DNA from: Nocardia arthritidis
GTDB lineage: Bacteria > Actinomycetota > Actinomycetes > Mycobacteriales > Mycobacteriaceae
Reading direction: 5' to 3'
Assembly (NCBI RefSeq): GCF_011801145.1
Contig: NZ_CP046172.1
Span: forward strand, 5,456,001-5,520,000
Length of the DNA stretch: 64,000 bases
Below, one piece after another: positions 1 to 64,000 of the stretch. A model generated the notes under the pieces. The model had not been told where the DNA came from. It made no database searches and worked only from the letters and a program-made list of their open reading frames with translations. A program made the translations under genes and the position numbers. The first letter of the stretch is position 1. Each line of letters starts with the position of its first letter.

Positions 1-1774
1 CGGTAATCCGGTGCGGGGCTTGCGGATTCGCATCGTCGCCGACGACGGCACGGTGCTGTCCGAGACCAGGCCCGCTGGCGAAGCCGGCGCCGGATCTGAC
101 CTCGACACGGGGCCCGGCGAGGTCCAGCTGTGCGGCCCGATGGTCACCGACGGCTATTACGGCGACGCGGCGGCCACCGCGGCGGCATTCACCGACGACG
201 GATGGTTACGCACCGGCGATCTCGGATATCTGGACGCCGACGGCCGGTTGACGCTCGTCGGGCGCAGCAAGGATTCCATCATCGTCAACGGCGTCAACTA
301 CTACAGCCACGATCTCGAAGCTGTGCTGGATGAACTGGACGAGGTGCGGAGGGGATCCGTCGCGGCCTTCCCTATCCGCCCGGCCGGCGCCGATTCCGAG
401 CAGCTCGCCATCGCCTTCGTGCCGACCGCCGATCCGGCCGACGATACGGCCCTCTACCAGGCGATCGTCGCGATACGGAGCTCGACGGTGATGCACTGGG
501 GGTTCCGCCCGCAGCTGATTCTCCCGGTCGCGGCGGGCGATATCCCCCGCGGCAACCTCGGCAAGATTCAGCGGTCCCGGCTGCGCGCGGCGGTGGCGGC
601 GGGGACCCTGGACGCGGCGGCGCACCGGACCGATGCGGTGCTCACCCGGTTCCTCGGCACTCCGGTGCCGCCCGCGGGCGCCGTCGAAATCGCGCTGGCC
701 GAGGCGTACGCCAGGGTGCTCGGCGCCACCGCGGTATCCGCGACCGCCAGCTTCTTCGACCTCGGTGGCACCTCGCTGGAACTGCTGCGGCTGAAGCTGG
801 AGATCCAGGCCGAGCTCGGCGTCGAGGAGGTGCCGATGGCCACGCTGCTGCAGTTTCCGACCGTGCGTGCGTTGGCCGAGCGCCTGACCGGACAGACCGA
901 CGTCACCGGCGACGCCGCCTACGATCCGCTGGTACCGCTACAGACCACCGGCGACGAAACGCCGCTGTTCTGTGTCCATCCCGGCCTCGGTGAGGTGCTG
1001 ATCTTCGTCAACCTCGCGAAGTATTTCACCGGCGAGCGGCCGTTCTACGCCCTGCGGGCGCGCGGATTCGGAACGGGCGAAACCCATTTCGGATCGTTCG
1101 ACGAAATGGTAACCACTTATGTCGCGGCGATCCGCCGGACGCAACCTCACGGACCGTATGCGGTCGCGGGTTACTCCTACGGCGGTGCCGTCGCGTTCGA
1201 GATCGCCAAACGACTGGAGGCCGACGGCGAAACCGTCGATTTCGTCGGCATTTTCAACCTGCCGCCGCATATCTCCGGCCGGATGCACGAGATCGGGTTC
1301 ACCGACGGCGCGATCAACCTGGCGCTGTTCCTGGAGCTGATCGACCCCGCCGATATCGAAAGGCTCACCGCCACACTGCATCCCCTGCCCGAGGCCGATC
1401 AGCTGGCCTACTTGATCGACCACGCGCCGCCGCGCCGACTGACCGAACTCGACTTGACCGTCGAACGATTCACCGCGTGGGTGCAGTTGGCCCAGAGCAT
1501 GGTGCGGCTCGGCCGCGACTACGAACCGTCGGGTTCGGTCGCGCGGGTCCAGGTCTTCTATTGCACCCCACTGCGCGGCACCCGGCAGGAATGGCTGGAC
1601 GGACAGCTCAGCCGCTGGGCGGATTTCACCCGAACCCAGCCCACCTTCATCGAGGTCGACGGCGAGCACTACACCCTGATGAGCCCACAACACGTACAGA
1701 CCTTCCAGGCCACGCTGCGGCGCGAACTGGCCAGCGCCGAGGCATACCGGACGACCCCGACGGAGGACGAATGA
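1..1774 (+). CDS. fatty-acyl-AMP ligase / carrier protein / thioesterase, 5' end outside window
   Basis: The reading frame is already open at base 2, so the start lies upstream. Counting from the GTG at base 11, residues 1-200 are the C-terminal part of an acyl-adenylating enzyme: GDLGYLDADGRL, the hinge-like GRSKDSIIVNGVNYYSHDLE, and the GNLGKIQ segment with Lys185 as the likely catalytic lysine. The wording resembles fatty-acyl-AMP ligases. Residues 225-295 are a phosphopantetheine carrier domain with Ser255 in LGGTSLELL. Residues 310-575 are an alpha/beta-hydrolase thioesterase with nucleophile motif GYSYGG (Ser389) and a late His in GEHYTLMS. It should activate an acid, load it on its own carrier and release or transfer it. 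Its TGA overlaps the next ATG (ATGA), so the two are probably translationally coupled. The substrate cannot be told from sequence. Confidence 0.88.
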   Translation, partial: GNPVRGLRIRIVADDGTVLSETRPAGEAGAGSDLDTGPGEVQLCGPMVTDGYYGDAAATAAAFTDDGWLRTGDLGYLDADGRLTLVGRSKDSIIVNGVNYYSHDLEAVLDELDEVRRGSVAAFPIRPAGADSEQLAIAFVPTADPADDTALYQAIVAIRSSTVMHWGFRPQLILPVAAGDIPRGNLGKIQRSRLRAAVAAGTLDAAAHRTDAVLTRFLGTPVPPAGAVEIALAEAYARVLGATAVSATASFFDLGGTSLELLRLKLEIQAELGVEEVPMATLLQFPTVRALAERLTGQTDVTGDAAYDPLVPLQTTGDETPLFCVHPGLGEVLIFVNLAKYFTGERPFYALRARGFGTGETHFGSFDEMVTTYVAAIRRTQPHGPYAVAGYSYGGAVAFEIAKRLEADGETVDFVGIFNLPPHISGRMHEIGFTDGAINLALFLELIDPADIERLTATLHPLPEADQLAYLIDHAPPRRLTELDLTVERFTAWVQLAQSMVRLGRDYEPSGSVARVQVFYCTPLRGTRQEWLDGQLSRWADFTRTQPTFIEVDGEHYTLMSPQHVQTFQATLRRELASAEAYRTTPTEDE

Positions 1775-2745
1775 CACTGCGCGGCAAGCGAATTCTGGTC
1801 ACCGGCGGCACCGGACAGGTCGCGCGGCCCGTCGTCGAGGCGCTGGCGGCCGACAACGAGGTGTGCTGCCTGGGCCGGTTCGGCGATCCCGCCGCCCGCG
1901 CGGAGCTGGCGGAATTGGGTGTCGAAACCGTCGTCTGGGATATGGCGACCGACGATCTCGCCGGTGTGCCAAGGGATTTCACCCACGTGCTGCACTCCGC
2001 GGTCTGGCGCGGCAATGGCCGGGACTTCGAGGAGACCGCGCGCGTCAACGCCGCGGGCACCGCGCGATTGATGACGCACTGCGCGACGGCGGAAGCGTTC
2101 CTGTATGTCTCGTCCGGTGTGGTGTACAACCGCGCCGACCCGGCGCATCGGTACCGGGTCGGCGATCCGCTCGGCGGACAGGCGCCGTGGCTGCCGACCT
2201 ATCCGGTCGCGAAGCTCACCGCGGAAGGCGTGGTGCGCGGCCTGGCCGAGGCGCTCGCGCTGCCGACGGTGATCGCCCGGCTCAATATCGTCTACGGCCC
2301 GTACGGAAATGGCGGCGTGCCGGTGATCCTGTTCGACCAGATGCGCAAGGGCCAGTCCTGCGCGGTGCCGCTCGAAGGACAGAACTACTGCAATCTGCTG
2401 CACACCGATGACGTCGTTCGTCAGGTGCCGCTGCTGTGGGCGGCGGCCCAGTCGCCCGCGCTGGTGGTGAACTGGGGCGGTGACGAGGAGGTCGGCTGGA
2501 CCGACCTGCTCACCTACATGTCCACGCTCACCGGCGTACCGCTGCGGCTGGAACGCAGCGAATTCAGCCGGGAGACAGCGCTTTTCGACCCTGAGGAGCG
2601 TCGCGCCCTGATCGGCGACTGCACCGTCGACTGGCCCCGCGGTATCGCGGGCACGCTCGCGGGCCTGTTCGCGGAGTACCGCGACCACATCGCCGAATAC
2701 ATCCGCGACCACGAACCCGAGCCGGTCGCTCGGACACCGCGATAG
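1771..2745 (+). CDS. NAD-dependent epimerase/dehydratase family protein
   Basis: This 324-residue extended short-chain dehydrogenase-like protein starts at an ATG overlapping the stop of the preceding ligase gene. The N-terminal nucleotide-binding motif is visible in ILVTGGTGQVARP, and the catalytic Tyr-Lys pair is in TYPVAK. The length fits the epimerase/dehydratase family. Being coupled to an acyl-AMP ligase/carrier/thioesterase and followed after 8 bases by an aminotransferase fusion, it probably performs an NAD(P)-dependent step on a small molecule from the same pathway. Whether it is an epimerase, dehydratase or reductase is not resolved. Confidence 0.85.
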   Translation: MTLRGKRILVTGGTGQVARPVVEALAADNEVCCLGRFGDPAARAELAELGVETVVWDMATDDLAGVPRDFTHVLHSAVWRGNGRDFEETARVNAAGTARLMTHCATAEAFLYVSSGVVYNRADPAHRYRVGDPLGGQAPWLPTYPVAKLTAEGVVRGLAEALALPTVIARLNIVYGPYGNGGVPVILFDQMRKGQSCAVPLEGQNYCNLLHTDDVVRQVPLLWAAAQSPALVVNWGGDEEVGWTDLLTYMSTLTGVPLRLERSEFSRETALFDPEERRALIGDCTVDWPRGIAGTLAGLFAEYRDHIAEYIRDHEPEPVARTPR

Positions 2746-2753
2746 GAGCCGCC

Positions 2754-4655
2754 ATGCGAACGTCCACCGCCATCGACGCGCTGCGGGACGTGCTGTGCGC
2801 CGCGCTCGGATCCACCGAACCGGTATGCGCGGCAACCGAAGCCGGGTTGACCGGTCCCGACCGCCCGACCCTGATCGGCGGCGGGGCGCTGTACGGCCCG
2901 ACCAGCCCTGCCCCCACCCCCGGCGTCATCGACGATTTGCTGCGCCGCGCCGAAGAACTGCGGGCGCCACAGATTCTCGTGCCGCATGTGCGCCGCACCG
3001 ACGACCTCGCTCCGCTGCGAGCGGGCGGGTTCGTGCCATTCGACGCGGGCGTCGAATGCGTACTGCGACTGAGCGATTCGATTGACGAGACACTGCGGGC
3101 CCGCGTCGGCGCCGACCGGCTCGCCGAACTGCGCCGCCTGCATCGCGACCTCGCCGAGCACACCACCTGGGAGCGGATCCGCCTGCGCGAGCTCGCGGCG
3201 ACACCGTGGGCGTGGGACGCATGCGTCAAACTCCCACCGCGCAACGGGAATTTCTCGTACAACGCTCGAGCCCTCGATGCCCTGGCGCGCGGCCCGCTGG
3301 CGGAGCGAGTCGAGGTGCTGGTGCGCCGTCGCGACGGCGCGGTCGTTCAGGTCGGGCTGATCGCGGCGTCGCAAAACGGCCGGGGCACATACCATCTCGC
3401 CCACGCGGTCGACGATTCCGCGATGGATCGCGAAACCCTCTACGCCGCAACCGTATACGAATTGTGCCTGGACGCATGGCAATCCGGCCTCGACTGGATA
3501 CATCTGGGCCGAGTCGACGCCGAGGACGCCCGGAGTCTGGGCGCGGACCTGTTCATCCCGCTCGACAACTGGCTGCGCGCACCCGGACTCGCGCCGGTGG
3601 CTCAGGCGGATCCGGCGCTGTCGGATTTCGCCGCGCCGCCCGTCGCCGAGGTGGCGGCGGCGCCGGGACCGGTGCGCTTTCGCCTGCGCCCGAAGTTCGA
3701 TCTCATCGATATGTCCGGTAATACCAATCCGTTCCTGGGTCGCGAGGCCCGGTATCCGGATCTCGACACGACCGAACTCGCGCGAATCTATCTGGCGGCG
3801 ATCGCGGCCCTGCCCGGCGGCGACCGCCTCGGCGCGTTGACGCCGGATCACCTGCTGTTCACCAGCGGAGCCGTCGACGGCCTCGCCTTACTGCTCTCCG
3901 CGCTCACCTCCCCCGGCGAATCCGTCTGCGTCACGCCGCCGACCTTCGAGCTCTACGCGCATTTCGCCCGGGTGCAGCGGCTGCCGGTCGTCGAGGTGCC
4001 GCTGTGCGGCGCGGCCATGTCCGAACTCGACAACGAGCGAATACTGGCGGCCGGACCGCGGGTGACCGTGTTGTGCGATCCGAACAATCCCGTTGGCACC
4101 AGGCTGGATCGCGCGCAGGTTCGGGAACTGATCGCGTCGAGTCGCGGACTGGTGGTGATCGATGAGGCGTATGTCGAATTCAGCCGGGAGCCCTCGTATG
4201 CCGCATTGATCGACCGACACGAGAATCTGGTTGTGCTGCGGACGCTTTCGAAGGCGTGGGGGCTGGCCAGCGCACGCTGTGGGATCGTGCTGGCCCGGCC
4301 GGGCGTCATCGAGGCGCTGCGGCGCGTTCAGGTGCCCTTCGGATTCACCGATGCGTCACAGCGCGCCGTGCGGGAGCGGCTGAGCAATGCGCATTTGGCG
4401 CTGGATACCGTCCCGCGCATCCTCGCCGAGCGGGATCGGCTGGCCGCCAGGCTGTCTGGGCACCCGGCCGTGCGCGAGGTGTTTCCCTCGGACGCCAACT
4501 TCCTATTCGTCCGCCTACACGAGCACGAGCGCGCGATGGCGCGGCTGCGCGGGGCCGGGATCATGGTGGCCGACACCGGTCGGCTCGTTCCGGACACCTG
4601 CCGCATCTCCGTCGGCAGCCCGGAAGCGAACGATCTTCTGCTCCAAGTACTTTGA
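2754..4655 (+). CDS. GNAT-like domain fused to class I/II aminotransferase
   Basis: A 633-residue two-domain protein that begins 8 bases after the epimerase with GGAG just upstream. The first 290 residues look like an acyltransferase of the GNAT/FemAB type (segments such as WIHLGRVDAEDARSLGADLF). This assignment is weak. Residues 310-633 are a PLP-dependent fold-type I aminotransferase resembling histidinol-phosphate aminotransferase: LLFTSGAVDGLALLL, CDPNNPVGT, VIDEAYVEF, and the PLP-lysine motif RTLSKAWGLA with Lys500. The fusion implies amination followed by acylation, or the reverse, of one intermediate. Together with the upstream genes it forms the end of a biosynthetic operon whose start is outside the window. 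The product is unknown. Confidence 0.82.
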   Translation: MRTSTAIDALRDVLCAALGSTEPVCAATEAGLTGPDRPTLIGGGALYGPTSPAPTPGVIDDLLRRAEELRAPQILVPHVRRTDDLAPLRAGGFVPFDAGVECVLRLSDSIDETLRARVGADRLAELRRLHRDLAEHTTWERIRLRELAATPWAWDACVKLPPRNGNFSYNARALDALARGPLAERVEVLVRRRDGAVVQVGLIAASQNGRGTYHLAHAVDDSAMDRETLYAATVYELCLDAWQSGLDWIHLGRVDAEDARSLGADLFIPLDNWLRAPGLAPVAQADPALSDFAAPPVAEVAAAPGPVRFRLRPKFDLIDMSGNTNPFLGREARYPDLDTTELARIYLAAIAALPGGDRLGALTPDHLLFTSGAVDGLALLLSALTSPGESVCVTPPTFELYAHFARVQRLPVVEVPLCGAAMSELDNERILAAGPRVTVLCDPNNPVGTRLDRAQVRELIASSRGLVVIDEAYVEFSREPSYAALIDRHENLVVLRTLSKAWGLASARCGIVLARPGVIEALRRVQVPFGFTDASQRAVRERLSNAHLALDTVPRILAERDRLAARLSGHPAVREVFPSDANFLFVRLHEHERAMARLRGAGIMVADTGRLVPDTCRISVGSPEANDLLLQVL

Positions 4656-4672
4656 GCGTTGGAACGGCCGTT

Positions 4673-5200
4673 TCACCGCTGCGGCGGGAGGTCTATCGGA
4701 TCGTTCGCGCCGCCTTTGACCTCGATGGTGAGATACGACAGCGGCGCGTCACCGATGTTCCTCATGTCGTGCAGGTGGTATCGCTCGGCGGGGAGCGGGA
4801 AGTAGCGGGTCTGTCCTCGGACGTAGGCGATCTCCCGTGACGTGCCGTCGCCCCCGTGCTGGCGGACCCGGCCGTCGGTGAGGGCGATCCAGAAGTAGTC
4901 CAGCACATGCCGGTGCATCGGGACGCGCTCGCCGGGTGCGAGGTGGGTTTCCCAGATGCGCAGCGCATCGGTCTCCCGCACCAGCGCCTGACCGATCCGG
5001 CCGTTGTGTGCGTTGTCGCCGAATTCCCGTAGCAGCGGCGGACTCCAGCGCGCGAAACCCTCCGCGACGATGGTGCCGATCAGTGGATTGTCGAACGGTG
5101 AATCCTTGCCCACGAACCGGGTCCTCTCGATTTCGATGTGCCCCAGCGGAATCCGACTGTCGATCCCCTGGCCGCGAATTGTGACTATAACGGAATACAC
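4673..5200 (-). CDS. cupin-domain protein
   Basis: This 175-residue protein has one cupin barrel. Motif 1 is seen as MHRHVLDYFWIALTDG and motif 2 as FPLPAERYHLHDMRNIGDAP. A longer open frame runs upstream to 5488, but it would cover the divergent ArsR gene. The GTG at 5200, preceded by GGTGGAG at good spacing, is therefore the better start. It converges on the aminotransferase gene with an 18-base gap. It is divergent from the ArsR-type gene at 5307, which may control it. The enzymatic role is not evident; cupins of this size are often small dioxygenases, isomerases or sensors. Confidence 0.75.
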   Translation of the reverse strand: MYSVIVTIRGQGIDSRIPLGHIEIERTRFVGKDSPFDNPLIGTIVAEGFARWSPPLLREFGDNAHNGRIGQALVRETDALRIWETHLAPGERVPMHRHVLDYFWIALTDGRVRQHGGDGTSREIAYVRGQTRYFPLPAERYHLHDMRNIGDAPLSYLTIEVKGGANDPIDLPPQR

Positions 5201-5281
5201 AGCGCTCCACCGGATTTCGGCAATGCGAAGACGGCATCGCACCCTTCGGATGGGACGGAACCGGCCGGGTATTGACAGGCG

Positions 5282-5304
5282 ATTAGCTAATTGCCATATT
5301 AGCT
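5282..5304. promoter_or_regulatory. candidate ArsR operator
   Basis: Just ahead of the ArsR-type start is a palindrome, ATTAGCTAAT, followed six bases later by a second half copy ATTAGCT. The block is AT-rich inside GC-rich DNA and lies between the divergent cupin and regulator genes, where ArsR-family autoregulatory sites usually sit. Assignment is by position and symmetry only. Confidence 0.5.
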
Positions 5305-5306
5305 CG

Positions 5307-5608
5307 GTGATCGATGTGGACCTGCTCAAGGCGCTGGCCAACGACAAGCGGTTACAGATCCTGGACTGGTTGCGCGACCCGGTCTCGCACTTCCCGCCGC
5401 AGCGCGACGGGGACCTGGTCGAGGACGGGGTCTGTTCGCTGTTCATCGCCGAGAAACTGGGGTGAGCCAGCCGACCTGCGGCGAACATCTGAAAATCCTC
5501 GCCCAGGCCGGACTCGTCCGCGGTAAGAAGATCAAGCAGTGGGTCTTCTACCAGCGCGACGAGGACCGCATCGCCGAGGCGAAGCGGTTACTTTCCCACG
5601 ATTGGTGA
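5307..5608 (+). pseudogene. ArsR-family winged-helix regulator with a one-base frameshift
   Basis: The GTG start gives VIDVDLLKALANDKRLQILDWL, a typical ArsR N-terminus. The frame then stops at 5465 after AEKLG. In the next frame the rest of the family continues directly: VSQPTCGEHLKILAQAGLV, then KQWVFYQRDEDRIAEAKRLL to a stop at 5608. A run of four G near 5458-5462 would need a fifth to restore one protein of about 100 residues, so either the gene is broken or the base call is wrong. The CGEHLKILAQAGLV recognition helix is intact in the second part. The gene is divergent from the cupin at 4673-5200. Confidence 0.75.
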
Positions 5609-5672
5609 GTCGGCGAAATATGTTCGGGCACATCGTGATCGATCATTGCCACTATCTCATCGAGGATCAGTC

Positions 5673-6044
5673 ATGACACAGACCGAGTACACCATTCACT
5701 ACGAGCCGCTGTTCGGCGCACTCCAGAAGATGGATATCCAGACGCTGATCAACGAGGTCGAAGATCCCTGGTACAACCAGACCCTGTTCCGCCTCGGCGG
5801 TGTCGTGGTGCGCCTCGGCGTCATGCAGGGCGAATTCCACTGGCACAAACACGATGAGCAGGACGAATTCTTCTTCGTCCTGGACGGGCTGTTCCGCATC
5901 GAACTGGAGGGTCGCGAACCCGTCGAACTGTGCAGACGACAGGGATTCACCGTACCGGCGGGCATGATGCATCGGCCCGTCGTCCCGGTCCGCACCGCCG
6001 TATTGATGATCGAGCAGGACGGCGTCTGCGCCACCGGAGACTGA
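5673..6044 (+). CDS. small cupin-domain protein
   Basis: A 123-residue single-domain cupin with the metal-site pattern in GEFHWHKHDEQDEFFFVLDG and a second motif around VPAGMMHRPVVP. The ATG at 5673 is chosen over the upstream in-frame ATG because GAGG lies at the right distance before it. It is followed after two bases by a thioesterase gene, so the two are likely one operon. Such cupins are often isomerases or small-molecule binding proteins. No specific substrate can be named. Confidence 0.8.
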   Translation: MTQTEYTIHYEPLFGALQKMDIQTLINEVEDPWYNQTLFRLGGVVVRLGVMQGEFHWHKHDEQDEFFFVLDGLFRIELEGREPVELCRRQGFTVPAGMMHRPVVPVRTAVLMIEQDGVCATGD

Positions 6045-6046
6045 AT

Positions 6047-6463
6047 ATGAAGACATCACTGCGGCCCGGCCTGACCGCTCAACTGAAATACGTTGTGCCC
6101 GTGGAACGTACGGTGCCCGGCCTGCTCCCCGAATCGGACCACTTCCGCGCCATGCCCGCCGTACTGGCCACCGGATACCTCGTCGGCCTCGTCGAGTGGA
6201 CCTGCATGCTGGTACTGGACGGACACCTCGACATCGGGGAGCAAACACTCGGCGTCCACGTCGATCTCAGCCACGACGCGCCGACCCCACCGGGAAGCAC
6301 CCTGATCATCGATGCCGAGCTCGGCGCGATCGACCACCGCCGACTCACCTTCACCATCCACGCCTACGACGAAAACGCGACGGTCTGCCGAGGCACCCAC
6401 CGCCGCGCCGTCATCTGCACAGACCGCTTCAACGCCCGCCTACAAACCCGATCAACCCCCTGA
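6047..6463 (+). CDS. hot-dog thioesterase, FlK (fluoroacetyl-CoA thioesterase)-like
   Basis: This 138-residue hot-dog protein has the layout of the FlK-like thioesterase family: a long N-terminal strand, helix ATGYLVGLVEWTCM with the conserved Glu, then GVHVDLSHDAPTPPG with the conserved His, and a terminal sheet ending in CRGTHRRAVI. The family hydrolyses acyl-CoA thioesters. The true fluoroacetyl-CoA activity is restricted to one enzyme, so a general acyl-CoA thioesterase is more likely here. It starts two bases after the cupin stop. Confidence 0.82.
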   Translation: MKTSLRPGLTAQLKYVVPVERTVPGLLPESDHFRAMPAVLATGYLVGLVEWTCMLVLDGHLDIGEQTLGVHVDLSHDAPTPPGSTLIIDAELGAIDHRRLTFTIHAYDENATVCRGTHRRAVICTDRFNARLQTRSTP

Positions 6464-6559
6464 ACAGAGCATCTCTCGGCCAATCGCACCTCGGCCCGGT
6501 GGTCCGGCACCGAGCCAGGGTTCTACGGCCTGATGAATTCGGCCTGCAATGATGGCCAT

Positions 6560-7159
6560 ATGAGCGCACCTGATAAGCAACACGAGCTGCGGGTCACGGC
6601 CGAGGAATTCGCGGACGGAGCGACAGCCGCGCTCGGTGACATCGAGATCGTGGACGGGCGCGTCGTGCGATTGATGGCCCAAAGCGCCTTGCACAGCCGA
6701 GTGGTCCGCCGCCTGGCCGGTCTGCTGGAGGCCGCACGGCGTGACGGCGGGCCGTGCATGGTCGTGGATTCCGACGTCGCCGCGCGATTCGCCGACGCCG
6801 ATTCCTCGGTGGCGGACCGGCGACTGAATATTCGCTATCCCGACATCTGGATACGGGACTGCGAACCATACGAGGTCAACACCGTACGCGACCACCTGCT
6901 GCTCGTCGTCGAGGTGACCTCCGAATCGACCATCGACACCGACATCACCGATAAGCGAATCCAGTATGCGGCCGCGGGCATTCCGCGCTATCTGATCGTC
7001 CGCCTCGACCAGAAGGAAGAACGGATCGAGGAGATCGAGGACTATCGGCTCGATTGGTCGGGTCGCCGCTATCGCGTCCACACCGTCCACCGGCGCGTGC
7101 TGCTGCTCGACGATCCGGTCGAGGCGACCATACCGTTCGACGTTTTGGAACAGCCCTGA
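6560..7159 (+). CDS. Uma2-family (DUF820) putative restriction-fold protein
   Basis: Residues show the PD-(D/E)XK-like core of the Uma2 family: RYPDIWIRDCEP, LLLVVEVTSESTIDTD with the Asp-Glu pair, and KRIQYAAAGIPRYLIVRLD. These proteins have an endonuclease-like fold, are abundant in actinobacteria and cyanobacteria, and have no settled function. An upstream in-frame ATG at 6533 would add nine residues. Neither start has a strong ribosome site, so the start is uncertain. Confidence 0.85.
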   Translation: MSAPDKQHELRVTAEEFADGATAALGDIEIVDGRVVRLMAQSALHSRVVRRLAGLLEAARRDGGPCMVVDSDVAARFADADSSVADRRLNIRYPDIWIRDCEPYEVNTVRDHLLLVVEVTSESTIDTDITDKRIQYAAAGIPRYLIVRLDQKEERIEEIEDYRLDWSGRRYRVHTVHRRVLLLDDPVEATIPFDVLEQP

Positions 7160-7172
7160 GGGCCAATGCTTT

Positions 7173-8641
7173 TCACAGCGATATCGAGGGTAGATCTATG
7201 CCGCGCAAGGGGATCGCGGTGACGTTGTGTACTCGGGTGGTCCAGATGGCGTGGCCGTGGGCGGACCACAGGGGGCGAGGGGGAGGTCGCGGAGGAGTTG
7301 GTTCTCGGCGAGGCGGTAGAGCTGGGCGCTTTCGGGGGTGGTGGGGGCGGAATCGGCGGCGGTCAGGAGGTTGGCGAAGCCGGGGTCGGTGTAGCCGGCG
7401 GTTTCGGCGATGGCGGTGAGTAGTTCGTGTGGGCTGGATGTGTTCGGGGTCAGGGTCACCGTGGAGGGGGCGGGTGCGTCGGCGCGCGGTTTCGCGGTGA
7501 CGTCGAGTGTGAGGGCGGTGTGTAGTTGCTCGGCGAGTTGAGTTGCCCAATTTTGTTGTCCAGCGCTGTAATACATGGTGACCGGCCCGGTGAATGCGGC
7601 CTGGCCGAGTAGCGATTGCGCCGCGGCCTGGTCGTGGGTGCACGGTCGGCACGGGCCGGAACGTTCGCCCGGCGCGATGCCCGGCGGCAGCATCGAGCGG
7701 GCCGGATCGGCCTGCTGTGCGAGCGGACCCGACGTCAAGGCCGCGCGGTCGACCGCCATGGCGAAGGCGTAGCGCACCGCCGCGTCCTGGAAACGCTTGT
7801 CGGACAACGGAAATGCGAGATAGCCTGCCTCCGGTAGCGGCCACATCGCGTGCCGGTCGGCGAATTCGTGGTGCATGGCCTCGTGCCGCTCGCCGGGGAC
7901 CTCGCTCGCCAGATCCAGCGAGCCCGCCCGCACCTGGTCGTATTGCGCGGCGGAATCGCCTACCCGGAACTCGATTTCGCGCACATTCCCACCGGCTTCC
8001 GCGACGCGCAGCAGTCGCCCGCCCGAACCCGGCCGCCACGGCTGCGCCATCCGGTACGGACCGTTGCCGATCGGATCGGCGGCGAAGCGGGCCCAATCCC
8101 GACTGGCCAGTACCGATTCCGGCAGCGGAAGCAGTGCCTGCGCCGCGAGCACCGCGGGGACCTGGCCGAACGGTCGATCGAGCACGATCCGGATCGTGTG
8201 CTCGTCCGGCGCGCCGATCTCCTTGGCGCGCAACACTTCCGTGAGCGCGCCGGAGCCGGTCCACCGCTGGCCGGCGACCGTATGCCAGGTATCGACATAC
8301 GATTTCGCGGTGACCGGCGTCCCGTCGTGGAACCGCCCATCCGGGCGGAGCTTGACCTCCCAGGTCAACTGGTCGGTGCTGGTGACCGATTCCGCGGCCC
8401 GCGGGGTGACCTTTCCTGTCGCCGAATCGTAGTCGACCAGCGGCGTCCACAGCGCGGCGACGATCATCCGGCCCGCCTGATCGTGCAGATCGGCGGGCAA
8501 CAGACTGCCCGGCTCGCCGACGCCCACCGTGAGCACGCCGGGCTTCGCCGACTCCGGCGCCGAACCGCAGCCGGTGACGCTGAGCAGGGCGATGGCCAGT
8601 ACGGCGACGACTCGAAACCAGGACATACCGGCATCACCCAC
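7173..8641 (-). pseudogene. ABC-type peptide/nickel-binding lipoprotein (SBP family 5) with a C-terminal frameshift
   Basis: The N-terminus is a lipoprotein signal ending in LLSVTGC. A family 5 solute-binding domain follows (AALWTPLVDYDSATGKVTPR, then DPIGNGPYRMAQPW). The first frame ends at 7196 with an unusual Pro/Ser tail. Shifting one base at the five-G run 7271-7275 restores a family-like C-terminus, LWSAHGHAIWTTRVHN followed by GIDLPSISL, and a stop at 7173. A single missing base in a homopolymer is therefore likely, by mutation or base-calling. The start is the GTG at 8641 or the ATG at 8626. No permease or ATPase gene is next to it, so it may be an orphan binding protein. Confidence 0.8.
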
Positions 8642-8802
8642 CTTGTCTCGCGCGAATCACCCTTTCGCACATGACATCACGTGATCAACTACCCGAAACA
8701 CCGGCGACAACTGGGGAGCTCGCGCCCGGCCGCACTGAAATCTACAGTTGTCTCGATGATCAGGACACCCTGATCCGAGGCGATCCCGTCCGGGAGGCAG
8801 TC

Positions 8803-10146
8803 ATGCGCCGCTGGTTCTACCGATCGTCCCTGCTCTTGGCCACCGTGACGGCCACCGTCGCCGCCGCGACGCTGCCCGCCCTCGCCTGCGGTGAGGACGG
8901 CCCGGACGGCGCGGCGCCGAAGGTCACGGGCTCGCCCGGCGCGGAAAAGAACGTCAAGGCGGTGGGCAACGTCCCGGACGCGCAGGGCGCGATCTCGCTG
9001 GGATTCCTCCAATACGGCGACCGCGACGTCATGTATGTCTCCGGCCAGTTCGGGCTGCGGACCTACGACCTCACAGGTAACCCGACGGCCCCGAAACTGC
9101 TCGGACAGCTCAGCATGCCCGGATTGTGGGAGACCGAGGACACGCAGGTCGACCCGGTGCACAAGCTGGCCTTCCTCGCTCGCGACCCGCGCGCCTTCAA
9201 CGGCAACACCGATACCGGCGAATCCGGCGTCTACATCGTGGATTTGGCCGATCCGGCGAATCCGACCACGCTCAGCTATGTGAAGGTGCCCGCGGGTCAC
9301 ACCACCCGATGCATCAACGACTGCCAGTACCTGTGGACCCAGGGCCCGGCCAAGGCGGACGACCAGCCCGCCGACTGGGGCGGCCGCCCGATCTGGGTCA
9401 CCGATATCAGCAATCCCCGTGAGCCCAAAGTCTTTCCGGATCCGATCGATCTGGCGCGCAATGACGGCAAGACCGATTATGTGCACGATGTCCAAGTGGA
9501 CGAGACCGGCATCGCCTGGGCGTCCGGCCGCGGCGGCGTACGCGGGTACTGGACAACGGGCACACACAACGATCCCGTCACCGGTCAGCAGCGCGAGGCG
9601 ACCGCGACCGATCCCGTGCCGTATGCGGGCGGCGGAATCGCGGAGACCGCCGCGCCATCGCGGTTCATGCACAACAGCTTTCGCCCGATCGGCGGCCGCG
9701 CGAAGGACGGCGGCGGCGGGCGGTTCGCCGACGGCGATCTGATCTACGTCACCGAGGAGAATTTCGCACCCGGCTGCGCGGACGACGGCGTCCTCGTCAT
9801 CGCGTCGCTGGACGGCTCCTACGACGGCGAGGGCTGGCGTTCGACCCCGGATCAGCCGTACCGGCTCACCACCGTCGGCACCTGGGGCGTCGCCGGTCAA
9901 GAGGGCAGCGACCCGGCCTCCGACGACTGCTCGGCACACTACTTCGACGTGCAGGACAAGATCCTCGTGCAGTCGTTCTACGCGCAGGGCACCAGATTCC
10001 TCGACGTCAGCGACCCCACCAACCCCCAGCAGATCGCCTACTACCGCCCCGCCGACGCCCGCTCCTGGGCGCCCTACTGGCACCGCGGTCTCGTCTACGT
10101 CGCCGACAACACCCGAGGCATCGACATCCTCCAACTCACCGCATAG
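8803..10146 (+). CDS. secreted LVIVD-repeat beta-propeller protein
   Basis: This 447-residue exported protein has a signal peptide (basic start, hydrophobic run, cleavage near PALACGEDG; the Cys could be a weak lipobox). The rest has the repeated pattern of LVIVD domains: YVSGQFGLRTYDLTGNP, GVYIVDLADPANP, and FLDVSDPTNPQQIAYYRP. The predicted fold is a beta-propeller of unknown ligand outside the membrane. The ATG at 8803 has a strong GGGAGG site. The longer open frame from 8671 lacks one. It is divergent from the binding-protein gene. Confidence 0.82.
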   Translation: MRRWFYRSSLLLATVTATVAAATLPALACGEDGPDGAAPKVTGSPGAEKNVKAVGNVPDAQGAISLGFLQYGDRDVMYVSGQFGLRTYDLTGNPTAPKLLGQLSMPGLWETEDTQVDPVHKLAFLARDPRAFNGNTDTGESGVYIVDLADPANPTTLSYVKVPAGHTTRCINDCQYLWTQGPAKADDQPADWGGRPIWVTDISNPREPKVFPDPIDLARNDGKTDYVHDVQVDETGIAWASGRGGVRGYWTTGTHNDPVTGQQREATATDPVPYAGGGIAETAAPSRFMHNSFRPIGGRAKDGGGGRFADGDLIYVTEENFAPGCADDGVLVIASLDGSYDGEGWRSTPDQPYRLTTVGTWGVAGQEGSDPASDDCSAHYFDVQDKILVQSFYAQGTRFLDVSDPTNPQQIAYYRPADARSWAPYWHRGLVYVADNTRGIDILQLTA

Positions 10147-10196
10147 TCTTTGCCCGATCCCGTTGTGTTCCAGCGCTGATCGCTAGTCTGACGGAT

Positions 10197-10604
10197 ATGG
10201 CGATCTCGCGAAGTTTCGTGAACATCTGCACCGACCGGCTTCCGGAGACACGCGACTTCTACGTCGACCTACTGGGTTTCGAGGTCGGCTTCGACAGCGA
10301 CTGGTTCATCCAATTGAGCGCCAAGGGATCCGACGCGACCATCGGCATCATGCGACGCGACCACGAGCTGGTGCCGGAGCAGGCCCGCGGCACGGCATCC
10401 GGTTCGTACCTCACCGTCGTCGTCGACGATGTGGAACCGGTATTCGCCCGCGCCAAGGAACTCGGCGTGCCGATCATCGAGGAGCCGACGGACCTTTTCT
10501 ACGGCCAGCGCCGCATGCTGGTGTCCGACCCCAACGGGGTGGCCGTCGACGTATCCAGCCCGACGGCGCCACCGACCGCCGAATTCGGTTACGCTCCAGC
10601 GTGA
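10197..10604 (+). CDS. VOC-family (glyoxalase/bleomycin-resistance fold) protein
   Basis: This 135-residue protein contains one vicinal-oxygen-chelate module pair: TDRLPETRDFYVDLLGFEVG, a middle strand WFIQLSAKGSDATIG, and the closing LVSDPNGVAVDVSSP. Members are small metal-dependent lyases, dioxygenases or drug-binding proteins, and no substrate can be assigned. Its 3' end overlaps the convergent reductase gene by 16 bases. Confidence 0.82.
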   Translation: MAISRSFVNICTDRLPETRDFYVDLLGFEVGFDSDWFIQLSAKGSDATIGIMRRDHELVPEQARGTASGSYLTVVVDDVEPVFARAKELGVPIIEEPTDLFYGQRRMLVSDPNGVAVDVSSPTAPPTAEFGYAPA

Positions 10605-11497
10605 TTCGGTCGCTGCGCAAGCTCCTCGACCAATTGTCGCGTCAGCGGCACGGGTAATCCGCGCCGATCGGCCGCGCGGACGATCGCGCCGCCGATCGCG
10701 TCGAGTTCGGTGGGGCGTCCCGCCTCCGCGTCGCGTTGCATCGATGACTTCGTATTCGCCGGGAAGATCTCATAGCGGGCGAGGACGTCGGCGGCTTCGA
10801 CGGTCGCACCATGGGCTCGGCTCACCGTGGCGATCTCCTCGACCAGCGTCCGCAGCTCCGGTAGTCGCTCGGATCTGATGCCGCCGAACGGTATTCGATA
10901 GCGAGTGGTGAGCAGCGCCAGCGGCGCGAGAAGGGCCAGCTTGTCCCAGAGCACGGCGTGCTCGTCCGGCATGACCCGGGTGTTCACTCCTGCGGCGATC
11001 AGCTGCGCGGCAAGCGGGGCGAGATCCTCGGGCACGGCGGCGGCCATATCGATCTCGACGAACGGGCTGTTGTGCTCGATGGTTCCCGGCGTCGTGCGGG
11101 TGGACTCGACCCGGATGATCGCGGGAACCACCTGCCCGACTCCGTAGCGCGCCCGTAGCAGGTCGATATGTTCTATGCCGTTGAGCAGCGGCAGGATTCG
11201 ACCGTCGCGCAGGCGCTCCGGCGGCACGCGGTCCAGGGCGGCGTCGAGCGCGGTGTGTTTGACGGTCACCAGGCACAGATCGACGGACTCGGACAGGACG
11301 GTCGCGGCCTCGACTCGGGCGGTGAAGTTCCCGAACTGGTTGCTACGCACCCGGATTCCGCTCTCGCCCAGCGCGTCGACGGTCCGCGGGCCGCCGAGGC
11401 AGATGACGCGGTGCCCGGCCCGCGACAACAGTGCGGCGAGTAGTCCGCCGACCCCACCGGGGCCGAGTACCGCGACTGTCGCCTTACCTGACCACAT
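10589..11497 (-). CDS. ketopantoate reductase-family (ApbA/PanE) oxidoreductase
   Basis: The N-terminal Rossmann motif VAVLGPGGVGGLLAALL is followed by LCLVTVKHTALDAAL, the family's LLNGIEHIDLL segment and a C-terminal helical domain (LWDKLALLAPLALLTTRYR). About 302 residues matches 2-dehydropantoate 2-reductases, which use NADPH. Many actinobacterial paralogues act on other keto acids, so a role in pantothenate synthesis is not proven. The ATG at 11497 is preferred to an upstream TTG at 11521. Confidence 0.82.
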   Translation of the reverse strand: MWSGKATVAVLGPGGVGGLLAALLSRAGHRVICLGGPRTVDALGESGIRVRSNQFGNFTARVEAATVLSESVDLCLVTVKHTALDAALDRVPPERLRDGRILPLLNGIEHIDLLRARYGVGQVVPAIIRVESTRTTPGTIEHNSPFVEIDMAAAVPEDLAPLAAQLIAAGVNTRVMPDEHAVLWDKLALLAPLALLTTRYRIPFGGIRSERLPELRTLVEEIATVSRAHGATVEAADVLARYEIFPANTKSSMQRDAEAGRPTELDAIGGAIVRAADRRGLPVPLTRQLVEELAQRPNHAGA

Positions 11498-11550
11498 GGT
11501 ATGCAGAGTAGCAGCAGCCAATTACGCTGTGGCACAGCACAATGCAGAGC

Positions 11551-12441
11551 TCAGCTTGTCGTCCATGGGCGCAGTTTCTCCGGGTTCCGGATCACCCAGA
11601 TGCGGGTGATACGGCCGTCGGCGATATCGAAGGCGTATACCGAGACGACGGTTCCGTCGAGTTCGGCCACCAGGCCGGGTTGGCCGTTGACGGTGCGTTC
11701 GAGCAGGGTCACTTCGGGTGCGCGAGTGGCGATTTCGATCCAGGCGTGCGCGATCTGGGCGCCGCCGTCGATCGGGTGCAGGAAGGCCGGGGTCAGGCCG
11801 CCGCTGTCGGCCATCGCGATCGCCCGCGGATCCAGCAGGCCGATCAGCGCCTCGATATCCTTTGCCTCCCAGGCCCGTTTGAAATCCCGGACCACCTCGG
11901 CGCGTTCGGTCCCCGACGGGCCCTGCGAGGTGCGGATGCGGCGGCGCGCGGATGAGGCGAGCTGACGGCACGCCGCCGGGGTGCGCCCGACGATCTCGGC
12001 CACCTCGGCGAAGGAGTAGCGGAACACGTCGTGCAGGACGAACGCGACCCGCTCGGCCGGTGTCATCGAGTCGAGCACGACGAGGAAGGCCATGCTGATC
12101 GACTCGTCGAGGGTCACCCGGTCGGCCGGGTCGGCGGGCACTGGACCGCCGAGCCATTCGGAGCGGTCCGGCACCGGCTCCGGAATCCATTCGCCCACAT
12201 AGCGTTCCCGCCGGGCGCGGGCCGAGCCGAGCAGATCGAGACAGATGCGGCTCGCGACCGTCGTCAACCACGCGCCGGGCGCGGCCACCTCCGCGCGCTG
12301 CCCTTCGGACAGCGTGTACCAGCGCGCATAGGTCTCCTGCACGACATCCTCGGCCTCGGCCAGCGAGCCGAGCAGCCGGTAGGCGAGGTTGATCAGCTGA
12401 CGGCGTTCGCTGATCACCGAGCGCGGGTGCGGGTCGGTCAT
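11551..12441 (-). CDS. ECF41-type (SigJ-like) RNA polymerase sigma factor
   Basis: This 296-residue sigma factor has region 2 (INLAYRLLGSLAEAEDVVQE, WLTTVASRICLDLL), region 4 (FVLHDVFRYSFAEVAEIVGR) and a C-terminal SnoaL-like extension (VVRDFKRAWEAKDIEALIGL onward). That extension is characteristic of the ECF41 group, where it replaces a separate anti-sigma factor. Start at the ATG with GGAG six bases upstream. The ECF41 group usually controls a neighbouring oxidoreductase or decarboxylase gene. Here the divergent neighbour is an alpha/beta hydrolase, which is a plausible target. Confidence 0.88.
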   Translation of the reverse strand: MTDPHPRSVISERRQLINLAYRLLGSLAEAEDVVQETYARWYTLSEGQRAEVAAPGAWLTTVASRICLDLLGSARARRERYVGEWIPEPVPDRSEWLGGPVPADPADRVTLDESISMAFLVVLDSMTPAERVAFVLHDVFRYSFAEVAEIVGRTPAACRQLASSARRRIRTSQGPSGTERAEVVRDFKRAWEAKDIEALIGLLDPRAIAMADSGGLTPAFLHPIDGGAQIAHAWIEIATRAPEVTLLERTVNGQPGLVAELDGTVVSVYAFDIADGRITRIWVIRNPEKLRPWTTS

Positions 12442-12733
12442 GGGTGCTCCTCGGATCGATACGGCCGTTCGACCAATCGACGAAACGGCGACCTGAATTG
12501 TCAGGGGCGATGCGAAACGTCCCGATGACGGGGCGCAACCCAACCGAATCCGGCAGCTGATGCAGCATCGCAGTCGCCGCCGGTGCGCATCGAACGCGCA
12601 CCGGCAGCAGCTGCCCCTCGGTCGCAGTGGTTGGCGTTGTGGCACAAGGAGACTGGACGTCGACGCATGGCAGCTGCGCCCGTCGTAACACCTTTATGGT
12701 ACGTTCATATCATCAAAGACCGAAGGGGAGTTC
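12442..12733. other. intergenic region between divergent sigma factor and hydrolase
   Basis: No convincing gene is seen here. The stretch must hold the promoters of both divergent genes. An AT-richer patch at about 12690-12725 precedes the hydrolase. No clear ECF41 promoter was recognised. Confidence 0.5.
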
Positions 12734-13615
12734 ATGGCGAAGATCGGGCGATTCAAGAGCGACGCGGCGCGGGCCGAATTCCTGCGGGCCTACGATGCGC
12801 TGGCCGCGCAATGGCCGGTCCCGTCGGACGATATCGATGTCGAAACATCGTTCGGGACAACGCGAGTGCGGAAATCGGGTGCGGGGCAGGGCATACCGCT
12901 CCTGCTGCTGCCGGGGATCGGGGGCAATTGCCTGTTCTGGAGCCCGTTCATCGAGGAGCTGGCCCGGGACCGGGTCGTCTACACCCCCGACATCATCGGG
13001 TGGGCCGGGCGATGCGAGCAGACCGCTCCCCTGCGCGACGAGACCGATATCGTCCGGTGGATCGCCGAGACGCTCGACGGGCTCGGCGTGGATCGCGTTC
13101 ACCTGGTGGGCTATTCGCAAGGCGGATGGCTCGCGGCGGTGGCCGGGATCCACCGACCGGATCGGCTGGCGAGCCTGAGTCTACTGGAACCGGCTCCGGC
13201 CACCTTCGCCAGGCCATCGTGGAAGCTGCTGTGGAAATTCGCCACCGCCGGGATGCCGCCCACCCGCGAGAAGTTGGCGAAGTTGAATGCCTGGCTCCAG
13301 CCGAGTATCGAACCATCCGAACTCGAATGGGCAATGATAGAGGCGGCTTTGAAGTTCCGCTTCGGACTGCCGTGGCCGCGCCCGATCCCCGGTGCACGGT
13401 TCGCCACCATCACCGCTCCACTGCTCGTCCTCTTCGGCGCGGAGACGGTCGTACACGACGCCGAGGTAGCGGCCGGGCGCGTGCGCAATATGGTTCCGTC
13501 GGCCGACATCGAGATCTACCCGAGCGTCGGCCACGACATGCTCTGGGCGATTCCGGAGCGGGTGATTCCGCGGGTACTGGAGTTCGCGGCCGACCACGAT
13601 CGAGCGAACGTCTGA
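12734..13615 (+). CDS. alpha/beta-fold hydrolase
   Basis: A 293-residue hydrolase with oxyanion region LLLLPGIGGNCLFW, nucleophile elbow VHLVGYSQGGWLAA (Ser128) and a C-terminal His in PSVGHDMLWAIPE. The GAAGGGGAG site just before the ATG is strong. Family members are esterases, lactonases or dehalogenase-like enzymes, and no substrate is indicated. It is divergent from the ECF41 sigma factor and 60 bases before an Rrf2 regulator. Confidence 0.85.
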   Translation: MAKIGRFKSDAARAEFLRAYDALAAQWPVPSDDIDVETSFGTTRVRKSGAGQGIPLLLLPGIGGNCLFWSPFIEELARDRVVYTPDIIGWAGRCEQTAPLRDETDIVRWIAETLDGLGVDRVHLVGYSQGGWLAAVAGIHRPDRLASLSLLEPAPATFARPSWKLLWKFATAGMPPTREKLAKLNAWLQPSIEPSELEWAMIEAALKFRFGLPWPRPIPGARFATITAPLLVLFGAETVVHDAEVAAGRVRNMVPSADIEIYPSVGHDMLWAIPERVIPRVLEFAADHDRANV

Positions 13616-13678
13616 GCTCCACGGCTAGGCCGCGAAATCCGATTGCACCCTCATTCGGGACATGTACTATCCCTATTC

Positions 13679-14158
13679 ATGTTGATGAGCGAAGGAGTCG
13701 AGTGGGGTCTGCACTGCTGCATGGTGCTGGCCTGGCTCGGCGATCGCGCGCCGATCGCCACCGCGCGACTCGCGGAGATATTCGAGCTGCCACCGGAGTA
13801 CCTGAAGAAGCGGCTGCAGCCGCTGGTGCGCGAGGGCATTCTCGAGTCGACGCCGGGTGTGCGCGGCGGCTACCGGCTGGCGAAGGCACCCGAGCGCATC
13901 AGCCTGATGGACATCGTCGCCGCGGTCGAGGGCCGCACCGGGGCGTTCCGCTGCACCGAGATTCGCCGCCGGGGCGCGGGCGAGACGGCCGCCGAATCGG
14001 AATTCGCCAAGCCGTGCGGAATCAGCACGGCCATGCGCCGCGCCGAGTTGGCGTGGCGGCGCGAGTTGGCGAGCCAGACCGTCGCCGATCTGCTGGCGGG
14101 CGCGCCCGCGAACGCCTCCGCCCGCGCGCGCAGGTTCTACGAGCAGCGGACCGCCTGA
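13679..14158 (+). CDS. Rrf2-family transcriptional regulator
   Basis: A 159-residue winged-helix regulator: VEWGLHCCMVLAWLGD at the N-terminus, recognition region PEYLKKRLQPLVREGILEST and the wing PGVRGGYRLAKAPERISLMDI are hallmarks of Rrf2. Only two cysteines (FRC, KPCGI) occur where iron-sulfur members carry three, so a cluster is doubtful. Start is ATG 13679 or ATG 13685. An MFS exporter follows after a strong terminator, so this protein may control that gene. Confidence 0.85.
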   Translation: MLMSEGVEWGLHCCMVLAWLGDRAPIATARLAEIFELPPEYLKKRLQPLVREGILESTPGVRGGYRLAKAPERISLMDIVAAVEGRTGAFRCTEIRRRGAGETAAESEFAKPCGISTAMRRAELAWRRELASQTVADLLAGAPANASARARRFYEQRTA

Positions 14159-14176
14159 ACGTCCATCGATAAATCG

Positions 14177-14200
14177 ACCCGGCCACCAGGCCGGGTTTTT
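14177..14200 (+). terminator. rho-independent terminator
   Basis: Perfect 8-bp stem ACCCGGCC / GGCCGGGT with loop ACCA, followed by a T run. It ends the Rrf2 gene and lies only 18 bases before the MFS start codon, so it might also attenuate read-through into the exporter gene. Confidence 0.8.
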
Positions 14201-14217
14201 CTCGAAAGGAAACCGGG

Positions 14218-15408
14218 ATGTCAAATGTCCTGATTAAATCGCCCAGGGCCTCGGGTGATCGATCGAATGGGTTGCGGCGCACGCTGATTCTGGCGCTCGG
14301 TACCTTCGCCGTCGGCACCGACGCGTTCATCCTGGCCGGATTCCTGCCGGATCTGGCTGCCGGACTGGAGGTTTCGACGGCGACCGCGGGCCTGGCGGTA
14401 TCGGTCTTCGCCGCCGCCTACGCGCTCGGTTCGCCGCTGCTCGCCACGGCCACCGCGGGCGTGCCGCGCCGAGCGCTGTTGGTCACCGCACTCGCGGTGC
14501 TCGCGGTCGCGAATCTGGGATCGGCACTCGCGCCGACGTTTTCGATCCTGCTCGGCACCAGGATTCTGGCCGCGGCCGGGGCAGCGGCATTCACACCCAA
14601 CGCGGGCGCGGTGGCCTCGGCACTGGTGCGCCCGCAGGCGCGGGCCAGGGCGCTCGCGGTGGTCGTCGGCGGGTTGACCATCGCGACCGCGCTCGGTGTT
14701 CCGCTCGGCGATGCGCTCGGGCAGTGGCTGGGCTGGCGTTCGGCGCTGGCCGGGGTCGCGGCGCTGTGCCTGCTGGCCGCGGCCGGGGTCGCGCTGTGGG
14801 TGCCGTTCGTGCCGGGTAATCCGAAAGTGCCGCTGGCCGAGCGAATGTCGGTGCTGCGCAACCGCACCGTCGCGACGGTGCTGCCGCTGACGGTGCTCGG
14901 TATGAGCGCGGCCTATGTCGTCTACGCCTATGCCGTTCCCGCGCTCGGTGGGCTCGGAATCGGTTCCGCGGCAACGGCCTTGATGTTGTGCCTCTACGGA
15001 ATCGGCGCTGTCGCGGGAAATCTGTTCGCCGGCTTCGCAACCGACCGCTGGGGCCCGGCCCGCGTGCTCACCGCGGGCTACCTGACCATGGTCGCCGCGC
15101 TCGGCAGCATGGGCGTACTCGCCGCCACCGGCGTCTATTCACCGCCACTGGTCGGCGTGCTCGCCGCGGCGTGGGGTGCGGCCAGCTGGTGCCAGACCCC
15201 GCCGCAGCAGCATCGGCTCATCGGCGCGGCCCCGCAGGAATCCGGATTGGTGGTGGCGCTCAACGCATCCTGCATCTACCTCGGCATCGGCGCAGGCACC
15301 CTGCTCGGCGGCAGCACCACCGGCCACGGCGCGGCCACCATGTTCACCACCGGCGCGATCCTGGCGGTGCTCGCCCTGATCTATCTGCGCGCCACCGTCC
15401 GATCCTGA
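14218..15408 (+). CDS. MFS transporter, DHA1 (drug:H+ antiporter, 12 TM) type
   Basis: This 396-residue, strongly hydrophobic protein has about 12 membrane segments. The DHA1 N-terminal pattern is GTFAVGTDAFILAGFLPDLA, then AAAYALGSPLLATATAGVPR and a TM4-TM5 motif C region GLTIATALGVPLGDALG. This is the family of AraJ/Cmx-like sugar or drug exporters in the cytoplasmic membrane. It is preceded by AAAGGAAACCGGG before the ATG. Being next to an Rrf2 regulator suggests regulated efflux. The substrate is unknown. Confidence 0.87.
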   Translation: MSNVLIKSPRASGDRSNGLRRTLILALGTFAVGTDAFILAGFLPDLAAGLEVSTATAGLAVSVFAAAYALGSPLLATATAGVPRRALLVTALAVLAVANLGSALAPTFSILLGTRILAAAGAAAFTPNAGAVASALVRPQARARALAVVVGGLTIATALGVPLGDALGQWLGWRSALAGVAALCLLAAAGVALWVPFVPGNPKVPLAERMSVLRNRTVATVLPLTVLGMSAAYVVYAYAVPALGGLGIGSAATALMLCLYGIGAVAGNLFAGFATDRWGPARVLTAGYLTMVAALGSMGVLAATGVYSPPLVGVLAAAWGAASWCQTPPQQHRLIGAAPQESGLVVALNASCIYLGIGAGTLLGGSTTGHGAATMFTTGAILAVLALIYLRATVRS

Positions 15409-15418
15409 CCACGCGAGG

Positions 15419-15443
15419 GTGCCCGGCGATATCCGCCGGGCAC
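15419..15443. terminator. bidirectional terminator-like hairpin
   Basis: Perfect 10-bp inverted repeat GTGCCCGGCG / CGCCGGGCAC with loop ATATC, placed exactly between two convergent genes. There is no T run on either side, so it is a terminator by position and symmetry. Confidence 0.55.
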
Positions 15444-15451
15444 CCGAACCG

Positions 15452-16849
15452 TCACGCCGTACGTTTAGGCGTGGCACGTCCCCCGAAGTGCATGAACGGG
15501 CTGCCGTCGGCAATTCGGTAGAACGTCAACGGGATCCAGCCGAGCTGCGGGTCGTGGCAGAGATACCGGTCCTCGGCGACCGGGACCAAATCGAATGTCT
15601 TGTCCGGCATTTCACCCGCCAATTCTCCGGTGCCGATCACTCGCATCCGCAGTTTGCCGTCGCTGACGGTCACCTCGCAGCGCGCGCCGGCGCGTTCGTA
15701 GACGCCGACGTGGCGGTCCACATCGACCCGCGGCGGCTGTGCGGGCGGGGCGAACGGTTCCGGCACGGTGATGCCGACGAGCGCGGCGACCTCGGCGCAC
15801 ACCTCGCTCATCGCGGGCCCCACCTCGCCGCCGTTCGTGAGCATGGCGAACGCCAGCCGTTGTTCCGGAAGCACCCGCAAAAGCGCTGTCTGGCCGAGGG
15901 TTCCGCCGTCGTGCCCGATGATCCGGTGGCCGTCCCAGTCGAGCCGGAACCAGCCGATCCCCCACGAGTCCAGGCCCGGCGACAGATCCGGACCGGGCAG
16001 CACGGCCTGCTCGGCCCGCATCTGCTCGACCAGGTCGGCGGGCAGCAACCGATCGCCATCGGGTGCGACACCGCCGTCGATGTGCAGGCGGGCGAAGGTG
16101 AGCAGATCGCGGGCGGCCGCGGTGATCAGCCCGGCGGGCCCCGCGCTGCGCGGCAGCACCCACCGGTCCGCGCGGCGCGGCGCACCGTCGGGGCCGGGCA
16201 GATGTCCGACGGCGGCGCGATGCAGCAGCGCCTCCTCGGGCAGGGTGACGGTGCGGCGCAGGCCCAGCGGTTCGAACAGCAACTCACGCATGGCCGCATC
16301 CCACGTCTTGCCGGTGACCACCTCGATGACCCGCCCGGCCAGGCTGAATCCGGAATTGCAGTAGGACCAGGTGGCATCGAGCGGGAAGATCGACGGCACA
16401 TCCGCAAGCGCGGCGACATAGCGTTCGAGACAGTCGTCGCCGCGCCCGGTATCGGTGAATACGTCGCCGTCGATACCGCTGGTGTGAGTCAGCAAGTGCC
16501 GCATGGTGACTCGCTTCGTGGTGTCCGGATCGGCGAGCCGCAGCCACGGCAGCGCCTCGATCAACGGCGCGTCCAGCTCCAGCCTGCCCTGATCGACCAG
16601 CCGCATGATCGCGGTCGCGGTCCACACCTTGGTGATCGAGCCGATCTGAAACAGCGAATCGGGGGTGGTTTCGACACCGGTGTCGAGATTGAGCACGCCG
16701 TGCGCGGCCTCGACGATCTCGTCACCGTGCGAAATAGCAAGTACCGCACCGGGAATGCGGTGCCGAGTCGCTATGTCGGCGAGTCGCTTTTGCCAGTGCT
16801 CACCATCCAATGTGGTCCGGATCGCCTCGGCGGGACTGGAATTCGTCAT
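15452..16849 (-). CDS. serine hydrolase, beta-lactamase class C / esterase family
   Basis: A 465-residue protein with the three serine beta-lactamase-like motifs: SITK (Ser71, Lys74), YCN (Tyr163, Asn165) and a His-containing HDGGTLGQ. No signal peptide is seen, so it is probably cytoplasmic, like EstB-type esterases rather than secreted beta-lactamases. A C-terminal lipocalin-like extension follows the catalytic domain. Its ATG overlaps the stop of the MFS gene upstream (ATGA), so export and hydrolysis of the same compound is possible. Confidence 0.85.
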   Translation of the reverse strand: MTNSSPAEAIRTTLDGEHWQKRLADIATRHRIPGAVLAISHGDEIVEAAHGVLNLDTGVETTPDSLFQIGSITKVWTATAIMRLVDQGRLELDAPLIEALPWLRLADPDTTKRVTMRHLLTHTSGIDGDVFTDTGRGDDCLERYVAALADVPSIFPLDATWSYCNSGFSLAGRVIEVVTGKTWDAAMRELLFEPLGLRRTVTLPEEALLHRAAVGHLPGPDGAPRRADRWVLPRSAGPAGLITAAARDLLTFARLHIDGGVAPDGDRLLPADLVEQMRAEQAVLPGPDLSPGLDSWGIGWFRLDWDGHRIIGHDGGTLGQTALLRVLPEQRLAFAMLTNGGEVGPAMSEVCAEVAALVGITVPEPFAPPAQPPRVDVDRHVGVYERAGARCEVTVSDGKLRMRVIGTGELAGEMPDKTFDLVPVAEDRYLCHDPQLGWIPLTFYRIADGSPFMHFGGRATPKRTA

Positions 16850-18495
16850 GAAACAGCTCCTTCACTACTCAGGGTTCCGATGGTCGCCACGGTTTGTTCC
16901 GGATCGTGCTGTCCGGCAAGATTATCCGAGGAACGGCCGCGCACGAGAAGTGCGAGCGCCGCGGCCGCGACGGCGATCGCGAGGCCCGCGCCGCAGACGA
17001 CGTGCAGGCCGAAAACGAAGGTGTGGTGCGCGGCATCGGTGACGGTGTCGACGGGATTCGGCACGCGCGCACCGACATTGCCGAGCTGGTCGGACAGGTG
17101 CTGTCGCGCGGGCGGCGGGAATCCGAGCGTCACATCCTGACGCACCTGCGGATCGTCGGCGATCCGCCCGGCCACGGGATCAGCTGACGGGAACGCGGTG
17201 CGCACCGCGTTCGGAAAGCGGGAATTCACCACCGACACCAGCAGCGCACTCGTCGCGGCGACCCCGACGGTGCCGCCCAATTCCAGCGCCGCTTGCTTCA
17301 CTCCCCCGACGACGCCCGCATTGCCGACCGGTGTATTGCCCAGGATCGCCTCCATCGATGCCACCATCAGCAATCCCGCGCCGACCGCGACGAGCAGCAG
17401 CGACGGGACCACCTCCGCCATCGAGGAATCCGGGGCGAGGCGCAGCAGCGATGCGAACGCCGCGGCGAATGCCCCGGCGCCGAGCAGCAATGTTGTTCTG
17501 GCGCCGAGCTTTTGGGTAAGCACCCCGGCCAGCGGCGCGGCGACCACGACCGTCACGGTGAGCGGCAGCAGCGCGACGGCCGCCGCGGTGCCGCCCAGCG
17601 CACGCACCCCTTGCAGATAGAACATCAGCCCGAAGACGACCCCGGTGAGCGCGGCCTGCGCCAGCGCCTGCAGCACCAGGCCCGCGGTGAACGAACGGTC
17701 GCGGAACAAACCCGGCGGCACCATGGGATGTGCGACGACGCGTTCGATCACGAGGAAGCTGCCGAACGCCAGCGCGCTGAGCGCCAGGTAGCGCAGCGTC
17801 CACGCGGACGCCCAGCCGTGCTCCTGCGCTCCGGTGATCGCCCAGATCAGGCCGACCACCGCGGCGGTCGCCGTGATCGCGCCCGCCAGGTCCAGCCGCT
17901 TCGACCCGGGTTCGGCGGATTCGCGAATCACGAACGCGCCGAGCAACACAGCGAGCACGCCGAACGGCAGGTTGATCAGGAACACCCAGTGCCAACCGGC
18001 GTATTCGACGAGCACACCGCCGAGCAGCGGACCACCCGCCGAGGCCAGCGCGGTGACCGAACCGAACAGTCCGAGCGCCGTCGGCAACCGGCTCGGCGGG
18101 AACGCGGCCCTGACGATGGCCAGTGCGGCGGGGAGGATCAGCGCGGCGAAGGCGCCCTGCGCGATTCGCGCGCCGATGAGGAATCCGATCGAACCGGCGA
18201 GCCCGCACACCAGCGAGCACAGCGCGAATCCGGCTACGCCGCAAAGAAATACCTTCTTGCGACCGAATTTGTCGGCCAGGGTGCCCGCCGGGATGGCCAG
18301 GCCCACCGTCGCGAGCGATTGTGCGGTCACCACCCATTGGATGCCCGCCGCGTCGGCCCGCAGGGCGACGGCGATGCTCGGGCTCGCGACGGCGACGACG
18401 GCACCGTCCAGCGCCACCACCAGCACCCCGAAGGCCACGGCGAGCAGGGTCGGCCAGGCTCGCGCCGGAATCGGTCCGACCGGGGATCGCGCCAT
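16846..18495 (-). CDS. MFS transporter, DHA2 (EmrB/QacA, 14 TM) type
   Basis: A 549-residue exporter with the DHA2 signature: ALDGAVVAVASPSIAVAL in TM1, motif A GTLADKFGRKKVFLCGV, motif C-like GPLLGGVLVEYAGWHWVFLI, and about 14 membrane segments. The ATG at 18495 starts MARSPVGP. The open frame continues further upstream without a good start. It is coupled to the serine hydrolase downstream and divergent from the two-component pair at 18719-20620, which is a likely regulator. Multidrug or antibiotic efflux is the family role. Confidence 0.87.
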   Translation of the reverse strand: MARSPVGPIPARAWPTLLAVAFGVLVVALDGAVVAVASPSIAVALRADAAGIQWVVTAQSLATVGLAIPAGTLADKFGRKKVFLCGVAGFALCSLVCGLAGSIGFLIGARIAQGAFAALILPAALAIVRAAFPPSRLPTALGLFGSVTALASAGGPLLGGVLVEYAGWHWVFLINLPFGVLAVLLGAFVIRESAEPGSKRLDLAGAITATAAVVGLIWAITGAQEHGWASAWTLRYLALSALAFGSFLVIERVVAHPMVPPGLFRDRSFTAGLVLQALAQAALTGVVFGLMFYLQGVRALGGTAAAVALLPLTVTVVVAAPLAGVLTQKLGARTTLLLGAGAFAAAFASLLRLAPDSSMAEVVPSLLLVAVGAGLLMVASMEAILGNTPVGNAGVVGGVKQAALELGGTVGVAATSALLVSVVNSRFPNAVRTAFPSADPVAGRIADDPQVRQDVTLGFPPPARQHLSDQLGNVGARVPNPVDTVTDAAHHTFVFGLHVVCGAGLAIAVAAAALALLVRGRSSDNLAGQHDPEQTVATIGTLSSEGAVS

Positions 18496-18718
18496 TACTC
18501 TCACACGTATTCTCTTCTCGTACAGGACTTTTGGACTGGCACGGGCCTGCTGCCGATGCCCACCGATGACGTTAGGAACTCCGGCGTCATCCCCCATCCG
18601 GCGAGCAACCGGATCGCGACGACAGCGGACACCAGATCGCGGGTAGGGGTAGCCCCACCCCGGCGGCTCCCGGCCACCGGATGGTGGCGCCTACCCCGGC
18701 TCGGGAATCCTTATCCGC

Positions 18719-19966
18719 ATGATCGACATCGCTCAGACCCGGCGCGACCTGGTCTATCTGCTACCCGGCCTCGCCATCGGGCTGGTCACCTTCGTCACGC
18801 TGGTCACCGGCGTGCTGCTGGGTTTGTCGCTGGTGGTGGTGTGGGTCGGTCTCCCGGTGCTGGCCGTCATGCTGGTGCTGGCCAAGGCATATGCCGACCT
18901 GGAACGGCTCAGGCTGCGCGCGGTCACCGCCGGTGAGCTGCCGCCCACCAATTACAAGCAGACCACCGGCATCGGACCGCGCCGGTTCGCCGCCGTACTC
19001 ACCGATCCGCAGCGCTGGCGCGATGTGCTGCACGGAATCCTGGTCATGCCGCTGGCCGTATTCACCTGGAGCGTCACGGTCATCTGGACCTCCGGTGCGA
19101 TCGTCGGGCTGACCTACCCGCTGTACGGCTGGGCGGTGCCCCGATACCCGGACAGCCAGAACCTGCCCGACATGATCGGGCTGCACGGATTTTTCTGGGA
19201 CGCACTGATGAACGTGGTGCTCGGCACATTCTTCCTGGTGACCGGGCCCCGGGTGCTGCGGGCGCTGACCTTCCTGCACACCGGTTTCGCCCGCAAACTG
19301 CTGACCAACGAAACGGCGGAATTGCGGGCCAGGGCCGAACAACTCACCGTCAGCCGCAGTGCGGCGGTGCAGGCCGAGGCGCAGACGCTGCGCCGGGTCG
19401 AACGCGACCTGCACGACGGCCCGCAGCAGCGCCTCGCCCGGTTGACCATGGATCTCGAGGCCGTCCGCCGCCGCATCGACAACGATCCGGATGCGGCGCG
19501 GACGCTGGTGGACGAGGCGATAACGCAGAGCCACGAGGCACTGTCGGAGTTGCGCGCGGTCTCCCGCGGTATCGCGCCGCCGATCCTGCTCGACCGCGGC
19601 CTCACCGCCGCGCTCGCCGCCGCCGTCGGCCGCTGCCCCGTCCCGGCGACGCTCGACTGCGAGCTGGCCGACGGACAGCGGCTGCCCGAGGCGGTGGAGA
19701 ACGCGGCCTACTTCACCGTCAGCGAGGCATTGACCAATATCGCCAAGCACTCCCGCGCCACCCGGGCCACCGTCCAGGTCACGCTGGATACGACGGGTCT
19801 GTGGTTGCAGATCACCGATGACGGCATCGGCGGCGCGCACCTCGGCAAGGGCCACGGCCTCGCCGGGCTCACCGATCGGCTCACCGGCGTCGACGGGCGG
19901 CTCGACGTGCACAGCCCGGAGGGCGGGCCGACCGTGCTCACCGCGCAGATTCCGGTCGCCCGGTAA
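18719..19966 (+). CDS. sensor histidine kinase, NarL/DesK (HisKA_3) type
   Basis: A 415-residue kinase. The N-terminal half has about four membrane segments typical of actinobacterial sensors. The dimerisation helix has the phospho-acceptor in RDLHDGPQQRL (His232), and the C-terminal HATPase shows SEALTNIAKHSRA and ITDDGIGGA. The response regulator follows ten bases after the stop. With the divergent efflux operon as its neighbour, the pair may sense a toxic compound or envelope stress. Confidence 0.9.
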   Translation: MIDIAQTRRDLVYLLPGLAIGLVTFVTLVTGVLLGLSLVVVWVGLPVLAVMLVLAKAYADLERLRLRAVTAGELPPTNYKQTTGIGPRRFAAVLTDPQRWRDVLHGILVMPLAVFTWSVTVIWTSGAIVGLTYPLYGWAVPRYPDSQNLPDMIGLHGFFWDALMNVVLGTFFLVTGPRVLRALTFLHTGFARKLLTNETAELRARAEQLTVSRSAAVQAEAQTLRRVERDLHDGPQQRLARLTMDLEAVRRRIDNDPDAARTLVDEAITQSHEALSELRAVSRGIAPPILLDRGLTAALAAAVGRCPVPATLDCELADGQRLPEAVENAAYFTVSEALTNIAKHSRATRATVQVTLDTTGLWLQITDDGIGGAHLGKGHGLAGLTDRLTGVDGRLDVHSPEGGPTVLTAQIPVAR

Positions 19967-19975
19967 CATCGCCGC

Positions 19976-20620
19976 GTGCGAGTGGTGTTGGCCGAGGATT
20001 CGATGTTGCTGCGGGAAGGCCTTATCCGATTGCTCGACGAGGCGGGTGCGACCGTCGTCGCCGCCGTCGGCGACGGGGACGCGCTCGTCGACGCGGTGGT
20101 CGAGCACAAGCCGGATATCGCGATCACCGATGTGCGGATGCCGCCGTCGTTCACCACCGAGGGACTGCGCGCCGCGCTGGAGGCTCGCCGCCGCGTCCCC
20201 GGCACCGCGGTGGTGGTGCTATCGCAGTACGTCGAGGCGTCCTACGCCACCGATCTCCTCGCCCAGGCAGGGCTCGGCGGCGTCGGATACCTGCTCAAGG
20301 ACCGCATCTCCAAATTGGAAGAACTCTCCGACGCACTGGAACGAGTCGCCGCAGGTGGCACCGCACTCGACCCGGAAGTGGTCGCGGGCCTGTTCGCCGG
20401 CCGCAAACGCCGCCCCCTCGACGAACTGACCCCGCGCGAACGGGAGGTGCTGGAGCAGATGGCACAGGGCCGCACCAACCGCGCCATCAGCAGACAACTC
20501 ACTATCACCGACGGCGCGGTGGAAAAGCATGTCTCATCGATCTTTTCGAAACTGAACCTGCCACCCTCCGACGACGACCACCGCCGCGTCCTCGCCGTAC
20601 TCGCCTGGCTGGAATCCTGA
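19976..20620 (+). CDS. response regulator, NarL/LuxR type
   Basis: A 214-residue protein starting with GTG. The receiver has acidic residues Glu7-Asp8, phospho-acceptor Asp52 in ITDVRMPP, and the conserved Lys in GYLLKDRIS. The C-terminal GerE helix-turn-helix reads LTPREREVLEQMAQGRTNRA, then EKHVSSIFSKL. It is the partner of the kinase just upstream. It converges on the XRE regulator with a three-base gap. Confidence 0.92.
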   Translation: MRVVLAEDSMLLREGLIRLLDEAGATVVAAVGDGDALVDAVVEHKPDIAITDVRMPPSFTTEGLRAALEARRRVPGTAVVVLSQYVEASYATDLLAQAGLGGVGYLLKDRISKLEELSDALERVAAGGTALDPEVVAGLFAGRKRRPLDELTPREREVLEQMAQGRTNRAISRQLTITDGAVEKHVSSIFSKLNLPPSDDDHRRVLAVLAWLES

Positions 20621-20623
20621 CAA

Positions 20624-21502
20624 TTACGGTGCGTCCGCCGATACGCTCCGCTGCGCCCGATCCGTCGCAGCGATGCTGCCCAGCAAACGCAGCGCGGTCT
20701 GCCCCTCCGAACCCGGTGCCGCACTGAACAATTGCAGTTGCTGATCAGGCTGATCCGGCAAACGCAGCATCTGATAAGACAATTCGAAGCGGCCCACCTC
20801 CGGATGCCGGAATTCTTTTGTCCCGAACGTACATTCGCGAACATCGTGATCGTTCCACAGTCGCGCGAATTCCGGACTCTTCACGCACAGCTCGCCGACC
20901 AGCGCAGCCAGCCGCGGGTCGTTCGGGTGCCGGCCCGCTACGAGCCGGAGAAATGCGACGGCGGGACGGGTCTCGGCTTCCCAGTGCACGAACAGGTTTC
21001 GATACCGGTCATCGAGGAAGAGCATCCGAATGTGGTTGGGCGGCTCGGCCGCGTCCGGCGGCAGGCCGGCGCCGATCAGCGCCTGTCCGAGTCCGTTCCA
21101 CGCCAGCACGTCGAGGTGGCGGCCGTACACGATCGCGGGCACCCCGTCCATGGCCTCGAGCAGTTGGCGCAGCTGCGGACTCACCGACTCGGTGACCGCG
21201 ACCGGACGACGACGCGGCGCGGCGGCCGCCAGATCGTGCAGATGCGCACGTTCGTCGTCATCGAGGCGCAACGCCAGCGCCAACGCATCGAGCACTTCGG
21301 CGGACGCATTGCGAGCTTGCCCCTGCTCGAGGCTGGTGTAGTACGCCACGCTCACCCCAGCCAGCTGCGCCAATTCCTCCCGGCGCAATCCGGGCACCCG
21401 CCTGCGCGCGCCGTAGGAGACCAGGCCGACGTCCGCGGGTTGCAGACGCGACCGCCGCGCACGAAGGAAACTGCCGAGGTCGGCGACGGAGGACTGACTC
21501 AT
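20624..21502 (-). CDS. XRE-family regulator with MmyB-like ligand domain
   Basis: A 292-residue protein. The N-terminal helix-turn-helix is GLRREELAQLAGVSVAYYTS, then LEQGQARNAS, and the C-terminal part has the PAS-like MmyB domain (VLAWNGLGQALIGAG, FVHWEAETRPAVAFLRLVAG). Members act as repressors or activators of neighbouring genes with fatty-acid-like ligands. Start is the ATG at 21502. An in-frame extension to 21571 is unlikely. Its middle (about 21172-21361) has a near-identical partial copy at 26983-27183, and its 5' region has a diverged copy at the end of the window. Confidence 0.87.
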   Translation of the reverse strand: MSQSSVADLGSFLRARRSRLQPADVGLVSYGARRRVPGLRREELAQLAGVSVAYYTSLEQGQARNASAEVLDALALALRLDDDERAHLHDLAAAAPRRRPVAVTESVSPQLRQLLEAMDGVPAIVYGRHLDVLAWNGLGQALIGAGLPPDAAEPPNHIRMLFLDDRYRNLFVHWEAETRPAVAFLRLVAGRHPNDPRLAALVGELCVKSPEFARLWNDHDVRECTFGTKEFRHPEVGRFELSYQMLRLPDQPDQQLQLFSAAPGSEGQTALRLLGSIAATDRAQRSVSADAP

Positions 21503-21672
21503 ACCGACCAGTCTGCCGGATCGGTATACCCGCAACCTGACCCTGCCGGTAGTAGGAGTTGAGATGCCCACACACTGCGCGACCGTCTGGATAACGCGAA
21601 ATGGCCACCTGGCAGGACCATGCCTCGAAACATGATTTCCTGCCAGGCGATGGTGAATCTCAGCGCCGCCGA

Positions 21673-21933
21673 CTAGGCGTCCGTGTGGGAGACGTTTGCC
21701 GGTGACACAACCGGCGGAGGTATGGGACCCGCGTCCTTATGGGGGGCGTGTGCCGGTGGAGGTATGGGTCCCGCGTCCTTGTGACCCGACGGCACCGGGC
21801 CGGGCCCGCCCGGGGCAGCCAGCGGGCTTGTGTGGGCGAAGGATTGCTCGACCCCGCCGAGGGCCAGTACCCCCGCAATCGTCGTCATGATCGCCAGGCG
21901 TGTCCAGCGCCCGACGCTCGCTGTTTCTTTCAT
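21673..21933 (-). CDS. small exported Pro-rich peptide with HKDAGPIPPP repeats
   Basis: An 86-residue protein with a signal peptide (basic start, hydrophobic ATTIAGVLALGGV-like core, likely cleavage after SFAH or nearby). The mature part repeats HKDAGPIPPP twice at residues 51-60 and 65-74 and ends in a truncated third unit HTDA. AGAGGAAA precedes the ATG. No known family is recognised. It is transcribed away from the repeat peptide at 22171, across a region with two matching palindromes, so the two are probably co-regulated. It could be a structural secreted peptide or a multi-core precursor. Confidence 0.65.
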   Translation of the reverse strand: MKETASVGRWTRLAIMTTIAGVLALGGVEQSFAHTSPLAAPGGPGPVPSGHKDAGPIPPPAHAPHKDAGPIPPPVVSPANVSHTDA

Positions 21934-21994
21934 CGAATTTCCTCTTACTCGGGAATACTTTCAATAAGACCTTCCCTCGAAATCGAGACCGGAT

Positions 21995-22099
21995 ATATCC
22001 CGAGAGTTAGGGATATTCGGCTGACGCCGAGGGGTTGCCGATTTCGGCCCTCAGAATATGGCGGCACGGCCGGGATGGGTATCCCGAAGTTTCGGGATA
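21995..22099. promoter_or_regulatory. pair of related palindromic operator candidates
   Basis: Two versions of one site lie between divergent peptide genes. The site at 22080-22099 is perfect: TATCCCGAA, spacer GT, TTCGGGATA. The site at 21995-22016 is ATATCCC, eight bases, GGGATAT. Same half-site, similar spacing, both in the shared promoter region: this is good evidence for a dedicated dimeric regulator. Which protein binds is not known. The LuxR protein at 24177 is the nearest candidate. Confidence 0.6.
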
Positions 22100-22170
22100 T
22101 GTCCGCGTCGAGCGTGGGAGAGATCCTGTTTCTGGAAACCCGAGCCTAACCAAGGCATCAATGGGAGGAA

Positions 22171-22530
22171 ATGATGAACATGACATCGGCTCGAACACTG
22201 CGAGCAGGCATGGGGGCCGCCGTCAGTGGGCTGGGGCTGGCTGTCGCGCTGGCAGGCGGCGTTCTCGTCGGGAACATAGAGCCCGCGCCGAGCCCGCACA
22301 TGAGCAGCGGAGGCGCGCCGTTCCCGGCGGTGATTCATCAGCGGGACCTGATCGGCTCTTTCGCCGCCGCACAGCCGCCCGTTGAAGGTATTCACACCGA
22401 AATCCAGCCGCCAGGAAAAGGGATCATCGCTGAAATCGATCCGCCGAGCAGAGGTATTTTCGCCGAAATCGAGCCGCCGGGCAAGAACATTCTCGCCGGA
22501 ATCGAGCACGAGCCGAACAGAGGCCCGTAG
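22171..22530 (+). CDS. exported peptide with four 11-residue tandem repeats
   Basis: A 119-residue protein with GGGAGGAA before the ATG and a signal-like hydrophobic run (GLGLAVALAGGVLVG). Residues 68-111 are four tandem units of eleven residues on the pattern xPPxxGIxxEI: QPPVEGIHTEI, QPPGKGIIAEI, DPPSRGIFAEI, EPPGKNILAGI. No known family is recognised. Precise unit length, surface-type residues and an oxygenase gene two genes on make a multi-unit substrate peptide conceivable. A simple secreted repeat protein is the alternative. It is likely in one transcript with 22653 and 22952. Confidence 0.68.
   Translation: MMNMTSARTLRAGMGAAVSGLGLAVALAGGVLVGNIEPAPSPHMSSGGAPFPAVIHQRDLIGSFAAAQPPVEGIHTEIQPPGKGIIAEIDPPSRGIFAEIEPPGKNILAGIEHEPNRGP
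22372..22503 (+). repeat. 4 x 33-bp in-frame tandem repeat
   Basis: Units start at 22372, 22405, 22438 and 22471. Each encodes eleven residues, with CCGCC near the start and GAAATC or GGAATC at the end. The period is exact and in frame. Sequence divergence is greater between outer units than expected for a recent slippage event. Confidence 0.85.
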
Positions 22531-22652
22531 TCGAGCGACGAATGGTATCGGAATTCCGATCCCGGTGCTGCCCATGGACATCGGAATGGTGACGCGTCGT
22601 ATGCAGCGTCGTGCCCGGCGAACAACCGAACCAACAACTGAGGAGAATCCCA

Positions 22653-22955
22653 ATGGTCATCCCGGATAACCCGGACGTCCCTCCCGCCATCCACCTCCAG
22701 ACCGAGCGGGCCGCCGAGATCGACTATTCGGTCCGCCCGTTCGGTGAGGTCACGGTGACGATCAGCGGAGGGCTCGTGGACGGTTTCCTGAACCGCCCGG
22801 CGCCACTCGTCGTCGACGGAGTGCACAACCGTCGGTCATCGCAGGTCTACATCGGCCCCGCGGCAAACAGCGACGAGAAAGCACTTTCGGCCGGCCTCGT
22901 GGACGATTTCCTCAATCGCCCGGCCAGGCTCATCAATCGGGGCGGCACCGAATGA
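22653..22955 (+). CDS. small protein with duplicated GLVDxFLNRPA motif, coupled to JmjC gene
   Basis: A 100-residue protein without signal peptide. The motif GLVDGFLNRPAPLVV (about 60-74) recurs near the C-terminus as GLVDDFLNRPARLIN. GAGGAG lies before the ATG at 22653. Its stop overlaps the start of the JmjC oxygenase gene (ATGA), which strongly suggests the two products act together, for instance as substrate and enzyme. No known family is recognised. The Asn, Arg, Asp and Pro residues of the repeated motif are all residue types hydroxylated by JmjC-like enzymes, but that link is inference. Confidence 0.68.
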   Translation: MVIPDNPDVPPAIHLQTERAAEIDYSVRPFGEVTVTISGGLVDGFLNRPAPLVVDGVHNRRSSQVYIGPAANSDEKALSAGLVDDFLNRPARLINRGGTE

Positions 22956-24127
22956 CCGGCATTCCAACGGGATTCGGTTTTCACGACTGGTTCGCACCGC
23001 TCGAACTCGCGGAGTTCCACCGCACCGTCCTGGGCCGCGAACCCCTGGCCACCGCGGCTCGTCCGGATCTGGCCGAACGGATCGGCAACGCGCTCGAGGT
23101 TCGATCCGCCGACGATCTTTTCGGCAAGCGGGTCCGCCAGGTCTCGGCGTGGTTCCCGCGCCTCGACGGCGCGGTCAGTTCGGCCGTGATCCAAGCCGGT
23201 ACGGCGAAGACGTTCTACGAAGCCGGAACGACGCTGTTCTACCAGGACGTGGCCGAGTTCGCGCCGTTCGCGCTGGAGGCTGCCGAGGCGTTCGGGGTAT
23301 CGGCGAAATCGGCCAAATGCCAGATCTTCTGCAACCGGCCCGGCGCCGTCACCGCCGTACACTTCGACCCGATAGACGTGATCACCGTCCAGCTGACCGG
23401 CCGGAAGACCTGGCGCGTCGCACCCAACGCATTCGCACCCGCCCCACTGGAAGCGTGGTCGCCCAAAGAACCCGTGCCACCGATCGTGCGCATCTACAGC
23501 GACGGCACGACACCGACAGCGATCCCGGACGAGGCCACCGAATACGTCCTCGAACCCGGCGCGGTCCTGCACGTCCCACGCGGCTACTGGCACGAGACCA
23601 GCTCCGACCAGGACTCGATCTCCGTGCACATCCTCCTGATCCCACCGTTGCGCCTGGACTTCCTGCTGGCCTCGCTACGCAACGAACTACTGCGCGAACC
23701 ATACTGGCGGGAGTCGGTATACGACTTCGACAACTCCGACTGGCTCCCGGCCGCATTGACGGCGTTCGCGGACACGGTCGGCCGGATCGACACTCACGAC
23801 CTCGCCCGGCCTCCGCTCACCGACCGGCCGGTCACCCCCGACACCACCTTCGTGCGAGCAGGACAAACATCCTTCACCATCGACACGATCGACGACACCG
23901 CCGCCCAAATCTCTGTCACCGCACACGGATTCCGCGACACGGCCACGGCGACCCTTCGCCTCGATCGCGCCCTGCTGCCCGCATGTCAATGGATCGACCG
24001 ACTCCGAACCACCGCCGCCATCACCGTCGCCGACCTACTCACAACCGCACCGCACCTCTCGAAATCCGACGCGCAACAGTTGCTCGGCCTGTTCGAGCAG
24101 ACCCGGCTCATCCGTCGAACGGATTGA
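22952..24127 (+). CDS. JmjC/cupin-type Fe(II)/2-oxoglutarate oxygenase
   Basis: A 391-residue protein of the JmjC (ribosomal-oxygenase/cupin_8-like) fold. The iron facial triad is visible: HFD with His137 and Asp139 in AVHFDPIDVITVQL, and His214 in VPRGYWHETSSD. ITVQLTGRKTWRV after the first motif contains the usual Thr/Lys region for 2-oxoglutarate. A winged-helix-like C-terminal region (LSKSDAQQLLGLFEQTRLI) resembles that of ribosomal oxygenases. Known relatives hydroxylate ribosomal proteins or peptide substrates. The translationally coupled repeat protein upstream is the obvious candidate substrate. It converges on a LuxR regulator. Confidence 0.85.
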   Translation: MTGIPTGFGFHDWFAPLELAEFHRTVLGREPLATAARPDLAERIGNALEVRSADDLFGKRVRQVSAWFPRLDGAVSSAVIQAGTAKTFYEAGTTLFYQDVAEFAPFALEAAEAFGVSAKSAKCQIFCNRPGAVTAVHFDPIDVITVQLTGRKTWRVAPNAFAPAPLEAWSPKEPVPPIVRIYSDGTTPTAIPDEATEYVLEPGAVLHVPRGYWHETSSDQDSISVHILLIPPLRLDFLLASLRNELLREPYWRESVYDFDNSDWLPAALTAFADTVGRIDTHDLARPPLTDRPVTPDTTFVRAGQTSFTIDTIDDTAAQISVTAHGFRDTATATLRLDRALLPACQWIDRLRTTAAITVADLLTTAPHLSKSDAQQLLGLFEQTRLIRRTD

Positions 24128-24145
24128 CAATTCGCCTCATTGCCT

Positions 24146-24185
24146 ACCACCTGACCCCGGAGTGGCGTGCCGGTTGTCAGGTGGT
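24146..24185. terminator. terminator-like hairpin between convergent genes
   Basis: Perfect 10-bp arms ACCACCTGAC / GTCAGGTGGT with a 20-base loop. The right arm covers the stop codon of the LuxR gene. No T run. Position between convergent genes supports a bidirectional terminator. Confidence 0.5.
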
Positions 24186-25244
24186 GAGGATCGCGAGCAG
24201 TTCGTCACGGCCGTACGTTCCGGTCTTGCGATACAACGCCTTCAGATGATCGTTGATCGTATGTGCCGATACGCCAAGGGTTTTGGCGATCGTTCGAGGT
24301 GGGTCGCCCGTGCAGAGCCGTTCGAGGACGGATCGCTCCCGGCCGGTGAGTTCGTACCAGTGGCAGAACGAGGGCAACAGCAGCTCGCCGCGAGCGGCCT
24401 CGATTACGACGGCGACATCACTGGTGTCGTCGGCGCCCATACGGCGGCCGTGCACGGCGATCCACCGTCCGGAACCGCTGGCCGATGCGCAGATCAACGG
24501 CGTCGAGGTGATGCCTACGCCCGCCAACTCCTTTGTACGGCAGGATAATTCGGTGGCGAACGGCTTTGCGGTCCAATCGGAGGAACTGCCGCCGGGCATC
24601 CACAGCTGTTCCAGCCACGCGTGCGCCTCCGGGCTGATTCCCTGAATGCGGTGGTCCGGTCCGACGATGATCACGCCCGGCAGCGGGGGTGGCGGTGCGA
24701 CCGCGGGCGGGCGACCGCGCACGTAGGCGCGGATCGCCGCGGTGAGCGCAGGCCCCAGCCGTGCGACCCGTTCGATATCGTCCTGCCCGAACGGCCGCCC
24801 GCCCGCGGCACGCAGCAACCCCAGAAAGCCCCATACGCCGTGGCGATCTCGCAACAGCGACCGCAATTCGCCGCTCGCACCGTGCTTCGCCAGCAGCCGC
24901 GCGGTCTGCCGACTCCGCAGTCCGAATCCGGACTCGGCACCGATCACATCGACCGCAACGCGCTGCCGGTCGAGGTCCTCGGGGCGGCACGGATCGCCGC
25001 CCAGATAGCGATCGAGGACAAGATCGCACAGCAGCTCGCGATCATAGTTGTGCCAGCAGCTGAACGAACCCAGGCCCAGCGCGGCCGCCGGATTGGTGCA
25101 TACCACCCGGAGGCCGTCGAACGCCACACACGACCGCACCGCGCCCGCGAATGTCTCGCCCAGCTCGGCCGGTCCCATCGCGCGCGTCGCGACCGCACAG
25201 AGATCGCGGGTCAACCGACCCATATCAGGTACTGCGTCGACCAT
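24177..25244 (-). CDS. LuxR-family transcriptional regulator
   Basis: A 355-residue protein ending in a GerE helix-turn-helix (LTGRERSVLERLCTGDPPRT, then GVSAHTINDHLKALYRKTG). The N-terminal 290 residues look like a GAF-like sensory region followed by a PAS-like part (IIVGPDHRIQGISPEAHAWL). It is not a response regulator, since no receiver is seen. It converges on the JmjC gene and is divergent from a TetR gene. It is the best local candidate to control the peptide/oxygenase locus. Confidence 0.82.
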   Translation of the reverse strand: MVDAVPDMGRLTRDLCAVATRAMGPAELGETFAGAVRSCVAFDGLRVVCTNPAAALGLGSFSCWHNYDRELLCDLVLDRYLGGDPCRPEDLDRQRVAVDVIGAESGFGLRSRQTARLLAKHGASGELRSLLRDRHGVWGFLGLLRAAGGRPFGQDDIERVARLGPALTAAIRAYVRGRPPAVAPPPPLPGVIIVGPDHRIQGISPEAHAWLEQLWMPGGSSSDWTAKPFATELSCRTKELAGVGITSTPLICASASGSGRWIAVHGRRMGADDTSDVAVVIEAARGELLLPSFCHWYELTGRERSVLERLCTGDPPRTIAKTLGVSAHTINDHLKALYRKTGTYGRDELLAILTT

Positions 25245-25406
25245 GTCATTCCCCGGAGCAACTTACGGCGCACGGTGCGGGGTCGATTCCCGTTGTTCGC
25301 ACGACCGGGCCGTAAGTGCACAGCAGTGCATTGAATGCATACAGGTATAGTGAGCATCGGAAGGTGCTCTGTCAAGCCCCGAACGTCCTGCGAGGAGTAG
25401 CCGCGC

Positions 25407-26042
25407 GTGTCCGAACCCACCTCGAAAAACGGCCATACCAGCGAATCCGGCCGGACCGCGCAGCGCCGTCGCACCCGCAGGGCGATCGTCGAGGCCACCA
25501 TGTCATTGCTGGCCCGGGGCATCGAACCGTCGATCAACGACATCGCCGATGCGGCCGAAGTCGCCCGACGCACTGTCTATCTGCACTTCCCCACGCTGGA
25601 TCAGCTACTGCTCGATGCCACTATCGGAAATCTGAGCACCGATACGGACACCGTCATCGAGCAGGTCGATTCCGATGACCCGCGAGCGCGTATCCGGGCC
25701 CTGGTCGACGCCCTGTGCGCGAATATCGGTGACACGCTGCCGATGGGTCGCCGCCTGGTGAAGTTGACGGTGGACACCGCCCCGTCCACCGACGACCAAC
25801 CGCGGCGCGGTTATCGCCGTGTCCGCTGGATCGAGTGGGCGCTGGAACCGCTGCGAAAAAGCCTTTCCCCCAACGAATTCGAGAATCTGGTATCCAGTGT
25901 GGCGCTGGTGATCGGCTGGGAGGCGTTCATCGTTCTCACCGACGTCCGCGGTATGGGACCCGAAGCCATCGGCGAGCTGTGCACCCGCACCGCCATCACG
26001 CTCATCGACGCCGCCGACCCCACCGCGCACCCGACAAAATAG
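25407..26042 (+). CDS. TetR-family regulator
   Basis: A 211-residue regulator with helix-turn-helix EPSINDIADAAEVARRTVYL, then HFPTLDQLLLDA. The start is a GTG with GGAG ten bases upstream. The C-terminal ligand domain has no recognisable specificity. It is divergent from the LuxR gene across 162 bases that include small palindromes (TGCAT/ATGCA near 25327, GAGCA/TGCTC near 25352). Confidence 0.85.
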   Translation: MSEPTSKNGHTSESGRTAQRRRTRRAIVEATMSLLARGIEPSINDIADAAEVARRTVYLHFPTLDQLLLDATIGNLSTDTDTVIEQVDSDDPRARIRALVDALCANIGDTLPMGRRLVKLTVDTAPSTDDQPRRGYRRVRWIEWALEPLRKSLSPNEFENLVSSVALVIGWEAFIVLTDVRGMGPEAIGELCTRTAITLIDAADPTAHPTK

Positions 26043-26079
26043 CGGTCGCGTCCACCGGCACAGGGCTCGCTGTCGGTTG

Positions 26080-26664
26080 CTAATGGGGCGACTTCCAGTC
26101 CGGATCGCGACCGAACCAGCCGGCGAGGCGGTCGTAGGCGGGGGCGTCCGGGGCGACGGCGACCTCGAATCCGAAAGCCTTGTCCGGACCGCGGAATTCG
26201 GGGCGCAGCATCTGCCGTGACCAGGCCAGACCGTGCTCGGCGAGTTCCGGGTCCAGAGTGATGCGCTGGTCGGTGGCTCGGGCGAGATCCCAAGCGTGCA
26301 TGGCCAATTCGGCGATCTGCTGGTCCAGCCGATTGCGCAGCGGAGCGTCATCGGCGCCGGCGGGGACCGAGTGGTCGGCGCCGCGCCAGACCTCCAGCAA
26401 TGCGGCGGCGCCGGTTCGGAACTGCGCAGCCCAATCTCCGTGAAGCTCCTCGGCCGGTGCCCGCCAGTCCACCGTCTCGCCGCGCGCCGACATCGCGAAG
26501 TTTCGGAGATCCTGGCCGACGACATGCCGGACCAGGGTGTGCACGCCCCAGCCTTCGCAAGGGGTCGGCCACTCCGATTGCTCGGCCCCGATCGCCGCGA
26601 TAACCTCGCCCATCTGCGTCAACGCCCGCTCCAGCAACTCAACGGTTGTCTTGAAATCGGTCAT
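26080..26664 (-). CDS. TIGR03086/mycothiol-dependent maleylpyruvate isomerase-like protein
   Basis: This 194-residue DinB/MDMPI-fold protein has the usual N-terminus and core: TPCEGWGVHTLVRHVVGQDL with the family's His in VRHVV, and LDQQIAELAMHAWDLARATD with the AMHAWDLA metal-site segment. Such proteins use or are related to mycothiol-dependent enzymes and occur in mycothiol-making actinobacteria, which agrees with the proposed host. The ATG at 26664 is preferred to a longer Pro/Arg-rich extension. The substrate is unknown. Confidence 0.8.
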   Translation of the reverse strand: MTDFKTTVELLERALTQMGEVIAAIGAEQSEWPTPCEGWGVHTLVRHVVGQDLRNFAMSARGETVDWRAPAEELHGDWAAQFRTGAAALLEVWRGADHSVPAGADDAPLRNRLDQQIAELAMHAWDLARATDQRITLDPELAEHGLAWSRQMLRPEFRGPDKAFGFEVAVAPDAPAYDRLAGWFGRDPDWKSPH

Positions 26665-26741
26665 GAGAGTCGATTCTGCTCGGCCGATCGCCCCAGGTCT
26701 TGGAAAAATCCGCCAGGCCGGGACCGGTTCCGTCGCACCGG

Positions 26742-27190
26742 TCAGTCCGGTAGCCAATGCTGCTCGTGTGCCAGGTTTTTGGCGACGGCACGGATGCGGC
26801 GGTGTAGTGGCGACTGCTCGCGTGGGAGGACCAGGTGGATCGTCAGGCCGGGCGCGCCCCGCAGCGGTCGCCAGGTGAGACCGGCCGTTGTTGTCGTGGC
26901 CGCGGCCTCTCCGGCGGGGGCGAGGGTGAGCCCGTCGCGTAGGTCGCACTGAGACATGTCGAAAGAGACTGCGGGCGTGTGGAATTGGCGCAGCTGCGGA
27001 CTCACCGACTCGGTGACCACGACCGGACGACGACGCGGCGCGGCGGCCGCCAGATCGTGCAGATGCGCACGTTCGTCGTCATCGAGGCGCAACGCCAGCG
27101 CCAACGCATCGAGCACTTCGGCGGACGCATTGCGAGCTTGCCCCTGCTCGAGGCCGGTGTAGTTCGCCACGCTCACCCCAGTGAGCTGTG
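26742..27190 (-). pseudogene. chimeric fragment: XRE regulator piece fused in frame to LysR C-terminus
   Basis: The reading frame joins two gene pieces that exist elsewhere in this window. Bases 27183-26983 encode GVSVANYTGLEQGQARNAS and following, nearly identical to the XRE gene at 21172-21361. Bases 26982-26742 encode FHTPAVSFDMSQCDLRDG to the stop, nearly identical to the last 80 residues of the LysR gene at 54588-54830. The joint is in frame for both. An A-element lies at the 5' end. No DNA-binding and ligand domain combination makes sense, so it is probably non-functional and recent. Confidence 0.75.
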
Positions 27191-27223
27191 ACTCTTCCGC
27201 ACTCCTTGCGGTTCCCACATCGT

Positions 27224-27271
27224 TTGTCGCCCAGCCAATCTGAACGGTTGGCCGACGCGCGCCCAGCGGCT
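27224..27271 (+). repeat. A-element copy 1 (partial)
   Basis: Core TGTCGCCCAGCCAATC, TGAACGGTTGGCCGACGC with the right end. First copy seen in the window, at the border where the accessory region begins. Confidence 0.7.
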
Positions 27272-27420
27272 GCTTTCCGTGCGTTGCTCGGCGCGTCGCG
27301 CGCAATGCGGCGACGGGCCGGTCGAGGGCAACTTGTCGCCGGTTCAGGTGCCGTGAGGACCACGAACCGTCTTGTGTCGGAGGCGTCCAGGCGCGCCAGG
27401 GCACTGGGCAGGTTGGATGG

Positions 27421-27786
27421 TCACCAGCGCCATTGAACCCAGCGATCGCCGATGAATCCGAACGAATACGCCTCGTGGTCGGTCCCGTTCCGAGTCGCGA
27501 TGGCCCAGGAGCCGGTCTCACACCAATCGACGTCGGCGCGCGTCGTCCGATGGCGGCTCAGTTCACGGTCGTAGAACTCGTTGTATGCATTGTCATCATC
27601 AGGCAGATCGTCCTCGTGCTGAGCGAGCCACTGGAGAAACTCCACAGCACTGTCCGAACGCTCGCCGCGCCTGGGATCCGAATCTTCGAAAAGTCCTGTC
27701 GCCCATGGCGTTTCGAAACCATATCGGGTGATCGAACCGACGAACACCCGATCGCGGAAGAGCCGCATGGGCATGCGCAAATCCAT
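27421..27786 (-). CDS. hypothetical protein
   Basis: A 121-residue protein not assigned to a family. It is acidic, with segments FGFIGDRWVQWRW at the C-terminus and SAVEFLQWLAQHEDDLPDDD in the middle, composition typical of a real globular protein. The ATG at 27786 (MDLRMPMRLFRDRV) is chosen because the upstream extension is low-complexity. It may start further upstream. It is followed on the same strand by the chimeric fragment. Confidence 0.55.
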   Translation of the reverse strand: MDLRMPMRLFRDRVFVGSITRYGFETPWATGLFEDSDPRRGERSDSAVEFLQWLAQHEDDLPDDDNAYNEFYDRELSRHRTTRADVDWCETGSWAIATRNGTDHEAYSFGFIGDRWVQWRW

Positions 27787-27968
27787 TCGCCCAGCGTACA
27801 AGTGGTCGATGTCGCAAACGACCGGCCAGCGGCATGAGCGGCACTTTGGTTGGCTGAAGCCAGCCTGGTGAGCGGCTGAATCACGTGATTCAGAACGCAT
27901 TACGCTGATTTGCGGATGTCAGCCGATCGGGGGCGACGGGGTCGACCCGGGGCGCTCGAGCGTGGGTC

Positions 27969-28424
27969 TCATTCCGGCGTAAGCAGATTCGTTTCGACTT
28001 TCCGCAGCATCCGTAGGAACTCGGTGCGCTGGCGCTGGGACAGGCCGCGGGTGGTGGCGGCTTCCAGATCGGCCCAAAGGTGTTCCACGCGCGGGCGTAG
28101 TTTTCTTCCTCGATCGGTCAGTGACACGATCATCGCCCTGCGGTCGTCCGGCGCCGGCGTGCGGACGATCAGGCCGTCCCGCTCCAGCGTTTTCACCTTT
28201 GCCGTGATGGTGGAGGCGTCGAGGCCGAGGGCCTTGCCGAGTCCGGCCTGCGTCTGGCCGTCTCGGTCCCACAGTTCCATCAGCAGCAGCTCCGGCCCAG
28301 GCGTGAGGCCCGCCCCGCGCAGCAACCCGGCGGCCGTGGCGATGTGCGCCTTCGCGACCCGGGCGATCATATGACTGATCGGACCGCACGTCGCCGACAC
28401 AGACGGCAGCTCGTGCACAGTCAT
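27969..28424 (-). CDS. MarR-family regulator
   Basis: A 151-residue MarR protein: TQAGLGKALGLDASTITAKV is the recognition helix-turn-helix and LIVRTPAPDDRRAMIVSLTD is the wing. The ATG at 28424 has GGAAGGGG directly upstream. It is divergent from an old-yellow-enzyme gene, and three copies of a palindromic site lie between them, so it very likely represses that gene and itself in response to an electrophile. Confidence 0.88.
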   Translation of the reverse strand: MTVHELPSVSATCGPISHMIARVAKAHIATAAGLLRGAGLTPGPELLLMELWDRDGQTQAGLGKALGLDASTITAKVKTLERDGLIVRTPAPDDRRAMIVSLTDRGRKLRPRVEHLWADLEAATTRGLSQRQRTEFLRMLRKVETNLLTPE

Positions 28425-28446
28425 CGGGCCCCTTCCGTTCATTTCC

Positions 28447-28552
28447 TTGGCGTGCCAAATACTACACGTCCGAACGCAACGCTTGCGGGAATGTGCGACG
28501 CGGCACTCCGTTCATATACTTGGCGCACCAAGTATTATTCTTGGCGTACCAA
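28447..28552. promoter_or_regulatory. three MarR-type operator copies
   Basis: TTGGCGTGCCAA at 28447-28458, ACTTGGCGCACCAAGT at 28518-28533 and TTGGCGTACCAA at 28541-28552 share the palindrome TTGGcgxxCCAA. The last two overlap the leader of the reductase gene and the first the leader of the MarR gene. Strong candidate for autoregulated control. Confidence 0.75.
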
Positions 28553-28568
28553 CTATCTTGGAGGAATC

Positions 28569-29672
28569 GTGTCCCAGTCCGATATCGCCGCGCTGTTTAC
28601 CCCAATCACCGTCAGTGCTGCTCTGGAGCTGCCGAACCGCCTGGTGATGGCGCCGATGACACGCAGTCGCGCCCACGGCGGCCTGGTCGATGAGCTGACC
28701 GCCGAGTACTACGCGCAGCGCGCCGGGGCCGGTCTGATAGTCACCGAAGGGATCCAGCCCAGCGTGCTCGGCCAGGGCTACATGCAAACCCCGGGCCTGC
28801 ACGACGTCGAACAGGTGGCTGCGTGGCGTAAGGTCACCGCCGCAGTGCACGCCGCGGGCGGACGCATCTTCGCGCAACTCATGCACGCCGGCCGGGTCGG
28901 CCATCCAGTCCTGTACCCGAATGGTGAGCTGCCCCTTGGGCCTTCGCCGATCGCATCCGGCGGGAGCCTGTTCACCCCGGACGGCATGCTGGAGCACCCC
29001 ATTCCCCGTGAGATGACCCGCGACGACATCGGCGATGCCGTCCGTGAACATGTCGACGCCGCGCGCAACGCCCTCGACGCCGGGTTCGACGGTGTCGAGT
29101 TGCACGGCGCCAACGGGTATCTCATCCACCAGTTCCTGGCCGACGGCAGCAACGAACGCGCCGACGAATACGGCGGATCGATCACCAACCGCATCCGCTT
29201 CGCCGTCGAAGTCGTCACCGCCGTCGCCGCGGCCATCGGACCGGAGCGCACCGGCCTGCGCATCTCACCGGCGGTCACCCTCAACGGCATCACCGAAAGC
29301 GACTCAGCCGAGCTGTATCCGGCACTCATGCGCGCACTCGCACCGATGGACCTCGCCTACGTACACGTGATGGAGATGGGCACCCGCCACCTGACCCGCC
29401 TCGTTCGCGCGGCATGGCCGGGCCTACTCGTCGTGAACCCGCACCCCACCGATCCCAGCACCCCAGCCACACCCGACCTCGCAGCGCAGGCCCTCGACTC
29501 CGGCATCGCCGACATGATCTCCCTCGGCACCTACTGGTTGGCCAACCCCGACCTCCCCGCCCGCATCCGCGCCGACGGCCCATACAACACCGCCGACCGC
29601 ACCACCTTCTACGGAGGCGACCAGCACGGCTACACCGACTACCCGACGCTGGCAGACACCGGCACGCGGTAG
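28569..29672 (+). CDS. old yellow enzyme / alkene reductase (N-ethylmaleimide reductase-like)
   Basis: A 367-residue FMN-dependent TIM-barrel reductase. Seen are LPNRLVMAPMTRSRA at the N-terminus, GGRIFAQLMHAGRVGHP, the catalytic-region HGANGYLIHQFLADGSNERAD and RISPAV. These enzymes reduce activated C=C bonds of enals, maleimides or nitro compounds with NAD(P)H. Start is the GTG after GGAGGAATC. The longer frame to 28344 is rejected because it crosses the operators. Regulated by the divergent MarR gene. Confidence 0.9.
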   Translation: MSQSDIAALFTPITVSAALELPNRLVMAPMTRSRAHGGLVDELTAEYYAQRAGAGLIVTEGIQPSVLGQGYMQTPGLHDVEQVAAWRKVTAAVHAAGGRIFAQLMHAGRVGHPVLYPNGELPLGPSPIASGGSLFTPDGMLEHPIPREMTRDDIGDAVREHVDAARNALDAGFDGVELHGANGYLIHQFLADGSNERADEYGGSITNRIRFAVEVVTAVAAAIGPERTGLRISPAVTLNGITESDSAELYPALMRALAPMDLAYVHVMEMGTRHLTRLVRAAWPGLLVVNPHPTDPSTPATPDLAAQALDSGIADMISLGTYWLANPDLPARIRADGPYNTADRTTFYGGDQHGYTDYPTLADTGTR

Positions 29673-29760
29673 CCGACAACCCCCGCGCGCAGTCCGGGTT
29701 TCATTCCGCCGACACGAAACCCGGACACCACGCCGCCGCCACCTGCCAACGCACTCGACT

Positions 29761-29834
29761 CGGCATGTGCGTACGTTGAAAAACCCTGTCGCTCAACCGA
29801 TCTGAACGGTTGACGACGCGTGATATGCGGCATG
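29761..29834 (+). repeat. A-element copy 2
   Basis: Full-length copy: left end CGGCATGTGCGTACGTTG, core CAACCGATCTGAACGGTTG, right end GATATGCGGCATG. It lies in the 240-base gap between the reductase and the ATP-grasp gene. Nothing else was seen in that gap. Confidence 0.85.
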
Positions 29835-29912
29835 AGCATACGTTCTGAACTGGCCTCCCGACGAGGATGATCTTATGCCGCCCGACATGCGAAACATGCT
29901 GCGGATCTGGCA

Positions 29913-30686
29913 CTACATGTCCGCGCGAGCGAGAGCCTCGGCTTCCATCGCGGCGATAAAGTCCGTGACGTCGGATCCGTAGATGCCCCAGCTGTTCACA
30001 CCGCCGAGCTCGACGAGGCGAAGCGCACCGTCGGGGCCAACGCCGACATCGACGGTGACCATGGTGCAGCCGTGAGCGATCAGACGCGCCGCCGCGGTTT
30101 CCGCGAAGCCGCGAACGTGATCGGGGACGGGGAGATATGGCTCGACCGTATAGGAACTTCCGCAGACGAAGCGGCCGTCGCGGCAGAAACAGCGGTACTC
30201 GCTTTCGAAGGCCACGACCTCGGACACGACGACGAGTTCGTCTCGGTACTGGTCGTAAGTCTCGAGCCAGTGCTCCAGCTCCGTAATGGCATGCACGCCT
30301 GCGGGAAACAGCTTGTAGTTCGTATCGCTGCGGACGAAGACCTGGCCACCGTCGAACATGCGCCGCAGCGGTAGACCGGGAACCGCCGAGAACGGCACGA
30401 AGACGGCGGTGCGTCCCAGGAGGTCGTACATGTGCCGGTAGTAGAACGAGCAGCGCAGCATCGTGTAATCGTCGAACACCGCTTCTCCGAGCCGCGGCAC
30501 GCGACGGAGACTTCTCATCGTGGGCATAGTCCCGTACCCGACGATCGGGCGGCCGTCTTGGACGACGGGCCAGCGTCCCGTCATCGCATCCCGCGGTTGA
30601 ATAATCAGGGCATCGTCGAGCGCGGCCGCGACGAGAGCGGAGCCGGGGAATTCCTCATGGAGATCAATGAGCCATTGCGGTCGCAT
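29913..30686 (-). CDS. ATP-grasp domain (DUF4343-like) protein
   Basis: A 257-residue protein with the ATP-grasp C-terminal signature VTVDVGVGPDGALRLVELGG, then VNSWGIYGSDVTDFIAAME, and a nucleotide-binding middle (VFVRSDTNYKLFPAG). Such proteins ligate a carboxylate to an amine with ATP. Stand-alone members occur in RiPP clusters, antitoxin-like contexts and uncharacterised loci. No precursor peptide was recognised next to it. It lies alone between A-element copy 2 and the C1 repeat. Confidence 0.75.
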   Translation of the reverse strand: MRPQWLIDLHEEFPGSALVAAALDDALIIQPRDAMTGRWPVVQDGRPIVGYGTMPTMRSLRRVPRLGEAVFDDYTMLRCSFYYRHMYDLLGRTAVFVPFSAVPGLPLRRMFDGGQVFVRSDTNYKLFPAGVHAITELEHWLETYDQYRDELVVVSEVVAFESEYRCFCRDGRFVCGSSYTVEPYLPVPDHVRGFAETAAARLIAHGCTMVTVDVGVGPDGALRLVELGGVNSWGIYGSDVTDFIAAMEAEALARADM

Positions 30687-30994
30687 GGCACGATGCTATT
30701 CGCTCTGAACGCGACGGAGCGCGGCAATCAGGTTGGGGCAGTTAGCGATTCACGACACTGACCACGCTGGTCGGCGGACAGCGGGACATGGTTCGGTCAG
30801 CCACACCGACACCCTCAATTCGGCAGAAGAGGACGTTCAGTAAACCCAAATGATCTCGGCACGTTGATCTTTCGGCGTGCCGCGCGACTGTTCCGTACCG
30901 CCCGCCCAGCGGCATGTGGGGATGTTGTGGAGATGTTGTGGTGGATGGTCGCGAATGGTGTTGTCGCCGTTGCATCGCACGTACCATCGGCCCG
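30687..30994. other. non-coding gap with C-element
   Basis: A 308-base gap between divergent genes. It contains repeat C1 (30848-30890) and the likely promoters. No gene is supported here. Confidence 0.5.
30848..30890 (-). repeat. C-element copy 1
   Basis: Read on the minus strand it matches 58627-58670 on the plus strand: CAGTCGcGCGGCA, then AAAGATCAACGtGCCGAGATCAT. About 43 bases with few differences. Confidence 0.65.
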
Positions 30995-31771
30995 ATGGAA
31001 AGCCTCTTGTTCGAGACGCGCCGACCCTGCGATTATCTGCGCCGCCTGGCCGATTCCGATATCGGCCGCCACTACAAGGCGATCGCATTGGAACAGTTGG
31101 GAATTCGGCCGGGCGATATCGTGGTCGATCTCGGATGCGGGCCCGGAGCCGATTTGGCGGCTCTCGCGGATGCGGTTGGATTGGACGGATTTGTCATCGG
31201 TGTCGACGTCGATGCCGCGGCTGTCGACGAGGTATCCGCCGCGCATTCAGCTGACCCGCGGATCACAGTGTGCCACAACGATATCCATGACCTCTGTCTG
31301 GCTGATGGCAGTGTGGATCGCGCACGCACGGATCGTGTCCTGCAGCATGTGGCAGAGCCCGCCGCTGTCCTGCACGAGATGCGCCGGATTCTGAGACCCC
31401 ATGCCACGGCGGTCTTCGCCGAACCGGATTGGGAAACCCTGGTCGTCGATCATCACGACCGGCAACTTGCGCGCGCCTACGCCCATTTCGTCGCCGACTT
31501 CGCAATCCGCAACGGTGCGATCGGCCGACAGCTACCCGCCCTTGCCCTGCGATCCGGTTTCGACGTCCACGATGTACTGCCGATCACGACCGTCTTTCGA
31601 GACATTCGTGCCGCAGACCGAGTACTCGGCTTCCACCGCGTCTGCCAGCGCGCTGTCGATGCCCACCAGTTGACGCAAGAGCAGGCCGACCGCTTGCTCC
31701 ACGACCTCGCGACCGAGCCATTCTTTGCTTCGGTGACCCTATTCATCGTGACTGCCACCCGGCAGCCATGA
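30995..31771 (+). CDS. class I SAM-dependent methyltransferase
   Basis: A 258-residue enzyme with motif I VVDLGCGPGADLAALAD, an acidic strand-2 residue in VIGVDVDAAAV, and a post-motif region LQHVAEPAAVLHEMRRIL. The layout fits UbiE/methyltransferase_11-type enzymes acting on a small molecule. The ATG at 30995 (MESLLFETRR) is preferred because the upstream extension is atypical and crosses the leader. Substrate unknown. It sits between C1 and a half A-element. Confidence 0.85.
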   Translation: MESLLFETRRPCDYLRRLADSDIGRHYKAIALEQLGIRPGDIVVDLGCGPGADLAALADAVGLDGFVIGVDVDAAAVDEVSAAHSADPRITVCHNDIHDLCLADGSVDRARTDRVLQHVAEPAAVLHEMRRILRPHATAVFAEPDWETLVVDHHDRQLARAYAHFVADFAIRNGAIGRQLPALALRSGFDVHDVLPITTVFRDIRAADRVLGFHRVCQRAVDAHQLTQEQADRLLHDLATEPFFASVTLFIVTATRQP

Positions 31772-31823
31772 CCGGGTACATCATCGGCGCCGAGAACGCG
31801 GCGGCGAGACCGGACATCGCCTC

Positions 31824-31845
31824 ATCGGCATGTGCGTACGTTGAA
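31824..31845 (+). repeat. A-element left end only (copy 3)
   Basis: TCGGCATGTGCGTACGTTGAA matches the left end of A-elements, but the core and right end are missing. The match stops a few bases before the end of the recombinase gene. Confidence 0.65.
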
Positions 31846-31848
31846 TTG

Positions 31849-32868
31849 TCATGTGCCCGAGGCCATGTAGGCGGCCAGGATGTAGTTGGGGTGGCGGTCG
31901 AGGTTGGTGCGTGCACGGTCGTAGCGCATGGTGGTGCGGGGGTCGGCGTGGCGGGCGGCGATCTGGACATCACGGAGATCGACTCCGGCGTCGAGCATGG
32001 TGGTGACGAAGGTGTGCCGCAGCATGTGCGGGTGCATCGGTGGTAGCCGCACCATCGATCCTTGCTCGAGGCGACGCAGCCGCCGGGTGGCGCAGTGCCG
32101 ATCCATGCGTCGCCCACGGGAGTTGAGCAGGATCGGTCCGTGCTCGCGGTCGCCGATGGCGCGGTCGATTCCGCGCCCGACCGCTGGCGGGAGTGGGATG
32201 AGAACGACCTTGCTGCCCTTGCCGACTACGCGCAGCACGCGGTGCCCGTGTTCCTCGCCGAGATCATCGATATCGCAGTTGGAGGTTTCGAAGATCCGCA
32301 GGCCGAGCAGTCCCAGCATCACCACGAGCGCGAAGTCGAACCTGTTGGCCGAGTTCCGGGCTGCGGACAGTAGGGCTTCGAACTGCAGGTGTGAAAGGCC
32401 CAGTGTCGGTGACTCGTTCGACACTCGCGGACGGCGAACGTACTCGGCCGGCGAGTGTTCGAGGACGCCGTCGATGACGCAGGTGCGGTGGAAGCCGGTG
32501 ACCACGGCCATGCGGCGGGCGACGGTGGCAGGTTTGAAGCGGCGAACTTCGCGCATCCACCCGACGTAGCGTTCGATCTCGGGCCGCCGCATCGCGAGCG
32601 GGGCCAGCTGGTGCTCGGTGCACCATGCGAAGTACAGGCGCAGGTCCGAACCGCAATGCTCCCGGGAGGTTCCGGTGAACCGGGCCGGATACGCGGCCGA
32701 GGCCAGCCACAGCACAAGGTCGTGACCGGCGAAGGTGACATCGATGTGCGTTGGAAGATTATGTCGCCCACCAGATCTGAGCGATTGACCGACGCCCGCG
32801 CGGCGGCAGATGCGGGTGTTCGTCCACCGAGCAGCGCGTTCGTCTGCGGCGCCGTCGCGACGGTGCAT
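31849..32868 (-). CDS. tyrosine recombinase (phage integrase/Xer family)
   Basis: The C-terminal catalytic domain shows the Arg in LGLRIFETSN, the HMLRHTFVTTMLDAG box (His-x-x-Arg) and the ARHADPRTTMRY box with the nucleophile Tyr near MRYDRART. The N-terminal SAM-like DNA-binding domain is seen as GSDLRLYFAWCTEH and MREVRRFKPATVARRM. All catalytic residues are present. The first 40 or so residues are encoded by an A-element, so the native start has probably been replaced, and the real start may be near 32740. It is the only recombinase with a complete active site found in the window. Confidence 0.85.
   Translation of the reverse strand: MHRRDGAADERAARWTNTRICRRAGVGQSLRSGGRHNLPTHIDVTFAGHDLVLWLASAAYPARFTGTSREHCGSDLRLYFAWCTEHQLAPLAMRRPEIERYVGWMREVRRFKPATVARRMAVVTGFHRTCVIDGVLEHSPAEYVRRPRVSNESPTLGLSHLQFEALLSAARNSANRFDFALVVMLGLLGLRIFETSNCDIDDLGEEHGHRVLRVVGKGSKVVLIPLPPAVGRGIDRAIGDREHGPILLNSRGRRMDRHCATRRLRRLEQGSMVRLPPMHPHMLRHTFVTTMLDAGVDLRDVQIAARHADPRTTMRYDRARTNLDRHPNYILAAYMASGT
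32739..32815 (+). repeat. A-element copy 4
   Basis: GATGTGCGTTGGAAGATTAT, core CCAGATCTGAGCGATTGACC, right end CGGCGGCAGATGC. It overlaps the predicted N-terminus of the recombinase gene. The GNAT gene lies between it and copy 5. Confidence 0.8.
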
Positions 32869-33371
32869 CAGACCGGACTGACTCCCAAGTGGTATCGACG
32901 GTAGGAAGCAAATTCTGCGATCGGCTGAAAACCCAGGCGTTGCAGCACCCGGGCGCTGTCGTCGTTGCCGTGTCCGACACCGGCGAAGATATCCGTTGCT
33001 CCGAGCGCAGTGCGCGCGTACTCGATTGCGGCAGAGCAGGCAATCGTGGCGTAGCCGCGGCCGGTGTGGTTGCGGTCGAGCCAGTAACCGATCGTATAGC
33101 GAGGTGGCGCAACGGGATTGAGGTCCACCCGGCCGACGAGCTTCCGATCGAGCCGCAGGCCGTATCTGATGTTGTTGTCGGGTGGGTTGGTGAAGTAGTC
33201 GATGACCCAGTCCAGCGTGGCGCTCTTCTCCTGCTGGTAGTCGCCGAACCGGCTCAGGTGGTCACGGTTGTGGTCCAGGACGGAGAAATAGCAATCTGCA
33301 TCCGAAATAGTCAGCTCGGACAGCAGCAGGTCTGGGCAGTCGGTAACCAACGTCGGATGCGAGTCGAGCAC
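32868..33371 (-). CDS. GNAT-family N-acetyltransferase
   Basis: A 167-residue acetyltransferase of the RimJ/RimL type: IGYWLDRNHTGRGYATIACS is the acetyl-CoA loop motif A, then GHGNDDSARVLQRLGF, the family's C-terminal motif. Family members acetylate ribosomal protein or small-molecule amines. GTG 33371 with AGAGG upstream is preferred to a longer frame to 33407 that enters the A-element. This single gene fits exactly between A-element copies 4 and 5. Confidence 0.82.
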   Translation of the reverse strand: MLDSHPTLVTDCPDLLLSELTISDADCYFSVLDHNRDHLSRFGDYQQEKSATLDWVIDYFTNPPDNNIRYGLRLDRKLVGRVDLNPVAPPRYTIGYWLDRNHTGRGYATIACSAAIEYARTALGATDIFAGVGHGNDDSARVLQRLGFQPIAEFASYRRYHLGVSPV

Positions 33372-33406
33372 GCCGCCAATCCTCTCGAACCCGACGCACA
33401 TCCGCA

Positions 33407-33484
33407 CATCGGCATGTTGGTGTTTGGAAGACCTTGCCGCTCAACCGGTCTGGACGATTGACCAACGCGTGATATGCGGCATTA
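33407..33484 (+). repeat. A-element copy 5
   Basis: CATCGGCATGTTGGTGTTTG, core CAACCGGTCTGGACGATTG, right end CCAACGCGTGATATGCGGCA. Nearly full-length. Confidence 0.82.
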
Positions 33485-33548
33485 CCGTGAACTGTCGGTG
33501 CGGGTTCGACATCGTGGAACCAACGTCGTCGAGCATCACGCCTGCCTG

Positions 33549-33592
33549 CACGATTCATGCGATGTGACTTCACGATTCATGCGATGTGACTT
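33549..33592 (+). repeat. perfect 2 x 22-bp tandem repeat
   Basis: The 22 bases from 33549 to 33570 (starting CACGATTCATGCG, ending TGACTT) recur without change at 33571-33592. A short frame, DPADYRVLVHPDGKVRMF, lies just downstream on the minus strand and may be a gene remnant. Confidence 0.85.
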
Positions 33593-33673
33593 GAGGAAGT
33601 GGCCTGGGCTTTGAACATGCGGACTTTCCCGTCTGGGTGCACCAGAACCCTGTAATCGGCTGGATCGTGACCG

Positions 33674-34195
33674 TCAATCAGCGGGGCGGTCGGAGTGCAG
33701 GAGCTGCTCGGCAATCGTCTGCACATGGGCCAGCGTGATGCCCGTTCGCTGTTGGATAGCGAGCGGGTGATCGGTGGGTTCCAACTCGACTGTCGGACGG
33801 GTCCCAACGGGCTGGGTGTGCAGATTGGTTTTCAACTCCAGTGTCGTTGGCTTGTAGAGGGGTAGCTCGGAGGCTAGCCAGCCGAAGTACGGCGGCTCTT
33901 CGATTCGGCTCGGGCTGTCCCACACCTCGGCCATACGGTCGAAGTTGGCTTGGCTGACCGAAACCCAGACACCCCAATCGAATTCCTGCTCGGCATCGAT
34001 AATCGGTAGGACCAGACGACCTCGAACGAAGAAATGCGTTCCCTCGATCACGCACTGTTCCTCGCCGAGGACGTTGCCCGGCCGGTTTTCGAGGCCAGGG
34101 TGCCAATAGGCCGGTGCGAGCGTGCCATAGCTGAATGGTGGTCCGTCGTGTTGCCGACTGCAGGATGAACAGACATAGCTGGAGCTGGTCGTCAC
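33674..34195 (-). CDS. DUF2199-family protein
   Basis: A 173-residue protein with an N-terminal CSSC pair (YVCSSCSRQHDGPPF) and the family pattern EEQCVIEGTHFFVRGRLVLP, then EFDWGVWVSVSQANFDRM and PPYFGWLASELPLYKPT. This is the DUF2199 family, of unknown function, frequent in single-gene contexts. GTG start at 34195. It is bounded by the 22-bp tandem repeat and an IS30 remnant. Confidence 0.8.
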   Translation of the reverse strand: MTTSSSYVCSSCSRQHDGPPFSYGTLAPAYWHPGLENRPGNVLGEEQCVIEGTHFFVRGRLVLPIIDAEQEFDWGVWVSVSQANFDRMAEVWDSPSRIEEPPYFGWLASELPLYKPTTLELKTNLHTQPVGTRPTVELEPTDHPLAIQQRTGITLAHVQTIAEQLLHSDRPAD

Positions 34196-34316
34196 GTTGC
34201 AAGCATAGTGAGAACATGTTGCCGGTACGCGGCCTCGACGCCCGATAATCGCGGTGTGGTCTCAATGGGTTAGCGCAACACTGGGTTTGTCCTGGTGAAC
34301 GAGGATGTGATGCGCG

Positions 34317-34716
34317 ATGGCCTCGAGCAGACCGTTGTCGGAGAAGCGAACACCATTGACCGAGGCGCAGGCCGAGGAGGTGTGGCGCCGCTGGCGATCC
34401 GGGCAGGCCATCAAGGTGCTGGCCCGCGAGATGCGCCGGCATCCCTCGACGGTGCGCGAATTGCTCAAACGCTGCGGCGGAGTCCGTTCTACTTCTGCGA
34501 CCTGAACAGTCCCTGGCAGCGCGGAAGCAACGAGAACACCTATTGGTGAATACTGGCTTCAATGGCCTTGTCCGCCAATACCTTCCCCGCCACCTCGACC
34601 TGCGCACCTACAGTCAGGCCGATCTGGATGCCATCGCCGACGAACTCAACGGCCGCCCTCGACAAACCCTGGGATTCCGAACACCATCAGAAGCACTCGA
34701 TGAAGTGTTGCGATGA
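34317..34716 (+). pseudogene. IS30-family transposase remnant, internal deletion
   Basis: The first part encodes the IS30 helix-turn-helix (LTEAQAEEVWRRWRSGQA, then REMRRHPSTVRELL). It then jumps to the extreme C-terminus in other frames: YFCDLNSPWQRGSNENT, YSQADLDAIADELNGRP, RQTLGFRTPSEALDEVL and stop. The catalytic DDE core is almost entirely deleted, so it is dead. No clear terminal repeats were identified. Confidence 0.8.
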
Positions 34717-34728
34717 CCGCCTGAGGCC

Positions 34729-34806
34729 ACAGGTGTGTGCGGACGTTGGAAACCTATGTCGCCCAACCGATCTAAACAGTTGACCAACGCGCGCAGCGGC
34801 ATTTCA
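34729..34806 (+). repeat. A-element copy 6
   Basis: TGTGTGCGGACGTTGGAAAC, core CCCAACCGATCTAAACAGTT, right end GACCAACGCGCGCAGCGGCA. The outer arms CGTTGG / CCAACG pair perfectly. Confidence 0.85.
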
Positions 34807-35011
34807 GGATGTTCGCAGCGTCGGATCACCTGACCTGGTTGCCAGCGCATCTATCGAGCAAAGCCTGCCGAGATCGTGATGAGACACCCGTCTACCGCGT
34901 CTTTGATGCTTGTTCGCTTCACCGGATCCGTCCTATCTGTCTTGTCTGCGGCGTCGAATATCTATCAATGTCGGATCGGGGCAGGACCGTACCGAGTGTG
35001 AGGAGAAGAGA

Positions 35012-35440
35012 GTGTCGATGTCGTGTAGGGCGAGCGTTGTTGTGCTGGCCGCTATCGGTGCGCTGGCTCTACCGTCTGCCGCCGCATCAGCCGCGCCCGG
35101 AGCCCGGAGCTTCGCTGCCGAACTCCGTTCCGCCGCTGACGTCACCTTCGCCTACGACCCGCCGCAGCTCAGCGAGGATGGCAGCCACGTCACATGGCAC
35201 TGGTCGCTGAAGAACACCGGCAGTGAGACCGCCCGCGAGGTCACCTTGATCCACCGCATCAAGCCGCCGCTGGCCAACGTCAAGGCGTCCGCGCCCTGCC
35301 AGGTCGAGCAGAAGGCAATTCAGTGCCGATACGTCGAAGTACCGGGCGGCGGGACGAAACAGGGCACGATCGATGCCGACCTGCCCGAAAACTTCTCCGG
35401 CACACCACAGATCAGCGGCCGGATCACGTTCCAGGAGTAG
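35012..35440 (+). CDS. small secreted protein, Ig/CARDB-like fold suspected
   Basis: A 142-residue exported protein: start GTG with GGAG upstream (or ATG 35018), signal peptide through LPSAAASAAPG. The mature part reads like a beta-sandwich (VTWHWSLKNTGSETAREVTL, then HRIKPPLANVKASAPCQVEQ) with two Cys that can form a disulfide. Family unknown. It is followed by two more secreted-protein genes on the same strand, each with its own promoter-like leader. Confidence 0.65.
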   Translation: MSMSCRASVVVLAAIGALALPSAAASAAPGARSFAAELRSAADVTFAYDPPQLSEDGSHVTWHWSLKNTGSETAREVTLIHRIKPPLANVKASAPCQVEQKAIQCRYVEVPGGGTKQGTIDADLPENFSGTPQISGRITFQE

Positions 35441-35723
35441 GTAGTCGACACCCATGATGGCCCATTGCGATTCACGGGCACCACACCCGCCGACTCGCCC
35501 GGCTCGCCGGTCGGCGGGTGAATCCGGTTCGCCTGCCGCGTCGTTCGATCGGAGCTCCCTACTGCCTTTCGGAGAGGGTGAAGGTGGCCCTCGATGGTCG
35601 CACTCGTCAAGCCCAGGGCAGGCGCCTTTCGCCGTCAGAGTGTCGTTGTCCGTGGCGGTGTCTCATGTCGCTGATCTCGTCTTGATCAGCTTCGTGAAGC
35701 ACGCTGCCGAGCGCGCCTTGGCC

Positions 35724-35780
35724 GTTTGCCGCTATGTAACGACACCCTCTGTCGGTCGATATGAACTGCGTCACATTTAT
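35724..35780 (+). promoter_or_regulatory. shared upstream motif, copy 1
   Basis: GTTTGCCG, three bases, TGTAACGAC, 15 bases, ATATGAACTGCGTCACA. The same arrangement with a 16-base spacer is found at 36647-36703. Both lie 40-50 bases before a secreted-protein gene. The rest of the 378-base gap 35441-35818 contains no gene I can support. Confidence 0.6.
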
Positions 35781-35818
35781 GCGGTTTTCGCATGACCGGT
35801 AGCAGGAGAAGAATCCCT

Positions 35819-36532
35819 ATGACACGCATGACACGCCTGAGCGCTGGACCGGTCAGGCTGGCCACTATGGCCGCTGCCGCGACCACGCTGGCCGTGGCGT
35901 TCGCCGCACCCGCGTCCGCGGCCACAGGTCCCGGCAACGACCTCGACATCGACTTCGGCAAGATCAACAACGCGGGGGAATTGACCTTCGCGGGCACGTT
36001 CAGCTGCACCGATGTTCCCCGGGTCACCATTCTCGTGACCGCCACCCAGGGCACTACGACCGGTAAACAGTCCTTCACCGAGACCTGCGACGCCACCGGT
36101 AAACCGATCAAAGGGGCGCTGGCTCCCGAGGTCGGCACGTGGTCAACGTCGACGACGCCCGTTGTGACCTGGACGGCCACCATGACCAGCGATGCGGGCG
36201 TCGCGGTGGCGTCGCAAACCGGAGACGAGGAAGTGGGCGACCAGAACGTGTCCATCTCCGTCGACACCGTCACACCCGTCAGCGGCGGCTTGGAGGTCAG
36301 TGGTGTCTACGAATGCCACGGCGACCTCGACAGGGCCCTCACGGTCACCGTAACCGCCGGCCTGATCACCGGCACGGCCTACACAACAGTGCACTGCCCC
36401 ACCGCCGGGCCTACTCCGGTCACCGTCACCGTCACCGGCTCCTTCCCGGACCACGGCAGCGCGAAAGTCGCCGACTTCCTCGACCAATCCAATGCCGGGC
36501 AGGCCACCGCAGACACCGAAGTGAACTACTAG
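35819..36532 (+). CDS. secreted protein with duplicated beta domain
   Basis: A 237-residue exported protein, ATG at 35819 with AGGAG ten bases upstream, signal peptide ending around APASAATG. The mature part contains two similar halves of beta-strands, each with a Cys pair (FSCTDVPRVTILVTATQGTT ... TETC and YECHGDLDRALTVTVTAGLI ... VHC). This looks like a duplicated disulfide-bonded sandwich. Family resembles DUF6299-type secreted proteins. Function unknown. Shares its upstream motif with the next gene. Confidence 0.65.
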   Translation: MTRMTRLSAGPVRLATMAAAATTLAVAFAAPASAATGPGNDLDIDFGKINNAGELTFAGTFSCTDVPRVTILVTATQGTTTGKQSFTETCDATGKPIKGALAPEVGTWSTSTTPVVTWTATMTSDAGVAVASQTGDEEVGDQNVSISVDTVTPVSGGLEVSGVYECHGDLDRALTVTVTAGLITGTAYTTVHCPTAGPTPVTVTVTGSFPDHGSAKVADFLDQSNAGQATADTEVNY

Positions 36533-36646
36533 CTGGTGGCGGGCCACCGAGCCCGGAAACCCCGGAAAGCGAACAACGGCGCTGTGCGACACGGCCTCAC
36601 GGGCGGCTGGCACGACATGATCACCACCGCGCCACCCCTCCCGCCG

Positions 36647-36703
36647 GTTTGCCGACTTGTAACGACGTTGATCAGCCTTCGGATATGACCTACATCACAA
36701 TGA
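36647..36703 (+). promoter_or_regulatory. shared upstream motif, copy 2
   Basis: GTTTGCCG, three bases, TGTAACGAC, 16 bases, ATATGACCTACATCACA, before the small secreted protein gene at 36749. See copy 1 at 35724-35780. Confidence 0.6.
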
Positions 36704-36748
36704 TGTGATCGCTGCGGGGAGCGGAACCCGAGTACGGGGAGTCCTGTC

Positions 36749-37066
36749 ATGAACAACAACCTCATCAAGATCGGCCTCGCCGCGATCACCGCGGCCAGCG
36801 CGATGGCGATCAGCGCGGGAACAACCAACGCCGTGACCGAATCCTGCCCGCCGTCGGATACGACAAGCTGCACCGCGAGTGTCTCTGTTGTCCCCAGTGT
36901 CGACCAAACCCACCTGGACGCACTCATAGCCGCCCAATCGACACTGTCAGCCAACTGTCAAGCAGCAGTAGTTGCAGTTGTGGGCCTCGGTAGCAACCCC
37001 ACCGCCGCCGAGCTCGCCGCCCAGGCGGCCAATATCGCCACAGTGTCGAGTTGCCAGCCTGGCTGA
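36749..37066 (+). CDS. small secreted Cys-containing protein
   Basis: A 105-residue exported protein, GGGGAG before the ATG, signal peptide through MAISAGTTNAVT. The mature 77 residues hold four Cys (ESC, TSC, ANC, SSC), Ala/Val-rich helices and end in SSCQPG. No family recognised. It has the same promoter-like motif as the preceding secreted protein, so the two are likely expressed together. Confidence 0.62.
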   Translation: MNNNLIKIGLAAITAASAMAISAGTTNAVTESCPPSDTTSCTASVSVVPSVDQTHLDALIAAQSTLSANCQAAVVAVVGLGSNPTAAELAAQAANIATVSSCQPG

Positions 37067-37318
37067 GAAGTCTCCTTCTGGTAAATCGGCGCAGGTCAAC
37101 TGAGTTGTCTGGCGATAGGTGCCCGCAGCGTGGTGGCATCGAGAGGGCAGGTACCGCCCCTGCAAGCGCGGGCACCATCATCCAGGTATTCGATTGATGT
37201 GACTGCTCTTCACACGGCTGCAAGCGGCCTTGAGCAGCGCCTCGGCACCCGCCACGATTCACACCATGGTGGGTGTTCGGGTGCCGGGCTACCTCTTTAT
37301 CCCCAGTGCGCTGTAATC

Positions 37319-37386
37319 GGCATTACCGCGCGCCGGAAGGCTCTGTCGCCCAATGAATCTGAACGATTGACCACCGCCCGGTCAGT
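37319..37386 (+). repeat. A-element copy 7
   Basis: GGCATTACCGCGCGCCGGAA, core CCCAATGAATCTGAACGATT, then GACCACCGCCC. The right end is lost next to IS21, and AGCGGCAAT just past the IS21 right end could be the missing piece. Confidence 0.7.
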
Positions 37387-37491
37387 GTCGCCTGCCAGCC
37401 TGAAGGGACCATTGGGTTGCCATGAGCATGGGACCGGGTTGGGTCCGGTCGCGGGCCGTGTGCTGATGGTGGCCGACGATCGGGCTGTTGG

Positions 37492-38307
37492 TCAATCCGA
37501 GTGGGCCGGATCGGCTGGTTTGCCGCGGCGGGGCTTCTGCCGTTGCCGGTAGGATTCGCCCTCGACGACGAGTTCGTAGGCCGCGGACTGGAGCCGGTCC
37601 ATCGCCGATTGCGCCAGCAGTGGGTCGGCCATCATGGTCAGGATCTCCGGAGGTTCCCGGTTGCTGGTGATCACCGTGGAGGCCTTGCGGTGGCGCTCGA
37701 CGATCAGTTCGTAGAAGTCGTTGGTCTCGGGTGCTTCGAGTCGGTGCAGGGCCAGGTCATCGATGATCAGCAAGTCGACGCGGTGCAGTTTGCGCATCTC
37801 GTCTTCGTAGCTGCTGTCGAGGCGTGCTCCGCGCAGTCGTTTGAACAGTTTGTCGGCGCGTTCGGTGTGAACAGTGTGGTGGCGGCGGACCGCGATGTGT
37901 CCTAATGCGTTGGCCAGGAACGTCTTTCCGACCCCGACCGGCCCCATGATCAATACGTTGTAGGCGTCGGCGAGGAACCTCATCGAGGTGAGTTCGGCCC
38001 AGAGTTCGCGGTCGAAGGTGACCGCGGTCGAGTCGTCCCATGCCGCCAGGTGCATCTGCGGGTCCAGGTGGGCGGTCTTGGCGCGGCGTTGCTCGGATTG
38101 CCGGTCGCGGCGGGCGACCTCGTCGGCGAACAGCATTTCCAGGAAATCGTGGTGCGGCAGCCGATTCGACCGTGCCAACGCCAACCGCTCGGGGAGGGTG
38201 TCCAGGAGCTGGCCGAGCTTGAGCCTGCGCATCAGCGACTTCAGCTCCGGGGTGATCTCGATCGGTTTGACCGCCGGGTCGGCGGCGGGACGGCGAGTGG
38301 CGCTCAT
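37492..38307 (-). CDS. istB: IS21 helper ATPase IstB
   Basis: A 271-residue AAA+ ATPase with Walker A MGPVGVGKTFLANALGH, Walker B DLLIIDDLALHRLE and the family's C-terminal LLAQSAMDRLQSAAYELVVE. It helps IstA in strand transfer and target choice. Its ATG overlaps the restored istA stop codon (ATGA), which is the normal coupling of the IS21 family. Confidence 0.92.
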   Translation of the reverse strand: MSATRRPAADPAVKPIEITPELKSLMRRLKLGQLLDTLPERLALARSNRLPHHDFLEMLFADEVARRDRQSEQRRAKTAHLDPQMHLAAWDDSTAVTFDRELWAELTSMRFLADAYNVLIMGPVGVGKTFLANALGHIAVRRHHTVHTERADKLFKRLRGARLDSSYEDEMRKLHRVDLLIIDDLALHRLEAPETNDFYELIVERHRKASTVITSNREPPEILTMMADPLLAQSAMDRLQSAAYELVVEGESYRQRQKPRRGKPADPAHSD

Positions 38308-39850
38308 GACGGCCTCCTGACCGCGAAATCGGTGGTGGAACGGACGAACCGGGACGGAGCCGGTGGCGGCAGCAGCGTCAGCTGCTGACCGGTGGTGGCG
38401 CGGGTGAGCATGCGGTCGATGACGCCGACGTCGACGACCTCGGCGTCCAGTGCTCGGCGGCAGGCATCGTCGACGGCGTCGGCGCCGTGGCGGCGCACCA
38501 GCCCGAGCAGCCGGTAGACCTGCCGCATCTTCGTCCAGGGCAGTGGATGCTCGAGGACCGCCGCCGCATAGGAACCGACATGAGCGCCGTGATCGAATGC
38601 TTTGCGTTGCAACGTATTCAGGTCTCGCATCGCATAGGCGGTGAGCTCGCTGGGCAGGTCGGCCGGATCGGTTTGGCGGCGACCGGCTCCGACTCGGGGT
38701 GGACCTTGATCAACTCGCCACGGAAGTAGAGCTTCACCGTCTGCGAGTCGACGCGGGCGGACAGGCGCTGCCCGACGAGATCACCGGGAATGCTGTAGAG
38801 CGCCTGACAAATCTGAACATGCCGGTCCGGGGCGACCTTCGGGTTCACCCAGGTCGGAATATCGAAGGCAGTGTCGGGCAACGGTTTCAGCTTCGGGTGC
38901 TCGTCGGTGGTGAACACTTCGGCCGGACGTAGTCGCGTGGTGCCATGTATTCTCATTCCCGCGGTCTCCCGGCACCACCGCTGCGCGCGTTCCCGGCAGT
39001 CGGCCAGGTCTCGGAATTGTTCTCCGGCAAAGAAATTCGACCGTGCGTAAGGAACACAGCGTTCGACGCGGGGCTTGTCCTGCGGGCTGCGGATCCGCGC
39101 CGGATCAACCACGAACCCACGAGACTCGGCATATTCGCGGAACGAATCGTTCAACCGGGGATCTGTCGCGTTCGCCCGGTCGACGATGGCTTTCATATTG
39201 TCCGGGATCGCGACAGCGAACACACCGTCGAAGAACACCCACGCCGCTTCGAATCCGGCGATGACGTCGTTGAGTGTTTCCCGGTAGGTCGGGAAGACGA
39301 ACATGTGCCGCGAATACACCGCGGTGAAGATCAGACCCTTCACCACCCGGCGACGGCCCTCGACGTCGGTCAGCAACCCGAGCCGGCCGAAGTCGACCTG
39401 CACTTCCGCACCGGGTTCGCAGTCGGCCACCCGCACGGTCGTGCGCCGCTTCCCGAACCCCAATTCCGTTGTGGCGTAACGGTTCAACGTCCGATACGAC
39501 ACCACCACGCCACGGCGGGCCAGCAGAATATGAATCTTGGTCAGGGTCAGGCCCTGATCCAGCCATTGTTTGATCTGCTCGGACTGACCGGCGAGTGTCT
39601 CCCACACATCGCTCTTACCGTTCGGTCGAGACCTGCGAACCCCGGCGATCACCGCCGCCAGCAGCTCATCGGTCAACTGCTCCACACCCTCGTCGCGGTC
39701 CACGCCACACGACTGCGCTCGCTCGACATACCGGCGCACCGTCTTGCGGTCAGTGCCCGACAGCCGGGCCACCTCCCGCAAGCCGCGACCCTGCAGCCAT
39801 AGCCGCAGCATCTCCCTGATCTCGATCACCGAAACCTCCCGGTAGCTCAT
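38304..39850 (-). pseudogene. istA: IS21 transposase IstA with a one-base frameshift near the 3' end
   Basis: The N-terminal helix-turn-helix (MLRLWLQGRGLREVARLSGT) and the DDE domain (VQVDFGRLG, IPDNMKAIVDRA, SPQDKPRVERCVPYARSNFF) are present in 39850-38618. The frame stops at 38618, but the missing C-terminus follows in another frame: TDPADLPSELTAYAMRDLN through LPWTKMRQVYRLLGLVRRHG to a stop at 38304. One base is missing near 38680, where a run of three A would need a fourth. It may be a true mutation or a sequencing error. Confidence 0.85.
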
Positions 39851-40206
39851 CTGGCCAATACAGCGGCCGAGCGACCGGAAGCCCCGAAGCCACGCCGGGT
39901 GGTCCCATAACTGGCAAAACCGCTAGTCAGGTGGTCCCATCAGTGGCAAACAGGGTGGTCCCATACTCATGGCAAAACCGGCTCCGAAGTGGTCCCTTCC
40001 TCCTGGCAGCCGACAAGCGGCAATGTAGTGCGTTCTGGCGACTACCAGATGAGTACGCCGCCGCCCACACCCAGCGCCGTTCGGACCACTCGGCCGCGGC
40101 CTGCGCGGCGATCATGGTGAGAGGGCGGGGAAGGGCGAATGAGACGGAAACGTACTGCGTGGGTTGCCAGATAGACAGCACAGGGGAACCCAGAGAGAGC
40201 GAACCG

Positions 40207-40446
40207 ATGGCACAACCGAAGTACGAAGATGAGTCGGTAGGCCGTATGGACTACGAGCTGGCAGCGCGGGCGCTGATCAATCATGCGCGAGACATGCAAG
40301 TGTCCGTTGTGACTCCGGACGGCGGCCGGTCATGGGACATACAGCTGAAGAACGATGGCGATTACTCCAGTCGGCACGACGCAGAGAACGTCGCCAACTA
40401 CCTCCGTCAGTTGGTCGCCCGTCTTGCGGAGCTTGAGGGGCAGTGA
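40207..40446 (+). CDS. small hypothetical protein
   Basis: A 79-residue protein with GAGAGAGCG before the ATG. It is hydrophilic and has a C-terminal helix-forming stretch HDAENVANYLRQLVARLAEL. No family recognised. It stands alone between the IS21 right flank and repeat B1. Confidence 0.55.
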   Translation: MAQPKYEDESVGRMDYELAARALINHARDMQVSVVTPDGGRSWDIQLKNDGDYSSRHDAENVANYLRQLVARLAELEGQ

Positions 40447-40460
40447 CCTATCTTCAACTC

Positions 40461-40528
40461 GGCATTATGGGATGCCCTGCGTAGCAGCGGATCTCGCTGT
40501 GCGGAACGCCCGCCCGGCGGCATTACAG
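40461..40528 (+). repeat. B-element copy 1
   Basis: CTGCGTAGCAGCGGATCTCG, then AACGCCCGCCCGGCGGCATT. Shares the GGCGGCATTACAG right end with D2. Nothing else is supported in 40447-40679. Confidence 0.6.
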
Positions 40529-40679
40529 CTCACTCGAGTTGACTTGAGCCAGAGCGCCGAGCCGTTGCCTGGATCAAGTCGGCAGAGCGTGGGATTACTC
40601 GCGAATCGACCGCGACCCGACCATCCGAAACGGCCCTCGATCATCGGTTTCAGGCTACCTATGCCACAGGGCATTCACC

Positions 40680-41132
40680 CTACGGCCGCAGCAGCCGGGC
40701 GAGTTCGGTACGGGTTGCGAGCCAGGGGTTGCGCGATGAACTCGATTGGCGCGGTTCGATGGCGGTGCGCAGTGCCAGCCCGCGCAGGGTGTCCAGGGCA
40801 ACGGTGATGCGGCGAGTCCAGTCCCGGGCCTCGATCCCAGGCGGGGTGAGGTCGGCGGCGGTCGCGGCGACGGCCGCGGCCAGGCCGGGTTCGATGGCCG
40901 CGAGGCGGTCGTAGAGGGCCGGATCGTCGGCGGCTGCGATCCACACCTTCAGCCACACCGCGAATAGGTTGCCGCTGAACAGTTGCCACAAGGCGTCGGG
41001 AGCGGCTGGAATGCGATCGGCGGGGTCTGCGGGCAGAGCGGCGAAACGATCGTGTATCTCGGTGACGGTGCGCCGGCCGACCTCGCCGAGCGCGGCGGCG
41101 ATGAGATCCAGGTGGTTCGGGAAGTGGTGGGA
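40680..41132 (-). pseudogene. TetR-family regulator, 5' end missing
   Basis: Translated on the minus strand: FPNHLDLIAAALGEVGRRT, then WQLFSGNLFAVWLKVWIAAA to a stop at 40680. The helix-turn-helix that should precede FPNHLDL is absent. Upstream of the junction at about 41133 lies an unrelated coding fragment on the other strand, so the gene was truncated by a rearrangement. Confidence 0.6.
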
Positions 41133-41242
41133 AGGCTGAGTTCGAACTCGACGCGGAACTCACCGACACCGTGGTCGCGACCACTCACGGCGTGTATCAA
41201 ATCCGCAGTTACACACTCGATTTCGCGAAGCAGGCCCGGTGA
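41133..41242 (+). pseudogene. C-terminal coding fragment of unknown protein
   Basis: Open frame without a start: AEFELDAELTDTVVATTHG, then VYQIRSYTLDFAKQAR and TGA. Good codon character for this genome. Its 5' part is missing at the junction with the TetR fragment. Confidence 0.4.
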
Positions 41243-41332
41243 TGGCGGGCCTTTCACTGCCCTGAGCGGTGGGCCGGATCGCCGATGAGGCACTGGCCCT
41301 GCGGGACTGTGTGCGCGGGACCGCTCGGGCCG

Positions 41333-41956
41333 ATGGGACCGGCTCGGCTACGGGGTGTGGTCTCGGCACTGGCCGATTACGGGGTGATCGGCGGTGCGCT
41401 GACCGCGTCGGCGATCCGCTGGCCCGAACGTGTCGCGGTGATCGACGAACTGGGTTCGCTCACCTACGCCGAACTCGACCGCCGGTCCACCGCTCTCGCC
41501 AATGCCTGGTGCGACAAGGGATTACGCGCGGGCGGCGGGGTCGCTGTGCTGGTCCGCAATCATCGCGGGTTCCTCGACGCCGTCTGTGCCGCGGGTAAAT
41601 GCGGTGCGCGAATCGCCTTGTTGAACAATGACTTCGCCGGACCGCAGATTCTGGAGGTGGTCGACCGCGAGGGCATCGAGCTGCTCGTCCACATCGTCGT
41701 CCCGGTCATGCTCGCGCGCATCCTCGATGCCGAACCCGAACCTACTGCCCAGCACGATCTTTCGGCATTGCGGGTGATCTTCGTTGCCGGTTCACAGCTC
41801 GGCGCGGCCATGTGCACCCGGGCGACCGCGGCGTTCGGGCCGGTGCTCTACAACCTCTACGGCTCCACCGAGGTTTTCTCCGCCACCATCGCCACCCCCG
41901 CCGATCTGCGTGCCGAACCCGGCTGCGTCGGCAGACCTGTGCGCGGCGCGGTAGTT
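41333..41956 (+). pseudogene. AMP-binding acyl-CoA ligase remnant
   Basis: The N-terminus of a ligase is recognisable (RWPERVAVIDELGSLTYAEL, GVAVLVRNHRGFLDAVCAAG, LLNNDFAGPQILEVVDREGI). After ELLVH it jumps to HIVVPVMLARILDAEPE. The ATP-binding T/S-rich motif expected between is deleted. It continues NLYGSTEVFSATIATPADL and ends abruptly after GRPVRGAVV at a junction near 41957. Truncated and internally deleted, hence inactive. Confidence 0.72.
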
Positions 41957-42060
41957 CCAGGGTGATACCTGGCCGCTCGCCCAGGGCTTCGACGGCCACG
42001 GCCTCGAAATCGTCGGTGGTCATCCGCAATGGAGTGGCGTGTTTCTTGGCTGCTGCCATG
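41957..42060 (-). pseudogene. 5' fragment of an unknown gene
   Basis: GAGGAGCTTTCAAC precedes an ATG reading MAAAKKHATPLRMTTDDFEA, then VAVEALGERPGITLEL, after which the sequence meets the ligase fragment. The strong ribosome site indicates a real gene start. The family was not recognised. Confidence 0.4.
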
Positions 42061-42204
42061 TTGAAAGCTCCTCGGCTGTACAGGATTCGGCTGTGAGACA
42101 GTCCGGTGCCGCACCCAGCCGACAAGCGCGGCGCCGGGGACTGCTGCACGGATAGGTGACAACCGAATTGGCTTGCCCGTCGGGCGGGCCGGAAGGATGT
42201 CACT

Positions 42205-42498
42205 GTGCCCAAGCCGTATCCCCGCGAGTTCCGCGATGATGTCGTGCGCGTCGCACGCAACCGCGATGAGGGTGTGACGTTGGAACAAGTCGCCGCCGAT
42301 TTCGGGGTCCACCCGGTGACGCTGTCGAAATGGATGCGCCAGGCCGATGTCGACGAGGGCGCCAAGCCCGGCACCAGCACGAGTGAGTCGGCCGAGTTGC
42401 GGGCGGCGAAACAGCGAATCCGGTTGCTGGAACAGGAGAATGAGGTCCTCGAGCGGGCCGCGGCCTATTTCGCGCAGGCGAACCTGCCGGGAAAATGA
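42205..42498 (+). CDS. IS3 OrfA (transposase helix-turn-helix subunit)
   Basis: A 97-residue protein: YPREFRDDVVRVARNRDEGV, helix-turn-helix LEQVAADFGVHPVTLSKWMR and a C-terminal leucine zipper-like RLLEQENEVLERAAAYF. Overlaps orfB by 4 bases. Intact. Confidence 0.9.
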   Translation: MPKPYPREFRDDVVRVARNRDEGVTLEQVAADFGVHPVTLSKWMRQADVDEGAKPGTSTSESAELRAAKQRIRLLEQENEVLERAAAYFAQANLPGK

Positions 42499-43273
42499 TC
42501 TACCCGCTCGTCCGTGAGCTGGCCGCCGACCCGATCCCCGTCACGGTGACGTGCCGGGTGCTGAAACTGGCGCGTCAACCGTATTACCGGTGGCTGGCCG
42601 CCCCGGTTACCGACGCCGCACTCGAGCAGGCGTATCGAGCCAACGCGTTGTTCGACGCCCACCGTGACGATCCCAAGTTCGGGTATCGGTTCCTGGCCGA
42701 TGAGGCCCGCGCCGCCGGCGAGGCGATGGCCGATCGCACCGCGTGGCGGATCTGCTCGGCTCAGGGTTGGTGGAGCGTGTTCGGGAAGAGACGCAGCGGC
42801 AAGGCCAGACCCGGTCCGCCGGTCCATGATTTTGCGCGGTCACCGACGTCTACTCCAACCGGATCGTGGGCTACTCCATCGACTCGCGGATGAAATCGAC
42901 ACTGGCCGTGCGCGTGCTCAACAATGCGGTAGCTCGCCGCGGCGACATGACCGGATGCATTCTGCATTCCGACCGCGGGTCGCAGTTTCGAAGCCGAAAG
43001 TTCGTGCGCGCCTTGACTCGTCACGGCATGGCCGGGTCGATGGGCCGGGTGGGCGCGGCCGGTGACAACGCCGCCATGGAGAGCTTCTTCGCGCTGCTAC
43101 AGCGCGACGTTCTCGACCGCCGAACCTGGTGCAGCCGTGAGGAATTGCGTATCGCGATCGTCACCTGGATCGAACGGACCTACCACCGCCGACGACGACA
43201 AGCCGCTCTCGGCCGTTTGACGCCGATCGAATACGAGACCATCATGACCCCACCGGCCAGTCAGGCCGCGTGA
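42495..43273 (+). pseudogene. IS3 OrfB transposase with internal deletion
   Basis: Part one (42495 on) matches the OrfB N-terminus (FGYRFLADEARAAGEAMADR). After GPPVHDF the frame is lost. Part two (about 42839-43273) resumes in another frame as TDVYSNRIVGYSIDSRMKS, CILHSDRGSQFRSRKFV, NAAMESFFALLQRDVLDRRT. The segment with the first catalytic Asp is missing. The second Asp (HSDRG) and the Glu (MESFF) remain. It cannot be active. Confidence 0.85.
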
Positions 43274-43329
43274 TCACAGCTGTCACCTGATCGTGCAGCA
43301 GTCCCCCCGGAGTGTGGGCGTGACTAGCG

Positions 43330-43358
43330 GGCCAGGCCGTGCTCGGCGCGGCCTGGCC
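43330..43358. terminator. terminator-like hairpin
   Basis: Perfect arms GGCCAGGCC / GGCCTGGCC separated by 11 bases, without a T run. It is the only structure noted in the 250 bases between IS3 and the lactonase gene. Confidence 0.4.
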
Positions 43359-43557
43359 GCGCCTGTTCTCCTGAAGCGGCACGAGCGAACAGCCTGCGCC
43401 GCAATCGTTCTCGCCGCGCGGCTGCGCACGGCAATGGTCATACGCGCAGTCGATTCCCCACTTGCTGCGCAATCTGCAAATCGGGCTGCGCCACTTGTTA
43501 ATTCAGACGGTCGAGATCATTCTGACGCACAACGGGATTCGGGCGGAAGGAAAAGCG

Positions 43558-44688
43558 ATGCGAGGCAGCGGGTTCGGGCGAAGGGGATTCCTCGGTGCGC
43601 TAGGCATCTCAGGGATCGCGATTGCGATCGGGATGTCGGCCTCCCCCGTTGCGCGGGCGATCGCGGGCGCACGGGCGTATGTCGGATGCTTCACCACGGG
43701 CGGTCAGGGACGCGGAATCATGGTCACCACGGTGGATCCGGGTAGCGGGCGACTGACCATGGACAGCACCATCGAGACCACGGATCCGACGTCTCTGGCG
43801 ATGTCCCCGGACGGGCGATTCCTGTACGCGGTGAACGAGTCCGACGGCGCGGGCACCGCCACCGCGATCGACCTGACGACGCAACCGCCGACAGTGCTCA
43901 ATACCGTTGCCGTGGAGGGCAATAGGCCGATTGACCTGTGTGTGACCCCGGATGGGCGCTGGCTGCTCACCGCGAATTACGAGTCGGGCAGCGTGACCGT
44001 GCTCGCCATCGCCGCGGACGGCAGCATCGGCGATGTCACCGATGTGGCCCAGCATTCCGGCTCGGGTCCGAATGAGCGTCAGAAGGGCCCGCACGCCCGC
44101 CAGGTGCACGTCGACCCGTCCGGAAACTGGATACTCGCGACCGACCTGGGCGCGGATTCGGTCTTCGTCTATCAGCTCGCCGACGGCAAACTGAGCCAGC
44201 AGTCCCAGGCCACACTGCGCCCGGGCAGCGGCCCCAACCAGCTGTGCTTTCACCCCGACGGACGCAGCGCCTACCTCGTCAGCGAACTGGCTGTGGCGGT
44301 GACCGTGTGCGATTGGAATGCCGACCGCGGCGAACTGCGGCCCGGATTCACCATCGGCACGGCGGACCCCACCGGCCTCTTCGGGAACTATGCCGCCGCA
44401 CCGGTGGTCTCCCCCGACGGCCGATACCTCTACGTGGCCAACTGCGGCCACGACAACATCGCCGCCTTCGCCGTCTCCGGCGCCACCCTGACACTATTGG
44501 GACGCACACTCTCCGGCGCCAGGCGGCTCTACGGCCTGACAATTTCCCCCGACGGCCGCCGCCTCTATGCCGCGCATCGGGGCACGAACACGGTCACCTG
44601 GCTCGACCTCGACCCGTCCACCGGCCTCCCCGGCCCGGCATCGAAAGCGCTGGACGCACCGTCCGCCACCACGGTGCTCTTCGGCTAG
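43558..44688 (+). CDS. Tat-exported lactonase-family seven-bladed beta-propeller
   Basis: A 376-residue protein with a twin-arginine signal (GRRGFLGALGISGIAIAIGM). The rest is the 6-phosphogluconolactonase-like propeller: YVGCFTTGGQGRGIMVTTVD, repeated SPDGRFLYAVNES, TPDGRWLLTANYESGSVTVL, and the His-containing KGPHARQVHVDPSG, then GPNQLCFHPDGRSAYLVSEL. Starts at ATG 43558 with GGAAGG seven bases upstream. Export means it acts outside the cytoplasm, unlike true phosphogluconolactonase, so a secreted lactonase or a carbohydrate-binding role is likelier. Confidence 0.85.
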   Translation: MRGSGFGRRGFLGALGISGIAIAIGMSASPVARAIAGARAYVGCFTTGGQGRGIMVTTVDPGSGRLTMDSTIETTDPTSLAMSPDGRFLYAVNESDGAGTATAIDLTTQPPTVLNTVAVEGNRPIDLCVTPDGRWLLTANYESGSVTVLAIAADGSIGDVTDVAQHSGSGPNERQKGPHARQVHVDPSGNWILATDLGADSVFVYQLADGKLSQQSQATLRPGSGPNQLCFHPDGRSAYLVSELAVAVTVCDWNADRGELRPGFTIGTADPTGLFGNYAAAPVVSPDGRYLYVANCGHDNIAAFAVSGATLTLLGRTLSGARRLYGLTISPDGRRLYAAHRGTNTVTWLDLDPSTGLPGPASKALDAPSATTVLFG

Positions 44689-44742
44689 GTGGCTGTAATG
44701 ACATTCGAGAAGCCGCAGGCAGCGACACCGAACCGGTAGCGG

Positions 44743-44933
44743 TCACCTAGACGTGCGCCGGTAGGACTCGACCGCCAGTAGGGCGGAAAAGTCGCTGCCC
44801 GGCACGAGATGGTCGGCGCCGAAGGCTTCGCAGGCACACCGGAGAGCCGCTTGTGAACCCCATCCGACGGTGTCGTAGTAGAGGCTGCGAGCCATCGCGC
44901 TCGGAGCGAGCAGCATCGTGAGGTTCGATTCCC
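44743..44933 (-). pseudogene. amidohydrolase_2 C-terminal remnant
   Basis: A start-less frame on the minus strand: SLYYDTVGWGSQAALRCACE, then AFGADHLVPGSDFSALLAVE and YRRT before the stop. The DxHxxPGSD-like segment is typical of metal-dependent amidohydrolases/decarboxylases. Cut off at about 44933, where an unrelated plus-strand fragment begins. Confidence 0.6.
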
Positions 44934-44939
44934 CGGCGC

Positions 44940-45128
44940 TTACCCGGCGCGCTCGTCAAATTGCCCACGGGCCGAGTCCTTTCCCCCACGGTCGCGGTGC
45001 CCCTGTTCGTCCTCGCCGCGATCGCACTGAGCACCACGATGCTGCCGTGGACGTGGCTGAGCGGCCGCCAGCAGATCGTCGTGATGGCCGTCACCAGTGA
45101 GGTCGGCCGGTGGAGCGCTGCCGGGTGA
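44940..45128 (+). pseudogene. membrane-protein C-terminal fragment
   Basis: Open frame without start: LPGALVKLPTGRVLSPTVAV, then PLFVLAAIALSTTMLPWTWL, a single clear membrane segment, and stop at 45128. Family not recognised. Overlaps the end of the oxidoreductase remnant by about 38 bases. Confidence 0.4.
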
Positions 45129-45510
45129 CTTCGGCGACGCTCGCCCAGTCGAGGTCCGCGCCGATCTGGTCGACCGCGGTGGCGAACACGTCGTGCAGGA
45201 CCGGTCCGGCCGGTAGGTCGACGCCGAGTTCAGCGGCGATGCCCAGCGCGAGATTCAGGTCCTTGAAGCCCAGGGTGGTGGTGAACCCTGGCGGCGTGTA
45301 TGTGTTCGTCGCGATGGCGTTGCCGTAGCCGCTGTACACCGCGCCCGGGAAGATCGGATCGTTGATCATTTCGACGAATCGTCTCGCGTTCAGCTCGGCG
45401 TGCTGCAGCAGGGTGATCGATTCGGACAGTGAGCTTCCCGGCCACCACCGCCTCGGGTCGGCCGACTACCGGGGCGCTGAGGTAACCCCCGCCCGGCATC
45501 CTGGAACTGG
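45091..45510 (-). pseudogene. NAD(P)-dependent oxidoreductase (beta-hydroxyacid dehydrogenase family), internally deleted
   Basis: The C-terminal half is well preserved: SITLLQHAELNARRFVEMIN, TPPGFTTTLGFKDLNLALGI, AAELGVDLPAGPVLHDVFAT. Upstream, in another frame, GGGYLSAPVVGRPEAVVAGK, the family's substrate-side motif, survives. The N-terminal Rossmann domain and the stretch between these pieces are missing. Next to a headless MarR gene on the other strand, it is probably what is left of a divergent gene pair. Confidence 0.65.
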
Positions 45511-45773
45511 AGAAGTCCAGCGTCACCGGCTTGGTCGATCGAGCCGAGCGGCGTGGCCTGGTGCGACGGATCGCTGTTCCCGGAAACCGGCGCGCCGTCC
45601 ATGTCACCGTCACCACCGACGGCCGAGCCGTCGTGCACCTGGTGCGCGAGGCGGTCCGAGCCGAGATCGGCGATCTGGCAAGCACTTTGAGCGAGAGGCA
45701 GCAGGGCTCCTTCCGTCGATCGATCGAAACACTGATCCTGCATTACGTCACCCAGCACGCCATTCCGGTGTGA
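45502..45773 (+). pseudogene. MarR-family regulator, 5' end missing
   Basis: Begins inside the recognition helix: LEKSSVTGLVDRAERRGLV, wing RRIAVPGNRRAVHVTVTTDG, then the dimerisation helix to LHYVTQHAIPV. The first half is absent at the junction with the oxidoreductase remnant. It probably controlled that gene originally. Confidence 0.65.
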
Positions 45774-46177
45774 GCATCTTCGATGCCCGGCGGCCCAGCC
45801 CTCGACGTCACCCCCGACGCATGGGACGCGCCTTCATTGCACGCGTGCACATCGACGGGTCCCGGCTACCTGCCCGGTCCGACTGGCCACACCACCAGCC
45901 GGCAGACCAGCTTGCCCTGGTCCGGCATCAGCCACAGGCGTGGTGGGCCGATGTTGTGATGTGGGCCTTGCTCTTTGCTTGCCACCACAGCAAACAGCCT
46001 GGCCGAAGCTCCCACCGGACCGGGCAATCCGCCGCGGCGGGGCCAACTCTGCGTGCGTGCGGAACTCGGCATGTGCGGATGCGCTGCGCCGCAGTCGATC
46101 TCGCAGCAAACGCCCGACCGGCGGCAGAGTAGTGCGTTGAGTCACCGGTCGGTGTCAGGCGAGTGCCCCATCCGGGC
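45774..46177. other. non-coding stretch with B-element
   Basis: 404 bases without a supported gene. Holds repeat B2 (46065-46128). The frames that are open here have no start site or family resemblance. Confidence 0.5.
46065..46128 (+). repeat. B-element copy 2
   Basis: CTCGGCATGTGCGGATGCGC, TGCGCCGCAGTCGATCTCGC, ACGCCCGACCGGCGGCAG. Matches 63103-63158 in reverse. It shares the GGCATGTGCG left end with A-elements. Confidence 0.7.
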
Positions 46178-46438
46178 TCATGCAGAATGGGCTGCGGCCC
46201 ACCATGCGACGAGACGATCAGCCATGGGATCCACCGCATGGAGTTCCGGGCTCAGTCCGAAGTGATCTTCTAGTTCCCGCCAGAGGAACTCGCTGATCTC
46301 GGCCCGGCCGGCTCCAGCGTTCAGTCTCGACAGCAACGGTGCTAGCAGGCAGTCGTACTCGTCGTCCACCATGTCGGCGACGCCGATCGGATCCCACTCG
46401 TTGAGCAGGTATCTCAGATTACTATCGCCCGGCTCCAT
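46178..46438 (-). CDS. hypothetical protein (DUF1871-like)
   Basis: An 86-residue acidic protein: LRYLLNEWDPIGVADMVDDE, then DCLLAPLLSRLNAGAGRAEI and HFGLSPELHAVDPMADRLV. The NEWDPIGV plus DEYDCLL pattern occurs in small uncharacterised bacterial proteins, often in immunity-protein-like contexts. ATG at 46438 preferred to a longer start. Confidence 0.6.
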   Translation of the reverse strand: MEPGDSNLRYLLNEWDPIGVADMVDDEYDCLLAPLLSRLNAGAGRAEISEFLWRELEDHFGLSPELHAVDPMADRLVAWWAAAHSA

Positions 46439-46854
46439 ACCCACAATGTTCGCTCTTCGCACCGACGCACGCAATTCGGCAGTTACGGATGGCTATGAGA
46501 TCGACTGGCGGCCAACCACTCTGGATCCCCGAACGGCCGATATGCGTCATTACCGTACATTTGCCCCTTTGGTTCCGTATCAGAACCTCCCGCCTCCCGC
46601 TGATCGCATCCCGTAGGTAGTGCATGAACGTGGGCCATCGGGTGATCTTGCCGCCCGAATCGAAAACGTAGGCGGGTCCGGCAGTAATCGCGGGCGCAGC
46701 GGACCTGCGATGGCGACGATGTAGCAGCCGTCCAGAATTGCAGCGATCGGGATCAGGAGTTCGATTGCATGGAGGGCCATGGCCCGCTGTACAATTCATA
46801 TGACCGGGGGTCTGGTGGTGGCATCTACCGGCGCATTGCAGGAGTAGAGCACCA
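46439..46854. other. 416-base region without a supported gene
   Basis: A minus-strand frame at 46580-46780 starts MALHAIELLIPIAAILDGCY and another contains KITRWPTFMHYLRDAISG. Neither has a clear ribosome site or family, and they may be parts of one decayed gene. No repeat was recognised with certainty. Confidence 0.35.
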
Positions 46855-47415
46855 GTGTCCGATGTTGTGCAAACAATCTTCGACAGTAACGCTTTCGGGG
46901 ATGTTGTTGTCACGAAGGCCGATGACCGTTGTACGGCGCGGTTCAGGAAAGCGGATTCGTCGGTGGTAACCATCGAACGTGTCGGTGCGCGGACGCGTCG
47001 CAGCGTTCCGATCGGGACCAGGGATGCGAGCTGTCTCGCGGCGTGGGTGAACGACCGTCGGATGAAGGTGCTACCAGGGCGCGGCCGCGCGCTCAAACGT
47101 AGCTATCGTGTGGTCGCCGAAATCGATGACCGTGTGCTGACTTTGGAACCGATATCCGGTGGCGCAAGCAGATTCCTCAACGGTGGGCCGCGAGAGATCG
47201 AGAAGTCGTTCTGCACGTTTGCCATGCTGAACAACGGGTCGGTCTATGTGGAGTGGAAGACGCCGACCACGACCGAAGCGCTCGGACACACTGTCGAACC
47301 ACCACAGCCCACAGAAGAGGACGTCCTGACCGGATTCGCACTCGTGGCGGCATTCGGTATCGGGTCGCTGTCGTGGGTAGAAATTATCCTCAATTTTGTT
47401 GGGGCATTCGGCTGA
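46855..47415 (+). CDS. hypothetical protein with C-terminal membrane segment
   Basis: A 186-residue protein starting at GTG, with AGGAG thirteen bases before. The N-terminal 140 residues are globular (SYRVVAEIDDRVLTLEPISG, FLNGGPREIEKSFCTFAMLN). The C-terminus ends in one membrane-type segment (DVLTGFALVAAFGIGSLSWV, then EIILNFVGAFG), suggesting tail anchoring. No family recognised. Confidence 0.6.
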   Translation: MSDVVQTIFDSNAFGDVVVTKADDRCTARFRKADSSVVTIERVGARTRRSVPIGTRDASCLAAWVNDRRMKVLPGRGRALKRSYRVVAEIDDRVLTLEPISGGASRFLNGGPREIEKSFCTFAMLNNGSVYVEWKTPTTTEALGHTVEPPQPTEEDVLTGFALVAAFGIGSLSWVEIILNFVGAFG

Positions 47416-47517
47416 GCACATTGCGGTGTCGGATCGACAAGACCAAACGATCTCACCGTCATCGCAGTTGATCGCCACCAGCTCCGCCAGAATCGGGCGC
47501 AGCTGCGCCCGCGATAG

Positions 47518-47654
47518 TCGGCAACTGTGGAGGTTCGTGAGATCAGCTGTCAGCTGACAACGCACGATAATCGGCAGTTGCGGACATTCGCGAGATCAGC
47601 TGGTGGCCAACGGTTATGGCTCACTCCAACGCCCGCGTGGCGGCATTACAGGTC
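47518..47654 (+). repeat. D-elements 1 and 2 (direct repeats)
   Basis: TCGGCAACTGTGGAGGTTCG, TGAGATCAGCTG at 47518-47562 is repeated as TCGGCAGTTGCGGACATTCG, CGAGATCAGCTG at 47571-47612. The second is followed by AACGCCCGCGTGGCGGCATT, the right end also seen in B1. Nothing else is supported in 47416-47857. Confidence 0.6.
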
Positions 47655-47857
47655 ATTCTGTGGGATCGAGTGTGGTTCTGTCGTAACGTGATTGGGAGTT
47701 GCCTGCAAGGCTGTGTAGCGAAGCGGTGGGCGGTGTCCGCGCGGATTGACCCTGTTGTGTCGGTTGTGGTCCGAGGTCCCCGGGGTTTCCGGATGGGTTG
47801 TGACGAATGCCGGGCTGGCCGTTGTGCTGCTTCGACGCTGGTGCGAGATCGCAATGG

Positions 47858-48613
47858 TCAGTCTGTCTGCAGGACGAAAAACAGGAAGCCCAAGAAGCTT
47901 TCGCCGACGACCTCGCGGAACAACTCGGGAAACAGATCGCGGGCGGTAGACACGGGTGGCGGTTCGCTGATGACATTGATGCGAAAGCCCGACGCGGTGA
48001 ATGCATCGGTCATCGCGTGCAGCGGACGGTCCCAGAACTTCAACTGGGTGGTCTGCCCGCCCATCGTCCACTCTTCGGTCCGCTCACGGGTCTGGAAATA
48101 GTCGGTCTTCGCCCCGGCCGTGCGCTCGGTGATCCAGATGGCGAAAGGATGCTCGACCGACGCGATGAGTCGGCCCCCGGGCTTCAGGACGCGTCGCAGC
48201 TCGGTCAGTGTCGGACCCCAGTCCTGCAGGTAGTGCAACACCAGGGATGCAACGACGTCGTCGAACGCGTCGTCGGGAAACGGCAGCGGGTTCGCGAGGT
48301 CGGCGATCCGCAGGTCCGCCGCGGCGCCCAGTCGCTGCCGAGCCAGCTCCAGCATCTCGGCACTCGCGTCGATGCCGGTCACGATGGCACCACGGTCGCG
48401 CAGCTCAGCGAACAACGGACCTGATCCACAACCAGCGTCGAGGATCCGCCGACCGGTCACGTCCCCGGCGAGTTCCAGCACCGCGGGCCGCTCGTAATAG
48501 GCGTTCAGCAAGCTGGTCTCGTTCTCGGCGGTGTACCCCTCGGCTATGCCGTCGTAGTTGTACGCCGGGGCAGGATCGGCGGGAAGCGCAGTGCCTTCCG
48601 GAACTGGAGTCAT
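47858..48613 (-). CDS. class I SAM-dependent methyltransferase
   Basis: A 251-residue enzyme: motif I RRILDAGCGSGPLFAEL, acidic residue in VTGIDASAEMLELARQRL, NPLPFPDDAFDDVVASLVLH and LRRVLKPGGRLIASVEHPFA. It belongs to the UbiE/methyltransferase_11 group with a C-terminal lid (GFLFFVLQTD end). ATG 48613 (MTPVPEG) is chosen. The frame runs back into A-element copy 8. Substrate unknown. Confidence 0.87.
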   Translation of the reverse strand: MTPVPEGTALPADPAPAYNYDGIAEGYTAENETSLLNAYYERPAVLELAGDVTGRRILDAGCGSGPLFAELRDRGAIVTGIDASAEMLELARQRLGAAADLRIADLANPLPFPDDAFDDVVASLVLHYLQDWGPTLTELRRVLKPGGRLIASVEHPFAIWITERTAGAKTDYFQTRERTEEWTMGGQTTQLKFWDRPLHAMTDAFTASGFRINVISEPPPVSTARDLFPELFREVVGESFLGFLFFVLQTD

Positions 48614-48633
48614 GCGCCCCATCCTGGCACACC

Positions 48634-48705
48634 AGCATGTGCATGCAGCGTAAAGCCTTGTCAGACAACCAATCTGAATACTCGACAATCACCCGCTGTG
48701 CGGCA
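48634..48705 (+). repeat. A-element copy 8
   Basis: AGCATGTGCATGCAGCGTAA, core CAACCAATCTGAATACTCG, right end CCGCTGTGCGGCAG. Diverged copy. Overlaps the leader of the methyltransferase. Confidence 0.65.
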
Positions 48706-48785
48706 GGAGTTGTTGTTCTGACCGAAGGTCCCTGGCGGATTGTGGTCAGGCACCGAAGAATAACCGCGACATTTCGCGCTGCATT

Positions 48786-48858
48786 CGGCATGTGCGTGCA
48801 TTGGAAGTTTATGTCGCCCAACCAATTCGGACGGCCGACCGACGAGCGATATGCGGCT
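48786..48858 (+). repeat. A-element copy 9
   Basis: CGGCATGTGCGTGCATTGGA, core CCCAACCAATTCGGACGGCC, right end GACGAGCGATATGCGGC. Confidence 0.8.
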
Positions 48859-49192
48859 ACTCGAGGTCTGGTGTTGGGGTCGGATCCCGGCCAGGATCTG
48901 GTCCATGAGGGGACGTTCGCAGGAGTGTGATCAGCGATTTCTGATGACACCCCAGGATGAGCGGGATCAGCCGAGTGCCCCTGGGCGGCAGGTTGGAATG
49001 ACTCTGCCATCCGGAACAAACCGCGGCTACGACTGTTTGGTGACCAACGCGTGGTATGCGGTGTGGGTTCAGGCGGTCAGGCGGCGGCCGACGACTGATG
49101 GTTGGCCGCGTCCTGGGTCGCGACTGGATGGGTGGCCGGGGCGTGTTCTGGGTTCGGTTGGATCTGGGTGACGGTCGGCGGGGTGGTGGGTG

Positions 49193-50980
49193 TCAGTCGA
49201 GGTATGCGTTGGCTTGGGCGCGGTACATGTCGGCGTAGTGGCCGTTGTGATCGATGAGTTGTTGGTGGGTGCCTTGTTCGATGATGTGGCCGTGGTGCAG
49301 GACGTAGATGTGGTCGGCGGTGCGGACCGAGGAGAAGCGGTGTGAGATGAGCAGTACGGTGCGGTCGTGGCAGAGGGTGCGCAGGGTGGTGAACAGGTCG
49401 GCTTCGGCGCGGGGGTCCAGCGCGGCGGTGGGTTCGTCGAGCACGATCAGTGGGGCGTCGCGGAAAAAGGCGCGGGCCAGGCTGATTCGCTGCCATTGGC
49501 CCATGGACAGGTCGGTGCCGTCGGTGTACTCGGCGCTGAGTTGGGTGTGGTATCGGTGGGGCAGGGTGTCGATGAACGCGGCCGCGCCCGCCTGGGTGGC
49601 GGCGGTGTGGATGCGGTGCTGGTTGTCGATGTCCGGCGGGCGGCCCAGCCCGATGTTGTCGGCGGCGCTGAGTTTGTAGCGCTGGTAGTCCTGGAACAGG
49701 ACCGCGCACACGTTGCGGAGTGTGGCGGAGTCGGTGACGGTGTGCCCGTCCAGGCGCAAGGTTCCGCCGGTGGGCCGGTAGAGGCCGGCGAGGAGTTTGG
49801 CGAGGGTGGTTTTGCCCGAACCGTTGTCCCCGACCAGGGCGATCACCTGACCGGCCGCCAAGCGCACCGAAACCCCTTGCAGCGCGGGAACATTCGAGCA
49901 GGGGTAGGTGAACCACAGGTTGTCGGCGGTGATTTCGGTGAATTGGGTGGTGACGGCGGCGGGTTCGGCGAGGCTGGTGTCGGTGCCGAGGAAGCTGCGC
50001 AGGTCGTTCATGAACAGCATGCTGGTTCCGGCGCCGCCCACCATCGCCGCGGTGCTGCGGACCTGCCCGCTGAGCAGGTACATCGCGGCGAGCCCGGTCA
50101 GTGCGGTCGCGGTGTCCAGGTGCCCGGAGGCGGTGAGGACCATCATGATCGCGACTCCGGCGGCGACGATCGCGTCCGACAGCAGGCGTGCCCGGATCTC
50201 GCGCCAGGTGTAGTGACGCAGCAGCGTGGCCTGTTGATGCAGGTACTGCTGGTAGCAGTGGTCGAGGCGTCCCCACAGCAGGTGGGCGGTGTCGAAGGCA
50301 CGCAGCTCTTTGGCCTCGTCGCGGCCGGTCAGCAACTGTCGCAGGTAGTTGCGGGTGCGGGTGTTCTCGGTCAGTTCGACCGCGAGGGCGTAGGTGGCGC
50401 GTCGGCGCGCCAGGGCCACCCGGACCGCGGGGGCGGCCGCGGCGGCGATGATCGGGAGCACCCAGGGGCTGACCCTCAGCAGCGGCACGGCGATCGCCAG
50501 CAACAGCACGACGGTGCGCAGCCCGGTGATCACCGTGGTCAAGGTCATCGGCACGGAGCTGCGGGCGGCGGTCACGGCACGCTCGACACGGTTGTGGAAC
50601 TCCGGGCCTTCGAAGTCCTCGAGCGGGGCCGATGTAGCCGCGGCCACGACTGCACGCAACGCCGACCGCTCGATCTTGATGCTCAACAGCCGGGACACGG
50701 CGCTGTTCACCTGCGTCAGCGCGGCACCGAGGCTGCCCAGCGCGAGCAGCACCACGGTGGACACGGCCAGCCCGGCCGGGTTCGCGGCGGTGGTGGCGCC
50801 CATCAGGTGGTGCAGGGCGGTGCGGGCGACGAGCAATCCTGCCCCGGTACCGGCGGCGCCTGCGGCGGCGAGGACGAGCGCGGCCGAGACCAGGCGGCGG
50901 TCGGCCCGCCAGGCCAGCACGAGGGAGAACGAGTACAGCCGTCCCAGATCGCGAACCGACAGCCGCCGTGAACCTTCCAC
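49193..50980 (-). CDS. ABC exporter, fused permease/ATPase
   Basis: About 595 residues: a type I permease half with about six membrane segments (LVSAALVLAAAGAAGTGAGL, AVSTVVLLALGSLGAALTQV, VITGLRTVVLLLAIAVPLL) and an ATPase with Walker A LVGDNGSGKTTLAKLLAG, ABC signature DLSMGQWQRISLARAFF, Walker B PLIVLDEPTAALDP and the switch His in LLISHRFSSV. No C39 peptidase domain is present. Start is uncertain; GTG 50980 is the last plausible one, as the frame runs further. Downstream of the Cys-rich peptide in the same operon, it is the likely exporter of that peptide. Confidence 0.85.
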   Translation of the reverse strand: MEGSRRLSVRDLGRLYSFSLVLAWRADRRLVSAALVLAAAGAAGTGAGLLVARTALHHLMGATTAANPAGLAVSTVVLLALGSLGAALTQVNSAVSRLLSIKIERSALRAVVAAATSAPLEDFEGPEFHNRVERAVTAARSSVPMTLTTVITGLRTVVLLLAIAVPLLRVSPWVLPIIAAAAAPAVRVALARRRATYALAVELTENTRTRNYLRQLLTGRDEAKELRAFDTAHLLWGRLDHCYQQYLHQQATLLRHYTWREIRARLLSDAIVAAGVAIMMVLTASGHLDTATALTGLAAMYLLSGQVRSTAAMVGGAGTSMLFMNDLRSFLGTDTSLAEPAAVTTQFTEITADNLWFTYPCSNVPALQGVSVRLAAGQVIALVGDNGSGKTTLAKLLAGLYRPTGGTLRLDGHTVTDSATLRNVCAVLFQDYQRYKLSAADNIGLGRPPDIDNQHRIHTAATQAGAAAFIDTLPHRYHTQLSAEYTDGTDLSMGQWQRISLARAFFRDAPLIVLDEPTAALDPRAEADLFTTLRTLCHDRTVLLISHRFSSVRTADHIYVLHHGHIIEQGTHQQLIDHNGHYADMYRAQANAYLD

Positions 50981-51089
50981 GGCGGCTGTGCGCTCGCACC
51001 CCGCACCCGCAGGTGGCGGTGTCGTGCTCGCGTCGATGGTGACTCGCCCGGTTATCCCACACCCGTCCGTTTTGACACTGCATGCAGGT

Positions 51090-51124
51090 GCCGGGAGGTG
51101 CGGCGCGGGGCCGCACCTCCCGGC
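51090..51124 (-). terminator. strong hairpin between peptide and exporter genes
   Basis: 14-bp perfect stem GCCGGGAGGTGCGG / CCGCACCTCCCGGC with a 7-base loop, no T run. Lying between a small peptide gene and its exporter, it may act as a partial terminator or processing site that keeps peptide mRNA more abundant. Confidence 0.55.
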
Positions 51125-51134
51125 GGTCACCGCG

Positions 51135-51314
51135 CTAGGGGGCGGGGACTTCACAGCATGCCGTCCCGTTGACGACACCGACAACCGCACAGGTTGAGCT
51201 GGCGGTACTGATACATTCCGCGACCGTATCGCTGCTCGTGCTGAGCATCTCGTCGCAGGCCGGCAGGGTTTCACAACACTGGTTGCCGGCTTCGCAATCC
51301 TCGCAGGTGCACAT
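51135..51314 (-). CDS. acidic Cys-rich 59-residue peptide, candidate RiPP/bacteriocin precursor
   Basis: Starts at the ATG 5 bases after the mauD-like stop with AAGAAGG at ideal spacing. MCTCEDCEAGNQCCETLPAC begins the peptide. Ten Cys lie at 2, 4, 7, 13, 14, 20, 34, 42, 53 and 54, and the C-terminus is CCEVPAP. Nine acidic residues and no Lys, Arg or His make it strongly anionic. It has no signal peptide, so an ABC transporter would be needed for export. The operon supplies MauE/MauD-type disulfide proteins upstream and an exporter downstream. A disulfide-rich peptide product is therefore likely. No known RiPP modification enzyme (lanthionine, radical SAM, YcaO) is adjacent. Confidence 0.75.
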   Translation of the reverse strand: MCTCEDCEAGNQCCETLPACDEMLSTSSDTVAECISTASSTCAVVGVVNGTACCEVPAP

Positions 51315-51319
51315 GATGT

Positions 51320-51919
51320 TTACCTTCTTTCTTCGCCAAGGGGGATCCTTGGCCATCGGCCGATGTCGGCCGATGTCTGGGGCGTCGTTGTCGACGCGGG
51401 AGTCATCCGGGCGAGCAACTGCGCCGCGTCGCCCGGATACCAGTGGTCGGTGATCCGCCCGTCCGGGCCGAACAACACCGCGCGGGGCGTCCCCCGGATC
51501 CGGAACCGCTCGGTGAGCGAGGCGACCGCGTCCGGGTCGGTGACGACCGGCACCCGCATCGGCCTGTGCTCGAGCAGCCGTGCGCACGCGTCGCCGTCAC
51601 CGCGGCAGACCAGGACCAGTCGCGGCCGGTGCCCGTTGAGCGCGGCGGACAATCCGTCGAGGATCTTGTGGCACGACGAGCAGGTCGGCGAGACGAACAG
51701 CAGCCCGCCCGGGTGCCCGGCGAAATCGGTGGCACCGACCGGCTCCCCGCCGGTGGCCGTGACCGCGAATTCCGGTGCGCGCCTGCCGATCATCGCTCGC
51801 CCGGGATCCGGCGGATGGCGCAGCCGATCCAGTGACCGGGTCACACCCATCATCAACAGTGCCTGCGCGCCGACCAGAATCCACAACGTCAGCAGCGAAA
51901 TCATCAATGGTGCCGACAT
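51320..51919 (-). CDS. MauD-like thioredoxin-fold disulfide protein
   Basis: A 199-residue membrane-anchored protein: N-terminal segment MISLLTLWILVGAQALLMMG, then APEFAVTATGGEPVGATDFA, active site FVSPTCSSCHKILDG (Cys-x-x-Cys) and cis-Pro region RIRGTPRAVLFGPDG. It resembles MauD, which with MauE forms the disulfides of the methylamine dehydrogenase small subunit. ATG overlaps the MauE stop by one base (TGATG). It precedes the Cys-rich peptide by 5 bases. Confidence 0.85.
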   Translation of the reverse strand: MSAPLMISLLTLWILVGAQALLMMGVTRSLDRLRHPPDPGRAMIGRRAPEFAVTATGGEPVGATDFAGHPGGLLFVSPTCSSCHKILDGLSAALNGHRPRLVLVCRGDGDACARLLEHRPMRVPVVTDPDAVASLTERFRIRGTPRAVLFGPDGRITDHWYPGDAAQLLARMTPASTTTPQTSADIGRWPRIPLGEERR

Positions 51920-52497
51920 CACCGGGTCCCCTTCCCCGCCGCAGTCGTGACGCGCGATACCAGCACAGTCCGTGACAGCACCGGTAACTCGAACGCCCAC
52001 ATCGCGACGACGACGGCGGCCACCGCGAACCCCACCGCGGCGAGCAGATCCTGGCTACCGACCCCTCCCGCCCACACCGGCCCCGACCCGCCTGCGGCCC
52101 ACCGATGCACCGCAAGATCAACGACCGCGGCCAGCAGCACCAGCAGCCGTCCCACGGTGCGCCAGGAGATGTCCTCACTGTGCGGGCCGAAACAGCCACA
52201 CGACACCAGACGGCCCCGAGACAGGTTCACCACCACCGCCGCCAGGAACACCAGCGACAACACACCGGCCACCAGCAGCGCGTACCCCAGCGCGAGCCCG
52301 GTCGCCAACCCGGCACCAGCCAGCAGCTCGACCGCGACCACGCCACCGGCCACGACGGGAACCAGCCGCACCGGCACCATCTCGTAGTCCCGCACGACCC
52401 CCGCAAAACTTCGGAAATCCGTCAGCTTCGCCACCCCCGCGGTACAGAACACCGCACCCAACGCGAACTGAACGGCCAACCACAGGTCGGTCGACAC
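51919..52497 (-). CDS. MauE-like membrane redox protein (DoxX/MauE family)
   Basis: A 192-residue integral membrane protein with about four to five segments (VAVELLAGAGLATGLALGYA, LVAGVLSLVFLAAVVVNL). The MauE-conserved motif CGCFG is present in VSCGCFGPHSEDISW. GGAGGT precedes the GTG start. In methylamine dehydrogenase maturation, MauE works with MauD on the disulfides of a small subunit. Here it is the first gene of an operon MauE-MauD-peptide-exporter. Confidence 0.85.
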   Translation of the reverse strand: MSTDLWLAVQFALGAVFCTAGVAKLTDFRSFAGVVRDYEMVPVRLVPVVAGGVVAVELLAGAGLATGLALGYALLVAGVLSLVFLAAVVVNLSRGRLVSCGCFGPHSEDISWRTVGRLLVLLAAVVDLAVHRWAAGGSGPVWAGGVGSQDLLAAVGFAVAAVVVAMWAFELPVLSRTVLVSRVTTAAGKGTR

Positions 52498-52547
52498 CAG
52501 GCACCTCCAGCCCTGACATCCCGACCCATTTACGTGACATAAATTAC

Positions 52548-52562
52548 ATAGCTGACAGCTAT
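52548..52562. promoter_or_regulatory. candidate operator of the MauE operon
   Basis: Perfect 7-bp inverted repeat ATAGCTG, one base, CAGCTAT in an AT-rich patch about 50 bases before the MauE start. The surrounding TTACGTGACATAAATTACAT is unusually AT-rich for this genome. It fits a regulator site or promoter; no regulator gene lies in the operon. Confidence 0.55.
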
Positions 52563-52680
52563 TATTTCGTTACAGGCAACTGCCGGGCCCGAACACCTTG
52601 TCACGGCATAAACACGCGACGCGCCGCTCGTCATCGGAGCGGTGGTAGATCGCGCCGGGCAACCGCGCGCAGCCTGACAT

Positions 52681-52754
52681 CGGCCATATGCGTGCGTTGG
52701 AAGCCCTGTCGCCCAACCGATCTGGAGGATTGATCAACGCTCGCCATGCGGCAT
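52681..52754 (+). repeat. A-element copy 10
   Basis: CGGCCATATGCGTGCGTTGG, core CCCAACCGATCTGGAGGATT, right end CAACGCTCGCCATGCGGCAT. Separates the peptide operon from the next gene. Confidence 0.85.
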
Positions 52755-52835
52755 TTTCGCGCATTCGGTCCCCGGACCGGACGGCTCATGGAAGCCTTTA
52801 TGTCGCGGTCATGCTTGAGAGACAAGGGTTTTGAC

Positions 52836-53165
52836 ATGGACGAGCCGAGTCGCCAGTTGCTCGCACAGCTGTGGGCCGAACACCGGTCAGCCCCATTTCC
52901 GCCACGCTGCCGAGGCGTGGACATCGAAGATGTGGAGCTGGTACTGGTCGATGCGAACATCGCGGGATGCGTCTCGGTGGCGCTTTCGAGGGCGCTGGAC
53001 GATTGGCGTCGCCGAGTCCTGAGCGAATGCATTGGCGATCTGGACAGAATCATGCACCACTTCGAAGACGAGTACGAGGCGGAATACTTCGGACGGTTGC
53101 GTGACATGGCCATGACGTTGTATTCACTCGACCAGGCTGAGATCGAAACCAGACCATCGCCCTGA
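52836..53165 (+). CDS. hypothetical protein
   Basis: A 109-residue, acidic helical protein: RQLLAQLWAEHRSAPFPPRC, then LSRALDDWRRRVLSECIGDL and HHFEDEYEAEYFGRLRDMAM. No family recognised. ATG 52836 has AAGGG upstream; the frame runs back to 52746. It sits alone between A-element copies 10 and 11, the tidiest one-gene unit in the region. Confidence 0.55.
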   Translation: MDEPSRQLLAQLWAEHRSAPFPPRCRGVDIEDVELVLVDANIAGCVSVALSRALDDWRRRVLSECIGDLDRIMHHFEDEYEAEYFGRLRDMAMTLYSLDQAEIETRPSP

Positions 53166-53167
53166 CA

Positions 53168-53222
53168 TCGGCTTGTGCGTGGGAAGACCGTGCCGCTCAA
53201 CAGATCTGAGCGGTTGACCGCC
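53168..53222 (+). repeat. A-element copy 11
   Basis: CGGCTTGTGCGTGGGAAGAC, core CAACAGATCTGAGCGGTTGA. Right end not recognisable. Confidence 0.75.
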
Positions 53223-53273
53223 TGAACCCACAGGCATGAGGGGGGTGTTGGTGGTGGTACTGCGTCGGGCTGT

Positions 53274-53308
53274 GCGGTGGGTCCGAGCCCGATGCTCGGA
53301 CCCACCGC
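53274..53308 (-). terminator. terminator-like hairpin
   Basis: Perfect 15-bp stem GCGGTGGGTCCGAGC / GCTCGGACCCACCGC with loop CCGAT, no T run. It lies 140 bases downstream of the EthD gene and may end its transcript. The rest of 53223-53448 has no supported gene. Confidence 0.55.
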
Positions 53309-53448
53309 CCGTCACGATTGCCATCGGCCAGGCGTGAGCCGGGCATGCCTTGGGGTGCGGCGGGGCCGGACCCGATCGCTACCGCTTGCGCGACACATCA
53401 CAGTATTTCGGTATGCCGGTCGGCGATGTCGATGGATTTCGGCCTGCC

Positions 53449-53760
53449 TCAGTCGGTGCCGTCCTGCACCGGATAGTCGATGGCGACCACACCGCCGGTG
53501 GCGTAGTTGACGACATCGGCCGCCGCCCGCTGGCCGTACGTCGACGCCCGCGACGCGGCCAGGGCGGCGGCGTCGGCGAAGTCGGCTTCGAAGACCGCGA
53601 AATACGGCGCTTCTCCGTTGGAAGCCGCCACGTCGAAGCTGTAGCGCCACGCGAGCAGGCCGGGCCAATTCCTGACCAGCGGAAGGTGTTTGGTCACGTA
53701 GTAGTCGCGGAAGTGGTCGGGATCGACGGGCTTGGGATACAGGACCAGCAACCTATGCAT
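53449..53760 (-). CDS. EthD-family protein
   Basis: A 103-residue ferredoxin-like alpha/beta protein: MHRLLVLYPKPVDPDHFRDY, then VTKHLPLVRNWPGLLAWRYS with His in TKHLPL, and APYFAVFEADFADAAALAAS. EthD-like proteins occur near oxygenase or degradation genes. GGAGG precedes the ATG. It is divergent from a LysR regulator, its likely controller. Confidence 0.85.
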   Translation of the reverse strand: MHRLLVLYPKPVDPDHFRDYYVTKHLPLVRNWPGLLAWRYSFDVAASNGEAPYFAVFEADFADAAALAASRASTYGQRAAADVVNYATGGVVAIDYPVQDGTD

Positions 53761-53927
53761 GACTGCCTCCTACATCGCTGGGTGCGCGACATCCGGATTC
53801 GGGTGAGGACGGAGGAGGCTTCAGTCGAATCGTCATATGCGCAGGTTAGGGCTTGATGTGCGGTCGAGGGAAAGACCGGGTCGCGATAGGCTCAGAACCG
53901 ATCGTTATCAATCGACCGGGAGGGCAT

Positions 53928-54830
53928 GTGGCGCCGGATACGGTGAGCCTGCGGTACTTCCTGGTACTGGCGCAGGAGTTGAACTTCACCCGCGCGGCCG
54001 CACGGATCGGTATCGCTCAACCCGCACTCAGCGCCCGGATCCGCCGATTGGAGGCGGAACTCGGTACGAGCCTGCTGGTCCGCAACACGCGCAGCGTCGA
54101 ATTGACCACGACCGGTGCGGCTTTGGCGGAGTCCGCGCCGCCCGCGCTGGCGGCGCTGGACCGAGCATGGGACACCGCCCGGAACGCGGCGGCCGGTGAA
54201 CTGGGCACGCTGCGCATCGGATACAGCCTCAGCACCGGGGCCGAGACCGCACCGGCCCTGGTGGACAGACTCATTCGCAGCACCCCGGGACTCGAGATCA
54301 GCGCGGTCCCGATGGCGACACCGGAAATCTCCCCCGCGGTCGCCGACGGCCGCATCGACGCCGGGATCACCCGCGGTGCACAGCCGGGCCGTGGCGTGCG
54401 CCGGTACCTGCTGCGGCGTCAGCGCGTCGGAGTCCAACTGGCACAACACCATCCGCTGGCCGAACACCCGGAGATCGAGATCGCCGACGCGGCCGCGTAC
54501 CCGCTGCGACTCCCCCACCGTACGGCCAACCCCGTGATCCACGATCAGCTGTCCGCACTGTTCCGCGACACCCGGCCATACCCCCGATTCCACACGCCCG
54601 CAGTCTCTTTCGACATGTCTCAGCGCGACCTACGCGACGGGCTCACCCTCGCCCCCGCCGGAGAAGCCGCGGCCACGACAACAACGGCCGGTCTCACCTG
54701 GCGACCGCTGCGGGGCGCGCCCGGCCTGACGATCCACCTGGTCCTCCCACGCGAGCAGTCGCCACTACACCGCCGCATCCGGGCCGTCGCCAAAACCCTG
54801 GCACACGAGCAGCATTGGCTGCCGGACTGA
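53928..54830 (+). CDS. LysR-family regulator
   Basis: A 300-residue LTTR: VSLRYFLVLAQELNFTRAAA, IGIAQPALSARIRRLEAELG (helix-turn-helix), then a substrate-binding domain (GTLRIGYSLSTGAETAPALV). GTG start with GGGAGGG. Divergent from the EthD gene. Its last 80 residues are duplicated, almost unchanged, in the chimeric fragment at 26742-26982. Confidence 0.88.
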   Translation: MAPDTVSLRYFLVLAQELNFTRAAARIGIAQPALSARIRRLEAELGTSLLVRNTRSVELTTTGAALAESAPPALAALDRAWDTARNAAAGELGTLRIGYSLSTGAETAPALVDRLIRSTPGLEISAVPMATPEISPAVADGRIDAGITRGAQPGRGVRRYLLRRQRVGVQLAQHHPLAEHPEIEIADAAAYPLRLPHRTANPVIHDQLSALFRDTRPYPRFHTPAVSFDMSQRDLRDGLTLAPAGEAAATTTTAGLTWRPLRGAPGLTIHLVLPREQSPLHRRIRAVAKTLAHEQHWLPD

Positions 54831-54872
54831 CGCGCAAGAGGTCACGCGAGACGGACGTCTACGGTGGCGAGG

Positions 54873-54914
54873 CCGAAAACCTTGCGCCCCAGCGGACTTC
54901 GCGGTTGACGACGA
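54873..54914 (+). repeat. A-element copy 12 (degenerate)
   Basis: CCGAAAACCTTGCGCCCCAG, CGGACTTCGCGGTTGACGAC resembles the A core. Ends are not recognisable. Confidence 0.4.
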
Positions 54915-55037
54915 CGGTCTTGCCGAATGTCCGACACGACCTCGCTACGCCGGCGGATCAGCATCCGATGATGGCCCCTTGCACCAGCACTCTTGCGGTC
55001 ACTGACCGCCGTCACCAGCCCCGCGCCGAATGCACCG

Positions 55038-55115
55038 ACATACCGCTGCGCGCGTGTTGGTCAACCGTTCATATCGGTTGGGCGACATGGTCTTCCAACG
55101 CACGCACATGCCGAT
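55038..55115 (-). repeat. A-element copy 13 (reverse orientation)
   Basis: Read on the minus strand: left end CATCGGCATGTGCGTGCGTT, core CCCAACCGATATGAACGGTT, then GACCAACACGCGC. Perfect inner and outer arms, the best-preserved copy. The gap 54831-55125 holds only copies 12 and 13. Confidence 0.87.
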
Positions 55116-55125
55116 GAGCGAATGC

Positions 55126-55560
55126 TCAACAGAAGTCGGTACTGCTCGACCGAATGGTAGCGACGGCCCCGGTGGCGTGAAGCAGGCGCGCCAGAGCCTC
55201 CATCTCGACGAGAGTCCCTCGAAGCCCAACAGACAGGAGCTCATCGGCCATGGTGCGCGCCTGCGACAGCGTCAGCGACCGGACTTGACGGAGGGTGCGC
55301 ATCACAGCCACCGGCTCGACACTCCCGGCGCCGAGTTCGAGCACGCTAGGACCGTTGACGTCCAGTATCGCCGCACGAATACTCGCCGGTGTCGGCCCGG
55401 AACCGCACTCGTACCACTCACTTTCACATTTTCGACAGGTTCCGTGGAGATTCCACTCGTGCCATCCACCCGTCAGGACCTCGGCCACGGCAGCGTCGGC
55501 CGACGATCCGCACTCGATGCAATCCCTTGTGTACAGCGCAGATTCGAGCACAGTATCCAT
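55126..55560 (-). CDS. hypothetical zinc-ribbon protein
   Basis: A 144-residue protein with two CxxC pairs (DCIECGSSADAAVAE and HGTCRKCESEWYECG), a probable zinc ribbon, and a helical C-terminus (SLTLSQARTMADELLSVGL). No function recognised. The segment around LVEMEALARLLHATGA is regular and helical. Confidence 0.6.
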   Translation of the reverse strand: MDTVLESALYTRDCIECGSSADAAVAEVLTGGWHEWNLHGTCRKCESEWYECGSGPTPASIRAAILDVNGPSVLELGAGSVEPVAVMRTLRQVRSLTLSQARTMADELLSVGLRGTLVEMEALARLLHATGAVATIRSSSTDFC

Positions 55561-55765
55561 GAGCCGAACCTAGATTCGGAACCGATGCGACGCCAACCTG
55601 TCGTTTGCCCCAGGACTGGGGAGGAGTTCCCCAGCTCATCGAGGTGCTCAACCACCACCGATGATGGGACGATTCGGGCGCTGGAAGTAATTCCGTTGGG
55701 CCGGAGGGGTTTTCGAGGCCCAATAATACGCGCTTCTCCTCATGAAGCTAGCAAGGGGGTTCTCT

Positions 55766-56983
55766 GTGATATCCAGTAAGCAGCACGAAAGATCCGTTCG
55801 GCGGCGTACCCGTGTCGTGCGAGCCGCGGCCGTTCTCGCAACGATCACCACACTCGCACTCAGCCCTGCCACCGTGTCCGCGCGCCCTGCCGATCCTCCC
55901 TATCCGATCGGTGGGGCGATCAAGGTCGAATACGACGAGACCGGCGGATTCGACTTCTTCGGCAACGCGACCAACCCCGAGTCCGACGCCGCCCGCGGCG
56001 GACGCTGGCAGGCATTCGAGAAGAACAGCTCCATCTACTGGCACCCCTCGGTGACCAACGGCCACGCCCACCAGATCGGCGGTAGAATCCGGGACAAATG
56101 GGGTGAACTCGGCTGGGAGAACGGAACTTTGAAGTACCCCACCACCAGAGAACAACCGACCCGCAAGCCGGGCCGGTTCAACGAGTTCGAGGGTGGGTCG
56201 ATCTACTACTCCAGCGCAACCGACGCGCACAACATCTGGGGCCTGATCCGCGACAAGTGGGCCTCACTCGATTGGGAGAACGGTCGACTCGGATTCCCGA
56301 CCAGCGATGAGTTCGGCACCCGCGACAACGGCGCGGGTCAGCATATGGAAGGTGGCGAGCTGTATTACTCGCCGTCCGGCGGTGTACACCCCGTGTGGGG
56401 CGCTATCCGTGACCAGTGGGTCAACGCGGGATACGAGAACGGGAAATACGGGTACCCGATCAGCGACGAAGTCGACGGCGGAGACTACAACAACAAAAAG
56501 TACGAGGGCAAGTGCCAGTACTTCGAACACGACGTCATCACCTGGAATTTCACGAGGGGGCTCTACGACAAATTGAATTCGTCGGTCTACGTCGGCCCGG
56601 CGGGAACTCAGCTGGGACTGTTCAACCGCTCCAAATACGTCGCTGAGGTCCAGAACGCAGTCGATCAGTGGAACTCGAAGGGCAAGGTGAAAGTCGTGAT
56701 GCCCGGCGTCGAGAACCCGGTATTGCAGGTGGTGGACGTGAATATTACCGACGCCGATTTCGTCGGACAGTACGTTCCCGGCTCTCAGATCAGGCTCAAT
56801 TCGCACTTCATGGACGATCCATACTACGTCGGTGCCCGCGACCGCAATGTTGTCTTGCACGAGATGGGGCATGCCCTGAGCCTGAACCACAGTTGCACAT
56901 ACAACATCATGGACGCCGTGGTCTCCGAGCAACAGGAATTCGGTCTTCTCGATAACAGCTCCTACCAAGCGATGTGGGGATGA
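55766..56983 (+). CDS. secreted LGFP-repeat protein with C-terminal zinc metalloprotease
   Basis: A 405-residue exported protein: signal peptide through ALSPATVSARP, three LGFP-like repeats (each GxIRDKWxxLxWENGxLxYP, for example IRDKWASLDWENGRLGFPTS), then a zincin domain with HEMGHALSLNHSCTYNIMD, where His-Glu-x-x-His and the third His fit a metzincin-like site and the Met follows. LGFP repeats bind the mycolyl-arabinogalactan envelope, so a cell-wall-attached protease is likely. The GTG at 55766 with AAGGGGG before it is preferred to the ATG at 55742. Confidence 0.82.
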   Translation: MISSKQHERSVRRRTRVVRAAAVLATITTLALSPATVSARPADPPYPIGGAIKVEYDETGGFDFFGNATNPESDAARGGRWQAFEKNSSIYWHPSVTNGHAHQIGGRIRDKWGELGWENGTLKYPTTREQPTRKPGRFNEFEGGSIYYSSATDAHNIWGLIRDKWASLDWENGRLGFPTSDEFGTRDNGAGQHMEGGELYYSPSGGVHPVWGAIRDQWVNAGYENGKYGYPISDEVDGGDYNNKKYEGKCQYFEHDVITWNFTRGLYDKLNSSVYVGPAGTQLGLFNRSKYVAEVQNAVDQWNSKGKVKVVMPGVENPVLQVVDVNITDADFVGQYVPGSQIRLNSHFMDDPYYVGARDRNVVLHEMGHALSLNHSCTYNIMDAVVSEQQEFGLLDNSSYQAMWG

Positions 56984-57750
56984 CGATGCATCCGAATGTC
57001 AAATCCGTATACACGCGGGGTTTACTGACGATCGTCGCCTCGACGGTCGCGGCGGCCATGGCAGGCTGCGGGGCGACCGCGATTCCGGAACCGAAACCAG
57101 GGAAGGCCGTCCATGTCGATTCGGATTTGGCCGTCGATCCCCGCGATCACGAAGCGGTCGCTGGCTGGGCCGACGCCATCTTCGTTGGAACGGTCGAGAA
57201 ATACCTGCAAACCCAGGGCCGGGACCCTGAAATGCCGGAGACCCAGTTCCGGGTGTCGGTGGTGGACGAACTCAAAGGCGACCTGCCCACCAAAGTCGTG
57301 GTCAACCAATTCGGCGGCACGAAGACGGGCAGCAACGACATCATCATCGTCAATAATTCACCGATCCTTGACGCCAACAAGACGTACCTGTTCATTGCAC
57401 GCTACTACGCCGAGAAGAAATGGCTGACCATAGCGACTGGATTCGGAGCTCTCGAACTCACCGGTGCCGATGCCGACGCGGCAAAACGAGCAGACAACAA
57501 TCCGGCCAACCGGGACGCTGAACCGGAACCGGTTAAAAACATGCGTGACGCTATCGCGCACGAAAAACCATTCAGCGATCAAGCTACCCGACCGAAACTG
57601 CCCGACGCCGCCAGCCTGCCCTCCGACGTGCCCGGTATCCCGACCCCACCGGAAACCACAAGCCGACCGCCAACCCCCACGAGCAGTGGACAACCGCATC
57701 CGTCTACGACCAGCTCTAGCAGCGCAAACTCGCCGACTCCAACCTCCTGA
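56980..57750 (+). CDS. putative lipoprotein, partner of the LGFP protease
   Basis: A 256-residue protein; ATG overlaps the protease stop (ATGA). The lipobox is VAAAMAGCGA. The globular part (AVAGWADAIFVGTVEKYLQT, RVSVVDELKGDLPTKVVVNQ, ANKTYLFIARYYAEKKWLTI) is followed by a long Ser/Thr/Pro tail of about 60 residues. No family is certain. Coupling suggests it anchors, inhibits or is a substrate of the protease outside the membrane. Confidence 0.7.
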   Translation: MTMHPNVKSVYTRGLLTIVASTVAAAMAGCGATAIPEPKPGKAVHVDSDLAVDPRDHEAVAGWADAIFVGTVEKYLQTQGRDPEMPETQFRVSVVDELKGDLPTKVVVNQFGGTKTGSNDIIIVNNSPILDANKTYLFIARYYAEKKWLTIATGFGALELTGADADAAKRADNNPANRDAEPEPVKNMRDAIAHEKPFSDQATRPKLPDAASLPSDVPGIPTPPETTSRPPTPTSSGQPHPSTTSSSSANSPTPTS

Positions 57751-58229
57751 TACCGCCCAGGAGCTGCCGGCATGAGCACCGGCGAAAAGCCGCCAAGCGG
57801 GATGGGCGAACGCTACCGGCGCACCGATGCCCATGCTCTTAACGGAACACTCGACACGCCGCCAGCCAGCGCATGAACGACAGGCCGATGCTGTAGCGGG
57901 ATCCGGGCCCTCCTGCCATGGAGAATGCCGATCCAAGTCGGCCCCGGCAAATCCGATCATCGGAACGCCGGGGCCGACTTCCATACACGGCGGTCTTGTA
58001 CACGAGACTTCGGGCATACACCGCGCGGGCGAGTTCGAATATCGACACTCGCGTTACCGTCCGGAACAGCGGCCATGCGATAACCGTGTTTGTTCGAGGT
58101 CATTGTTCATTTCATTGTCAATTACAGATGTCTCGACGGAAAGCACGATCCGGGTCGACAACACCGCGTAGCCCGCAAAAGTGGTTGCGCCACAACTGAA
58201 TGAGGGTAAACAGGTTGTTTGCTGCCGCG
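57751..58229. other. non-coding gap with large palindrome
   Basis: About 480 bases with no supported gene. The stretch 58050-58200 is AT-richer than its surroundings. The palindrome at 57935-57980 is the only structure seen. Confidence 0.45.
57935..57980. repeat. 46-bp nested palindrome
   Basis: Outer arms AAGTCGGCCCCGGC / GCCGGGGCCGACTT are perfect (14 bp). Inside them TCCGAT, C, ATCGGA pairs too. No T run. It lies 185 bases after the lipoprotein gene, so it could be its terminator, or a cruciform/binding site. Confidence 0.7.
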
Positions 58230-58590
58230 TTGATCGAGGTCGAGGGTATCGACGGCTCGCACTGGGTGATCTGTGGGGAGGGCCAGGGCGGGGAGGGCGT
58301 CGAGCTGGGCACCAGCCCGACTGGCCTGTATGACACGCCAGTGCAAACCATGTGAGTGTCCTCGGCGTTCCAGATCGGCGCTACCTATGCGGGCACGAAC
58401 CGACTCAAACGCGATGTGACGTTCGGTGTCAACGTGTTCGAAGTGCCTGCCGGTCGCCATCCCACCGATCGGCCCATGTATCTGCTGTGGGTGTGCACCG
58501 CCCCCGGGCGGTGGGAGCTACCCGACTTCTCCTGGAAGCGACATCACGCGCATCGCACCGTCGTCCTGCAGCGTCCTGCCGAGGGCTCAA
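58230..58590 (+). pseudogene. phage minor tail protein remnant with nonsense codon
   Basis: Frame: LIEVEGIDGSHWVICGEGQG, GEGVELGTSPTGLYDTPVQT, then TGA at 58353, then in the same frame SSAFQIGATYAGTNRLKRDV, TDRPMYLLWVCTAPGRWELP. The text resembles Siphoviridae (distal) tail proteins of actinobacteriophages. TGA stands where Trp (TGG) would be expected. No other phage gene was found, so this is a lone prophage scrap. Confidence 0.65.
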
Positions 58591-58626
58591 CACGAACTCT
58601 ACTGCCGCGGTGCAGGCGGTTTCCTG

Positions 58627-58670
58627 CAGTCGTGCGGCATACCCAAAAGATCAACGCGCCGAGATCATCT
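58627..58670 (+). repeat. C-element copy 2
   Basis: CAGTCGTGCGGCATACCCAA, AAGATCAACGCGCCGAGATC. Matches C1 at 30848-30890 in reverse. The palindrome GCCGAGAT, C, ATCTCGGC runs to 58674. Confidence 0.65.
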
Positions 58671-58691
58671 CGGCCTCAGCAATGTGCGGAA

Positions 58692-58745
58692 ATGCCGCTT
58701 CCCGCGCTTTGGTCAACTGTGTCAATACCGGTCGATCGTTGACCC
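58692..58745 (-). repeat. A-element copy 15 (degenerate, reverse)
   Basis: On the plus strand ATGCCGCTTCCCGCGCTTTG, GTCAACTGTGTCAATACCGG resembles the reversed right half of A-element copy 13. Confidence 0.4.
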
Positions 58746-58894
58746 CGCGGTTCCGGTTGCAGTGACCCACCGTGGGAAGGGTCGACTGTGAGCGGAGCGG
58801 TTGAGCGTCGGAGTCATCTGTTCGGATCCAGTGGTGAGTCGGCTAGTGACACACTGGGATTCGCACGGGCTTACCACCGGATTGGAGATGTGAC

Positions 58895-59044
58895 ATGACT
58901 GAGTCGGGTGTTGATCCTGCGGCGGAGCCGGATGACGCGAAGGACGCCGAATTGAAGCCGACCACCAAGCGAGCGACCATAACAAAGGACAGCTTGACCA
59001 TAGTCGATGGAGGCGGAAACGCCGGGGACGTGGCAGGCGGGTAG
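58895..59044 (+). CDS. 49-residue acidic peptide
   Basis: GGAG eight bases before ATG. MTESGVDPAAEPDDAKDAEL, then KPTTKRATITKDSLTIVDGG and GNAGDVAGG. The N-terminal half is acidic, then basic TTKRATITK, then a Gly-rich tail. No family recognised. Same length as the peptide at 63247, and both carry a DS plus four hydrophobic/polar residues segment near the C-terminus (DSLTIV and DSVVFI). Small and leader-like, but no modification enzyme is adjacent. Confidence 0.45.
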   Translation: MTESGVDPAAEPDDAKDAELKPTTKRATITKDSLTIVDGGGNAGDVAGG

Positions 59045-59077
59045 CGCTACTCGAGGGCCGGGAGAGTCAGGCCCAGC

Positions 59078-59212
59078 CTAGTACTTTCGGCTTGCTCGAT
59101 CGTTGGTCTTGGCCGCGGGAACGCGGCCGAGATCACGGTCTTCGAGTCGGTGGCCGTCGCCTCGAGGGAGATGACCTCGGCATGGTGGACCAGGCGGTCG
59201 ACTAGCAAATGG
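59078..59212 (-). pseudogene. IstB (IS21 ATPase) C-terminal remnant
   Basis: VDRLVHHAEVISLE on the minus strand, then in the next frame GDGHRLEDRDLGRVPAA, the usual end of IstB. One base is missing at the join. No other part of an IS21 element is nearby, and it is not a copy of the istB at 37492. Confidence 0.6.
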
Positions 59213-59428
59213 ACGGTTGGTGGTGGCGCAGTGGTGCGACTACTTCCTCCACGCGAGGGCGTCGGACGCCGAGGCGCTGGCCGCGTTCGGCCCACGAGAC
59301 GGCCGCGAAGCGTCGTAGCACCGGGCGGGAAGGCACTCCGTGAGCAACATTCAGGGCCGGGCCAAGCAGCGACACGACGACACCAACCGCCCGCTCGCCA
59401 TGCGACGCCTCGAGTCTCGAGTAGCCGC

Positions 59429-59480
59429 TGGTCGGGCGATCGGCGGAGCGAGATCGACTGCGGCGCAAGGCATCCGGACC
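59429..59480 (-). repeat. B-element copy 4 (reverse)
   Basis: CTGGTCGGGCGATCGGCGGA, GCGAGATCGACTGCGGCGCA. Same order as B3 at 63103. Otherwise no supported gene in 59213-59500. Confidence 0.55.
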
Positions 59481-59500
59481 TGCCGCTGACAGCGTTGCTC

Positions 59501-59713
59501 TCAGTCGGCGTCGGTCACGTAGAAGAACGCATTCGGTCTACGAATTTCGCGCGGCATGTCTTCGTCCAGCCAATCCTGCTCGACACCACCGTCGAGCTGC
59601 CCGACCCCAACGCCCACAATCACACGCCACGTCCGTGGCTGAAGCTTGCCGATTACCCGGCAGGGAAGGCTGTAGGGCACGTAGGACAGGTGGACTGTAT
59701 AGCGCATGGTCAT
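59501..59713 (-). CDS. small hypothetical protein
   Basis: A 70-residue protein starting at the ATG after GAGAGACTTG. MTMRYTVHLSYVPYSLPCRV, then DWLDEDMPREIRRPNAFFYV. No family recognised. Composition is that of a small globular beta protein. Confidence 0.45.
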   Translation of the reverse strand: MTMRYTVHLSYVPYSLPCRVIGKLQPRTWRVIVGVGVGQLDGGVEQDWLDEDMPREIRRPNAFFYVTDAD

Positions 59714-59789
59714 CAAGTCTCTCTCGCGTGCAAATCCCTGCGCAAAATTCGGTTGTCAGGGATCGCCGCGCGGCCGAGGATGACCAGCG

Positions 59790-60008
59790 ATGAGCAGGAG
59801 TTGGAGAACCGATCCCTATGAGATCCGGGCGGCTCGCAGGACCCGTCACTCGGTGCCGATCCGGGTCACGGCCCCGCGGCCCGGACATGTCCATTCGGCG
59901 GCTCCCAGTGACATCCGGCGGTTGCTGGCGGAGCTCGGTCCTGTCGGAACCTACGGCGTGCGCCGGATCGAATTGCGCCAGCAGGAATTCGACTACGGCC
60001 AGGGGTGA
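59790..60008 (+). CDS. small hypothetical protein
   Basis: A 72-residue basic protein with GAGGATGACCAGCG before the ATG. YEIRAARRTRHSVPIRVTAP, then DIRRLLAELGPVGTYGVRRI. No family recognised. The abrupt end EFDYGQG may mark a truncation. Confidence 0.45.
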   Translation: MSRSWRTDPYEIRAARRTRHSVPIRVTAPRPGHVHSAAPSDIRRLLAELGPVGTYGVRRIELRQQEFDYGQG

Positions 60009-60281
60009 CTTTTCGGCCAGACCCGCTATCCCGGCGGCCACGAACGCACCATAATCAGCCGCTGATCGCTCGTTCGATCGGCTTCGCCACGAGACGCTCG
60101 CCGAAACGATCAGAGCTATCCACGCCGCCTCACGCGGTGCGCCGAATCCATGCCGAGATGATCATCGGGAGTGGCATCGACAACGACGCCACTCCAGCCT
60201 CGGCTGGCTCACACCATCGGAGTTCGAGAAGACGAACCAGCCCGCATCACGACGTGCGACGTCAGCGAGTTGTGTACGGCT
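60009..60281. other. 273-base gap
   Basis: No gene or recognised repeat. Open frames here have no start site and no family resemblance. Confidence 0.4.
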
Positions 60282-60656
60282 TCAGGCGAATTGCGCGCCG
60301 TGGCCGACAGACCAGTTCTCCTTCGCGGAATCAAGAATATTGATGAAGATGTCTTCTGGCCGGACGCCCGGGTTGTCGCCGAGCAGCTCGGCGATCCGCC
60401 GAAACAACGCACTCTTCTGCGCACCTGTGCGTGTGTTGAAAACGGTGATCTGGATGTACACGAGATCGTGACTGCGGTCCACGCCAAATGCGTTGCCGTA
60501 GCGAAAGTTTGCGGCGTCGTGTTCGGTGATGGTCATGAACTGATCGCCCTCGGGAACGTCGAGCGTTTCGCGCATCGCCCGGTAGATCGCGTCGAAAATT
60601 GCCTGGCGGTAGCCTTCGGGCTTCCCGGCACGCAGCGAAATGTGAACGAGGGGCAT
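60282..60656 (-). CDS. tautomerase-superfamily protein
   Basis: A 124-residue protein with the catalytic N-terminal proline (MPLVHISLRAGKPEGYRQAI, Pro2 after Met removal), EGDQFMTITEHDAANFRYGN and RRIAELLGDNPGVRPEDIF. It fits the tautomerase_2/4-oxalocrotonate-like family. AAAGGA precedes the ATG. Divergent from a TetR gene with an operator between. Confidence 0.85.
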   Translation of the reverse strand: MPLVHISLRAGKPEGYRQAIFDAIYRAMRETLDVPEGDQFMTITEHDAANFRYGNAFGVDRSHDLVYIQITVFNTRTGAQKSALFRRIAELLGDNPGVRPEDIFINILDSAKENWSVGHGAQFA

Positions 60657-60756
60657 GTCGAATCCTTTCGCATTCGGTCGACCACTCCGGTAACGACGTC
60701 CGACACCTGGCCCACCTGCCCCGCAACATGGGGCGAACCATTTTTGACACCGTGAT

Positions 60757-60783
60757 AAGAACACGTTCTTGACATGCTGTCAA
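60757..60783. promoter_or_regulatory. two overlapping palindromes, TetR operator candidates
   Basis: AAGAAC, AC, GTTCTT at 60757-60770 and TTGACA, TGC, TGTCAA at 60769-60783, both perfect. They lie between the divergent tautomerase and TetR genes. The second contains a -35-like TTGACA on both strands. Confidence 0.6.
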
Positions 60784-60830
60784 GTACTCTCGTGGCTGGA
60801 GACTGCCCATCGCCGATCGGGGAAGAAGCG

Positions 60831-61430
60831 TTGAGACCACGAGAATTCGACCACGACGAAGTCCTGCGCATCGCGTTCGATCAGTTCTGGCGCAAGGGCG
60901 TGCGAGGCACTTCCCTCGCAGACATCGCGCGCGACGCAGGCGTCCAGCGCGGCAGCCTCTACAACGCCTACGGCAGTAAGGAGGCGCTGTTTCTCGTCGC
61001 CTACGAGCGCTATGCGAACAAGTATCTGGACACGCTGCGGAACGTGCTGAGCACGGGGACGCTGCGCGAGCGTCTCGTTGCATTTTTCGACGCGACGATC
61101 AAGAACTTTCGTTCCGGCTCCCCGCCTCGCGGGTGTCCGACCACGCGCGGCCTCATGGAGTTGGCGCCCGGCGAGGGCGAGGGCCTGGGAGAGGACGCGC
61201 GCCGTGCCTTCGCCGACCTCATCAGCCGCATCACCGCCCTCGTCGAGGAAGCCTTCGTCGAGGGGCAAAGGCTGGGCGAGTTCGACGGAACACCCGGGAC
61301 CGCCGCCTTGCACATTGTGACCGTCACGCGCGGATCAGCCGTGCTCGAGCGGGCGTTCGGCGATGAGCCGGAGCTCCGCAGGATCGCCGCATACACGATC
61401 GACCTGGTTCTGGGCGAGCAAGGCCGCTGA
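60831..61430 (+). CDS. TetR-family regulator
   Basis: A 199-residue regulator: FDQFWRKGVRGTSLADIARD, AGVQRGSLYNAYGSKEALFL. The TTG at 60831 with GGGGAAG upstream gives LRPREFDHDE, the usual start of this TetR group (FDRDEAL...), so the upstream ATG at 60774 is rejected. C-terminal domain is of the AefR/TetR_C group (GCPTTRGLMELAPG). Likely represses the divergent tautomerase. Confidence 0.85.
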   Translation: MRPREFDHDEVLRIAFDQFWRKGVRGTSLADIARDAGVQRGSLYNAYGSKEALFLVAYERYANKYLDTLRNVLSTGTLRERLVAFFDATIKNFRSGSPPRGCPTTRGLMELAPGEGEGLGEDARRAFADLISRITALVEEAFVEGQRLGEFDGTPGTAALHIVTVTRGSAVLERAFGDEPELRRIAAYTIDLVLGEQGR

Positions 61431-61480
61431 GCCCACGGTCGCCTGCGCGGTATTCCCGCCTGAGGCCGTGATCGTCGAGG

Positions 61481-62377
61481 TCAATGTGCGATGGCGTCGA
61501 TGTGGTCGATCATCGTCGGCCATATGCCACGGGGAAATGCGCCGTGTCCCACCCCCGGCATGATCACGGCTTTCGCGCCGGGGATCGCACGGGCGGTCGC
61601 CAAGCCCCCGGCGGGCCGGATCATCGGATCCGCGGAGCCGTGCAGCACCAATGCCGGTATGCGAAGTTCCCGCAGCGCCCGGGTCCGGTTCGGGGCGGCC
61701 AACATTGCCGCCTGCTGACGCAATTTGCCTGCCGGATCGTAGGCGCGCTGGTAACTGAGCTCGCCGACGTGCTGTAGCCATTTCACGTCCAGCGGATAGT
61801 TCTCGGCCGAAGTGCCGATAAGTTCGTACATCGCCACCAGCTGCCGTCCCGCCTCCTGCGGCGAACCGACAGGCTGCTGCAGCAGGCCTGCGACCTTCAT
61901 GCTGGTTCTGATCGTCGCGCGGCCGATCCGTGCCGACGGCGAGGACATGATCGAGGTCAAAGAGCGTACGCGCTGGGGGTATTCGATCGCCATGGTCTGG
62001 GCGATCATGCCACCCAGCGAGCCACCGGCGAGATGTGCTGTGTCCCAGCCCATATCGTCGAGCACCGCGACCGCGTCGCCGGCCATGTCCGCCAGCGAGT
62101 ACCGGGCCGCGCGCCGGGGGCGCACGACCATATCGAGCACCCGAGGCTCTCCGAGCTGGGGCAGGTGGGTCGAGAGCCCGACATCACGGTTGTCCATGCG
62201 GACCACCTGAAATCCCTTGTCTACCAAGGCATGACAGAAATCGTCGTGCCATAGCAGCATCTGCATACCCACGCCCATGAGCAGCAGCAAGGGGCGGCCG
62301 CCGTCCGGGCCCAGTACCTCGTAGGCCAGTGCGATGTCACCGTTGTGCGCGGTGCGGATGGTTGCCGGTTGGGTCAT
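61481..62377 (-). CDS. alpha/beta-fold hydrolase
   Basis: A 298-residue hydrolase: LLLLMGVGMQMLLWHDDFCH, nucleophile elbow TAHLAGGSLGGMIAQTMAIE, LVLHGSADPMIRPAGG with the catalytic Asp, GVGHGAFPRGIW with the His. The GGSLGG elbow and aromatic-lipophilic N-terminal pattern resemble epoxide-hydrolase/lipase-like enzymes of polyketide or steroid metabolism. Divergent from a MarR gene. Confidence 0.86.
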   Translation of the reverse strand: MTQPATIRTAHNGDIALAYEVLGPDGGRPLLLLMGVGMQMLLWHDDFCHALVDKGFQVVRMDNRDVGLSTHLPQLGEPRVLDMVVRPRRAARYSLADMAGDAVAVLDDMGWDTAHLAGGSLGGMIAQTMAIEYPQRVRSLTSIMSSPSARIGRATIRTSMKVAGLLQQPVGSPQEAGRQLVAMYELIGTSAENYPLDVKWLQHVGELSYQRAYDPAGKLRQQAAMLAAPNRTRALRELRIPALVLHGSADPMIRPAGGLATARAIPGAKAVIMPGVGHGAFPRGIWPTMIDHIDAIAH

Positions 62378-62421
62378 GGTGACTCCTTCGCGAGTTCGAC
62401 TCGCCCACTCTAACCCAGATT

Positions 62422-62450
62422 GTTCTCATGTGAACAGTTCTTTTGAGAAC
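62422..62450. promoter_or_regulatory. MarR operator candidate
   Basis: GTTCTC at 62422 and GAGAAC at 62445 flank GTGAACAGTTC, giving nested half-sites GTTCTC/GTGAAC/GTTCTT/GAGAAC. It lies between the divergent hydrolase and MarR genes. Confidence 0.6.
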
Positions 62451-62469
62451 ACCGCATATGCTGGGATCC

Positions 62470-62928
62470 ATGCCAGAGCCCTCCGACTTCTACAGCGAGT
62501 TCGGTTACTACATCCACCAGGTCGTCGCGTTGATCGACAAGCGTGGTGACGCGATGTTCCGCCGCGAACTCGGCATCAGCCTGCGGCAGTTCACCCTGCT
62601 GCGACTGTTCGAATCCGGAGACGTGCCTTCGCAACAGCTGTTGTCGGACCGGCTGGGGATCGCCAAGAGCGCCGTCAGCAGGCAGATCGATATCGCACGC
62701 CGCAACGGCTGGATAGTCGTCGAGGTCTCGCCCCACTCCCGTCGCCAGCACACCTTGACCCTGACCGAGGCCGGCCGGCAGCTATTGTCACGAGCCAAAG
62801 CACTGATCGAAACATCCGAACTGGCAGGCTTCGGCGACCTACCGCAGGCTGACGTCGAGGCCACCCTGCGAACGCTGAAATCCTTGCACGGCAAGCTCCT
62901 CCAGCAACCGCTTGACCAAGCCACGTGA
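62470..62928 (+). CDS. MarR-family regulator
   Basis: A 152-residue MarR protein: SDRLGIAKSAVSRQIDIARR (recognition helix), VEVSPHSRRQHTLTLTEAGR (wing). ATG 62470 is used; ATG 62458 is also possible. Likely controls the divergent alpha/beta hydrolase. Confidence 0.86.
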   Translation: MPEPSDFYSEFGYYIHQVVALIDKRGDAMFRRELGISLRQFTLLRLFESGDVPSQQLLSDRLGIAKSAVSRQIDIARRNGWIVVEVSPHSRRQHTLTLTEAGRQLLSRAKALIETSELAGFGDLPQADVEATLRTLKSLHGKLLQQPLDQAT

Positions 62929-62989
62929 CCGCAGCCGCTCCCCGGACGTATCGCGAATCGCTGCCGATTGTCGGTAGCGCGCGAAAACC

Positions 62990-63085
62990 ACCCACCCGCC
63001 CGAAGGCGATGGAGAGCGCCTGGTAGGTCTTGTCCCGGAGCTCGATGGTGATCTGCGGATTCGCCTTGATGTCGTACGCGAGTCA
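62990..63085 (-). pseudogene. possible nitroreductase (deazaflavin-dependent) fragment
   Basis: Minus-strand frame YDIKANPQITIELRDKTYQA resembles the ANPxVxIE...xxY segment of F420-dependent nitroreductases. Both sides are missing. Short, so assignment is weak. Confidence 0.3.
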
Positions 63086-63102
63086 TCGCGTGTCCTGGCA
63101 TC

Positions 63103-63158
63103 CCGCCGGGCGATCGTTGTGCTGCGAGATCGACTGCGGCGCAGCACGTCCGCACATG
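63103..63158 (-). repeat. B-element copy 3 (reverse)
   Basis: CCGCCGGGCGATCGTTGTGC, TGCGAGATCGACTGCGGCGC, then GCACATGCTG, the reverse of B2. Otherwise nothing is supported in 62929-63246 except the fragment at 62990. Confidence 0.7.
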
Positions 63159-63246
63159 CTGATTGCTTTCGAAGTCACTCCGCCACGGGCCGTCGAACTG
63201 CGATACTTGTTGTGGGGAATGGGTCCTACCAGCGAAAGTAGCTTCG

Positions 63247-63396
63247 ATGAGTACTGATCCAGCGGCCGACGAGAACGAATCCGTCACCAGCGCCGAACCG
63301 GAGACAGACGCTCGGGAGGCCGAGCAGCGGACTCCACCACGAGTGGGTGCTGTTCCAGACTCTGTCGTATTCATTCAGCCCCCTCCTGTCGACTAG
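63247..63396 (+). CDS. 49-residue acidic peptide
   Basis: MSTDPAADENESVTSAEPET, DAREAEQRTPPRVGAVPDSV, VFIQPPPVD. GAAAG precedes the ATG. Length and layout (acidic front, Arg/Thr middle, DS-hydrophobic then Pro/Gly end) match the peptide at 58895. No family or modification enzyme recognised. Confidence 0.45.
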   Translation: MSTDPAADENESVTSAEPETDAREAEQRTPPRVGAVPDSVVFIQPPPVD

Positions 63397-63474
63397 GCCG
63401 CGCCCTTGCCGCTGGGCGCGTTAGGCGGTCATCCAGAACGTTTGCCTGGCAAAGCTTTCCAGCGCACGCGAAGT

Positions 63475-63533
63475 GGCCGCTGCGCGGGCGAACCGTTCAG
63501 ATCGGCTGGGCGACATGGCCTTCCAGCGCATCA
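63475..63533 (-). repeat. A-element copy 14 (reverse)
   Basis: On the plus strand GCGAACCGTTCAGATCGGCT, GGGCGACATGGCCTTCCAGC. A second piece of the same end lies at 63444-63470. The gap 63397-63586 holds only these. Confidence 0.75.
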
Positions 63534-63586
63534 CCAGTGTGATGGCTCGGACCGTCACCTATGAGGGACGGTCGACATAACCCGGC

Positions 63587-63847
63587 TCAGTGCAGCAACG
63601 CTCGCGCTATCCAGCATCGGGAACGGGAGCGACCGTTACGCCGGTACACGGTGGCGGTGATCCGAGCACCCAGCGAATCGGTGACGTAGAAATACTCTCC
63701 GCCGATATCGGTTGCGGCACGGGCGATCTCATCGATCGATCCGTGAAAGTCATATGTTCCCCAGCCGCTCAACGCCATCTCGACCGTGCCGACCGGGTCG
63801 AAGTCATGCGACGGTTCGGTGTCGAGTTCCTCCGCTATGTGGCGCAT
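63587..63847 (-). CDS. hypothetical protein, start uncertain
   Basis: About 86 residues from ATG 63847: MRHIAEELDTEPSHDFDPVG, then DEIARAATDIGGEYFYVTDS and LGARITATVYRR. Coding-like, no family recognised. The frame runs on upstream into a copied XRE leader, so the start may have been remade by a rearrangement. Confidence 0.45.
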   Translation of the reverse strand: MRHIAEELDTEPSHDFDPVGTVEMALSGWGTYDFHGSIDEIARAATDIGGEYFYVTDSLGARITATVYRRNGRSRSRCWIARALLH

Positions 63848-63927
63848 CGCCCCACTCTCAGCCGGACCGAGAACCGCTGTCAAGGCAGTGTGCCGCCGCC
63901 GGGTGTGCGCTCGAACACTCGAGTCAG

Positions 63928-64000
63928 CGACGGAAGGCTGACGCATACCGCCGGCTCGGCACACCCGCAACCTGACCCTGCCGGTAGCAGGAACCGGATG
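63928..64000 (-). pseudogene. 5' end of a second XRE regulator copy, diverged
   Basis: AGCGACGGA, GCATACCG, CACCCGCAACCTGACCCTGC matches the start and leader of the XRE gene at 21488-21565. The N-terminal MRQPSVADSSV matches MSQSSVADLGS. The downstream coding part is replaced by unrelated sequence. More may lie beyond the window. Confidence 0.6.

Follow-up and report, generated by a model that had tools for sequence, protein, structure and literature searches.

A MauE-MauD-peptide-exporter operon of Nocardia arthritidis as a candidate system for an exported disulfide-rich peptide

What does a MauE-MauD pair do when its neighbours are a small Cys-rich peptide and an ABC exporter and a search of the genome gives no light chain of methylamine dehydrogenase? 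The question is raised by a locus in the window, i.e., the whole 64,000-nucleotide stretch of Nocardia arthritidis DNA analysed here. An earlier note on this DNA had read the locus as an operon for a new class of exported, disulfide-knotted peptide.

Gene layout and the 59-residue peptide

The genes run on the minus strand in the order MauE, MauD-like thioredoxin, 59-residue peptide, 15-bp hairpin and ABC exporter (Table 1). Gene order, overlaps, domains and motifs were read directly from the DNA, and they bear out the layout that the earlier note had described: the MauE and MauD genes share one base (TGATG), and the peptide start follows the MauD stop by five bases. A recount of the peptide likewise returned the composition given before, 59 residues with ten Cys, nine acidic and no basic residues. 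The hairpin reported between peptide and exporter proved to be a perfect stem with a 5-nt loop, ten bases past the peptide stop; its z-score is that of a 111-nt stretch containing it, against 200 shuffles, and it is not among the T-tailed terminators listed by the scan. The best start of the exporter is GTG 50980, 154 bp behind the peptide and past this strong hairpin, so that the exporter may be a separate unit; its ORF continues in frame further upstream, where it overlaps the peptide gene in a different frame. The thioredoxin adjoining MauE was assigned by profile, motif and the one-base overlap, and bears an N-terminal hydrophobic stretch. Because it scored 36.5 bits against TIGR02661, the cut-off being 188.6, we call it MauD-like and not a MauD equivalog.

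Table 1. Features of the locus, in positions of the window
Feature	Position	Strand	Basis
MauE-like membrane protein, 192 aa, CGCFG motif	51919..52497	-	Pfam MauE PF07291 1e-26 and motif in sequence
MauD-like membrane-anchored thioredoxin-fold protein, 199 aa, TCSSC	51320..51919	-	AhpC-TSA 3.7e-06; TIGR02661 MauD 3.3e-09, under cut-off
59-aa acidic Cys-rich peptide, presumed precursor, without leader of a known type	51135..51314	-	composition
Hairpin, 15 bp, in the peptide-exporter gap	51090..51124	-	RNA fold, z = -2.8
ABC exporter, 595 aa, without detected C39 peptidase domain	49193..50980	-	Pfam ABC_tran 8.8e-30
Palindrome ATAGCTG-T-CAGCTAT, possible operator	52548..52562	-	about 50 bp upstream of MauE

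The ten Cys stand at peptide positions 2, 4, 7, 13, 14, 20, 34, 42, 53 and 54, and the nine D/E residues are accompanied by no K, R or H. Upstream of the ATG lies AAGAAAGAAGG, with a Shine-Dalgarno-like AGAAGG. Counted against coding status were the GC contents by codon position (0.52/0.60/0.73) and the failure of the simple gene caller used in the analysis to call the gene. The peptide matched no Pfam family and no profile family, those of metallothioneins included; no homologue was found among about 5.8 billion proteins, and 149 other genomes of the genus gave nothing past weak matches (E 0.01-0.1). Without a homologue, conservation cannot vouch for the peptide, and the conservation check that the earlier note had proposed thus went in part against its reading. 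The Cys gaps (1, 2, 5, 0, 5, 13, 7, 10, 0) do not fit the C-C-CC-C-C spacing of an inhibitor cystine knot, no amphipathic leader ending in AxA precedes the first core Cys, and there is no similarity to MauA. Small ORFs of this composition are rare: at least eight Cys with at most two K+R were found in 8 of 11,611 distinct ORFs of 40-80 aa, any start codon within an ORF being allowed, in fetched DNA that was enriched for MauE/MauD-peptide loci. By our reading, six of the eight are peptides beside MauE/MauD pairs, a set to which the 59-residue peptide belongs and which contains one trio of near copies.

Recurrence of the gene combination

Loci were gathered by MauD searches plus one exporter search, with genes from the simple caller and a MauD profile seeded with eight rows from loci already known. 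The genus-level MauD matches covered were nine loci of the strongest kinds plus L032, L039, L040, L043 and L044. In all, 73 loci entered, of which 72 had MauD and 60 had MauE, MauD and an ABC gene; MauE was not called at L075 and L076. A small Cys-rich ORF was present in 52/60 of these partly redundant loci (41 MauD clusters at 60%, 33 of them with a peptide) versus 0/37 exporter-only loci, windows being centred on MauD in the tests and on the exporter in the controls, from which L124 was left out because it has a Mau gene. When the five of the 60 loci that had seeded the profile were removed, the count was 47/55. The eight loci without a counted peptide were L249, L252, L257, L262, L267, L273, L278 and L281, several of which carry candidates outside the thresholds: a 4-Cys small peptide at L257, L267 and L278, a small peptide further away at L262, and a 94-aa Cys-bearing gene adjoining an ATP-grasp gene at L252. 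The joint recurrence of MauE-MauD, small Cys-rich peptide and ABC exporter is far beyond chance, and the genome itself carries two further systems with the same parts. The search for the same gene set that the earlier note had called for found the logic elsewhere. The association of MauD/MauE with small Cys-rich ORFs is not universal, however, since MauE-MauD fusions in four congeners (L039, L040, L043 and L044) have neither an exporter nor a small Cys-rich gene adjoining.

In the common locus type the leader ends in AxA and an S26 signal peptidase is encoded nearby; at L158 the S26 gene lies at L158:9844-10617. The two features were jointly present or jointly absent in 55/62 loci; both were absent from the 59-residue peptide locus and two others, and four of the 62 had the AxA leader with no S26 within 6 kb, among them L131, an ATP-grasp cluster. 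A six-frame profile search found no S26 peptidase within 6 kb of the 59-residue peptide. In a tree of 78 exporters, made by a quick method and with a long branch, our exporter fell outside the clade of most S26-locus exporters, as did that of S26 locus L231, and shared a clade with lasso-like, ATP-grasp- and class IV lanthipeptide-linked exporters. The MauE and MauD of this locus are also not close to those of the well-supported S26-type class: MauE clusters with fused MauEs and those of the amine-dehydrogenase type (split support 95/94), and MauD is placed more weakly with the amine-dehydrogenase type (90/41). Judged by these sequences, the locus is not a standard member of the S26-type class.

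Elsewhere, three genomes of the same family (L036, L037 and L042) encode MauE-MauD next to MauA (PF02975), the Cys-rich light chain; near the fusions lies a 41-Cys protein at L034 and a 20-Cys protein at L035. The pair is thus often accompanied by a Cys-rich client. MauE stood beside DsbA-like thioredoxins in both loci tested elsewhere, pairs or fusions are also found alongside genes of the ATP-grasp, JmjC and class IV lanthipeptide kinds, and the fusions at L278 and L074, of the same MauE group as ours, have both an exporter and a small Cys peptide with them.

A proposed pathway and its alternatives

On the evidence of sequence we hold it narrowly probable that the product of the operon is a disulfide-rich peptide destined for export. 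The 59-residue peptide would be made without a removable leader and pumped out by the ABC exporter; outside the membrane, the anchored thioredoxin-fold MauD-like protein would pair the ten cysteines and would be re-oxidised by the MauE-like membrane protein, which would pass electrons to the respiratory chain. MauE/MauD would presumably act as an oxidase, not as a reductase or isomerase. The hairpin behind the peptide gene may let peptide output exceed exporter output. We infer the direction of redox flow, the export substrate, the lack of cleavage, the hairpin effect and any role in signalling or antibacterial action. Counted in favour were the grouping of the exporter with those of peptide-product loci, the recurrence over controls, the two further systems in the genome, the MauA and other Cys-rich clients elsewhere, the DsbA-like neighbours of MauE, and the S26/AxA concordance, this locus being without both. 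Counted against were the unconserved peptide, a MauE and a MauD that are not close to those of the well-supported class, the possibly separate exporter and the solitary fusions of the congeners.

The pair might instead be a remnant of amine-dehydrogenase maturation or a general oxidation pair, with the peptide ORF and the exporter as unrelated neighbours. The tree positions of MauE and, weakly, MauD, the lack of a peptide homologue and the hairpin that sets the exporter apart are consistent with this; we consider it unlikely, however, given the MauE/MauD coding overlap and the short gap to the peptide, the rarity of Cys-rich, Lys/Arg-poor ORFs in the fetched DNA, the same gene combination at two other places in the genome and the peptide and exporter beside the L278 and L074 fusions. 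It is distinctly unlikely that the peptide is a metallothionein-like thiol peptide whose reduced, metal-loaded form is kept or moved by MauE/MauD and the exporter. Its ten Cys, with a C-x-C-x2-C motif and two CC pairs among them, would suit such a role, as would its abundance of acidic and lack of basic residues, but the peptide matches no metallothionein family, no metal-handling gene was found among the seven scanned proteins of the locus and flanks, and MauE/MauD elsewhere often accompany Cys-rich secreted clients.

Modification of the peptide by an enzyme encoded outside the operon, the product then being a RiPP of another type with incidental disulfides, would accord with the ATP-grasp, JmjC and lanthipeptide associations of MauE-MauD; gene list and domains show no modification enzyme in the operon, and we think this very unlikely. 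Most improbable is an ordinary S26-type peptide whose leader peptidase is encoded elsewhere: the four parts are the same and the four loci with an AxA leader alone provide a precedent, but this peptide has no such leader or AxA site, its exporter lies outside the clade of most S26-locus exporters, and its MauE lies outside the S26-type class.

Returning to the exported, oxidatively folded peptide, we suggest tentatively, at somewhat less than even confidence, that MauE-MauD serves as a portable cassette for oxidative folding and was recruited repeatedly to peptide-export loci, and that a separate recruitment from the amine-dehydrogenase-like MauE side yielded here a leaderless, wholly anionic ten-Cys peptide without a leader peptidase, a new exported disulfide-rich type. 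The operon plan is common to wide, little-studied actinobacterial peptide clusters, among which this peptide and its MauE/MauD form an unusual, so far solitary branch. MauE/MauD would then have a concrete job outside amine dehydrogenases, the folding of exported Cys-rich peptides in actinobacteria. The wider set comprises dozens of loci with diverse peptides, cystine-knot-like ones in the same genome among them, and one common machinery; the bacterial making of multi-disulfide peptides thereby becomes testable, and the loci may offer a ready cassette for producing such peptides.

Comparison with known systems

In glycocin loci such as that of sublancin, disulfide oxidoreductases adjoin a peptide and an exporter. 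As the earlier note had observed, the present locus differs from these: a Pfam scan of seven proteins, those of the locus and its flanks, found no glycosyltransferase and no C39 domain in the exporter. Glycocin loci had been taken for the closest logic; among the relatives found, other MauE/MauD peptide loci were closer. The maturation pair of methylamine dehydrogenase has the same two families, adjacent and with a Cys-rich client beside them. The absence of a dehydrogenase gene from the locus had also been claimed, and for the light chain this holds across the genome, which gave 0 matches to MauA (PF02975) in a search that was positive in 3/6 genomes given; the client here is a peptide unlike MauA.

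The S26-type loci of Nonomuraea, Streptosporangium, Streptomyces and others (L075-L080, L158, most of L160-L170 and L231-L280) share the four parts, peptide size and Cys content with the present locus, which differs from them in lacking AxA leader and S26 and in its exporter clade and MauE group. The second system of the genome, L132, and its counterpart L230 are without S26 and AxA leader, as here, and have MauE, MauD, a Cys-rich peptide and an exporter of the same broad clade. Unlike ours, their peptide has cystine-knot-like Cys spacing and basic residues, their exporter is divergent, and their MauE and MauD group with the S26-type class.

In the decRiPPter report (PMC7794033), the Streptomyces candidate RiPP families include three with mauE, one of which also has mauD; their precursors have at least eight Cys, the genomes are described as having no other mau orthologues, and a role of mauE/mauD on the RiPP precursor is proposed. 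The concept behind the "new class" of the earlier note had already been published there (PMC7794033). The strict filter described there demanded a peptidase and a regulator, whereas the operon studied here has no peptidase; MauE and a precursor with at least eight Cys are shared by those families (PMC7794033) and the 59-residue peptide locus, and MauD is shared with the one family that has it.

The window operon and its peptide

The window lies on a single 10.0-Mb contig (G000:C1:5456001-5520000), and its operon is tabulated below with related systems. The CGCFG and TCSSC motifs that an earlier note assigned to MauE and MauD are both present, the coordinates confirm the one-base overlap of the two genes and the five-base gap to the peptide, and the peptide does have ten Cys and nine Asp/Glu while lacking Lys, Arg and His. 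The palindrome may be an operator. An imperfect repeat, roughly 60 bp long, is also scattered over the window (48785-48843, 52679-52744, 53167-53219, 55046-55115 and elsewhere), with 11 matches of 20-67 bp besides the query copy. Genes at 37492-43273, some short as if broken, are presumably transposase-like pieces of two insertion-sequence kinds.

Features of the window operon and of related MauE/MauD loci
Feature	Position	Strand	Remarks
MauE-like protein	51919-52497	-	Pfam MauE 1e-26; CGCFG motif
MauD-like thioredoxin-fold protein	51320-51919	-	Pfam, thioredoxin-like fold 3.7e-06; TCSSC motif
59-aa peptide	51135-51314	-	five bases beyond MauD-like gene
Hairpin	51090-51124	-	between peptide and ABC exporter genes
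ABC exporter	49193-50980	-	ABC ATPase domain confirmed by Pfam
Palindrome, 15 bases	52548-52562		about 50 bp before MauE; candidate operator
L132 system	L132:5319-8960 (G000:C1 about 8.16 Mb)		peptide (62 aa), MauE, MauD, divergent exporter
L158 system	L158:6870-10617 (G000:C1 about 47 kb)		peptide with AxA leader, MauE, MauD, exporter, S26
L158 S26 frame	L158:9844-10617
L034 fusion region	L034:8423-10772		MauE-MauD fusion of about 480 aa near 41-Cys secreted-looking protein
L035 fusion region	L035:4317-8987		MauE-MauD fusion of about 480 aa near 20-Cys secreted-looking protein

The peptide ATG is preceded by AGAAGG, which resembles a Shine-Dalgarno sequence; our own gene caller missed the gene. 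Pfam and family-profile searches assigned the peptide to no family. The earlier note had proposed to align homologues of the peptide; none was found among about 5.8 billion proteins, and 149 other genomes of the genus gave nothing beyond matches at E 0.01-0.1. In the compared DNA, which is enriched for MauE/MauD-peptide loci, ORFs with at least eight Cys and at most two Lys plus Arg are rare: of 11,611 distinct ORFs with lengths of 40-80 aa, 8 qualify. By our reading of the locus gene lists, six of the eight, the window peptide included, adjoin MauE/MauD, although three of the six nearly duplicate one another. A seventh comes from L035, where it is a piece of a 20-Cys, 195-aa ORF; a MauE-MauD fusion lies about 2.6 kb away.

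Recurrence and two sub-types

A class-level search with a single MauD led to loci where small Cys-rich peptides are flanked by MauD and an ABC exporter, and in most cases by MauE too. Profile A1, built from eight MauDs, had matches in 30 of the 394 class genomes at E <= 1e-16 and in 68 of the 150 genus genomes (about 5-10 Mb each) at E <= 1e-12. Named loci belong to Nonomuraea (including Nonomuraea deserti, L074, L160), Streptosporangium and Streptomyces. Many weaker genus matches lie in frames some 345 aa long; the ones read, at L039, L040, L043 and L044, are MauE-MauD fusions with no exporter or Cys-rich small gene alongside. Next to each of these four fusions, of about 330-345 aa, a four-Cys protein of 111-114 aa is encoded. 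A small Cys-rich ORF (40-100 aa, at least five Cys and 7% Cys, called or with a ribosome site) was present in 52 of 60 loci having MauE, MauD and ABC exporter versus none of 37 exporter-only loci (Fisher p = 2.6e-19, relatedness ignored), and in 47 of 55 once the five profile-seeding loci were removed. The gene logic, which the earlier note had proposed to look for in other actinobacteria as a four-gene order, recurs.

At most loci the peptide begins with a short amphipathic leader ending in AxA, and the cluster includes an S26 signal peptidase (PF10502 1.6e-19 for that of L075). With the AxA leader defined by a regular expression, a six-frame search of 62 peptide loci found both features in 52, AxA only in four, S26 only in three (L258, L266 and L170, which have VSA, VEA and AGA roughly where AxA would be expected) and neither in three, namely the window operon, L132 and L230, the last being the counterpart of L132 in another genome of the genus. 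The simplest reading would be that S26 cleaves off the leader, and that without S26 the peptide leaves the cell whole or is cut by other means.

The window's genome has three systems, the other two being L132 and L158; L158 has a gene of the nSTAND1-WD40 kind and a regulator of the HTH_18 kind as neighbours. Cystine-knot-like Cys spacing is seen in the L132 peptide and in its relative L230:6806-6955, a loose pattern that fits 8 of 81 ORFs examined. The L230 peptide matched Pfam Conotoxin below cut-off and, at E up to 1, gave four non-significant matches to PDB sequences (0.11 to 0.77), all of which we take to be knottin-type venom peptides. Its model has a mean pLDDT of 68.5, with residues 31-49 at about 85-87, and Foldseek returned mostly venom peptides (top three: probability 0.95-0.98, E 0.13-0.87). 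A literature search for bacterial cystine-knot peptides brought up two papers on aphids among the matches listed.

MauE/MauD and proposed disulfide formation

Maturation of MauA, the methylamine dehydrogenase light chain, involves MauE and MauD. In the decRiPPter paper (PMC7794033), citing van der Palen 1997, MauE is speculated to help form MauA-subunit disulfides, and the exact role of MauD is called unclear. A genome search found no match for MauA in the window's own genome. Three other genomes of the family have MauE-MauD adjacent to MauA (PF02975 1.9e-30 for L042), the L034 and L035 fusions lie 0.1 kb and 2.6 kb from Cys-rich proteins with twin-arginine-like N termini by eye, and at more distant loci MauE adjoined DsbA-like thioredoxins in both cases tested. 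Because of these neighbours, MauE/MauD presence suggests disulfide formation; the proteins near the fusions may be bigger clients of this chemistry. By reading, the MauE-MauD-MauA run (L036, L037, L042; other genera of the family) is followed by lipoprotein-like genes.

The peptide would be made reduced in the cytoplasm and exported by the ABC protein; MauD (TCSSC) would oxidise it on the outer face and be re-oxidised by MauE. These steps draw on family knowledge, and we infer their order and direction. The hairpin may lift the peptide level above that of the exporter.

MauE/MauD also stand beside other peptide chemistries. At L074:15007-18231 a MauE-MauD fusion and exporter adjoin a peptide whose score assigns it to the class IV lanthipeptides of the SflA family. 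L278:1428-7767, possibly a further RiPP type, encodes a small Cys peptide and, along with it, a JmjC_2 protein, an exporter, a MauE-MauD fusion and an S9 peptidase. At L131:8866-12707 and L252:4032-8300, MauE, MauD and exporter are joined by ATP-grasp enzymes of the MvdD type and by small genes that contain Cys, and disulfides may there be added to graspetide-like products.

Phylogenetic place and relation to known systems

A tree of 78 exporters places 58 rows, which come mostly from S26 loci, in a single clade (100). The window exporter, on a long branch (1.2), belongs to a group of 17 rows (99, quick method) together with L132/L230, the MvdD-type ATP-grasp-linked L131 and L124, and L074b, whose neighbour scores as a class IV lanthipeptide precursor (NF038148, at 26.1 bits vs cut-off 25). 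The group also holds exporters adjoining PqqD, asparagine-synthase and transglutaminase-like genes, which we take to be a lasso-peptide set; the exporter of L231, an S26 locus, belongs to neither group. On the unrooted tree of MauEs, the window protein joins the fusions L278 and L074b and MauEs of amine-dehydrogenase operons, split from the S26-type class at 95/94; its MauD groups with L278 (96/59), possibly a long-branch artefact. Given these positions, the window operon looks like a separate recruitment of parts whose sharing with other loci is real.

Among the matches listed, a literature search, with subscription journals and preprints outside its scope, gave nothing beyond PMC7794033 on the MauE/MauD-peptide combination. 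In 2020 that paper described three candidate RiPP families of Streptomyces that carry mauE, one of which has mauD as well, with at least eight cysteines in the precursors. The new class proposed in the earlier note was therefore anticipated in concept, and the window operon is a variant of this still unproven combination already described in Streptomyces.
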